From Xestospongia bergquistia (taxonomy: Eukaryota > Porifera > Demospongiae > Haplosclerida > Petrosiidae), in assembly GCA_963965975.1 (NCBI GenBank), contig OZ014425.1:736001-800000 (forward strand): a stretch of 64,000 nucleotides of DNA. The letters run 5' to 3'. The notes below the pieces were generated by a model. That model ran no database searches, was not told where the DNA came from, and was given only the letters and a program-made list of their open reading frames with translations. Both the position numbers and the translations under genes were made by a program. Shown piece after piece: positions 1 to 64,000 of this stretch; positions within the stretch are counted from its first letter, which is position 1, and the number at the start of each line of letters is the position of its first letter.

Positions 1-853
1 GGCTAAGTTATGCCATTCTTGAGTTGAATGTTACTAGTTATGTACACATTGCCATGTTCCTTAAGTGGCTTTGTTATTTGGTTTGCTAGTAATCTTTGTT
101 CCCTGTAAACATAATATCAACTTGTTTATTAACTTTGATTGTATTAAGTAAGTAAGCATTTCCTTCTTATAACTACAAATCTCATTAAAAATACACATTA
201 ATTATATTTGGACAATAGTGGGCTGCTCATAGATATTAATTAATACATTAATTCATTCATCCTTTATATTTTAGGTACAGTGGAATAAGATTTGATGAAT
301 ATTTAGCTAAAAAACAGACATTTTTGTCACTTTAATTTATTTTAAAATGTCTAGACAATTGTCAAAATTTTATTACATTTAAATTATTTGTAATTTCATT
401 AATTTATTATACAACCATATTTAGTGATGTGTAACAAGTAATGTTTTCATAATTTTGTTATAATCTTTTACTTTAAAGGACTGATATATTATTATTAAAC
501 AACTGCACATATTAACATATATGTAATACAGTGACAATATACAAAGTTTACAACAAAATAGAGGCATACAAAATATTTATAGCTGTGATTCATAATACCA
601 GGTGCTAGCAGTGAGAGTAGTTGGATTATGACACACTAGAGGAAGAATAACTGCGACTATTAAGAGAGAGAGAGAGAGAGTTAAGTTAAAGTTATGAACT
701 ACTCTACTGAACACTATACCTGCTAATTGGAACTGATTGTTGTATTTTGTGTTTACTTCTAAAAGAATGACTTCTTGTAGAAAAGGGGTGGTTCTCCTTT
801 TGAGTGCCATTTCTATATTGTAACAGTAATAACATCGATGGAACACTTTTAAC
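1..853. other. Intergenic / 3' flank of KIF18
   Basis: No gene is supported here. The stretch is AT-rich and contains a GA dinucleotide run around 662-680. A reverse-strand open frame at 577-846 shows no family resemblance and overlaps the GA run, so I do not call it. The left part may belong to the 3' UTR of the reverse-strand kinesin gene or to a neighbour outside the window. Confidence 0.5.
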
Positions 854-8324
<7,471 letters not shown>

Positions 8325-8862
8325 GGCTACAAGAGAGAGAGAAGTTATCATATTCCAGTCAAACAAACTGATCTTTCTAAGCTTGTTATTATATATATTA
8401 TCTACATATAATGATATCTAGTTACTTTAAAGCTATAACTGTTTGTTGATGCTACTTGTCAGACATTGACTGTCAATAGAATAGTTAAACCTTGGCTAAG
8501 CTAGCTTCATCTCACCTTATAGTGACACTGAAAATATATGTCAACACGTTAACTCCAGATGTGAACGACCTCGACGATTGTGTAGATCTACTTACTATTA
8601 GGAGAACTGACTCGACTACAACTATTAATACAAATTCGCAAATAGGAAAATGTGTTCACGACACGACTGGAATTTTGAATTTAATCACAATTTTGTATAG
8701 AGAATTCTGATTGGTCGATTTAAACGGTTTTAAATAAATAACCACACCTTATTGAGTGTTGCATAGCAACACGTAGAATCTTAAACAACACGAGAAGATC
8801 GCGCTAGACAACCGGGTAAAGCAAATTTTTGGTGTTTTGGGAAATATATTTCAAGATAAAAA
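8325..8862. promoter_or_regulatory. Divergent promoter region between KIF18 and the axonemal-like gene
   Basis: 538 bp separate the two start codons. It holds an inverted CCAAT box (GATTGG, about 8708-8714) and an imperfect X-box-like palindrome at 8756-8772 (listed separately). I see no further coding exon, though 5' UTR exons cannot be excluded. Confidence 0.55.
8756..8772. promoter_or_regulatory. X-box-like (RFX) palindrome
   Basis: GTGTTGCATAGCAACAC is a perfect 7+7 inverted repeat with a 3-base spacer. The GTTGC...GCAAC core resembles the RFX X-box (GTTGCC ATGG CAAC type), with the first half-site differing from consensus at its last base. It lies about 90 bp upstream of the ATG at 8863, the usual placement for X-boxes of ciliary genes. 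Confidence 0.5.
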
Positions 8863-10250
8863 ATGAGTTACAAACTTCCAATGTCGACAATAAGCCCCTC
8901 TGAAAAGAGGAACGACTTGCATTTAACATCTTCAGGAATTGGTCATGTGTACAGACAGACTGCACCATTTCCTCCAGAAAACTTCAAAGTATGTACATGT
9001 AACACCTAATGTATTAATGTAAAACCAATCTTTTAATATATTTTAGACTATACGCTTGCAACCTCTTCCAGTTCAACTTAACATTTCACCACATACAACA
9101 GTTGATGATATGTACCAAACAACTACATCAACAACTCATGACTACAAACAGTCTGAAACAACCTACAATCACCCACAATACAAGAAATCACCTTCACTAC
9201 TGAAAGTGAACTACACATTGGACACCATTAATAAGGTATACAGGAAACAAGGGACATACTACATGGACACAACTCTTCCTAGAAATGTATTGTTTTCAAG
9301 CAACTAATCTTCTTTTATGATAAATTTAAATTGATATTCTAATTTTCATTATATTTAGTTGAATAGTAAGCCATATCGTCGTTTATTGACTATGGGAAAT
9401 CAGAAAAGTGAGATGCAGGATAAATACACGGCAAAGCCAGACAAGATCACTCAACTACTTACACAATCACCTGACTCCATTGTGAATGCAACTTTGAGCG
9501 ATCATCATAAAGAGGGACCCACAAAAGTAATGACCTAGTGACTGTAATGCAGTCAAATAGCAGGCTAGACCTTGTTGATTTATTAATTATTGTTATTATT
9601 GCTAGGGACTGAAACCAACAACTACAAATCAAGCATTAAAGGGTAAACCATTCATACCGCAAAATCAAGCCATTCTACATCGTAATGAACCATATATGAC
9701 AACCAATAATTGGTATCACAGAACATTTGGCAGAGAGGAACTAAGTCGTTATCCTAAGAAAGATATAGCTACATACTGGCAGTGTGAAGACTATCCTAAA
9801 GCATGGGGATTTGGTACTAAAGAGAACCCACTACCAAAGAGACGTCATCAAACTGATCCAGGTCCAATGCGAGACAGAATGGTCTTCAGAACTGGAACAA
9901 CAATTCCTCGTCTTCCAAAGACCATGCAACCAGTTTCAAAGTAACCATTATAAATCCTAAATATAATTTTAATATTATTATATCCTGGTTTTCTATAGTG
10001 GACTAATATCACAATATTCAACTTCATACTCTGATCCTCCAAATGACAAAAGGCAAACCTTGTTTTCGAAACTCGTTGAACCAGCTTTCTCCAAAATAGG
10101 TACAGCACCAACAAAAATATTAAAATCTTTTATTTTCTTGTCTACCAATACACAGAGAACGATATGTCACTGTTGCAAACAGTACCTCATATGTACAAGA
10201 GTGTTAATATGAGTTATGGCAATGGAGCAGTACAGATTGCCAATTCATAG
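8863..10250 (+). CDS. Unidentified small protein, possible axonemal/sperm microtubule-associated protein
   Basis: Six exons (8863-8988, 9047-9235, 9359-9526, 9606-9940, 9999-10099, 10156-10250) join in phase to 337 residues. There is no signal peptide, membrane span or enzymatic motif. It is rich in Tyr, Thr, Pro and Asn with short motifs such as NNWYHRTFGREELSRYP, YWQCEDYPKAWGFGTK and MVFRTGTTIPRLPKT. Small basic Tyr/Pro-rich proteins with repeated W/Y-P motifs are typical of ciliary microtubule inner or sperm-tail proteins, and the X-box-like element upstream points the same way. I do not recognise a named ortholog, so the ciliary role is inference. Start chosen at the first ATG of the first exon that keeps phase with all later exons. 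Confidence 0.75.
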
Positions 10251-10308
10251 AACAACATGTATTAATTTTACCAATAATTATTATTATGAAATTTGTAAAA
10301 ACATCAAA

Positions 10309-10324
10309 AATAAAATTATTTATT
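10309..10324. terminator. Back-to-back poly(A) signals of convergent genes
   Basis: AATAAA on the + strand (10309-10314) lies 58 nt after the stop of the upstream + gene. AATAAA on the - strand (TTTATT at 10319-10324) lies just past the stop of ITFG2 at 10387. Cleavage downstream of each would make the two 3' ends overlap in antisense. Confidence 0.6.
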
Positions 10325-10386
10325 AAATCTGGACAGAAATTAATAACACTTGTTACATTCATTAGACAAAAGCTACAACATTAATT

Positions 10387-12809
10387 TTAATAACTTATAT
10401 TTTCAAATTGTGAGGGAAGATCAGAACACTGGGGTTTATATAAAAGTTGATGGAAAAGTTTCCTTTTCTCTTCATCTATATAATTATAGCAGACAGAATA
10501 TAACAACACAAATGACCGTATTAAACAAACCTGTCATATTATCCAATATCTTAGCTATGTGTTCTGGCTTCTCCTATATAAAGGGACCACATAAAATATT
10601 ATGTCTAAATAACTGCTTAAAAATTACCTGCTTTTGTATTGTCACTAATAGATTAGAAGGAGAAATAGAAGACAAAGAAATATTGTGATAAACATAGATC
10701 TTATTAAAAAATGTCGTATAAATTAAACAGGGTTTGTTATGTTCTGAAGAAAATCCAAATAGACCTAAAAAGGACCAATTTGATATGACAGTAGACTTAA
10801 TAACATTACAATTAACTAAGGTGTATACATAATATATCTACAATTCTCTTTGTATACTAAATTTACCTGCACAGAAAGAGCACACATTGTCTTCAAATTT
10901 GTAGCGAACGACATTACGAGAATGATCTAAAATGTAAGTTGTACCATCCCACGCACATACCACAACTTCATCTTGTCCATCATTCTATTAAAGGAAAAAA
11001 ACTTTACTAGTTCTCTTTCCAATGACCTTTGACCTTACTGTAAGATCTAGTTTAGCTATAGAAAAGAGATTGTGATCCACTTGGTGTTCCCAGATTTTCT
11101 TTTCATCCCTCATAAATCTTATACAACCTACAAAATGAGTTGTATTATCTTACTAAAATTAAAGGAATTGTCATACTTACCATCTAAAGTGCATAATGCA
11201 ACAATGTTAGGACGCTGGCCTCCCTCAAGGAGATCTATCCGAGAATGAAGATCACCTACAACTTCTGTTGACGATGTGGGATTACCCCTCTGAACATAAC
11301 CAACCACAGGACAAACAATCAACTGGTAGTTCTGCATTACAATAGAACTAGTTGGAGTCACTGGTTGGCTCAGAGACCCTCGACTACGTCTGTGTTTTGG
11401 TATACCACCAGATGAACTGCTAGAGCTCTGGCGACTGAACTGTTTTCTCAAATCATCATTACCAGTTTCTCCTTCAGTTATAACACTCTTTTGTTTCTTT
11501 TGTTTTCCATTTGCAACATTGTCTTTCTGTTGTTCTTCTTCCATTGTTGCAATACCTACATCACTCTCTCTTGTCTCCTCAACACTCATACTGATATTAA
11601 TGCTTTCTTGCTTACTTCCCTGATCACTAGATATTTCAGATAAATGTTTATTTGCAGTTGTTAAAGGGTCTTCTGAGTTTTGTCTATCTGGAGCAATTTC
11701 AATGTAAGAAAGAGGTATATATGTTCCTCCAGCTTGAGAGATCAGTAGTTGTGGAGTACCATTTGATGTCATGGAAACAGACAATGAACCAATCTACAAA
11801 ATCCGTAGAAATGGTGATCCCAAACAAAGTAAAAATCAAATTTATGAATTCAATATTTTTCATTAACAATACTATTGGAGACAGCTTAAATCTTACCTGT
11901 CCATCAAGAGTGAATCTATATTTTAATTCTAATGATGTTAATTCACTATTCCAACGATACACACCCACTACACGATCAGTATGACCAACAAATAACTCTT
12001 CCTTGCCATCAGGAGCTAAGAAATAAAATGTGTTGCAATTCAATAACGTCTTTAAATTTACTTACCAATCCCTGCAATTAACATGACTTTAATATTTGGT
12101 GGCAGCTGTTGAATGTGAATTGGTTGTAATGTAGTATCTGAAGATTTTCTTGAAATCTATGGAAAGACAGTTATAAATTTAACTTACAAATCACACCATT
12201 TTTTCTTCCTTTCTTGCTTACTCCTTTAATAGGTGATGAAGACTGGTAGACGCTAAATATATAACACATTCCATTAGCATTGATACAGACAAGTTGAATC
12301 TATGAACAAAGTTTAATAAAAGGCATTTAATTGATTTCATAATTTTAACCTTGCCTGTATTGAAAACATCTCCAGTTCCTGCACAAGTTATCTGCAAAAT
12401 AAAATCATATTCTTATAATTAGAGACTAATAGCAGAAGTCCCAGCAGAAAAAAATCCTTTGATGCAAAATCATTTAGGTTCCAATAATTAGGATATAGTA
12501 TTAATTTCATATGCATTTTTTGCCCAGACTTTAGACACATGGTAAAAGATATCACTAACTGTTCCTAATCCTTTGCATTTTCTCCATGGCATCTTGGTCC
12601 CATTGCCTTTAAAAATAGCCAATGTACCTTCTACATTACCAATAATAAACTCATTTAGCTGTGAATAAAAATGATTGAAGTTTCAATTAATGTACATATT
12701 TGGCACTCACTCCATCTCCATCAACATCTCCTAGAGTAAGAGCATGACAAAAATGGTTGCCAGGAAATTCTAGTTCTAATCTATCGACAAATGAAACTGA
12801 ACGAGACAT
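10387..12809 (-). CDS. ITFG2: ITFG2, FG-GAP/beta-propeller subunit of KICSTOR
   Basis: Twelve exons: 12809-12711, 12658-12560, 12391-12350, 12299-12222, 12156-12066, 12015-11897, 11793-11181, 11127-11039, 10984-10867, 10764-10628, 10573-10531, 10475-10387; 538 residues. The human family member (about 447 residues) is part of KICSTOR, which tethers GATOR1 to lysosomes to restrain mTORC1 when amino acids are low. The N-terminus MSRSVSFVDRLELEFPGNHF matches the family start, followed by GDVDGDG, FVGHTDRVVGVYRW, LDGQIGSLSVSM, ALCTLDG, VVVCAWDGTTYILDHSRNVV and a C-terminal CLIYTTFFNKIYVY segment. Extra length comes mainly from a Ser/Gln-rich insert in the 11181-11793 exon. Start set at 12809 by homology, although an in-frame ATG exists at 12872. 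Divergent from FNBP4 with 125 bp between ATGs. Confidence 0.92.
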
Positions 12810-12934
12810 AACGACTGATGGAGGTAAAGACTGTAAACTTGGATTTGATGTTAAAGGGTTAAAATTAATCAAATTGATTTGCGCATGCGCAGCCTCCCAC
12901 TTTTCATTTTAGACAGCCATGCTGTGTCAAGGAC
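12810..12934. promoter_or_regulatory. Bidirectional ITFG2/FNBP4 promoter with NRF1 palindrome
   Basis: The 125 bp between the two start codons contain TGCGCATGCGCA at 12880-12891, a perfect match to the palindromic NRF1 consensus. A short upstream ORF starts at 12919 and ends at 12960, overlapping the FNBP4 start at 12935 in another frame. Confidence 0.65.
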
Positions 12935-15900
12935 ATGGCAAGAGGGAAGATTTACACTAATAGAAAACGTACTATAGCTGTTGGAGAAGAAAAAACAAAG
13001 AAAGGTAAGTATTTTAAAGTTAAAATTGAAATAAAACTAATGATATATCTGTCAGAATAGTTGTATTAGAATGTGTTATTATAGCAGCCATTTTGTTTAT
13101 TGAGAAACAATGTCTCCATTCTTTGTTAGGTTCTAAGAAAAAGGACAAGAAAAAATCTTCATCAAAGGGTAGGTACTTATTGGAATGTCATCAGTTCATT
13201 TTTTTTTCTAAAACCAGAATTCACAAGTTAATTTTTGATTTACACACATACACTGTTCCATTTGTAGGCTCAGCAAAAGAAGAAACCTCAACTCCTTCTG
13301 GTGGTGCTGAGTATCTTGATCGTAGAACAGGTACTGTAAGTAGTGTAAATGCTATTATCACCGAAATGTATTAACAGACAATGCTGTTGACTGTCATTAC
13401 ATGATGATGTGTGTGTAACACTTCACTAGATTAGTATAGTCAGTCAAGGTTGTTATTGAGATCTCAATGACATGGCTATTTATGTTGTGTTGTTTCTCTC
13501 CTTCCCTTTGTCCATTTATTATAGGAATTGTCTTCAGTACTAAACCTGAAGATAGTGATATCCAGTGTATGGAAGAAAATATCACTAAATTTTTAAAGGT
13601 ATGTTACTAGAAATGTGTTGTCGTATAATGTAAATGCTTGATTTTAACACAACGCATTGACTGCTCTCTCTCTGTTTAGGAAAAAGGAGAACTTGAAAAC
13701 GTAGAAGATCATTTAACAGTAGCTCTACATCTTGGTGACTATCTGAAAACTTCTCATCAACCCTCTCTTTTACCTCCCATAAGTTCAACAGGCTCTGATG
13801 AAATGGATACCGCTGGGACTACCCCTGCAGAGATTCCCATCACATTTTGGCAAGAAGTGAAAGATCCCAAAACTAACCATCCCTATTACTGGAATCCCAC
13901 TACAAACGAAGTTTCTTGGACTCTACCAGAAAATGCCGTCCTTACAAGTGAAGCGTCTGAAAGGTCTGATGAAATACATGATCCTGAAAGAGAGGAATTG
14001 GAACCTGTTCCTCAAGAAGACAGTAATACTCTTTCTGATTATTATGCTTATTATTCCAAGAGTTACTATGGAGCAGATGGATCTGGTACTGCCGAGGGTA
14101 GTACCCCTCAGACTAATGGACCTAATGACCAGTCTGGAAGCAAGGAAGGTGAGATGTCTTCCTTGACAGGTAGTCAGAACTCAATTCAAGTTGAAGGGAC
14201 AACTCAAGAAAAGAAAAAGAAGTCAAAGAAACAGGTAAGGTCATCATCATAAGTGTACATGTATTGATCAGCCACTATCTGTTTGTATGTTATAGAAAAC
14301 TGAGGAGACTGCTTTACTTGACAAGTCATCAAAAATTGGTGCATCAAGACCAAAGAAAAGCACTAGTCCTGGTAAATAGAGAAACTAGAGTAGTTATAAT
14401 ATTATTGTTACTATTTTAAAGTGTCTGTTATGATTTGTTGTAATTTTAGGAACTTCTCCCAGTTTACCTAATAAACAAGAATCACAAAAGCTAAGAGTAA
14501 GTGATCATTATGTATTATTAATTTGTTATAGCCTTGACAACAATATCTTTCCTTCATTACTGGATACTTACATAAGTTTTGTTCAGATTACTTGACATTA
14601 TTGGTTGCCTTAGTTACAGGTATCAAATATGGCCGATGATCTTTCCCGCAAGCTAAACTATCTTCATGTCACTGGAGAGAATATCACAGAACTGCAGATT
14701 CTGAACATTAAACTTCAGGTATAGTCTTTTTATTGATGTTGTATTGGAATGTATTATATATTTGTAGACTCGTCTTGAAGATTGGAAGGATGGTGCTCTC
14801 TCTTCAAAGTTTCTTATGAATAAGCTCAAAGATATGGATGATGCAGTTCAATCATTTGTTCAAAAAGAAGTCTCTTCAGAATGGCTCTGCATATGGGACA
14901 GGTTGGTCTGGTTTAATAAGTATGTTTTGTTCTTGTTGACGCAGACTGTTTACCCCCTTTTACCGCTCCTGTTGGTTTGGGGGTGTGGTTTTATAATATC
15001 TTAACCTGTGGTATGTTGATAAACCCAAACAAAGTTGTTTTATGTGGACAATGTTTTCTTTCCCCCTTTAAACCCCTCAAATACAAAATCCATTGGTAAT
15101 GTGCATTATAGTCTATTATAGCACACAATTTTATCGTGAAGCTGTTATATTTTATTTAAAATACTTCGTCCCACATTATCATAGTAAGTAAAACAAGGCT
15201 TATTAAAATAACTTTGATATATATATGCAAAACTTATGTATCATAAAAGACCTGTGAATGGTGTCTTGAAGTTCAAGGTAAGTGGGCTTGTGATTTGACC
15301 AAGCCACTTTGAGTATACTAACATTGCCCATTACAGTCAAGCATCCCTTCACTACTGGTCACACTTAATGCTCAGTAAAGTGAAGAGTAAGTCGAGGGAA
15401 TGTTATATGTTCCCTCTATTGTGAAATTGTCATGTGATTGTTTTTTAAATATATTTACAGAGGAACTTGTCGCTACATCTTCAAGAATTCTGTCAGTGGT
15501 GAAGTATCTTATGAGTTTCCTACAGCAACTGGTGCTAGTCCAGTGTCTTCATGTAAGTGTTCTATGTGTATTCTTCTCAACAATTTTAAAAATGTGGTTA
15601 TCTTCTTGCAGCTCAACAAGAAACGATGGAATCAATGGATGAAAATGAAGATGATGATGATGATCAAGAAAGTGATGAGGAATCGGATAGCAATGAAGAC
15701 ATTGATCCCAACAAGGTACATATCACTTACTATCAAGGATCTTGTCAATTAAATTCAATATTTAGGTATCAATTGATGTGTCCGAAGAGCCCATAATGTT
15801 CCCACAAGCTCCACCTCCTTCCGAGATACCCATTGCTGCTATTCAAACGCATGAAGAGATAAAAGAGGAGATAGTGGACGAACAGGGGCCACAGTCAGAC

Positions 15901-18487
15901 GTCTTGACAAATCCTCAAGTGCAAGAAATACCTTCAATGTACCCTCCAATGGCCGAGTCATCTAAATATACTGGGTCATATCTACCTATGTCTGAGGCTA
16001 ATTCAGAGCCTGTTGTTCCAGAACAACCAGTAGAGACTGTAGGAGAACACAGACAAGAAATAAATGGCCAAGGGGAACAAGACATGGATTTGGAAAGCTC
16101 TTCAGGAGGAGACGAAGCTACCACACCTACTGAACCAATCAAAGTGCCTCAAGATGATTTACTGCCCTACATGTCACCTCCAGACAGTGCAGAACCTCAG
16201 CCATCTAAAGCAGAAGAAGGTGGACCTTTAGCTGAGTACATACCAGAAGTTGATAACAGCATATCATTGTATGGATCAGATCTGCCTCCACCCACTTCAG
16301 CTGCAGAAGTTGAAGCACAAGATGAAATGGAAGATGTTGATCAGGCTATGACTGATCAAATGATTTTGACTGAACTTGAAGCTGCTAATCAAGAGGCCAT
16401 GTTAAGAGCTAGACTCTTAGAAAAAATAAAAGGTAGTAATGCTGATCCTGAAGCCATTGCAGAAGTATTGTATAACTCGTATGATTTACAAATGGACAAT
16501 GACGATCCCACTGAGGCCATTTCTCTTCCCACTGAAGTAATGCCTAGTACTGTTAGCCAAGAAGAAGTAGAGGAGAATAGATTTGATCCAAGAGAAGCAG
16601 TAACTGAACCACAACCCGAGAACAATATTGACGATGTTCCAATAAGTGCCGAGCAAAAAGCTACAGAGGATGAACATAAAGACCACACCCCTTATCACGC
16701 TAAAAAAAGAAGTCGTGGTGATGAACGCACTTTATCAGATGACTCACATGAAGACATAGCAAAAGTGGAATCCTCTAAGAAATCACGTCACACTCGAGAT
16801 GATCAAAGTGATTCTGATTATTCTGATGATCGTCATCGCTCCAGTAAATATCGGCGCAAGTCTTTACGTGATCGTGGTCATCGTTCCAGTCATCGAACCG
16901 GCCGATCACATCGGTATAGTGATGATTCTGATGAGGGACATTCTAAAAGTCGGCGTCATCGTTCTCGCTCTCGTTCTAAAGATCGAAATGGTCACAGCAG
17001 CAAACGCAAGAAAGATCGTAAGAAGAAACACCGACATCGTGACTCTTCATCAGATGAAGAACACTCAAAGTCTTCTGATAAGTCACGTGATACCAAATCT
17101 AAAACAAAGTCTAAAGAGAAAGAGAAAGAAGTAAAAAAATTGTCTCAAGACTCGACTGCAGCCTCAACACCTCCTCCTTTAGAGAAAAACTTTGTTCCTG
17201 CACGATACAAACCTAAAGGGAAATCTCGTGAAGAACCTGACGATGACCCCTCCCAACTCTCGCAGACTCAAATGGAAATGATGCACAATATAGTCTCTGC
17301 AACTTATCCTATTGTTTACCCCATGGACCCTCAATATGCAGCAGCCTATGGTTACACGCAGGCACTTTATGATCCGAACTATGCCTCTCAGTTGTATGCT
17401 ACAACTACTGTTGAAGAACCATCCCAGAAACCTCAACAGCAGCCTACAGCTACTGAGTCAGTTCCTGTTGTGCAAGGCCCAAAAAAAGAAGAGTCTGTTA
17501 CTATTGTTGATGTTCCTGAAATACTACCACAAGATCTCCTGGAAGAGCAGCTTGATGATATAGAAACAGATAATGGGGAAGGAGGAGAAGAGAAAGCTGA
17601 GATTGATCCAATTGGAGATAGCAGTCAAACTGAGTCTGATACTGCTGCTGTAGAAACTGCAGCCAAGGAATCTGATACAATGGAAGTTGCAGAGTTGAAA
17701 CCCAAAGAGTCTCATCCTGAGACTCAAAGATCAGAACTTCAAGATGGAAGCAGCGATAGTCAGACAGAGAGTATGCCAACCAGCCAAGTTACTGAACCAG
17801 CTTCTGCTATTGAAATGGTAGCTACTGAACCATCAAAAGAAGAGAAGCCAGAAGATCAATTACCTCAAGATTCCACTAATGAACAGCCATCTGTCACAAC
17901 TGAGGCTCCACCCACAGAATCTACAACTGCTGAACCAATCACCAACGAGGCACAGTCTGAAAATGTACAAAAATCAGAATCCACATCTACTACAGTTGTA
18001 ACATCTGTTCGAGACTCCACCCCTCCTCTCCAGGACACTGGTAATAACCCATCTGGTGCTTACTCCACCATATCAGCTCCTGCAACTTCATATGCTACTG
18101 CTTCCACGTATTATTCTGATCCTTCCCAGGCTTATGCTGCATATGCTCAAGCAGCCACTATGGCTGCTTATCATCCTTACTATGGACAGTATGGAGGAGC
18201 ATACGACTCCAATAGTTATGCAGCTGCTATGAATTATTATGCTGCATATCAAGCTGCATACACTGGAGCATACGGTGCTTATTATCAACAACAGGTAAAT
18301 ATTGATTGAATTGTATAGACAATAGATCATTTATCGAGATTTGAGTATACAGTTAATTTATGATGTCGTTTCTTTTTAGGCTGCACTGCAACAACAACAA
18401 CAACAACAACAACAGTCTTCTAATCAAACTAAAAAGGTAAATAAAATTTACGATAATACTTGTCATTTTTTTATTCTTTTGTAGTGA
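12935..18487 (+). CDS. FNBP4: FNBP4-like protein with two WW-type domains
   Basis: Fourteen exons: 12935-13004, 13130-13168, 13268-13330, 13525-13598, 13680-14234, 14296-14371, 14450-14496, 14620-14718, 14768-14901, 15461-15552, 15612-15715, 15766-18294, 18380-18436, and a last exon that is only the TGA at 18485-18487; 1313 residues, all phases consistent. The first WW domain is clear (WQEVKDPKTNHPYYWNPTTN, then EVSWTLP). A second, degenerate one spans the 14901/15461 junction (WLCIWDR, YIFKNSVSGEVSYEFP). Between them sits the helical LEDWKDGALSSKFL segment seen in FNBP4. The large exon adds acidic stretches, an RS/RH-rich basic region (about 16690-17120) and a C-terminal Tyr/Ala-rich low-complexity segment ending in poly-Gln. 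FNBP4 family proteins bind Pro-rich regions of formins and are found with splicing factors; the RS-like region suggests nuclear location. The 3' end differs from vertebrate FNBP4. Confidence 0.88.
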
Positions 18488-18749
18488 TCGGTGTCTCTTT
18501 GTTTTTCTGATGAATTTTTGTTTCTTTAGTGACTTGATTAGTCCATGTTCTTTGTACTTTTACATGACATGTGTACATTATATAACACTTTACTTTGTGA
18601 ACTGTATTGTATGCTATAAGTTATAAGTTTTCATTTCTTTTGTTTTCTAAATATACTGAGTTGAAATTTAATAATTAATTTTTCTGCATTATGTTTCTGT
18701 AGAAATTTCAGAATGATTCCGTTCACCTCCGTTTTATTTTAAATTTTAA

Positions 18750-18803
18750 CCCTTTATTTAATGCGCATGCTCAGTAAGAGGCAACGTTGTCTTAGGTATA
18801 GAG
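18750..18803 (+). promoter_or_regulatory. SNRNP70 proximal promoter with NRF1-like site
   Basis: ATGCGCATGCTCA at 18761-18773 matches the NRF1 consensus with one mismatch, 31 bp upstream of the ATG. The 316 bp between the FNBP4 stop and this start otherwise show only AT-rich sequence. Confidence 0.4.
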
Positions 18804-20913
18804 ATGACTGCCTTTTTACCTCCGAATTTGCTGGCATTATTTGCTCCAAGAGAGCCTCTTCCATATTTTCCACCAGTAGACGAACTATCTTGGGAAAGGA
18901 AACCATGGCCCTATTCGGGAGTAGCTCAATACTTGGAGGAATTTGAAGTAAGTAATAAGATATGTTAACAATATTAATGATATTTAGGATCCGAGTGACA
19001 CACCTGCGCCCACTAGAGGAGAGACAAGGGATGAACGTCGTATTCGAAAGGTAGCATCATATAAATATATTTCATATTTTAATAGTTTCTGTAGAGACAC
19101 GAACGTGAGGAGCGTTATCGAAGTAATTTGGAAGGTGCTGTTGGTTCTTGTAAGTTGTATCTTAAGTTTTAGGCTAGATGTTAATGTCCTTCTTTAGGGG
19201 ACCCCAGTAGTGATCCCAGTATCTCTGGAGATCCTTTTAAAACTCTTTTTGTAGGAAGAATAGTAAGTGATTTCTTTCTCATTTTATTATTTTCTAAATT
19301 ATCATCACAGAACTATGACACATCAGAAGGTAAACTTAGACGAGAATTTGAATCATTTGGACCAATCAAACGAGTTAGTTTTCCCATCACATTTCGTATA
19401 ATTTATCACCATTTGTTTAGATTTCTCTTATCACTGACAACGATACTGGCAAACCACGTGGCTATGCCTTTGTAGAGTATGAAAATGAACGAGATATGCA
19501 TTGTAAGTGAACTACAAGTACTGGCTTGTGCCAAGAATTTTAAGTATTGTTTGATAGTGTGATTATTAATGGCCCTGTACTCAGGATACAAAGCTAGCAT
19601 TTATATATTAATTAGTGTATCCAGATTATGGGGTCTTACCTATATGAGCATGTAGTACTTAATAATTCCCTTTTCCTTTTTGCCCAGCTCTGACATGAGC
19701 AGTGGGTTAATTGTTCTATTGTTGTAAGTTGTAAGTGGGTCAGGTAATATATGTTTTTTTACATGGTAGTTGTACATGTATGTAATTGTGTAATTGGTAA
19801 GTTTCTTAGAATGAATAAGCTAATGAGCCTGGTAAGTTAATGGTGACTTAACCACCAAGTCTTATAGTGTTTGTAAGCTTTGGTAAGTTAGTGGTAAGTT
19901 TCTTTCCCAAGGTTTTTTATAACATTCACACTTTGTAAGTTGGTAAGTTTAGCCTTAGTATGTGGTAAGTTAGTAAGTAGTTATAGAAGCTTTGTAAAGT
20001 TATAATTACTAATACTAGTTCTATACAATAAGTTTGGTAAGTTGATTTAATATGATGATCACATGATCAGATTATGTGGGTTCCTGTTATTGCTATGTAT
20101 AGCTGCTTACAAATATGGTGATGGTAAGAAGATAGATGGCAAGCGTGTTGTGGTAGATGTGGAGAGAGGGAGAACTGTTAAAAGCTGGAGACCACGAAGA
20201 TTAGGTACTAGAGATGTTTTGCTGGCTTAGCAAAAAATTTACATGTTTTAATTGGATGTGTAGGTGGAGGTCTCGGAGGGACTCGACGTGGTGCACCTAA
20301 TGAATGTATAAAGTATTCTGGTCGTGTGGATGAACGGTTAGTATTATGTGATATTGTACAATGGTAATATTACCTTGTTTGTGTGACAGTGATATGGATA
20401 AAGATAAAGAAAGAGATAAAGATCGTGAACAAGATCGTGACAAGAGAAAAGAAAGAGATCGGGATAGAGATAGAGGGCGTGACAGGGATAGAGATCGAGA
20501 TCGAGATAGACGACGTCGGAGTCGTAGCAAAGAAAGAGATAGAGACAAGAGGAGAGGAAGAAGTCGAAGCAGGTACAATCAGTAATTATTATTTTTATAA
20601 TTATTATGATTTTTATCCAGAGAAAAGGATAAAGAGAGAAAAGATCGTAGTCGTAGTCGTGATCGAGATAGAAAGGATAGAGACAAAAAGAAAGACAAAG
20701 TTAGTGTATGTGACTCTATTTTGACTTGATAGTTAATTCTATTAGGATCGTGAAAAGAAAGACAAGTCAAGGGACAAAGATAGAGAGAGTAGGAAAGAAC
20801 GAAGAGAGAGCAAACATGACATGAAGAAGGAGTCTCAGATTGAAGCAACTAATGGTAATGCTAATCACAATTCTGATAATATACCTTATAAAGAGGAGCC
20901 TATGGAAGCATAG
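18804..20913 (+). CDS. SNRNP70: U1 small nuclear ribonucleoprotein 70 kDa (U1-70K)
   Basis: Eleven exons: 18804-18947, 18988-19050, 19095-19149, 19198-19262, 19311-19373, 19421-19502, 20103-20204, 20264-20336, 20390-20572, 20621-20699, 20746-20913; 358 residues. The N-terminus [20 protein letters not shown] is the conserved segment that contacts U1C and Sm proteins in U1 snRNP. The RRM has RNP2 LFVGRI and RNP1 GYAFVEYE and binds stem-loop I of U1 snRNA; it is followed by [20 protein letters not shown]. The C-terminal RD/RE/RS-repeat tail is shorter than in vertebrates (437 residues in human). The protein helps U1 recognise 5' splice sites. Its sixth intron (19503-20102) is ten times longer than its others and looks regulatory. 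A poly(A) signal AATAAA follows at 20984-20989. Confidence 0.96.
19503..20102 (+). promoter_or_regulatory. Candidate autoregulatory intron: alternative 3' splice site plus cluster of eleven GTAAGT sites
   Basis: A strong polypyrimidine tract ends in TTTTTGCCCAG at 19687, well before the normal acceptor (20102). Splicing exon 6 to 19688 would read Ser-Leu-Thr and then TGA at 19696-19698. Immediately downstream, GTAAGT occurs at 19724, 19731, 19797, 19832, 19883, 19894, 19935, 19943, 19965, 19973 and 20037, mostly as GGTAAGTT. This hexamer pairs with the 5' end of U1 snRNA. Established knowledge: in vertebrates a nonproductive U1-70K isoform uses an alternative 3' splice site that needs an adjacent cluster of regulatory 5' splice sites. 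The functional claim here is inference. Confidence 0.7.
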
Positions 20914-21504
20914 ACAGACATAATATAAGTAGTTGTTGTAATATTTTTGTGTTAATTAGTTTTCATTTTGTTTTGTTTTTGAAAATAAAGCAATTGTCTT
21001 ATTTTGGAATGATTTTATCAAATGTTGGAATACACTCATAGTATGTAGAGTAGCATTAATGCTACTGTACCTATAGACTTATCACTTAAAATTTTGAAGT
21101 TTTTGATGTTTTTTTAACTGTATATTCCAATCAGTTCCCAGAGACTTCCACATAATATATGTCATGTTCATTTTGTATGTGTATCTGAAAATATAGTTAT
21201 CAGACTTTCAGTTTTGGTAGTTGATGAAACATTTGACAAATTAAGCACACCTCATTTTGTCAACTACAAAATTTTATTTGTATTAAAAATTACATTACAT
21301 GTATTCAATAATTGCATAAAAAAATTATCACATGTAATGCAAAAACTAATAAAGTGACACACTTATTGAAACTTGGTACTACCTCCTAAAGAATCATGAA
21401 ATCATTAAATATACTGACTATGTACTACTTTTAATAATAACTATAATTATATAATTTTATTCTTCATACAAAATATATATTGGGTAATATACTATGTATT
21501 AAAA
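20914..21504. other. Intergenic between convergent SNRNP70 and TBC genes
   Basis: AT-rich 3' flank shared by two convergent genes. Apart from the AATAAA signal of SNRNP70 (20984-20989), I see no gene, repeat array or structured element. Confidence 0.6.
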
Positions 21505-23834
21505 TCAAAATGGAGAAAACACATTTGACTTTATCTCCAATGATTCTCTCTGTTGCCTTCTCCTAGCTATTCGAGGACTTCGTCGAGGTTCTGTTTTAAC
21601 TTGATGAATTAATGGAGAGTCTTTAACATAACTGGGAGAATCAAATGATAACTTAATAGCTTCGTCATTTAGTTCTCCACATTTTGAAATGGCTTTCCTC
21701 TTTGGTACTGTATTAGCTGTAAGATTTTTCATCTCAATAGTGTTTGGTGAAGTATATATCAAACCAGTATCTGGAGTATAGTGAAGTGTTCCACAGCCTT
21801 TCTTCAAAGACATTACTGCAGATTGACTAATAGAAGTGGTCAGAGATGGGGTTGCTAAATTGGTATGAGCAGTTTTATTTTTTTGAGAAACTACAGGTGT
21901 TTCTGTAGAAGCATCATCCAGTTTGGTTCTTTTAGCTGGTGTAAAGACATTTACTAATTTTGACAACAGACTTGATGTTGTAGGTTGATCAGAAGTATCT
22001 ATTATTGAACAAACTAGCAATGAAATTGTAAGTACATTAATGAACTCACCAGTTAATTCATGCTTTCTTTTGCGACTGCTTTTCTGAAGATAGTCTTGTT
22101 TTCTCTTCTCCAACGTGCTCTCTTCTTTCTCTATGTTCTGTTCAGCTAATAACCAATACTCTTTAAGATCAACAACACTGCTAAGTGATAAACTAGATGT
22201 TATCAATGGTTTCATTAGTTTTCTATGAATACTAAATAAAAGACACTTTAAAATGACAAGCAAACAAATTGTTACATAAGTACACTTTAACTTACAGTCT
22301 TGCTGGGATGTTTTGAAGGAAAGGTAACACTTGATCTAATCTTGACATGGCTAGTAACTCAGCTATATAAACAATAATTTACACATCAACATAATAATAT
22401 CAACTACTCACGTTGACAGAGTTCCATGATTGCGAGAGCAGCATTTAACAATTGATGAATACCTTGAAGAGAAAAGGGATTTTTAATGTCGTACATTCCT
22501 AACTTCCTAGTACCTTCAGAAATGAACAAGTCAGCTATGAACAAAACAGTATCCCAGCAATTGAGAGAAGTGAAGAGACACATGAACCATTGAGTGGAAT
22601 ACATCAGAGAGTGGACATCTAGTGTTCTCTAAAGATAAAATGGAACAAGTGAACAACACACACATACATACCAGATGCTTTCCTAGTTCAGGGTATCTTC
22701 TGTCAATCATCAGTGACAGTATTTCTGATAACAATTTGACTCTACATAAGATAAGTCATCATAATTCCTGTAATGTAAGATATACTTTTTGAGGCTTTTA
22801 TCAAAGAACAAATAATAGTGATCATGGCTGTCTAAGAGAGACACAAAACACCAGAAAGTAGTCTGTTAAAAAGATACACATCATTTCTTTGATGTTTTAA
22901 CTTCACAAACCTACCTCTTCATCATGTAAATTCATCAGTAATAGTGCTACTATATAAGCCATTCCTGTGAAATGTGTTGATTTACATCCACTAAATGGTA
23001 TCATTGTCTTTACCTTGACAATAGCCAATAGTAGTGTTATAAAGATAATATGCAGCTAAAATACGGAACAGGACTAACTGGTTTGTAGAACCAGTTACAA
23101 ACATTTTATGGTTAGGATATGTACGATCTAAATGAAGAAGTTAAAGTGTCCTATTATCCTTTTTATTATACTTACCAATGTCCATTAGTATTTGTCTCAG
23201 GACTCTCAGAAAATCTTCACAATCACCATACAAGTCATCTTGACAATTTAGTCGAAGATCTATGAGATGATGTTGTTAATGATTGTGTTAGGAAACTCTG
23301 TACCTAGGTTGGTTACAAGTGTACTCAAATTATCTTCATACGTCCACTGACAGGATTGTAATTGGTTATCTAATTTAGTAATAAAATCCTATTAATGAAG
23401 GAACACTTCAACATTATGTTATACAATTAACAATTTAACCTGATAAGTACACGAGTCCTTAGCCTTCTCCTTTATCTCATCAATTTTGAGAGCATCCTTC
23501 CATATGGAGCGTCTGAGAGGAGGTGGTACACCTTTCTTAATAAGATGTCTAATCTAAACCTCAATGTTATATGTAATATTTAATAATTAATTAGTCTACC
23601 TCAGTTGATGTTTTATCAGTTACATCAGTAATAGTCTCATTAACTTTAAAACTAAAAGATACAAAAATTGATAAGGAGATATATATTGTCATCCACAAAC
23701 CAGAGTCCATGGCAAATATTCTCTGCTTCCAGCTCCAAAGGATCTCTTAGAAAACCATGTTTGTCAAACTTTTCAATTTCTGTTTCCTCTTCAATAGTCA
23801 CTATATTGATACCATTATTTGTTGAAAGATCCAT
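21505..23834 (-). CDS. TBC-domain Rab GTPase-activating protein with basic, Ser/Thr-rich tail
   Basis: Thirteen exons: 23834-23701, 23651-23600, 23553-23440, 23388-23304, 23259-23176, 23127-23014, 22964-22915, 22862-22786, 22741-22672, 22628-22412, 22362-22296, 22231-22050, 22013-21505; 584 residues. The TBC domain runs from about residue 65 (GVPPPLRRSIWKDAL) and keeps both catalytic fingers: the Arg in ILMDIDRTYPNH and the Gln in TIGYCQGMAYIVALLLMN. It should therefore accelerate GTP hydrolysis on a Rab, which one is unknown. The layout resembles the USP6NL/TBC1D10 group, but I cannot assign an ortholog. The last 170 residues are unlike usual TBC proteins: a phospho-site-rich segment (NVFTPAKRTKLDD, YTPDTGLIYTSP) and a basic RRSPRIARRRQQR motif that could be a nuclear localisation signal. 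Confidence 0.85.
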
Positions 23835-24499
23835 ATTAGCAGCCTCTATTACGTATGGCGGAATATTCTATCAGAAATTTATGAAATGGGCGTTGAGGTT
23901 AACATGACCATGAATAATAAGTACATGACACAGTGCTGGAAACACTGACATAAAAATTAAAAAGAAATTAAACAACATACGAGATGAAATAATTGACTTC
24001 CAAATAATACTCATATATTGTTCTCTAGTTAGTTAAATATCTCTTAATATAATGTTGTTATAGATGGTATCAGGTGGTTCAAATAAGATATGTAATCTCT
24101 GGGATATATAACAACCACAGATACCTTTATTAAAGGCAGAGAGACATCATCATCCACTTATAGTTATCTTCTACGTATTATATATAGACAGTGTAATTAC
24201 TAAAAGTTGCGTGGTCTCTATTCTAGCCAGTTGTATTTATCACTGAAGAAACAGCATCATTGTAGTAGGATTTATGGATGAAAGAACAATGATTATAATG
24301 GTTGAATTTTACATGAGTGAACTATATTTACTCAACCCATTGATTGATCAAAGTTGTTATGGAATATTACCATTCCTGTGGAAACATAGCTAATGAATAG
24401 TTATTTTAACTCCTCTCACAAACATCTTGTTATAATAAATTCATACATCAAAAATCATATCTGTGTTAATTTTGTAAATGATGTCACTGTCTCTCTCTG
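23835..24499. other. Intergenic between TBC gene and RPL27A
   Basis: Both flanking genes are on the reverse strand. The stretch includes the TBC gene promoter and the RPL27A 3' flank. No gene, repeat or motif stands out. Confidence 0.5.
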
Positions 24500-25597
<1,098 letters not shown>

Positions 25598-25683
25598 CTT
25601 GTATGTATCACCACGAGTTTACAAAAGATCACGTGATAAACCACGTGTTGCTGTAAGTACAACAGGATGATTACCTAGTGAGT
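25598..25683. promoter_or_regulatory. Bidirectional RPL27A/POLR1F promoter with two CACGTG E-boxes
   Basis: Only 86 bp separate the two ATGs. TCACGTGA at 25629-25636 and CCACGTGT at 25641-25648 are canonical E-boxes of the class bound by MYC/MAX, USF and TFE factors, spaced one helical turn apart. Binding is inferred. Confidence 0.6.
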
Positions 25684-26538
25684 ATGCAGAGAAATCCAGT
25701 TAACGAGCTCTACTTCGTCTCAGTGGAAGTTAAAGAACACATTATTCTAATGCCTTCTTACATTGGACAGATTGAGAAAGGAATATTTGAACACTTAAAT
25801 AAACGCATCCTTCAATATTCACCAAGAATAGGTGGAGTAATGGTTGCTTACTCAAAACCAGTGATATTACAGAATGCAGGTCTCATCGTAGATGATAATC
25901 CTCAAATCCACTTTGATTTGAAGTATTCAGCATGTGTCTTTCAACCTGTGATGGGCAGTATACTTCAAGCCGTAATTCATAGGATTGGTAATGGCTATAT
26001 CATATGTTTGTCACGTGGCTGTTTCAGTATATATGTTCCTATGAACTTGGGACATGATAATATAGTACTTAATGAAGAAGTTTATGTTCGTATAGTAAAG
26101 CCATCTACATCTGGTGATGATATGACATTGATTGGAGAGCTTTTAGGTAAAGAGTTACCCGGTGTAGATGATACGGAGAGTAAACCAGCTAAGAAGAAAA
26201 ATAAGAAAGACAATATGAAAAAAGATATTTCAGAAGATACTAAATGTAGAAAGAAGAAGAAAGAAAAATTGAATGTTGATCAAACGACATTACTTATGTG
26301 TGATTCCAAGACTGATGCAATAAATTGTAGTATAATAGAGACTGATTCTCAAGAAGCTGTTGAGTTTGAAACTAAGGTAAAGAAAGGTATTAAAAGATCT
26401 CACAGCACTGATTATGGTGATCACAGACATTCAAAGAAATCAAAAAAGACAGCTGCTATTGATATTACTGATGTAGCTAATGGACTAAATAAATCAAAGG
26501 GTCATAAAACTAAAAAGAAGAAAAAGAAATCTAATTAA
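25684..26538 (+). CDS. POLR1F: RNA polymerase I subunit RPA43 (TWISTNB)
   Basis: Single-exon gene of 284 residues. The N-terminal half matches the RPA43 fold: a tip domain (HIILMPSYIGQIEKGIFEHL, GVMVAYSKPVIL, DNPQIHFDLKYSACVFQP) followed by an OB-like segment (GSILQAVIHRIGNGYIICLS RGCFSIYVP). The C-terminal half is Lys/Asp-rich and ends in a run of lysines, as in the human protein, suggesting nucleolar targeting. RPA43 with RPA14 forms the Pol I stalk that binds the initiation factor RRN3. The ATG at 25684 is the first in frame. Divergent from RPL27A, so both products serve ribosome production. Confidence 0.87.
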   Translation: MQRNPVNELYFVSVEVKEHIILMPSYIGQIEKGIFEHLNKRILQYSPRIGGVMVAYSKPVILQNAGLIVDDNPQIHFDLKYSACVFQPVMGSILQAVIHRIGNGYIICLSRGCFSIYVPMNLGHDNIVLNEEVYVRIVKPSTSGDDMTLIGELLGKELPGVDDTESKPAKKKNKKDNMKKDISEDTKCRKKKKEKLNVDQTTLLMCDSKTDAINCSIIETDSQEAVEFETKVKKGIKRSHSTDYGDHRHSKKSKKTAAIDITDVANGLNKSKGHKTKKKKKKSN

Positions 26539-26677
26539 TAATATAAATTATAATAGTTTTTATTCATGATTATTAAAGCAAGCCGTAAATTTCCGTATAT
26601 TATTAAAACGCAAACTCGACAGTGACGGCTGCATATTCTACTGCCTGTGTGTTCTCCTGACAGTTCAGTACGCCATT

Positions 26678-29600
26678 ATGATGAGCAACTCTTTCATTAA
26701 CAACGCCAAGCGGCAGAAGATGGAGTAAGTATCATTGTAATATTCCATCTGTAGAAATATAACGTCTCATATAGTTTGTGTACAATACAGACAGTATCAA
26801 TGTTATCTAGTATGTTTGTACTTGGTAATCTACCAGACAGCAGTTTACATAACGATTATTATATAATCTGTCGAGGTTCCTTTGATGATCCATTAGATTT
26901 ACTAGGTTTTTAGATATTTAGGTAAATTAAATAAGGAATATATTGGAATTGATAAAAATCCCCACATTCAATCCCCCCTCCCAATATTTCGGAAGCAATT
27001 CATCGACTTTACCCCCACTAAATTAACTCACTATATAGTATAATAAAGATACTCATAAATTTTTGTAGTATCCATGTCATAAATAGCCTGCAGAACATTG
27101 TGTGTGAAATTGATACTAACTCAGGAATGTAAACTTTAATTCTTTAAACATGAAATAGTTTATGTATTCAAGTACATACTATTAATATCACAATCATAGC
27201 TACTATAAGAATTAAAAGTGAGTCAGTTACACTAAAAACACATAACAGACACAGTAGCCAGCTTTGGGTAATGTTGATATCATTTGTGCCAGGTACTATA
27301 ATATTTGGACTATTAGACATTTCCTTAATATGGTATGTAGTGTGTACCTGCTTCCTGTCCTGACTTTATCATATTTGTGGCCTCTTCTATTAGCAACTTA
27401 GCAGAATTGGTCATGTTTTGGACTTTTGGTAACTAGTAATACTATAAACAAAAATGACTTTATTAGTCTTGCTGTTAATTGGCTGCAGCATTGTTTAGTT
27501 GACATTTGTTTTCTCTAGTTTTCCCCAGGCCTTGCTAAGTGGAAGTCCTTCAATGACAGTACCTATGATTCCACTTGATGATGGTCGACTCTCCGATGAT
27601 GAAGACTCTCATAAGCATAAAGGCGGGCTTAATTCAAAACTTTCCGCTGAGGCAAAGTAAGTAATGATTTATAAATCAGAGTGACTTTACTCTTATCATA
27701 TAGACGCTCGCAACATTGTGAAGTTGAGAAGAGAAGAAGAGAGAAAATGAATCGATACATGTCAGAATTAGCTCAAATGATTCCAGCTTGTAATGCTGTC
27801 CCTCGTAAACTGGACAAACTCTCTATTTTAAAAATGGCAGTAGACCACATGAAGAACTTACGAGGTAAGTAGTGAGTACTCTTACTTTTATACACACACA
27901 ATATTGTAGTAGTAGTTGGCAAATGTTCTGTACTCTCTTTGCCAAGCATTGATTTAGTCTCGTCTATGTTTGTAAACTTGTGTTGTAAATCACTAGCAAT
28001 GTTTAATATTTTTAGATATGAGAATAATATTAGTTAGTCTGGCAGCTATGCTATTGATGGTGTGACATACTGGTTTAATTTAAAGGCACACTCCCAAACA
28101 CTGCTGTGCTAATATAAACTATTATATAAGATAGTGTAACTTTGTTTTGTTTTGGTGTACATGTATCGTCTTGTGGATAAACATGTATATATATGGGTGT
28201 TAGTTTAATTAGATATTATTATAATCTATATTTTTAGGTGACCCCCATTGTAGCTCTGATTACAAGCCTGGTTTTCTGACAGATGAAGAACTGAAACAAT
28301 TGGTTGTTGAGGTAAGTCTTAACTAGGTTCATACTCTCGTTGATATGATTACATCTCTCACTCTCTCTCTCTCTCTCTCTCATTTGTAGGCTGCTAATGG
28401 ATTTATGATAATTATTAGCTGTGATAAAGCACGTGTTCTCTTTGTCTCTGACACTATGTCTGATGTCCTTCATGAACCACCTGTAAGTCAGAACTGGCTT
28501 GGATCAACTCTTTACAATTACACACATATGTATATTTACTTACCTTGTAATATGAGATCAGGAAGAAATTCTATGATATACTCTACAATATACTAGACCA
28601 GGAATAAACTCTACAATATATTAGACCAGGAAGAAACTTGATAATATATTAGACCAGGAAGAAACTCTATGATATATTATACCAGGAATAAACTCTACAA
28701 TATATTAGACCAGGAAGGAACTATTTACAATAGAAAATGTATTATGTAGTGTTAGTGTTGTAACATATTTGATGATATATTGTTTATTAATTGTTTCTCT
28801 TTTGTTAGGAGAACTGGCTTGGATCAACTCTTTACGATTTGCTTCATCCAAAAGACATTCAGAAAGTGAAAGAGCAGTTAGTCTCATTTGATGTAGAAGA
28901 AGGTAACATTCAGTCTTGTATACTTGATGTGTCATTCCTCTCTTTTCTTTAGCTTTAGCTGCTAGTGCTAAACAGAATTGTACTAAATGTAAGTCATATT
29001 ATATATATTTATACCAGACTTGTATAACTCATAGCTACTAGTGTATCAGTCTAGACTGTCATTTGCAAAATAGTTATAGTGCATGTGGGATAGGGTTTTA
29101 TATCCTATCTCTTTTGAGCATGCAATGGCATATGTCTTTGATTTGAGGTGCTGTAAAATAAACCAGACTCTCATGTCTTCTGTCATTACATATGTAATAA
29201 ATAGGTAAACATCACAACATGTTGAGGTGCTAGTATGACATTTCTCTCTCACACACAAACACGCACATTAGCTCCTTTAGTTATGCATCCTCAGTCAATG
29301 AATGGTCTTCGACGTTCCTTTCTTTGTCGAGTAAAGCGAGGTGGCTCTTCTCATCCATCACCAGACTCCACCTCTAGAGAATCGTCTATCCTGGTCAGTA
29401 TACTTCATTATAATGTTTAATTTTTAATCTATGATCTTAATTAATAGGCGCTATCTGAGAGCGATGACTTCCTTGACAACTCCAAAAAGATTTCTCATGC
29501 ATACAACCAACAATATGCTGTATTGCATTGTACTGGCTTTATTAGAACATTGACACCAGCTGAGAGACAATCCCTTCAAGTTGAGAAAGACATTACAGGA

Positions 29601-30730
29601 GCTTGCTTGGTAGCTGTAGCTCGGCTACAACATTTCGGAGACTCTGCCCCTCAAACCAGTATGTCACCAAAGGAGAAAGAGTTTGTGGCTAGAGTTGGTA
29701 CTGATGGGAGGTTTACCTACATTGATCCGCGGTAAGACAACCTTGATAAGACAAAACTTATATTTTTCTATGTTTCTCCTTTTTTATAGCGTGGCTAATA
29801 TTTTGGGCTATCTGCCTCAAGATTTAACAGGTCAAAATTCATACGATTACTTTCATCCAGATGATATTCAAAAGATGGTTCAACTCCATCATGAGTCTAT
29901 GAAAACACGTGGTCCTATGCCAACAGTGCATTATCGTTTCTTATCAAAGAATCAGAAATGGGTGTGGCTGGCTATGAAAGCATTTAGTTTCATCAATCCA
30001 TTTTCTCAACAAATTGAGTACGTGGTGTGTACCAATGTAGCCCACACAAAGTAAGTGATGTTATTATGTTATTTTTAACCCTTCACTTTATTCTTGTTGT
30101 AGATTAGTGGATAGTTGTGAATCATCACCTCAAGATAGTTCTATGTCAGTATCAGGTTCTCATGACTCAATTCGTCAGTTCAATCAGTCATCTAGCCTGA
30201 CAACTGTTCCATCTACAACTAATAATGTTCCCACAACTCAGGAAAATACTAGTTTTCCATCTGATATAGTCAATATCCTACCAGAATTAAACTCAACTGA
30301 TCTACAGAGTTGGAACGGGCTTTTAGGTATCCCGCCCCAAGCAAATATATACTCCTCCAGTAGTGCATCTAGTTGTCCTACATCTTCATCAAATATGTCA
30401 GTATCTTCTGCTACATCAACACAGTCTACAGTTGTTTCTCAACCTGCTGACACAACTGTACAAGAAAATGCTGTAACAGCTCAAAAAATTGTCGATAACT
30501 ACTTGAAAATGAATGTTGCCCCTCCACCTAGAAGGGATTTCAACTATAGCTTTCCACCTGGACTTTTCCCAGGCGAAGTTGACTTAGAGGGTTCTGCTCA
30601 AGCTTATCATAATCTGATTGATGGTTTAGATAGCAATATTGATTTGCAACAGTTACTTAATCAAGTTGATGCCGATCCGTTCAAATCATCTGGTATCTTT
30701 AACGAATTAGACTTTGATATATTTGATTAA
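26678..30730 (+). CDS. ARNT: bHLH-PAS transcription factor, ARNT/BMAL class
   Basis: Eleven exons: 26678-26724, 27519-27656, 27704-27864, 28238-28311, 28390-28482, 28809-28902, 28953-28988, 29272-29393, 29448-29731, 29790-30050, 30103-30730; 645 residues. The bHLH (from about residue 62) has the class-II basic region [24 protein letters not shown] follows ([34 protein letters not shown]), then [11 protein letters not shown], and PAS-B ([37 protein letters not shown]). The C-terminus is Ser/Thr/Gln-rich and ends in acidic [10 protein letters not shown], a likely activation domain. Such factors are obligate partners of AHR, HIF or CLOCK-type proteins. Residues are mixed: [17 protein letters not shown] and the [12 protein letters not shown] segment look BMAL-like, PAS-B looks ARNT-like, so it may be a pre-split ARNT/BMAL. 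Confidence 0.9.
28490..28515 (+). repeat. Intronic copy of the start of ARNT exon 6
   Basis: The 26 bp at 28490-28515, directly after the exon-5 donor, are identical to 28810-28835 at the start of exon 6 (encoding NWLGSTLY). The two copies are 320 bp apart and bracket the intron. Confidence 0.9.
28555..28733. repeat. 28-bp tandem repeats in ARNT intron 5
   Basis: About six imperfect units of roughly 28 bp, each starting GACCAGGAAGAAAC or GACCAGGAATAAAC and ending in ATATATTA. Confidence 0.85.
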
Positions 30731-31056
30731 CGATTCCCTTCTTACACACAATACTTGCTACACAATATAATAATAACAATTATTATCATGACACTTATTA
30801 ATTATAATGCATTTGTTCATATTATTTCTCTTGTCAAATATGCGTATTTGTACGTTATTATGAAGTTATTTGTATCTACTGAATCCTGTAGATGTAAGAA
30901 TTATATTATATGTGTGTTCTTGATGTTTAAGTTTCTTCTCTTGTCTGCAAACAAAATTTGTTTTCTTTTCATGACCTCATTCTATAAAGAGGTTAACAAT
31001 ATAACACTCATTATTATGTTATACAAATCATATCATTAAGTGTACATAGTTTGTGT
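30731..31056. other. Intergenic between convergent ARNT and ACAA2
   Basis: AT-rich 3' flanks of two convergent genes. A forward open frame at 30755-31039 is low-complexity, AT-driven and not supported as a gene. Confidence 0.6.
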
Positions 31057-32654
31057 TCATTGTATATTTTCTAATAACAAAGCTATGCCTTGACCTCCTC
31101 CAATACAAGCTGATCCTATAGAATATTTGACACCTCTACGTCTCATCTCGTACACAAGATGAGCTGTGATACGAGAACCTGAAGCTCCTACCGGATGACC
31201 TAGAGCTATAGCACCACCATTAACATTGGTCTTGTTTCTATCAAGACCAACTTCTTTTTCTACAGCTAAAAACTGTGCAGCAAAAGCTTCATTTACCTGA
31301 AATAGATGAATGTATATCAATAAATGTATGTATGGCTAGACACACTTACTTCCACTAGGTCTATCTGATCCAAAGTCATGTCAGCACATGCCAATAACTT
31401 TCTGATAGCGTAGGCTGGTCCAATTCCCATAATAGCAGGATCAACACCGGCTAAACCATACCCAATAATACGTGCTAAAGGTGTCAAGTTATGTTTGTTT
31501 ACCGCATCTTCACTAGCTACTATTACAGCAGATGCACCATCAGAAATACCCTACAAAATTATAATCAATTTTTTCTGTGTTTCTGCTCAATGTTTTTCAT
31601 ACCGAGGCACTACCAGCTGTCACAGTACCATTCTCTTTAAAGACTGGAGGCAAGGTTCCTAGTTTTTCTAATGTAGTTTCACGAGGATGTTCATCAGCTG
31701 TCATCATCTCAGGACCTTTCTTTCCTTTGACCTCCATTGGCACCAACTCGGCATCGAAATAGCCATTTTTATTAGCTAGAGAGAGAGAGAGAGGAAGGGG
31801 AGAGTTACCAACCACTCCAAGATACTATCCACACAATTCTATACCATTTGCCCATCTCTGCTGACTCATCAACGAAAACTCATCACATTGTTCACGACTG
31901 ATGTCGTATTGCTCAGCAAGGTTCTCTGCTGTCACTCCCATTGGTAATTTGACGTAGGCATCAGATAAGGTAGCCCACAAGCTATCCTCAAGCTATAAAA
32001 CAAATCAACATTATACAATTTATAATTAATGTTTTATTAGATAATTTTAATGAAGTAATAATTTACCTTGGGTTCTTTACCAAGAGGCATTCCCCAACGA
32101 ATATTACGAACAATATAAGGTGCTTGACTCATATTCTCAGATCCTCCAGTAAGTACAATTTGACTCAAACCAGTCCCTATCTCCTAGTAAATGTATTATA
32201 ACAAATTAAGAGATAATATCGTTACCTGCATAGCATTAACAATAGACTGAAAACCAGACCCACACAGTCTGTTAACAGTTAAAGCTGGTACTGATATTGG
32301 TACTCCGGCTTTCAAGGCAGCGTGTCGTGCAATGTAAGCACCATCTGTAGAAGACTAGAGACATTGTATGTCAACAATGGAGTAATTTAGATTAAAGTAC
32401 ATTTTTTCTTAAAAGTATGAAATGTCCATTCTCTTCACAGTATAACATTTCTGAGCTTTGATACTTACTTGACTGACATTACCAATTATAACAGAGTCAA
32501 TAATATCAGGAGATATATTGCCTGAATCCATTGCTGCTTTGTTTGCCACAGCTGCTAGTTCAGTAGCAGAGATATTTTTGAATTTTCCACCAAACGTTCC
32601 AAATGGAGTTCGTTTAGCAGCCACAACAAATACACCTCTTATAAGACTAGCCAT
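31057..32654 (-). CDS. ACAA2: 3-ketoacyl-CoA thiolase, mitochondrial type
   Basis: Seven exons: 32654-32469, 32354-32226, 32183-32067, 31992-31845, 31775-31603, 31550-31350, 31296-31057; 397 residues, equal to human ACAA2. Catalyses the final thiolytic cleavage of 3-ketoacyl-CoA in fatty-acid beta-oxidation. The nucleophilic Cys is in [12 protein letters not shown] (about 93). The active-site [21 protein letters not shown] (His about 352) and SACIGGGQG (Cys about 382) are all intact. The N-terminus [20 protein letters not shown] matches the uncleaved targeting segment of ACAA2. No sign of decay. Confidence 0.96.
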
Positions 32655-32795
32655 GTTCAGCTAAATGTTAACTCCTCCCTAACGATTATCCAATAAATTA
32701 TTCATTAAGATATGACATATTGCACTAACTACAACTAAAAAGTAAATGACAACATTAAAAAAATTTTTTTTTTGATTTATGAAAAATTGTAGTCA

Positions 32796-34290
32796 TTATA
32801 GATTCCATCCTGGACCAGAAAGAGCAGGCACTTTGCGATGTTTAGTGTTACGACATTTCTTTCCCGACCGATAATCTCGCTTGATTCTGTTATATTTACC
32901 AGCATCATTAAACTCAGCATAGAAACTAAGAAAGAGAAAAGGAGAGCAAGTATATGTACTACTAGACTTATCCTGAAACACTCACACTCTGTATTCATCA
33001 GTTCTAAGATAATCAAAAAGCTGTTTAATGTTTACTGAATGACTCTCCAGACATTCTATCAAAGGATTGTCGTTGATTTTAAAACAACTCTTTTCGGTCT
33101 GGAAATTTAGTCGAGCTAATATAATGAAAAAAATATAATAAGTCTTTAATAAAATTTGATGTTTTATTCACTAACATAATTCAGGAGGTAATACATTAAT
33201 TTGATTTCCTTGAAGTTGCAGTGTCAGCAATTTACTACAGGCATGAATAGTAGAGGGAACATCAACAATGTCATTATCACGAAGTATTAACTAATGGAAG
33301 AAAATAAATCATTAGAAGTTCTTTACAAATGAAGGAGGGCTACTTACGACTTCAAGATGGACAAACTTCTCAATGTTAGGTGGAAACATATTCAGGTCAT
33401 TATCACCAAGAAATAATGCCCTTAGACAACCTATAAAAGAGACATAGAATGAACAGTGTACAGCCAAAAATATTACTACTGCTACCAAATTACAGTATTG
33501 GTAGTAAGTTCGAGAGTCTTACCTCCAAGATAGGCAAAGTTAGCAGAGAAAGATGCTGATGTAAGGTTGTTATAGGTGAGGTCTAATATTTGAAGGCAGG
33601 GAAAGGAGCCAAAACCACGAGGTAACTCACAGAGACGATTCAATCTAAAAATAGATTATTTTTTACCTTATATAGTAAAAAAGAGTCACATTGTTGTTTA
33701 ACCAACAATTAACTATTATGGTATACACAAGAGTACATTATACATAATGAGTCCATTAACTTACGCTACATTGAGTTCTCTTAGTTTGGGTAATGTACTA
33801 ATGGTTCCTGGTAACTCCTAGATAAATCAACAAACATCAGAGAAAGAGGGAAAGAACTTACTTCCAAATGATTATTGAACAGATTGAGATATTCCAAACT
33901 TGGAAGGTTGGCAATTTCTGGTGGAAGCTCTATATAGAGATAAAATACAATATTAGATGTGTAACATGTAATGAACTATAATCTTAATGCCAGACATTCT
34001 GTAAGGGAGGGTCTGGCCTTGAAACTAAAGTGATATACCTGCTATTTTGTTGTGACTGAGAATAAGTTTAGTTAAATGACGAATTGAAACTATTAGAAAT
34101 AACAATAGCATTATAACGTCATTATTACATTAATATATGGCTGTTCAAAGGACACATTTATAGATAAATTTCATTTCTTACATAACTCTGGTACGTCTTC
34201 TAAGACAGAGATGCCTTCATCAGGAAGATGGATAGCTGTCTCTTTCTTCTGTCTAGATTGTTCAACAGCTTTTCTCAACGCTCTACTCAT
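32796..34290 (-). CDS. RSU1: Ras suppressor protein 1, leucine-rich repeat adhesion protein
   Basis: Nine exons: 34290-34182, 34089-34039, 33929-33862, 33817-33765, 33644-33523, 33430-33348, 33290-33176, 33115-32986, 32925-32796; 286 residues. The N-terminus MSRALRKAVEQSRQKKE matches RSU1. Seven or more LRRs follow, for example HLTKLILSHNKI, LPSLEYLNLFNNHLE, CLQILDLTYNNLTS, CLRALFLGDNDLNMFPPNIE, LLTLQLQGNQINVLPPEL. The tail (NDNPLIECLE... IKQLFDYLRTDEYRV) aligns with the human cap region. RSU1 binds PINCH in the ILK-PINCH-parvin complex at integrin adhesions. Divergent from YME1L1 with 110 bp between ATGs; tandem with ACAA2, 141 bp apart. Confidence 0.93.
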
Positions 34291-34400
34291 GATCTGTTTG
34301 TTTCTTTGTTGTCAATTAATCAGACCACGCCTATTTAACACACCCACTTGCATGTTCTGGCTGACAAAGGAGGCTCAATTTTCAGTGTTTTTATTAAATC

Positions 34401-38880
<4,480 letters not shown>

Positions 38881-38998
38881 CAAAAACTTGTAACATCACA
38901 ATAATTATTAATATTATTATTATAAATCATGTTGAAACTAACCATTTTTAAAGAGCTCCGCCTTCATTTATTAACTTGACCCCACCGGTTAAAGCGCT

Positions 38999-41900
38999 AT
39001 GGCTGGAGATATTCGTAACTTTAACACTGAAGAATTGATTGGTTTCCTGCAAGACCTTTCAGGACGAGTGCATACAATTATAAGACAAAAGAAAATTAAT
39101 GGCAGGTCATTTCTGTTACTCACTGATGAAGAATTGCTGAGGTTTGACATGGAGGAAGAGAGTGATAGAATTCAAGTGTTACAGAAAATTCACGAGTTAA
39201 CAGGAGAATTGGAACCAAAGGTATCTAGTTATTATATGTACATAATATTTATAACAATGCTTGTTTACTTTAAGATTGTCAAAGAAGAGTCAAAAGAGGA
39301 AGTACCTTTAGACATGTAAGTATATACCAACCCCTAAATTATTGTTAACCCTAATTTGTGGTATATGAATTCCAATATTTTAACAATATATCCATCTGCT
39401 GTCATATATCAAAGGCCAATATGATAGTATATACAAATGTTTGCAATATTGATGCATTCTAGGCAATTCTATAATTGTTTTGGTCCACATTGTAATCCTG
39501 CACTTTAATAGAATTCTATTTACTTTAAATTGTTGCACATTTCCAAGGGGATCCTAAAATGACCCGTTTTTAAGGAATAATTTATTAAAACTAGCTATAG
39601 CAGCTAATAATGTTCATGACTGGCTCCTCCCTATACAAATTCTAGATTAGAGATATACTGGATGTGGAAATTTCTTGCTCAGCAGACATAGAACTTTACA
39701 AATTATAGAGGTGTGGCAAATAGCTAACAAAAAGGCTTTAAAATGTGCATTATGTAATGTAAAAAGCATTTATATGAGTGGAAATACATGAAATACAAAA
39801 ATATATAATATTATACTGTCTTGCTTCACTTGGAATTTTTATTCATCAGTAATTTGTTTATTAACTAGTTGGTTGTTTATACTGTAGGTTAAATTATTTC
39901 CTATTATTAATCATTAGCTGTGATTCGTGTCTTTTTCCATTGACTATGAATTGTGATTGTCATAAATTTGTGTCTCTACTTAATTTGATGTCCTTTTCTG
40001 CTATGGAACTAATTACATTAATTTTTTATCATTTTAGTTGTCAACCTGACTTAACAAACAAACAAGAAGTTATGACTATATTATTTCAAACTATTCTACC
40101 TGCATTTCTATGGGGATGGGATGGAAAAAACTGTCATCTTCTAATTTCATTTGATGCTTCTGAACTTGATAGTTGTATGACTCCATTTGAAATTATTCGG
40201 TTAGTCCACAATACAATTCATAATGTTCTTTTATAGTTACTTTCATTTAATAGTGCTACTAAAGAAGGTCATATCATCTTAAAAGGGAAGCTGCAGTTGC
40301 AAATTGAGACAATAAGACAACACGACTATTGCTTTGCTTACAAATATACTGTATCAACAAGTATTTTGCCAAAGACATTTGAACACATTCCCTATAGGAG
40401 AAGTACAAAATCTGTAAACCGATTGCTCTTAATTCCAAAGAATACTGTTATCTCAGGAGGTAATATAGATTGTTACCTAACATTGCTTATAGTCTATGTT
40501 ACTTTCTTTAGCTAATAGAACAATTAATTTGAATTATAATAATTATGAACAATGCTTTAATACTAAAATATAATTTGATGGATACAATTTACCTTTAATC
40601 TATTGTGACAGGTCTTTTCAGATGTTATGATGTTTTAATCTGTCCTGACAAAAATGCTTCGGATCTTGTTGATCAATCTTTGATCTCCAGGGTGTACGAC
40701 TATTTCCAAACAACTTTTCCAGATCTGCAGCTTGAGGAAACCCAAAATATACTTGCTGATTATAGTGCTATGAGATTCATTAGTCTTCATACTCATTTAT
40801 TAAAATACCAAAGGATATTATCCAATACCTCATTCACTCTCCATTCATCAACAGTGGTTCAATTATATAAAACTATTGTGTCTATATATAACCAGATATA
40901 TGAGTGTCATGTTCAGGTAGTATCTTCACGGAAAAAAGCCACTTCTAAAAGTCAATTAGATGAAGCAAAACAAGTATGACTTTAATAAATTTAATAAATT
41001 GTTAGTTAATTGATTATATTGTATTAATTTAGTGGATGGTTGATTGGTTTGTTGAGACATCTACTATGACACTGAACAACTTACAAAAAGAAGAGAATTC
41101 ACATTCTAAATATACCTATGTCATTTCTGGAGCTATTATTTCAGTAGCAATCCATAAATTAAAGTTAATGAAGTTAATGACCACTGATGAACTGCTGTGT
41201 GTTTCCAATCTTCTACATATTCAACCAAGTGTTAGAGAAGATGGTAGTAAATTCTGTCCTAGTTTTGATGCTTTAATGAAGTGCTTAGTTGATGATGCAA
41301 AGTGCGTAGTTTAATATAATAATTCATGTAGTTTTATTTCTTTAAACTTATAGGGACAAGTTGAAAAATGCTATTGTAGAAACATTCCAATTGATTGTCT
41401 CTCAAACTAAAGGAAAGAACATTGACTGGTTGTCTCTACTTCCTTTGTATAATTTCTTGACCTTTGACAGGAAACCATTTATGGAACTACCAACAAACCA
41501 TGAAAACATCAAATGGAGTTTTTTTGAAGTCTTGACTGAAAACAGAAGTGGTTTTCAGGAATATGTGCACCATTCTAAATATGCCTGGTAAATAATTTTA
41601 TGTATATTCCATTTACTTCATTTTACTATAATTATTTTCATTTATTTTGTAGTTTTGAAACACTTTGGATGAATTTTGAGGGCATAATAGAACTTGATCC
41701 TATTTTAATGAAAATTCTAGTGTATATGTGTCCACAAAATGAACTGGTCCACATTCTTCAACATGCTCCTCCAATTCTTGGAATAAGTTATCTTATTAAT
41801 ATATGGAATGAAAAGAAATCTATCAAAGATATTGATAAAGAAGTATTTATCTAGTTTTTATTACTTAACTAATGACTATTTTTCAGATATATCTATTAGT

Positions 41901-44476
41901 GGATCGTTTGAAAGGAATTCAAATGTCCATCAGTCTTTTGGATGCTAATTCCTGGTTAGATATCAAATAGCTATCCATTCAAACATTAGCAATATCTTAT
42001 TAGGAGTAAAATGGGTGATGAATTATTTGAAGCAACAATAAGCCTTGTTGAAGCCATTATTAACAAGATACAGAACTATAGTCATCTTTCAATTCTTAAG
42101 GAGACACTTGAATTTCATCTTTATATAATTTCTGAACTTAGTTGTCATGGCAAAGAAGAAAGTTTAAAATGCTACCTGGATAAAACAGATGATCTTCTCT
42201 GTCAATGGATCAATCATCGTAATGTTATAGGAAGTAATAAGATTGGTGGTAACAATGCAGAAAAATTAAAAGATGAAGTTGAGGTATTAATTAAGATATA
42301 ATTATTACCTGTGTTTATATAAATATAGCTATGGAAAACTTTCGTTGAAGGACAATCTTGTCACAAAAATGAAACTGTTTCTAGTCTGTGGAAGGATAAG
42401 CTAAAAGAAATTATTGAGAGAAGAGCTGAACAGGTATTTATATATTTACACAATCAGTGTATATAATTTCATTTAAAACAAACCATTTATTTTATTAAAG
42501 TTAATAAATGAATAAGTTGCTGTAATTAGCTAATCTGTTTTGTATCACAGTTAAAATGTATTTACAATGTATAGGTTCCTGATGAAGAAAAGTTATCATT
42601 TTTTATAAAGTATCATTCATACTTGGATAAGAATTGTCCTCAGGTCATATTAGATGTATTTTTCCAAATAGGAGTCAATGGGTTGTCTTTTTATAAAAGA
42701 AAGGTAACTATAAAATGTTAAACTGTGTTATATAAGTTTTATACTAAGATTGCATTGAAAACACAAGAAGATGTACCTGCTACTATTCTTCAATTCCAGG
42801 AGTCAACTACTCTTCAACTAACAATAGCACAATTACATCAAAAACTTCTAAAGAAGGAACATTTAATTTCAGATCTAGAACATGTACAAACAACACTCCA
42901 GTATCAGATAGCAGAACATGAGGACAGAGGGAAATTACTTCAACAACAGCTACATGATAGTCAAGAGAAAGAAAAAGTACTTCGTCAAGAACGCAATGAA
43001 CTCCATCAAGAATGTAATGATGTTCATCAAAAACTCCTAGAATCAACTGTTGACTTTCAAAAAAAAGAAAGAGAATTACATCAAGAACTTCAAGAGAAGC
43101 AGCACATTATTACAGACTTACAACACATGCAAACTACACTTCAACATGAGATAAAAGAACATGAAAATAAAGAAAGTTTACTTAAACAACAGCTACAATC
43201 TCAAGAAAAGAGGGAACAACAACATTTACATGATAGTCGAGAGAAAGAAAGAGTACTTCTTCAAAAATGTAACGATACTCATCAAAAACTCCAACAATCA
43301 ACCATTGCTCTTCAAGAAACGGTGAGACAACTACAACAGGAGAAGCAAAAATTAATGACTGAATCACAAGAAGCCCAAGCTAGACTCCAATGTCAAATAA
43401 AAGAACTTAAGTTGAGAGGAATCCTTCTTCAAGAGCAGCTACAGGATCAAGAAGAGAGAGAACAAGAAAAGCTACAGGAAGAAGGAATACTTCGTCAAGA
43501 ACGTGATGATCTTTGTTGCCAACTCCAAGAATCAACTACTGCTTTTCAACGAATACAACAAACTAATATTAGTCTTCAACAGCAAGTTCAACAATTACAA
43601 CAAGTACAACTAGCTAACACCACTCTTCAGCAAAAGGTTGAAGAGAGTCAACAAGCTATTACTACTCTTCAAGAACAAATTGAGCATTTACAAGAACAAT
43701 CACATTGGATAGTGAGGAGAGAGGAGATTGACATGACTGAGGATGTCCTTGGCAAAGGTAGTTGGGGAGAAGTTAAAGTGGCTAAATTTCGTGGCCTTAA
43801 AGTAGCTGCCAAATGTCTTCATGAGCTTATCCTGTCACCTTTGAACATAGCAGTTTTCACTCGAGAAATGGAGATTGCTGCTCGAGTACGTCATCCCAAT
43901 CTACTCCAATTTATTGGAGCTACTCAAGTGGGTACTGCTATCATCCTCACTGAGCTAATGCCAACCAGTTTATATAAAGAGCTTGAGAAATCTTCACTAA
44001 CTCGTCCTCAAATTATCAAGATTACCCAAGACATATCTACTGCTCTAAACTACCTTCATCTTTGGCAACCACACCCTATATTACATCGTGATGTTAGCAG
44101 TCCCAATGTCCTCCTTGAACCATCTGGTAGTGGAATATGGAAGGCTAAACTCTCTGATTATGGCTCAGCTAATCTTGTTCAGTGCATCTCAGATAAAAGT
44201 GTAGCTCCTGGTAATCCTTTCTATGCTGCACCAGAAGCACCATTTCCTGATCAACATACTCCAGCAATGGATGTCTACAGTTTTGGTGTGTTACTTATGG
44301 TAATGATCCTACGTCAACTTCCTCATTCAACGACAGCTGAACGAATAGCTCAAGCTGGAACTATTCAGTGGCCAGCTATGAAACCCCTCGTTCAGAGATG
44401 TGTTATTTATGAAATTCGAAAACGTCCGTCTATTACTCAAGTTCTCACTGACCTTGAAAAACTATCAAGTGTTTAA
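38999..44476 (+). CDS. Chimeric gene A: SAM domain + RNF213-type N-terminal region + coiled coil + protein kinase
   Basis: Thirteen proposed exons: 38999-39220, 39275-39315, 40038-40199, 40254-40459, 40612-40973, 41033-41301, 41354-41587, 41653-41842, 41887-41954, 42004-42283, 42329-42433, 42575-42703, 42749-44476; 1331 residues in one frame. Residues 1-74 are SAM-like (LIGFLQDL... GRSFLLLTDEELLRFDM). Residues to about 756 parallel the first 750 of the neighbouring RNF213-like gene, including a CBM20-like segment (WGWDGKNCHLLISFD). The last exon encodes a Gln/Glu-rich coiled coil (about 770-1075), then a kinase domain: glycine loop GKGSWGEV, VAAK lysine, HRDVSSPNVLL, DYG instead of DFG, and AAPE, so catalysis is plausible. 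It resembles tyrosine-kinase-like kinases. The coiled-coil frame has no ATG until about 43126, which favours the fusion; the linking acceptor (ATACTAAG at 42748) is weak. No AAA core or RING is present. Confidence 0.7.
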
Positions 44477-44899
44477 CTTACTTTATTTTGCATGTAAATA
44501 TATTGTATCTAGTATTTCTTTAGTATAAAAATTGGATATCATACTTTGTGTATGGGTTTTTATAGTTACACTTTGTACTTTGTAACAATTGTTGTCAAAA
44601 CTGGTAATAAGTTTGGGTTAGTCCATTTTGGTTACATACTATAGGTGACAGACTTATTTTGGTTATCTATCATGTATGGCAATTTACTAGTCTTATCCCA
44701 AACTCCATGACATCATTGAATATGTCACATATGATAGTTCATAATATTCTATTTTAGAGTTTAGATAATAATATTCACATACAATTGGGTCCTTTCCATG
44801 TAACCACATTGTTACTATAAATAGTAACACATCTGTTGTTATTTTAGAAGGTGGGGCATAACCTCTCATATGTTAGTATATTCAGAATCACCTACAAAA
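44477..44899. repeat. 3' flank of gene A with repeat copy 1
   Basis: From about 44560 this is the first of four related ~300-bp segments. It contains the perfect palindrome TGTTACTATAAATAGTAACA (44811-44830) and an AACTCCATGACATCATT segment. No gene is seen. Confidence 0.7.
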
Positions 44900-45608
44900 G
44901 AAGATTAATAGCAGGTCATTTCTGTTACTTAAAGTAGCTGCCAAATGTCTTCATGACATTATCATGTCACCATATAACATATCAGTTTTCACTCAAGAAA
45001 TGGAGATTGCTGCTCGAGTACGTCATCCCAATCTACTCCAATTTATAGGAGCTACTTGAGTGAGCATTGCTATCATCCTCACAGAACTAATGCCCACTAG
45101 TTTACGACAAGAGCTTGAGAAATCTTCACTAACTCATCCTCAAATTATCAAGATTGCTACAGATGTATCTGCTGCTCTAAACTACCTTCATCTCTGGACA
45201 CCAGTCCCTATCCTTCATCGTGACATTAGTAGTCCTAATGTCCTCCTTGAACCATCAGGTAGTGGAATATGGAAGGCTAAGCTCACGGATTATGGCTCAG
45301 CTAATCTTGTTCAGAGCATTTCAGCTGGTAGTGTAGCTCCTGGTAATCCTTTCTATGCTGCACCAGAAGCACCATTTCCTGATCAACATACTCCAGCAAT
45401 GGATGTCTATAGTTTTGGTGTGTTACTTATGGAGATGATTTTAGGTCAACTTCCTGGTTTAACAACAGCTGAACGAATAGATCAAGCTGAGATTATCCAA
45501 TGGTCAGCTATGAAACCTCTTGTTCAGAGCTGTATAGTTCAAGAATGTAAAAACCGCTTATCAATTGCTAAAGTTCTCACTGACCTTGAAAAACTATCAA
45601 GTATTTGA
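44895..45608 (+). pseudogene. Truncated SAM-kinase pseudogene
   Basis: A 36-bp piece almost identical (34/36) to the SAM exon of gene A (KKINGRSFLLL, near 39087) is joined directly to kinase sequence starting at KVAAKCLH. The glycine loop and coiled coil are missing. An in-frame TGA at 45057-45059 interrupts the domain at the position of the Gln in FIGATQVGT. After it, the frame continues intact through HRDISSPNVLL, DYGSA and APE to the same end (DLEKLSSI) as gene A. Close similarity to gene A suggests recent duplication. A short protein starting after the stop is conceivable but would lack the ATP-binding lobe. Confidence 0.85.
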
Positions 45609-45969
45609 CTTACTTTATTATACATCTAAATATTTAGTGTTTATTTAGTGTGAAAATATAGACAGTATACTGTATGTATGACTATTCATGATTTCATTTT
45701 ATATTTGTCAAAGCTGGTAATAAGGTTGTATTAGTCCATTTGATGACATATTGTGGTAATATAGTTGATTATCTAGTAGCTACTAGTCTCATTCCCAAAA
45801 CTCCATGATATCATTAAATATGTGACTTATAACATGTGATAATATTTATTTTATACAATTGAGTAACTACATTGTTACTATAAATAGTAACATACATTTT
45901 TAGGGTGTGATACATAATCTAATATGTGGGTATATCCAGAATCTATCTACAACCAATACCATTACCTGT

Positions 45970-46330
45970 ACACTAAGCTGAAAGTAGATATGGTTATTGG
46001 AGCTAGAAAGGGTACCTGACTAAGAAATTGTATATGATACTGAAAATATATTATAAGTGATAGTTGATCTGCTAAATGCTTCATATCTAGTTGAGAATGT
46101 CATTTGAATATAGCAATGACTCTGGTCACTAAATTTGCTATCTATTATCAAGTAAGATTTGTTAACATATTATTTACATATAGTACATTATATAAACACA
46201 AGAATCTATTAATATGAATGGTCTATTTTTAGTACTTTGTAAAAAGTGTAACTGTTAGTTGTTTATATTATTATAAAGACACATTGACTACAGTAAAGTA
46301 AAGATAGTTAGTTTGGGTTGTATATACTGG
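45970..46330 (+). pseudogene. Decayed YME1L1 exon 19-20 fragment, copy 1
   Basis: The stretch TGGTCACTAAATTTGCTAT (about 46115-46133) followed by ATCAAGTAAG is nearly identical to the end of YME1L1 exon 20 and its donor (38474-38507). Upstream sequence aligns more loosely with exon 19 (GTAGATATGGTTATTGGAGC versus the MDVAMGG codons). No frame survives. Confidence 0.6.
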
Positions 46331-47429
46331 TATTGTGATTGTGTTATACTGTTTTGTGAGAGTCAACAGAGTTAATGGACATAATTATAACTAATCATAT
46401 TCCCCACAAAATGGTAATTAAGAAGAGCCAGATCAAGATTTGTGAATGATAAGATTATGCCAATAAGGTCACTGATATCATAATAGGTCATATTATTGCA
46501 GGCATATGGGAACAAGGTCATACAAACAAGGTGTAAACATTGGTTTATATAGCATGTGAAGAGGACAACAAAAACATAATTGTTCTGTTATTGTAAGTAA
46601 TCTGTAATCACTTTAATACCTTTACAAGTTCTTAAAATTTACATAGCTATTGACAAACCAATTAGAGTCATAGACCATACTCATTACAAATTGCTTATGG
46701 AGGTAAAGATGGCTCTATTAAGGAGCTCACAGTGGTGTATGCATACATTTAAAGCCTTCTTCACAATAATTAATAAGCAACAAACAGCCACCAGGCATTA
46801 ATAGTTGTTGTTAAAACTGGCAATAAGGATGGATTAATCCATTTTGATGTCATATTGTGGTAATATATTTTGTTATCTAGTAACTACTAGTCTCATTCCC
46901 AAAACTCCATGATATCATTAAATATGTGACTTGTAACATGTGATAATATTCATTTTATACACATACAATTAGGCCATTATGTACATTGTTACTATAAATA
47001 GTGGCATAGATTGTTTGTTATTTTAGATAGGTTTAAGGTGTGGTGTATAGGGACATAACCTCATATGTGGGTATAGAGATAGTACTGTGTGTATGACTAT
47101 TTATGATGTCACTTTATATTTTGTAACAGTTGTTGTTAAAAATGGTAATAAGGGAATAAGGGTGGATTAGTCCATTTAATTTGGTGACATACTTGGTTAT
47201 CTAGTAACTATTAGTCTCATTCCCAAAACTCCATGATATCATTAAATATGTGACTTGTAATATTTGATAATAATATTCATTTTATACACATACAATTGGC
47301 TTCACTATGTACTACATTGTTACTATAAATAGTAATATACATTGTTTGTTTTTTAAAGGCAAATTTAAGGTGTGGTATATAGAAACATGTAGGTATATCC
47401 AGAATCTACCTTTAACTACTGCCATACCT

Positions 47430-47740
47430 ATACACTAAACTGAAAAGTGGATGTGGTTATTGGAGCTAGGTAGTATTAGCTGATTAAGAAATTGTATAAG
47501 GTACTAAAGATATACTATATGGTCTACTAAATGCTTCATATCTAGTGAGAATGTCACATGAATATAGCAACAGCCCTGGTTACTAAATTTGCTATGAATG
47601 ATCAAGTAAGATTTGTCAACATAATTATTATTTACATGTATAGTCCATGATCCAAACACAGTCATATATTAATGTGAAGAGTGTGCAGAATGTAATGTTT
47701 TTGTAAAGACACTGCTGATTACAGTAGAGTAAGGATGGCT
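47430..47740 (+). pseudogene. Decayed YME1L1 exon 19-20 fragment, copy 2
   Basis: Second copy of the fragment, slightly closer to YME1L1: it keeps AGCAACAGC, CTAAATTTGCTATGAATGAT and CAAGTAAG from the exon-20 end and donor. It lies after repeat copy 4, mirroring the arrangement at 45970-46330. Confidence 0.6.
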
Positions 47741-48668
47741 AGTTTGGATTACATATATTGATATTGTCATCACATTGTTAAAATCAATAATGAACGTACA
47801 AATGTAGCTGTAAATTGTCCACAAAGTGGTAATTAATAAGAAGAAAATGTTATGCCAGTAAGGTCACTGATATTGAAAGAGGTTATGTTATTGTAGGTAT
47901 ATGGGAACAAAAACAACAGGTGTAGACATTGGTCTATATAGTGGAATCTGTTATCATTAAAATTAAGATAGTTCTCAACAAGCCAATTAAATTCATAGAT
48001 CATGAATGCTTTTAGTACATTGTATTGCTTTATATATATTGAATATACTATATAACCTATTGACTTTATTATTAATATTTAACAACAAACAGCCTGACTT
48101 TTAACTAGCTTTCTCTCTATAGAGAGGGGAGACATTTGAGATTTCACGATTGATACACCTCTTCCTAATTCTAAATAGGCAGTATTGACAGTAACACAAA
48201 AATAGAAAATCAATACATTTAGGTTCTGATATATTTTAAGTTAGTAGCCAGTTACATTGAGATATAATTAGTACCATTGCTTCATCTTTATTATTATAAC
48301 AAAGCACATCACAATGTTATTATAATTATAGAAGGTAATGTCTAGATCTAGAATAATGGTAATAAAACAAACACTATATATATTTAAAAGTGAAATTCAT
48401 AATGCACTCTATAGACTATATCTTAATACCCAGTTACAATGAGTTATAACTTTTTGGCCAGTAATAACATGTCTTGTTGATGTTTATTTGCCATAATCCA
48501 TCTGCAAGCTGGCCCTGTTGTTCAGACATAAGTCTAAAGATCTAGAAAGTGATAATACATGACTGAGTAAATGATCAACACTGAATATGCAAATTAATGA
48601 AATGCTGAAGCTTTGACCCCCTAAAAATCGACCCCGTTGTAAAACTTTACTTCTGGCCATCAACGGCC

Positions 48669-51600
48669 ATGACTGAATACAGTGAAGACTTCGATACTGA
48701 CGCCTTAATTAAATTTCTGGAGGATCTTAGAGGAAGAGTGCTCAACATCTTAAGACAAGAGAAAATTAATGGCAGATCGTTTCTGACACTTACGGACGAA
48801 GAACTTAAGAAGTTAGGCATGAAAGATGACGATAGAGAAGAGCTACTTATGAAAATTGACGAAGTAAAGGAAACGAAGAAGGCAAAGCTTGAGGTATGTT
48901 TAAATATAATGCGTTGATGTAATTATCGCATCTCACTACAAAAAGGATGGTTATTGTGTCATTGAAAAAGAACCAAAAGGTGATGCAAGGCCTGAAAATC
49001 CTTTAAAAAGGTACATTTTGCTGTTCTAAGAAGAATCTCCAACGCTTTACTAAAGGCAGTGACTACTTGTACAGCACAAAAAGTGAACACTACAATCAGA
49101 AATTAATAGTACACTGTGGATCCTAAATAATATATATATATAGAACCTAATTAAGTGCATTAATTTCACATTGGAGTATACATTTCTTGTGCTGTACTAA
49201 ATTATCTAAAAATGCTGACAATGGGGCCATATGTGCTTTATTGAGAAATTAACATTGTACCATAAACTCCTACCTTAGACCATGCATTCACTGTTCCCTG
49301 TCCTTGGGGGTTTTATGTTGTAAAAGGAATTGTAATATATATATATATATATATATAAACAACAGTGGTATTATATTATAATAACATATATATCACAACA
49401 ATGTTACAATTGTTGTAAAAGGAATTGCATTGAAACTTCTTGTTAACTTACATATTTCTGTATTCTGTCATAGATTATATATGTTATTGTTATTCTGTTA
49501 TAATAAAGTCAACAGACCTTACTAATATAAAATGGAAATTAGAATGCATGTTAAACTGAAGTCTTGTAGCAATAGTATTAGGCATATCCACAATATGGAA
49601 TAATTTGTTGTTATATAGAATTATGTAATTACAATAATGGAATAAAAACAATGAAAGCCACTTACATGTACATGTGGTACAAAAAGATTATATGACTGCC
49701 CGGTATACTTTGTGCACCAGGCAATAAAAATCATTTAGTAATGGTGGTCTCAAACAAGCCCTAAGTAAAAATGGAGTGTGGACACTAGCCAAGCAGATTA
49801 CCTGAACACAATATTTATATTTATGTTGTGAGCATATTCCTAAAACAAAATCCTAATATTCTATCTAACTCAACAGCCTTTAATTTTATTTTAGACTTCT
49901 GTTTTACTTGCTATGACTATTACAACAAATAATAAAGTTTTTTGCCCTTTATATTACTATATGTAGGAATATTGATACTGCCATTCCTACTTTGGGCTTG
50001 TTTGAGATGTTCTTATCACTATCACTACATCTAACAAATTTTTAGATTTTTATTTAATTTGTTTGTTATATAGTATATAGCACTTGTTATATACTATTTT
50101 TCCATAGCTGCTTTTATCCTGACTTAACAAAAAAAGAAATGACTATATCATTTCAAACTATTTTACCTGCTTCTCTTTGGGGATGGGACGGAAAAAACTG
50201 TGAACTTTTTATTTCCTTTGAAGCTCCTGAACTTGGAGGATGGAAAAGCTTACTGACTCCATTTGAGACTACAGGGTTAGATATCCATGTAACTTATACC
50301 ATTGATGGTATATCCTTCGTAATTACAGTGCAACATCAGATGGAAATGTTATCTTGCAAGGACAGCTACAGTTGGAAATTAAAATAATAAAACAACACAA
50401 CTATCGCTTTGCTTATAAATATGTTGTGTTTACGAGTATATCACAAAAGAGTTTTGAACACATATCTCACAGCTCACTGTTACCTGGTGTAAAGTATGTA
50501 AATCGTTTGCTCTCAATTCCAGAAAATGCTGTTTCTCAAGGAGGTAATTATTAATTATTTGGTGACATTATAATAATTTATTTTAAAATATGTATGCAAT
50601 ATAATTATGAATATAGCATTATAAACCCCATGAACCAGACTCTCACTAAATGAAGAAGGCTCTGGTGAAAATGCAACACCCAAGTTGTGTCTCACCACTA
50701 TACTGATTAAACCAATAAGCAGTCAATTTCAAATTGTAAGGAGGTAAAGAATGGGTATTGCAGACACAACATAGCAGTACTGAAACAGTATAGATCCAGG
50801 ATTTTTTATCTCATTGTTGAGTAGTTTCAAAGAGATCAGTTTGCAAAAAATTTATATAGCAGAGGTACTGGTTAACAGATTTAATTATATCTATTTGCAT
50901 ACAATTTAATTTTAGAATCAGGAAGTTTTACTAATTGCTTAAAAACAATGTTATTTGGTGTCTCCACAATAGCATTAACAACTGTGGCAAACTGTTTTTT
51001 ATTTTACATTTATTATCCTTTTATATGGACAATATCTTGTGCTAAACTCTTCATTGAATACGACAAATGTCTTTAATTTTAATAGATGTCTTCAGATGTT
51101 ATGATGTTTTAATTTAAACAGTAGAGTTAAATATTGTTTATTCTTATTTTGTCATTGAGTAGTTTCAAAGAGATCATTTGGCATCATAAGCAAAACTATC
51201 TTTTATCAATTAAATAGAAAATGTTGTGTAGCGGAACAGGAAGTTAATAGACTTAATTAAATTCCAGCTTGTTGTCATCAGACCCTCCTTCTTTATAGTG
51301 AGCTTTGGTTGTTAATGTTCTTTAAGAACAATTGAAATCCTACCTACTATACAATACAATGTAGAATACCTTTATGTTATTTATCTTAGCTACACAATGC
51401 TGACATATTTATGTGATGGGAAATTACTACTTCCTCTGTAAAATCATATTAAAAATAGAGTACATGTTTTATTCTTTTAAATATAAGCATGCAGTTTAAT
51501 TTTTAGAATCAGCAAGTTCTACCTTATTATTGATATGTGCATTTTTTTGAAACAATATTATTTCGTATCTCCATAGTAGCGGTGGCAACAATTTTTCATT

Positions 51601-54600
51601 GTACTTTAATACATTATTATCCGACAATATCCTGTGCTAAACTTTTCATTGAATATGATAAATGTCTTTACTTTTAATAGGTGTCTTCAGATGTTATGAT
51701 GTTTTAATTTATCCTGACAAAAAAGTTTTGGATCTTGTTGCACAAAATAATCAATCTATACTCTGCAATGTACGTGATTATTTCCTAAAGAAATATCCTG
51801 ATGTGCCAGTTGAAATGCAAAGTATACAACCTGATGATAGTAATTTGAGATTTGTTAGTCTCCAAACTCATTTATTACAATACCAAAAGATATTATCCAA
51901 TACTTCATTCACTATCCATTCATCAACAGTGGCTCAACTATATAGAACTATTGTGTCTATATATAACCAGATATGTGAACGCCGTGTTCAGGTAGTGTAT
52001 CCATGGAAAAAAGACACTTCTAAAAATCAATTAGATGGAGCAAAACAAGTATGACTTTAATAAAATTTAATAAATTATTAATTATAACATCATTTTAGTG
52101 GATGGTTGATTGGTTTTTTGAGACATCTACTATGACACTGAACAACTTACAAAAAGAAGAGAGTTCACATTCTAAATATACCTATGTAATTTCTGGAGCT
52201 ATTCTTTTAGTAGCAATCCATGAATTAATGTTAATGAAGTTAATGAGCACTGATGAACTGTTGTGTGTTTCCAATCTTTTATATATTCAACCAAGTGTTA
52301 GAGAAGATGGTAGTAAATTCTGTCCTAGTTTTGATGCTTTAATGAAGTGCTTAGTTGATGATGCAAAGTACGCAGCTTAATATTTAATTGATATAGTTTT
52401 ATTTTTTTTAATTTATAGGGACAAGTTAAAAAATGCTATTATAAAAATATGTCATTTGATCATTTCTCAAACTAAAGGAAAGAACATTGACTGGTTGTCT
52501 CTTCTTCCTTTGCATCATTTCTTGACCTTTGACAAGAAACCATTTATGGAGCCACCAACAAACCATAAAAACATCAAATGGACTTTTTGGGAAGACTTAA
52601 CTGCTAACAGAAGTGGTTTTCAGGAATTTGTTAACCAATCAAAACAGTATTCCAGGTATAAATAATTTAATATCAATTAACTTGATTTACATAGCCTATA
52701 TGAAAGTTACAACAGTTCTAAAACAATATTACAATTGAAAAAAATCATATAATTGTTTTCGAAGACACTGACTTCACAGGGAACATTGACTAGATGACAG
52801 TATTGTCATCTAGTCAATGTGTATTAATGCTAGCTGTATTAATACAGCTAGCATTAATACACATATTTCTTAAAATCATTTTTAGACTTTGCTTTTTGAT
52901 GTGCTATTGTACTGTTAACTTTTCAATTAATGGAGCCATCCCTATGCCTACATTCTTTAATGTTTCTGCCTGACACATGTTTACTGAAGTTAGTTTGGTC
53001 CATGTGTGTATGTAATTCCATCTCCATTTATATCATTTTATTAAGTAATGAATAAAATAGAACTGACTGTTGAAACACATGACAACATAGTCCCAAGACT
53101 GTTTTGGATAACATATTATATGTGAATGTCCATTTTGTATTTTTATGCACATTTCAAAAGAAACAACTTAATTAACCCAAATATTAAAATTGCTAACAGA
53201 CAATAAATTTAATTTACTCTTAGTTTGATTGAGCTTGTGCATGACTAACTAAAAGGTTCTAGGTTTCTGTCTTAAATGCCTTTCAGACAGTTCTTTAGTC
53301 AGTTATGACATTAGCAATTAATTAAAATTGTGAAATGGACATACACATGCACATATATTATGTATATATTCATATGTCATCCAAAACAATGTGCCTAGCA
53401 CATGCAGCATGCCAGGTAAAAAATACATTTATTTATGTAATCTTTAATTTTTCAGCTTTGAAGCACTTTGGGATAATTGTGAACACTTATTTAGTCTCGA
53501 TCCTGTTTTGATGAAAGTTCTTATGTACATGTGCCCACAAAATGAACTGGTTCATGTCCTTCAACGTGCTCCTCCAATTCTTGGAATAAGTTATCTTATT
53601 AATATATGGAGTAAGAAGAAATCTATTAAAGATGATGAAGTAATTATTTTTATTCTTTATGACTAACACAATGACTATTTTCAGGTACATGAATTAGTGA
53701 ATTGGTTTAAAGGAATTCAAGTATCTATCATTCATTTAGATGCTAATTCCTGGTTAGTTAACAAATAGACATTATTATTGCATTCACTTAGTGATGAATT
53801 TTGATTGTTATTAGGGACAAAATTGGTGATGAATTGTTTGAAGCAACTGTAAGCCTTACAGAAGTTATTACTAACAAGATTAGCTACAGCAAGAATAATC
53901 TTGATATTTTAAAGAAGATGTTTGAGTTTCATCTTTTTGTGACTTCTGAACTAATTGATCATAGGAAAGGAAAGAATTTAATATTATACCTGGATAGAAT
54001 TGATGATCTCCTTTATCAGTGGATCAATCATCATAATGTTATTGGTAATAACAATAATTAATTTATTAATTATTAATTAGTTATAATAAAGGTAATAGTA
54101 TTGGTGGAGTCAATGCAAGGAAATTGAAAGAGGAAATTGAGGTATATAAAATAAACTTTAATTTGCTTATTTAAAAATTATAATATGTATAGTTATGGAA
54201 GCTTTTATTTGAAGAAGTGAAGTGTCATGAAAACATATCTACTTTGTGGAAAGATAAGCTGAAAGAGATTATCGAGAGAAGGGCTGAACAGGTATATATT
54301 AATTTAATAAATTGGTCAGAGTGCATCATTTTCATATTATTAATTGAAGTTTAAGATACTAAATATTGATAAGATACTTACATTTGACCATGGTATATAC
54401 TATTGTGTGGTTATATAGGTTCCAGATGAAGAAAAATTGACAGTTTTTATGAATTCTCACTTGGAAGATGAATGTCCTCAAGAAATATCAGATGTGTTTA
54501 TTCAAATGGGAATGAAAGGACTGTCTTCTTTGATGGAAAAGGTACTTTTACATTTAAATAGAAAGATATGTGGATTATGTATGTATTTGAATTACTTATA

Positions 54601-57600
54601 AAGGATACTCAGAGTGCATTACAGTCACTTGATTCAGCATCTGCTGTTAAAAATGTAAAAACAGTTGGCAAACTGTTATCTCGATTTATAAAGACAAGCA
54701 AAAAAGGACTGCATCGCAATGAAATTACTATTGATGAACTATTGGGATGGGAAATATGGCCACACTTTGTGAGAATTGCATGTAAGTTTGTAGTTCTGCA
54801 TGTTTAAACAAGTGTTACTGTGTGTTTGTGTGTGTGTGTCACAGGTCAACAGGATCCTGTCTTCAAGGAGATGGAGGGTGTATCAGTAGATATTATTAAT
54901 GCTGCAGTTGAGAAAGTTATAGAACTTCAGAAGAGTATTTTTACAGGGGATATATCTAGAAGAGATCTACTAAAGATAATGGAGAAAGAAAAAATAATGC
55001 AACAACTTCTGCTGTCAGCTAATCTAACACATGATCTCAACATGTATCAAGAAAGACTGGATGCTTTCAACAATCATGTCAATGCTGTAACTACAATGTT
55101 ATTAAACATTGATTTAGAGATTGAAGGTTATATTATATGACTATTAATTATATTTATGATAATTAGTTACTTTTTTTTAATGTACAGGTCACGGACAAAT
55201 TGAAAAGGATGTTACATATGCCACTGATAAATCCAGGCTCATGAAAGAAATATGTCTCAATTGGAATGAGTCTAAGGATAAAAATTTAATTTTTCAGTTA
55301 TTACATGACTCTCCTCTTTACTGCATTCTACATCCCTTTTCAATTATGATGACTGAGTGTCGATGTGTTATATTTCGAAAGATTTTAGAAAATTGCCAAA
55401 ATGAACATAAACACAAATTTACTGGAGTTATTACACAACAGCAGTTTGTTGATGAAGTGTGGAAAGGTTGTATAAATAAATGCTACACACTTCTTACTAC
55501 ATGTGTTGATGGATCTGCTTCTGCTCTTGAGCTAGATGAATTATTCCCAGACAAACAATTTGGACATGTCCTTAATTATGATGAAATACAATTTAACTTA
55601 GAAGCTCTACATGATGATCTGCAGCTCTCATTTCCTGATCGACCTCTACCTGCACCTCCTGATGATAAGTGGGCTCTTGGTGTTAGTGAGAAGATCAAGA
55701 GTTTTCGTTTTTCTAAGGATTGTTGTAAGATTGCTCATGACCTTCTGCAGCTAAAAGATCAACTCAATGATGAAGGTAACCATGAACTTCTTCAGAACCT
55801 AGCTAAAAAAGTATGTACATCTACATCTTTGTGTATTGTGCTCTATACATTTATAGGATAATTTGAAGTATCAATTGAAGGACATAAATGAAGACTTTAT
55901 AAAGACAGAAAATTTGCTGAGAGAAGTGTACAAAGTGGACAGACAAGAATGCTTAAAATCTTTGCTTGAATCATGGGACATTGTCAAATGGATAGCAACA
56001 ACATTCAAAGGTATGTATTATATTTTGTACAATATCTGATTATGTTTTATTAGATAATGACGGACTTCAAGCATTTGTAAATGTGGCATATACAACAACA
56101 CATGCTGATGATGATTTAAATATTCAAAAGCTAAATGCTCTTAGAATTGTTGGCAATGCTGTTGCTGATTTTCTACCAATTTTAAGTGGAAAAGTGAATA
56201 GAAAGCACTCCTTCATCGAGACCTTAGAAAAACCTAAATGTGATGAATCTTCCCATCTAATAGGACATTGCCAAGGTCTATGGAACTGTCTGGAACAAAA
56301 CAAACACCTTCCATCTCTTTTGGTACATAGTTCTTAAAAAGACTTGATTTACTTCTCTTTCTTAGAGAGAATGCAATAAAAATATTGAATGGTTTACGAA
56401 TATTAAGCAGTCACATGGAACTGTACATATCACCACTATCAAAGAATTGGAATTAATTATGCAGGATGGTTTTTTTATCATTGGAGATGAATGCAGGATA
56501 ATTCATTCACAAATGGCAGATGTTATATATCTTCTTGTTATTAGCAAAGATACTAACAACACAAATATTACTACAGATGTACTATATGACCTTGAGAAAC
56601 TTCAAGATCTTGAAAGTCGTCTTGTTCTAATAACTGGACAAAGTACAAAAGAAGTCCAAACTTTTTTAAATGTAAGTTTTCAACTGGTTATTGATATGTC
56701 CTAATATAGAGTGTATATCCTAGTATCTTATATGCAATTCTAGTGTATATATTCTATGACTTAGTACTCTTGTTGTAGGTATTTCATACAATTTGTATCA
56801 TTGCTGATATGCTCATTAATCTTCATGAACAAGGCTGCATACAGTACATTGGATGGCAATATCACTTCCATTGTGGAAGTGGTCAACTTAGCCAACTAAA
56901 AGAAGAGCAAAAATTCATGTCTCAGCAACTTCAATTATGGAGTGAAGCAGTTACTGCTGCTCGTGATAAATGTTATGCTCTTAACAGTTATACAATGAAA
57001 CAAATTCTACTGTTACGTAAAGAACTTCAACCACGATTTACTACTACTGGTGACATAGAATTTGATCTTATACCTCAATCTCTGTTTCTTCTCAAATGCA
57101 TTCACCCTTGTGTAGCCACAGAGACAATGCTACTTAAATTAAAAGAGTCATGGAATGACCTAGAAGCTAAATCAGAAATGAATCCCCAACCAAAAAGAGG
57201 TCCCATTATAACAAGTTCTCCACAGCTTTTTACTAAAAACCCAAGGGAACTACTGAATGACATTACAAGTATATTTACTAAGAGTGAAAGATCAACATAT
57301 ATAAGACTTACTGAAAGACAAGGACATGATAAACTCTGGGTAATGTCAGAAATACTCAAAAGAGGTATTAGAACAGACATTGAGGACCCTCGAAATAATT
57401 GTAAACTAATGGAAATTGAACTTGAACTGAGTGACGAGGTGCCAGCTGATTCTGAGCTGTTGGAGTCTATTAAAGGGTGTCTTCTTAAATTGGGAGAGGA
57501 TAAATTGGCTAAGACATTGGAACCACAGAAAATATCTGAAGATAAAGTAAAAACCAAAGAAATAAGCGCAGTATTCCAAGATGTTGGACTTCGAGCTTCT

Positions 57601-60600
57601 TTTGTTGACATGTAAGCATTGAATTAGCAATATCTATTCATAATGTATAGCAAGAAAATTTAGTGAGGGTTTCAATTTGTTTTTTGGGGTGGAGGATTTG
57701 CCAATTAAGCCCACCCAATCATTGTATTAATGAGTAATTGTTTGATTAAATAAATCACCAAATTTAAACAGTAAACACCAATTTTTTAGAAGCAATTGTG
57801 ACTTAACTTGTTTTTAGGCATTCTAAATTTAATTTAGATATTAATAAGACCATGTAAATTGGTAGTAGTATTTGTTAGCTTGCTAGACTTCTCAATGAGA
57901 AGAAATTAATGTTAAAATATATATTTTATGATTGATCTTAAAGTATAAAAACTTTCTGTCACCTCAATTACTTGTTTTTGTTTATTTATTAATTAGGTTA
58001 GATATAAGAACTAATGAATATATGAGTATGAACAAACTAATGATGCTCTTAACTGTTTTTAATAACAAAATCCACCAAGTTGGTAGGTTCTATAATTACT
58101 ATATGTTAATTATTGTTTGCTATATTTAGCATGCTTTCTGCAAAAAGATTGCATTTTGACTGGAATTGATATTGAAGTAGGATCACCTAACCTGTATATT
58201 ACTGAAAGCTGTTAGTTAGTAACATTTAGACATTTTTTTATATCTTGCAAATAAATGTAGTCAAAGTTCTTCAAACAGTATTGACAATTTATACTAAAGA
58301 CACAGCATTACCCCTTCCAACACAAGAGGAAGTCCTCATTTGTGATGAACAGACTACTACTGAAGAGGTGATTAACGCATGTAATAGTACTATATCAAGA
58401 TGAACTTTTACTATACAGGTAATTCTTCTATGGCGAAGAGCAATATTTGATCCAGGCTACAAACGAATTTTTTGCCTAGTCTATGGTGAAAAATTATCTT
58501 ATTCAACTTGCGAGCGAGCTTTAAAAGAACTTAATAGACTTAAGCAAGGCAAAAGTGGTAAACTATATGTTCTGATAGTTATGGTAATACTTCAATACTA
58601 TTATAGATTATCGTCTTGTGATAATATGTAATAGTGAAAGTTCTGTGAAGTCTCACTTAATGACTGCATTGCACTCTTATAAAAGGACCAATCCTAAAAT
58701 TGATGAGGAGGCATTGCAAGAATATCTTAAGGAACATCTAGTTGATCCTGATCATATTAATATTGGAACATCTAAATGTATTCTAGAACATCCTGCTTAT
58801 TCTGTGGACCCTCAACGGTAGATGATTATTAGCACTCTAGTAACCATCTTTAACAATTTCTAGGTCATATGTTCGAATTATAACCTCTTGTCTACCTGGA
58901 ATGGGTAAATCTTTGTATGTACAAAGAATGGGAGAAAACCTTGCTCAAGTTATAAGTGGAAAAGAGACTGTCTTGAGGATTCCTATTCATGGTCCTGTTA
59001 TTAAAAATGACAAGATTTTGGAAAAATTATGTCATTTGAGCCTAGCTGACTGCAAGATTATTCATTTTGATATTGCTCCATCGGTATGATATTTGATAGC
59101 ATGATAGATTAAATTTTTAATATACCCTTTCAAAGATGATTGGAGTTGTTGAGAGTTTCTTGTTCTCTATATTGGTGTTGGGCCATTTGAGAGACCATAA
59201 AGGAAACACCTGGAGAAGGGAGATAGGTCATATGTATGCTATTGAAGTGACTCTTCCAGAGGAGACAAAAGAGAATTTCAACAATAATGCAACCTGCCAG
59301 CTCTTATATTTATTTCCTTCTGTACATTGTAAGCCTCCTGAGCAAGAAAATACTTCTTATAAGCAAACTGGTATGATATAATTACAGAAACAGTCTCACA
59401 TCTTTTGGTTTTTTGTTTTTCTATTCAGGAGAAAGGTATTTTGTTGGAATGGATATCAATAAATTGAAATCAGAGCCATTTCAAAGAGTATATCATTATT
59501 TACAACTGTTTTCTGATGAGAAGAGTTTGGACAATTATACATACAGTACAAGTGATGTTGTAAATGATGCATCCTCATTCATTAGGACTGTGATGAGGTA
59601 TAAATATATGCATATACACTCATAGATACCATGATTGATGATGTCATCAATTAAAATGCTAGTAGTATATATTCAGCGTACGTGTTTCTATTCAATTTGA
59701 CCACAACAAGGTGTGTGTACTGTGATGACATGTACCTTGGTTGTGGTTGCATTATATTACTCATCTCTATTGTAGTATTGATGTTAACATATTACATTTA
59801 AATGCTTTTTTAATATTGGGAATATTATAGCAATTCAATGAAAAGAAGAATATAATAATAGAAAATTTGTTCTAAGATATTTTCAGCAGTGCTGGTGTTG
59901 CAGCAAACTATTTTGTTATCATGAAGAAATTGAGAGTTGGAAGCAGGCATGATGGTGCTAAGAAACATTAGTCAAACTTCTGGTTTGATTAGTCACACCT
60001 TGTGCTTCCTGTAAGAGTCAATGATTACTGTGTGTATTAGTGGTTGTTGTGCATAGTTAAATTATATCTGTTGCCATTTGATAGTTGGATGTAACAATAG
60101 ATTAAACATTGTGGACCAACTAGCACACAAAGCATGCCATGTAAAAAGTAGGAAAAAATATAAATTATAATTATTAATAGTCAAATACTTTTAAGGTTAT
60201 GGCTCATATGATAAATAGTTGAAACAAAGTCTATATTCTTTCAAAAGGCAAAATACTACAGCCAAATCATGGTCTGAAATTGATCGCTACGTGAATTTTC
60301 TCAACGTACAACTGTTGGCTTCTGAGACTTCAGATTTTTTTAATACTGCAATTATGGGAAGTGACTGGAGTGGCTTCAAGACTTTTGTAGTGAAAATGAT
60401 GGTATCAATGAGCAAGGTGGGCATGCTTAAAAGTTTGAATCTGCTTGATGATAATTTAATATAGGAATTCACTACTTCCTCTTTGATGGATCAACAAGAT
60501 GAATCTGAGCTCCAAAAATATGAAATCAAACACATTTGGAATGAAAGGTGAATAATTTTACTAATTTTGTTTATATCATATTATTCTTTGTTTCTATAGC

Positions 60601-63600
60601 TTTCATCCTTATTTATTTTTCAATAAAGACCAAACTAGTATAACCCCTATGGGGTTCTGTATCAATGACAAAGGTGATGCTATTGATCCAAACAGTAGAA
60701 AGATAATTTTGCCTCAAGTGATAAATCAAGAGTTGAATAAACTATTAAGTGATCAAAATGTTGCTCTATCAGATAATTATCTCAATTGGTAAATTCATAT
60801 CCAATGCAAGCACTATATATATGTGTATATATATATATATTTATATATATATATATACTTTAAATTTTAGGAATAAAGACACTCTTCTTGTAAAACTTGC
60901 AACAGTGATTGGTTTAAAGAAAAACCAAATAGGAGATATAAAAGATCCTGATCCATCATATGTAATTACTGTGGATAATGTCATGAAAATGATGGCTATA
61001 CTAATGCGTTTTCGGTATATACATTTAATATAACAGTTCATATTATATATTTATTATGTCATTAGATGTGGTATACCAGTTGTTATTATGGGAGAAACTG
61101 GTTGTGGTAAAACAAGACTTCTTCGCTATTTGTGTCAGCTAGCATCTCATGATGAACTAGAAAGTGGAGACAAAGCAAACCTTGTGATTTTAAAGGTGAA
61201 TAATATAGATTGAATAAGTATTACTATTAAGTCTCAAAGGTTCATGGAGGTACAACTGAGCAAGATATTGAAAAAGCTGTGGATATAGCTGAGTGCATTG
61301 CTGAAGGAACTACCATTAATCGAAAGTCAGATGAAAGTCCAATTTTTGGCACTGTACTATTTTTTGATGAAGCCAATACAACTGAACACATTAATCTGAT
61401 CAAGGAAATTATGTGTGACCGTACTATCTTTGGCCGGAAAATTCATCAAGATTTGAGAATTGCAGCTGCTTGTAACCCTTACCGAATGTAAGTATACTCA
61501 AAGTAGCTGTTATGTATAAATATATGATTAATTTGTCAAGGCATACTAACCAAATGATTAAGAAACTCGAGTCTGCAGGATTAGGTTTTTACACCAAATC
61601 AGCACAAACAAAGCAAAGACTAGGTATGAACTCCATATTCGGTAACCACCAAGTTAGTCTTATATTTTATTGTTCAGGTTCCATTCCTCTAAGACATTTG
61701 GTATACAGAGTTCATGATCTGCCATCTAGTATGGCCTCTTTGATATTTGATTTTGGGAGACTAGACAGTAATACTGAGAAAAGATACATTGAAAAAATGG
61801 TTGAAAATAAGGTATAGTCAATAGTGTGTATGTTTCTGTCAATGACGATATGTATTTATGAACACAGCTCTCTTCTGTTAAATTTCCTGAAAGTAGTAAT
61901 AGAGACAGATTTATTGAAGTCATCAGTAAGGTTTTAGCATGGTCTCAAGATTTTATGAGGGATAAAAAGGTATTAATCATGATGAGATTTACAAGAAAGT
62001 AAACCTGTGCATGGTGATGAATGGTGCTGCAATTATAAACTCCTAACTATTAAAATGTATTTTTCAGAATGAATGCAGTTTTGTCAGTCTTCGAGATGTA
62101 GACAGAGCAATGATTATATTTAAATTCTTTTTTGAGCTTTTGACAACTAGCCCTTTATCAACACTTATAGATGATAAAGGAAAACACTTAAACCATAAAA
62201 CTGTTCCAGTTAAGGTATGAATCTAATATAATGCAACACAAGCATGCATAGCTATTTTCTAAAGCAAATTCATTCCAATTTGTCTTTATTTTTAAACAGT
62301 GCAAGTACACAAGAGCTCTCATTTTAACTCTTGGAGTATGCTATTATGCCAGATTGGAGCAACGAGATGATTATATAAAAAGTTTGTTGCAAGTTATTGC
62401 AAAGCCACTTGTTCATATCGACACTCCAAGTGTTTTCACTAATGAATTAATATGGTAACTGATTTTTTAGGTTTTGGCATGCCTTGGATGTCAAACAGTC
62501 CCATGATCGTTTAGACCATATGGTCCATTTATGCCATTTTTACATGCAAATATTTCAATCAATAAATCAAGCCTCTCCAGCCTGCATGTAACCAATGACT
62601 ACCTCAACAATAGGACAGGAAGGAATGCAGTTTAGTCAGAAATGCTATTTGCTTTCACAATACATAAATAAGGGGAAGAAGGATCAGAAACAAAATTGTT
62701 TAACAAAACCATATCATGTATAATGATAAAATATGGTAACAAATTCAAGTGAGTATAGTGTTTCATCAATAACAGTGTTAGCTAAGGGATTTATCTACTG
62801 ATTTAGTAAGCCTATATTGTATCCCAAATGCATGTATATTATTCATTTCCATTTCAAATCCCTTTCTTTCCCTTTCTTTATCTATGACTAACTCAACCAT
62901 TATGTTTTGCTATAATATCACTTTCAAAATAATCTTAGGATGATTTTAACAATTGTAATGTTCAAATTGTTTTTGAGACTGCAAAAATTGTATCATTTCT
63001 TTTCAATACATAGCTGTCAAGATGTCTTATTAGATAATATGAAGTTAGAAAAGAACATAGCAAGAAACTCAGCTCTGTGTGAGAATGTGTTTATGATGCT
63101 GGTGTGTACAAGTCTTAGAATTCCACTATTCCTAGTTGGAAAGCCTGGTAGTTCTAAGTCTTTGGCAAAGTCAATAATACTGAACTCAATGAAGGGTCCA
63201 AGGTCTGAAATGGAGTTATTACAAAAGCTAAAAGAGGTATGGATGACATTAAGGACTTTTACAAGACTATACCCTATTACATTGATAGGTTCAACTTTTT
63301 CCATACCAGTGCTCTCAACTTTCAACTTCTGACAGTATTTTAAATTTATTTAAACAAGCTTCAAAAGTTCAAGATAAGAATGACAAGTCTCAATTTGTTT
63401 CAGTTGTAGTATTAGATGAAGTTGGTCTAGCAGAAGATTCACCAAATCTTCCATTGAAGGTACTTCATCCTTTATTGGAAGATGGTACAGAAGGGAACAG
63501 TTATTCAGTAGATGTAAGTATAGTATTAGTTATTGCAATATTTATGTTTGAATTCAATAGATTGTAGAACGTAAAGAAAGAGAGATTGTAGAATCTGAGG

Positions 63601-64000
63601 AAACAGATATTGTGGAATACAAAGAAAGAGTGGCTTTTATTGGTATTTCTAATTGGGCATTAGATCCTGCTAAGATGAACAGAGGTATTATGGTCACTCG
63701 ATGTAGTCCATCTCTAAAAGAACTTGAACTCACTGCTTTGTAAGGGCTATTTTGTATGGGTAATTATGTTTTGATGTACATACTTGCTTAGACAAATTTG
63801 TTCAGATGAAGAAACTGAGACAAACAGCAATCCACTGAAGTTGCTATTTCCTAAGCTTGCTCGTGCTTATCTGGCTATTATTGAGGAACAAAATAATGAG
63901 AGGGAATACTATGGTTTAAGGGACTTTTACAGGTAGGTTTAGTATAACTGTGTCATTGTAAATACGTCAAAAGGAATGACTTATTGAGTTTTAGTGTATA
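48669..64000 (+). CDS. RNF213: RNF213-like giant AAA+ E3 ligase with N-terminal SAM domain (gene B, partial)
   Basis: About 43 exons are visible from 48669-48893 to 63792-63932 (about 2850 residues); the gene continues past the window. Order: SAM-like domain (1-75; LIKFLEDLRGRVLNILRQEK, GRSFLTLTDEELKKLGM), CBM20-like segment (about 110-220; LGGWKSLLTPFE, YRFAYKYVVF, NRLLSIP), a long helical stalk, then AAA+ modules with P-loops CLPGMGKS (about 1870), GETGCGKT (about 2270) and GKPGSSKS (about 2640), and Walker B regions TVLFFDEANTT and VVVLDEVGLAEDSP followed by FIGISNWALDPAKMNRG. The second and third modules are hallmark RNF213/mysterin sequence. The RING and RZ finger should lie downstream, unseen. 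RNF213 in vertebrates ubiquitylates bacterial LPS and acts at lipid droplets. Exon 2 (48946-49010) has a poor acceptor and is the least certain. Confidence 0.9.
49335..49357. repeat. (AT)n microsatellite
   Basis: Simple TA dinucleotide run in intron 2 of the RNF213-like gene. Similar short runs occur at about 60825-60857. Confidence 0.9.
50890..51720 (+). repeat. Tandem duplication inside RNF213-like intron 4
   Basis: 50890-51120 and 51470-51715 are similar. The second copy runs into the real exon 5 (51681). The first copy ends in an acceptor plus about 30 bp of exon-5-like sequence (GATGTCTTCAGATGTTATGA) and then hits TAA, so it is a decayed pseudo-exon. Confidence 0.8.
52783..52864. repeat. 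Two adjoining perfect palindromes in an RNF213-like intron
   Basis: Left: 17-bp perfect arms (52783-52799 and 52804-52820) around a 4-base loop. Right: a 48-bp perfect palindrome with no spacer, 52817-52864. The two share 4 bases at 52817-52820. Confidence 0.95.

What the first reader, a model, noticed from the sequence alone, without database searches (positions are those of the whole stretch)
19503..20102. U1-70K gene carries a cluster of eleven GTAAGT sites behind an NMD-producing alternative 3' splice site
Seen: intron 6 of SNRNP70 holds 11 GTAAGT hexamers in about 320 bp (19724-20042), most as GGTAAGTT, far more than base composition predicts. Directly upstream is a strong acceptor (TTTTTGCCCAG, ends 19687) whose use reads three codons and then TGA. 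Known: in human cells a nonproductive U1-70K isoform is made through a U1C-dependent alternative 3' splice site that requires an adjacent cluster of regulatory 5' splice sites bound by U1 snRNP. Inference: the same negative feedback loop, in which U1 snRNP represses its own subunit, exists in a sponge and is either very ancient or convergent.
Basis: partly seen in the sequence, partly recalled or inferred. Interest (0 to 1): 0.88.

Follow-up and report, generated by a model that had tools for sequence, protein, structure and literature searches.

The report
Sponge U1-70K gene's self-limiting splicing switch
A sponge gene for a core part of the splicing machine carries, in its one long intron, a dense cluster of likely binding sites for that same machine next to a splice site that would spoil the message, which looks like the built-in brake known from vertebrates.

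Summary
Intron 6 of the U1-70K gene (19503-20102) is 600 bp; the other nine introns are 40-59 bp. It holds 11 GTAAGT at 19724-20042 plus its own donor, none on the other strand. In 264 kb masked for tandem repeats it is the densest cluster of any non-simple hexamer; genome-wide pattern searches found mostly tandem arrays and one other scattered four-site cluster. The acceptor ending at 19687 gives S-L-T-stop.

New evidence. (1) It is the intron of the human U1C-dependent switch: vertebrate exon-7a products leave the normal protein here. (2) Truncated products diverging at this codon occur in other sponges and many animals. (3) This genome's U1 snRNA has A at position 2, and 9 of 11 sites carry the matching T at +7, against 50 of 190 elsewhere. 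(4) The plant event suggested to be the same lies in the neighbouring intron.

Best reading: a U1-sensing unproductive-splicing switch, old in animals. Without RNA from this species, use of 19687, NMD and U1C dependence are inferred.

The parts
18804..20915 (+). U1-70K (SNRNP70) coding region, 11 coding exons: 18804-18947, 18988-19050, 19095-19149, 19198-19262, 19311-19373, 19421-19502, 20103-20204, 20264-20336, 20390-20572, 20621-20699, 20746-20915; 358 aa
   Evidence: open joined frame; homologues named U1 small nuclear ribonucleoprotein 70 kDa; only U1snRNP70_N match found in the genome
19503..20102 (+). Intron 6, 600 bp, phase 1, after ...ENERDMH; the other nine introns are 40-59 bp
   Evidence: retention reads Cys-Lys-TGA (TGA at 19508-19510)
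19421..19502 (+). Exon 6, upstream partner of both the productive and the predicted unproductive junction
19668..19687 (+). Predicted alternative 3' splice site CCCTTTTCCTTTTTGCCCAG
   Evidence: 15 pyrimidines in the first 16 of these 20 positions; 9 of 4,100 + strand AGs in the window reach that; 9th of 45 in the intron by a nine-acceptor matrix
19688..19723 (+). Start of the predicted poison segment, 36 nt up to the first cluster site; longer if a later site is used or if the rest is retained
19696..19698 (+). Premature TGA reached by the junction 19502/19688, after Ser-Leu-Thr
19724..19729 (+). Cluster site 1, GTAAGT (weaker, -6.8 kcal/mol with own U1)
19731..19736 (+). Cluster site 2, GTAAGT (weaker, -6.0)
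19797..19802 (+). Cluster site 3, GGTAAGTT (strong, -10.0)
19832..19837 (+). Cluster site 4, GGTAAGTT (strong, -10.8)
19883..19888 (+). Cluster site 5, GGTAAGTT (strong, -10.8)
19894..19899 (+). Cluster site 6, GGTAAGTT (strong, -10.0)
19935..19940 (+). Cluster site 7, GTAAGTT (weaker, -6.8)
19943..19948 (+). Cluster site 8, GGTAAGTT (strong, -10.0)
19965..19970 (+). Cluster site 9, GGTAAGTT (strong, -10.8)
19973..19978 (+). Cluster site 10, GTAAGT (weaker, -6.1)
20037..20042 (+). Cluster site 11, GGTAAGTT (strong, -10.5)
20083..20102 (+). Productive 3' splice site of intron 6, CCTGTTATTGCTATGTATAG, with the poorer pyrimidine tract (11 of 16)
20103..20204 (+). Exon 7, productive downstream partner ([12 protein letters not shown]...)

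Best explanation
Intron 6 of this sponge U1-70K gene is a cis-acting sensor of intact U1 snRNP. When U1 snRNP is plentiful it binds the cluster of sites at 19724-20042, most of which fit this genome's own U1 snRNA better than the gene's real donors do. Through exon-definition contacts this switches on the acceptor ending at 19687, or blocks removal of the intron; either way the reading frame stops at once (S-L-T-stop, or C-K-stop) and the message is expected to be degraded. When U1 snRNP is scarce the route 19502 to 20103 is taken and more U1-70K is made. Shown here: the sequence anatomy, its rarity, identity of the intron position with that of the vertebrate switch, fit to the resident U1 snRNA, and truncated products at the same codon in other sponges and animals. 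Inferred: U1 occupancy, use of 19687, dependence on U1C, decay of the message, and descent from one ancestral animal switch.
For: Cluster against chance and the genome. Only long intron of the gene and immediate stops on both unproductive routes. Same intron as the human switch: the antisense oligonucleotides printed in PMC3798272 give a target whose translation CMVGIRVCIMGKI matches CMVGIRVCMMGKT in P0043 (unnamed), a protein that leaves normal U1-70K exactly after DMH; another frame (VWLV*GFV) matches the tail of P0024, a bird. Own U1 snRNA 5' end UAACUUACCUG (3 of 4 genes aligned); the cluster has T at +7 in 9 of 11 sites against 50 of 190 GTAAGT in 200 kb; 7 of 11 sites pair at -10.0 to -10.8 kcal/mol, the ten real donors at -4.1 to -7.1. 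Truncated products: of 120 listed proteins (375 found) 94 carry a foreign tail directly after DMH, 7 end at DMH and 1 two residues later; P0001 (83% to Dysidea) and P0004 (78% to Halichondria) have tails that are not plain read-through of a donor, and P0002, P0003, P0005, P0101 look retained; all six fall in one clade with the window and three named sponges, support 95/90. Specificity: 3-kb loci around the U1C-like gene, LUC7 exons and three U1 snRNA genes show at most 3 GTAAGT in 325 bp.
Against: No RNA from this species: the truncated product was not found (best hit 68% identity), though its own normal protein was not found either (best 72%). Human sites A and B, which carry the U1C dependence, are weak (PMC3798272), whereas 7 of 11 sites here are strong. 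All 11 sites have T at -2, which does not pair with U1. A small acceptor matrix does not favour 19687 (9th of 45). Tail peptides differ between sponge lineages, so conservation of the acceptor itself is not shown. The database proteins may be annotation or assembly errors in part. The reversed-pattern controls of the genome searches outnumber the GTAAGT patterns (2,670 against 206; 94 against 5; 1,203 against 22), so clustering of short words as such is common in this genome.
Confidence: 0.74

Rival explanations
1. The cluster acts as a bank of decoy donors that holds up removal of intron 6, so the unproductive output is intron retention alone and the acceptor at 19687 is unused. (This is nested in the wider wording of the best explanation.)
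For: Retention reads C-K-TGA; 50 of 120 listed proteins have retention-like tails, among them P0003, P0005 and P0101 of the sponge clade, and P0002 (GKKPNIH) belongs with them; most cluster sites out-pair the gene's real donors; the plant event is retention (passages of PMC11489095).
Against: The acceptor lies 36 nt upstream of the first site and has the best pyrimidine tract in the intron; P0001 and P0004 have tails that do not read through a donor; in human cells the sites activate an upstream 3' splice site.
Confidence: 0.3
2. The cluster guards the long intron against premature cleavage and polyadenylation (U1 telescripting) rather than steering splicing.
For: U1 snRNP inhibits nearby cleavage and polyadenylation (passages of the review PMC8037041).
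Against: No AATAAA or ATTAAA in the intron, only AATATA and AATGAA; the intron is only 600 bp; it does not explain the same-codon truncated products.
Confidence: 0.06
3. The cluster is a by-product of local sequence duplication (a decayed minisatellite) with no function.
For: Most listed GTAAGT triples in this genome lie in tandem repeats; sites 1 and 2 sit in a short 7-bp repeat; the sites share the form TKGTAAGTT, and six exact repeats of 7-8 nt lie outside the core; reversed-pattern controls show that short-word clusters are common here.
Against: No long tandem array in the intron, irregular spacing of 7-66 nt, longest exact spacer repeat 4-5 nt in the two rows from this intron, 12 sites to 0 on one strand, and +7 T fitting the resident U1.
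Confidence: 0.1
4. The sites bind a protein or act as a DNA element and their likeness to 5' splice sites is incidental.
For: T at -2 in 11 of 11 sites (background 61 of 190) is not explained by pairing with U1.
Against: One-strandedness (12 to 0), position inside U1-70K, complementarity including the genome-specific +7 position.
Confidence: 0.06

Closest known systems
Vertebrate U1C-dependent U1-70K switch (intron 7, 'exon 7a'; PMC3798272)
   Same: Same gene, same intron position (after DMH), an acceptor inside the intron with a stop behind it, and a cluster of 5' splice-site-like sequences downstream in which the two sites nearest the acceptor are weaker ones
   Different: 11 sites, 7 of them strong and fitted to the local U1, against three close sites (A and B weak, C strong) plus a distant D; U1C dependence and NMD untested here; no likeness seen between the sponge tail (S-L-T) and vertebrate tails
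U11-48K and U11/U12-65K feedback through tandem U12-type 5' splice sites (USSE; passages of PMC3584512)
   Same: An snRNP bound to repeated 5' splice sites activates an upstream 3' splice site in the message for its own protein
   Different: Minor-spliceosome sites and genes, sites in tandem; here U2-type sites in U1-70K
Plant U1-70K retained sixth intron (passages of PMC11489095)
   Same: Unproductive U1-70K message, reduced when U1C is knocked down in Arabidopsis according to that paper
   Different: The plant products diverge after GPIKR, the position of sponge intron 5, not after DM(H/K); output is retention
Poison-exon autoregulation of SR and other splicing factors (abstracts in the listings, e.g. 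PMC4379411)
   Same: Unproductive splicing coupled to decay as a homeostat
   Different: There a splicing factor acts on its own or related messages; here the proposed sensor is U1 snRNA pairing with many pseudo-donors (contrast drawn from general knowledge)

Membership tests
Animal U1-70K/U1C unproductive-splicing switch | Lies in the U1-70K gene | tested here: met
Animal U1-70K/U1C unproductive-splicing switch | In the intron homologous to human intron 7 | tested here: met
   Human exon-7a sequence from the oligonucleotides matches tails that start right after DMH; sponge intron 6 interrupts the codon after DMH. Human genomic DNA was not seen
Animal U1-70K/U1C unproductive-splicing switch | Alternative 3' splice site that brings in a premature stop | tested here: met
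   Sequence present, S-L-T-TGA; pyrimidine tract for, nine-acceptor matrix against; that it is used was not testable
Animal U1-70K/U1C unproductive-splicing switch | Adjacent downstream cluster of cryptic 5' splice sites complementary to U1 | tested here: met
Animal U1-70K/U1C unproductive-splicing switch | Weak sites that need U1C next to a strong one | tested here: inconclusive
   Four sites pair at -6.0 to -6.8 and seven at -10.0 to -10.8 kcal/mol; the two nearest the acceptor are weak, as are human A (-6.9) and B (-4.2) against C (-9.2), as I placed them on the oligonucleotide target; U1C need unknown
Animal U1-70K/U1C unproductive-splicing switch | U1C-dependent use of the 3' splice site | not testable with these tools
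   needs knockdown
Animal U1-70K/U1C unproductive-splicing switch | Isoform degraded by NMD | not testable with these tools
   needs RNA with translation or NMD blocked; four introns lie downstream of the stop
Animal U1-70K/U1C unproductive-splicing switch | Unproductive product observed | tested here: inconclusive
   Seen in other sponges (P0001, P0004 and retention-like P0002, P0003, P0005, P0101), not for this species
USSE (U11 snRNP-binding splicing enhancer) | Tandem U12-type 5' splice sites in U11-48K or U11/U12-65K | tested here: not met
   Sites are GTAAGT in U1-70K
Plant U1-70K intron-6 retention | Unproductive event at the intron after GPIKR | tested here: not met
   59 of 114 rows diverge right after GPIKR; 2 differ after DMK (P0244; P0337, which also departs after GPIKR); the sponge intron at that place (intron 5) is 47 bp

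The most novel reading that the evidence does not exclude
The U1-70K switch is a homeostat present in the last common ancestor of living animals, kept at one intron position while its poison sequence turned over; its sensor is a many-site U1 ruler that follows each lineage's own U1 snRNA 5' end, as the +7 T sites here follow an A at U1 position 2, and plants built an analogous switch independently in the neighbouring intron of the same gene.
Probability: 0.45. Interest if true: 0.82.

Novelty: new member of a known kind. Interest (0 to 1): 0.68.

Why it matters
The feedback loop that balances U1-70K and U1C was worked out in human cells and shown in mouse and zebrafish (PMC3798272), and one survey took the truncated U1-70K event to be absent from other animals (section of PMC8211703). 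A sponge with the same layout, truncated products at the same codon in many animals, and a plant event one intron away turn the age of this loop into a question that RNA data can answer. The fit of the cluster to a variant U1 snRNA also offers a natural test of co-evolution between U1 and its target sites.

Tried and rejected
Viral contigs was scanned for related U1-70K loci: 11 pattern matches, no relative. No DNA of other sponges was reached, so the cluster itself could not be compared between species; that is the main gap. Window against Rfam: no family. A first fixed-spacing pattern (two GGTAAGTT eight bases apart) had no match in the genome.

RNA folding of the intron gives z -2.22 on 20 shuffles, and the GTAAGT sites are on average no more open than the rest of the intron. 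A CUUACC at 19635, which looks like the U1 5' end, is predicted to pair upstream rather than with the cluster; dropped as a mechanism.

Polyadenylation guarding was considered and set low. The idea that other U1-related genes share the cluster found no support: 3-kb loci around the U1C-like gene, LUC7 exons and three U1 snRNA genes have at most 3 GTAAGT in 325 bp; the whole genes were not read. One other scattered GTAAGTT cluster, at C1:1774771-1774826, has four sites in about 55 bp and no long spacer repeat (5 nt, like this intron); no gene was recognised there. In the listing, cut short by the tool, a few further triples do not look tandem (for instance C1:3861162, C2:9569524, C3:2511623, C6:6977788); they were not followed up. 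A zf-U11-48K search hit two fingers side by side on C10; not used. An acceptor matrix from nine introns did not favour 19687 and is reported as evidence against. A loop shared with plants by descent at the same intron was rejected on position, with the caveat that this rests on protein tails, not on plant DNA.
Full report
What is there. The + strand gene at 18804-20915 encodes U1-70K: the eleven coding exons join into an open frame of 358 residues, the best hit is Dysidea avara U1-70K at 72% identity over 59% of the query, and the U1snRNP70_N domain was found once in the 146 Mb assembly. Nine of ten introns are 40-59 bp; intron 6 is 600 bp, phase 1, right after ...ENERDMH.

The cluster. Intron 6 holds 11 GTAAGT between 19724 and 20042, plus its own donor, and none on the opposite strand. 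Zero of 20,000 shuffles match it. Background: in 200 kb from fixed places of the same genome, counting 325 bp downstream from each of 190 GTAAGT on its strand, 154 find only themselves, 34 find two and 2 find three. Because a cluster picked by eye needs a fair control, every non-simple hexamer was counted in 264 kb. Before masking, tandem arrays reach up to 30. With tandem repeats masked (6.3% N in all, withheld bases included), GTAAGT in this intron comes first of 3,683 hexamers with 11, and the best hexamer that does not overlap it reaches 7. The masking took nothing in this intron; at a lower score limit sites 1 and 2 lie in a 7-bp unit repeated 2.3 times.

Genome-wide patterns. Three GTAAGT with gaps up to 30 occur 206 times; the listing is cut short, shows mostly tandem arrays, and holds a few triples that do not look tandem and were not followed up. 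Three GTAAGTT with such gaps occur 5 times at 3 places: this intron, a scattered four-site cluster on C1 near which no gene was recognised, and a 30-bp tandem on C13. Three GGTAAGT with gaps 20-50 and 0-30 occur 22 times, 2 of them here. Of the other 20, ten rows (some cut at 80 letters by the tool) were put through a script: nine share an exact spacer repeat of 10-24 nt and one is an 11-bp tandem, while the two rows from this intron share 4-5 nt; the remaining ten rows lie at two places already represented, C2:3858xxx and C8:18696xx-18698xx. The tool's own control, the pattern read backwards, is far commoner (2,670, 94 and 1,203 matches), so clusters of a short word are not rare as such in this genome; what stands out is an irregular cluster of this size of this word in this gene.

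The unproductive routes. The acceptor ending at 19687 has 15 pyrimidines in 16 positions, the best in the intron and reached by 9 of 4,100 AGs on the + strand of the window; the productive acceptor at 20102 has 11. A matrix built from only nine short-intron acceptors ranks 19687 ninth of 45, which counts against calling it strong. Joining 19502 to 19688 gives S-L-T-TGA; retaining the intron gives C-K-TGA. Four introns follow, so either product fits the usual NMD rule (established knowledge).

Same intron as in humans. The paper on the human switch (PMC3798272; abstract and parts 1-5 of 7 of the main text were read, and passages) describes a U1C-dependent 3' splice site in intron 7, a stop, and cryptic 5' splice sites A, B, C and D; mutating A, B and C together abolishes inclusion of exon 7a in a minigene. 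It reports the effect in human, mouse and zebrafish. The two antisense oligonucleotides printed there overlap; their target translates as CMVGIRVCIMGKI in one frame and VWLV*GFV in another. The search with the sponge truncated product returned P0043 (unnamed), with tail ...CMVGIRVCMMGKT..., and P0024 (Aphelocoma), with ...SVWLV, both leaving the normal protein right after DMH. Human intron 7 and sponge intron 6 are therefore placed at the same codon; human genomic DNA was not seen.

Same-codon truncation across animals. One search found 375 proteins and listed 120; the other 255 were not seen. Of the 120, 94 carry a foreign tail directly after DMH, 7 end at DMH, 1 ends two residues later and 18 run on normally. 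By a simple rule 50 tails look like intron read-through and 44 do not; the rule misfiles a few (P0002 belongs with retention), and the 44 include deposited gene models that may be errors. Named rows with non-retention tails include hagfish (P0053), a bird (P0024), rat (P0023), a tick (P0045), a beetle (P0028), butterflies and moths (P0087, P0088, P0094, P0103), a porcelain crab (P0034) and a millipede (P0057). Three unnamed rows, P0018, P0054 and P0071, share the tail FRAAGN, and P0087, P0088, P0094 and P0102 share YPAV or YSAV, as expected if poison segments are conserved within groups. Six unnamed rows fall inside the sponge clade: P0001 (83% to Dysidea; AITLAA) and P0004 (78% to Halichondria; TASRPGC) with non-retention tails, and P0002, P0003, P0005 and P0101 with retention-like tails. 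Five of the six have longest contigs of 0.9-1.9 kb and P0101 2.9 kb, with the upstream exons already joined, so they probably stem from RNA (inference). [quoted passage not shown] abstract and two sections read); these rows speak against that.

Fit to the resident U1 snRNA. Four U1 snRNA genes score above the Rfam cut-off; three were aligned, and all three begin UAACUUACCUG where the family consensus has AUACUUACCUG. The true 5' end of the RNA was not mapped. An A at position 2 pairs with U at intron position +7. The cluster has T at +7 in 9 of 11 sites; GTAAGT elsewhere has it in 50 of 190 (200 kb) and 17 of 71 (rest of the window). With this U1, 7 of 11 sites pair at -10.0 to -10.8 kcal/mol and 4 at -6.0 to -6.8, while the gene's ten real donors lie at -4.1 to -7.1. 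The two sites nearest the acceptor are weak, as are human A and B as I placed them on the oligonucleotide target. Unexplained: T at -2 in 11 of 11 sites (background 61 of 190), which cannot pair with U1. It may mark shared ancestry of the sites, or sites meant to bind U1 but to splice poorly. If the sites arose by local copying, the +7 preference is also less independent than 9 of 11 suggests.

Plants. A 2024 study found less retained sixth intron of Arabidopsis U1-70K when U1C is knocked down and suggested a conserved loop (passages of PMC11489095). Of the 114, 59 diverge right after GPIKR, including the 204-residue Arabidopsis product P0241; 2 differ after DMK (P0244, a gene model that resumes the frame, and P0337, which also departs after GPIKR); three more rows that the script set apart there read normally by eye (P0336, P0347, P0351); 28 continue past it and 22 lack the motif. 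The query ran past DMK, so products truncated there would have been favoured. A few of the 59 resume the frame later and may be gene-model errors. GPIKR is the place of sponge intron 5 (47 bp). The plant event is therefore next door, not the same, and independent origin is the simpler reading, though a shift from one intron to the next cannot be excluded.

Mechanism and rivals. The best account is exon definition: U1 snRNPs on the cluster activate the acceptor at 19687, as shown in human cells and as described for the minor spliceosome's USSE (passages of PMC3584512). Retention by decoy donors is the serious rival and has the same outcome. Guarding against premature polyadenylation, decayed repeat and an unrelated binding protein are less likely for the reasons given. 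Searches for earlier reports in sponges or other invertebrates (open-licence papers, only the top rows listed) showed no row on U1-70K in sponges; passages of a Drosophila knockdown study were seen and did not mention this event (PMC4617972).

Verdict. What is missing is RNA from this species and intron DNA from its relatives.

Noticed in passing
window 36256-37070: Tandem array of a 27-bp unit (TATTGTTCTATTATTAGGTGTATTACT), about 19 clean copies up to 36765 and a more degenerate stretch after it.
   Followed up: no
L029 (G000:C13 about 90470-90566, minus strand): A 30-bp unit holding what looks like an exon end plus its donor (GAGTCATT|GTAAGTT) is repeated four times, giving four identical donor-like sites in a row.
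   Followed up: partly
window 19724-20042: All 11 cluster sites have T at -2, against 61 of 190 GTAAGT in 200 kb; pairing with U1 does not explain it.
   Followed up: partly
L021-L023 (G000:C8 and C11): Three U1 snRNA genes begin UAACUUACCUG instead of AUACUUACCUG, a change of the first two positions that alters pairing with +7 and +8 of donors.
   Followed up: partly
G000:C10:6985902-6986126 (L039, L040): Two zf-U11-48K type fingers about 80 bp apart; possibly a two-finger CHHC protein rather than U11-48K (the naming is recalled).
   Followed up: no
G000:C1:1774771-1774826 minus strand (L027, L028): The only other scattered cluster of GTAAGTT found: four sites in about 55 bp, no gene recognised around it.
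   Followed up: partly
P0241 and 58 other rows: Plant truncated U1-70K products diverge after GPIKR, one intron upstream of the animal event.
   Followed up: yes
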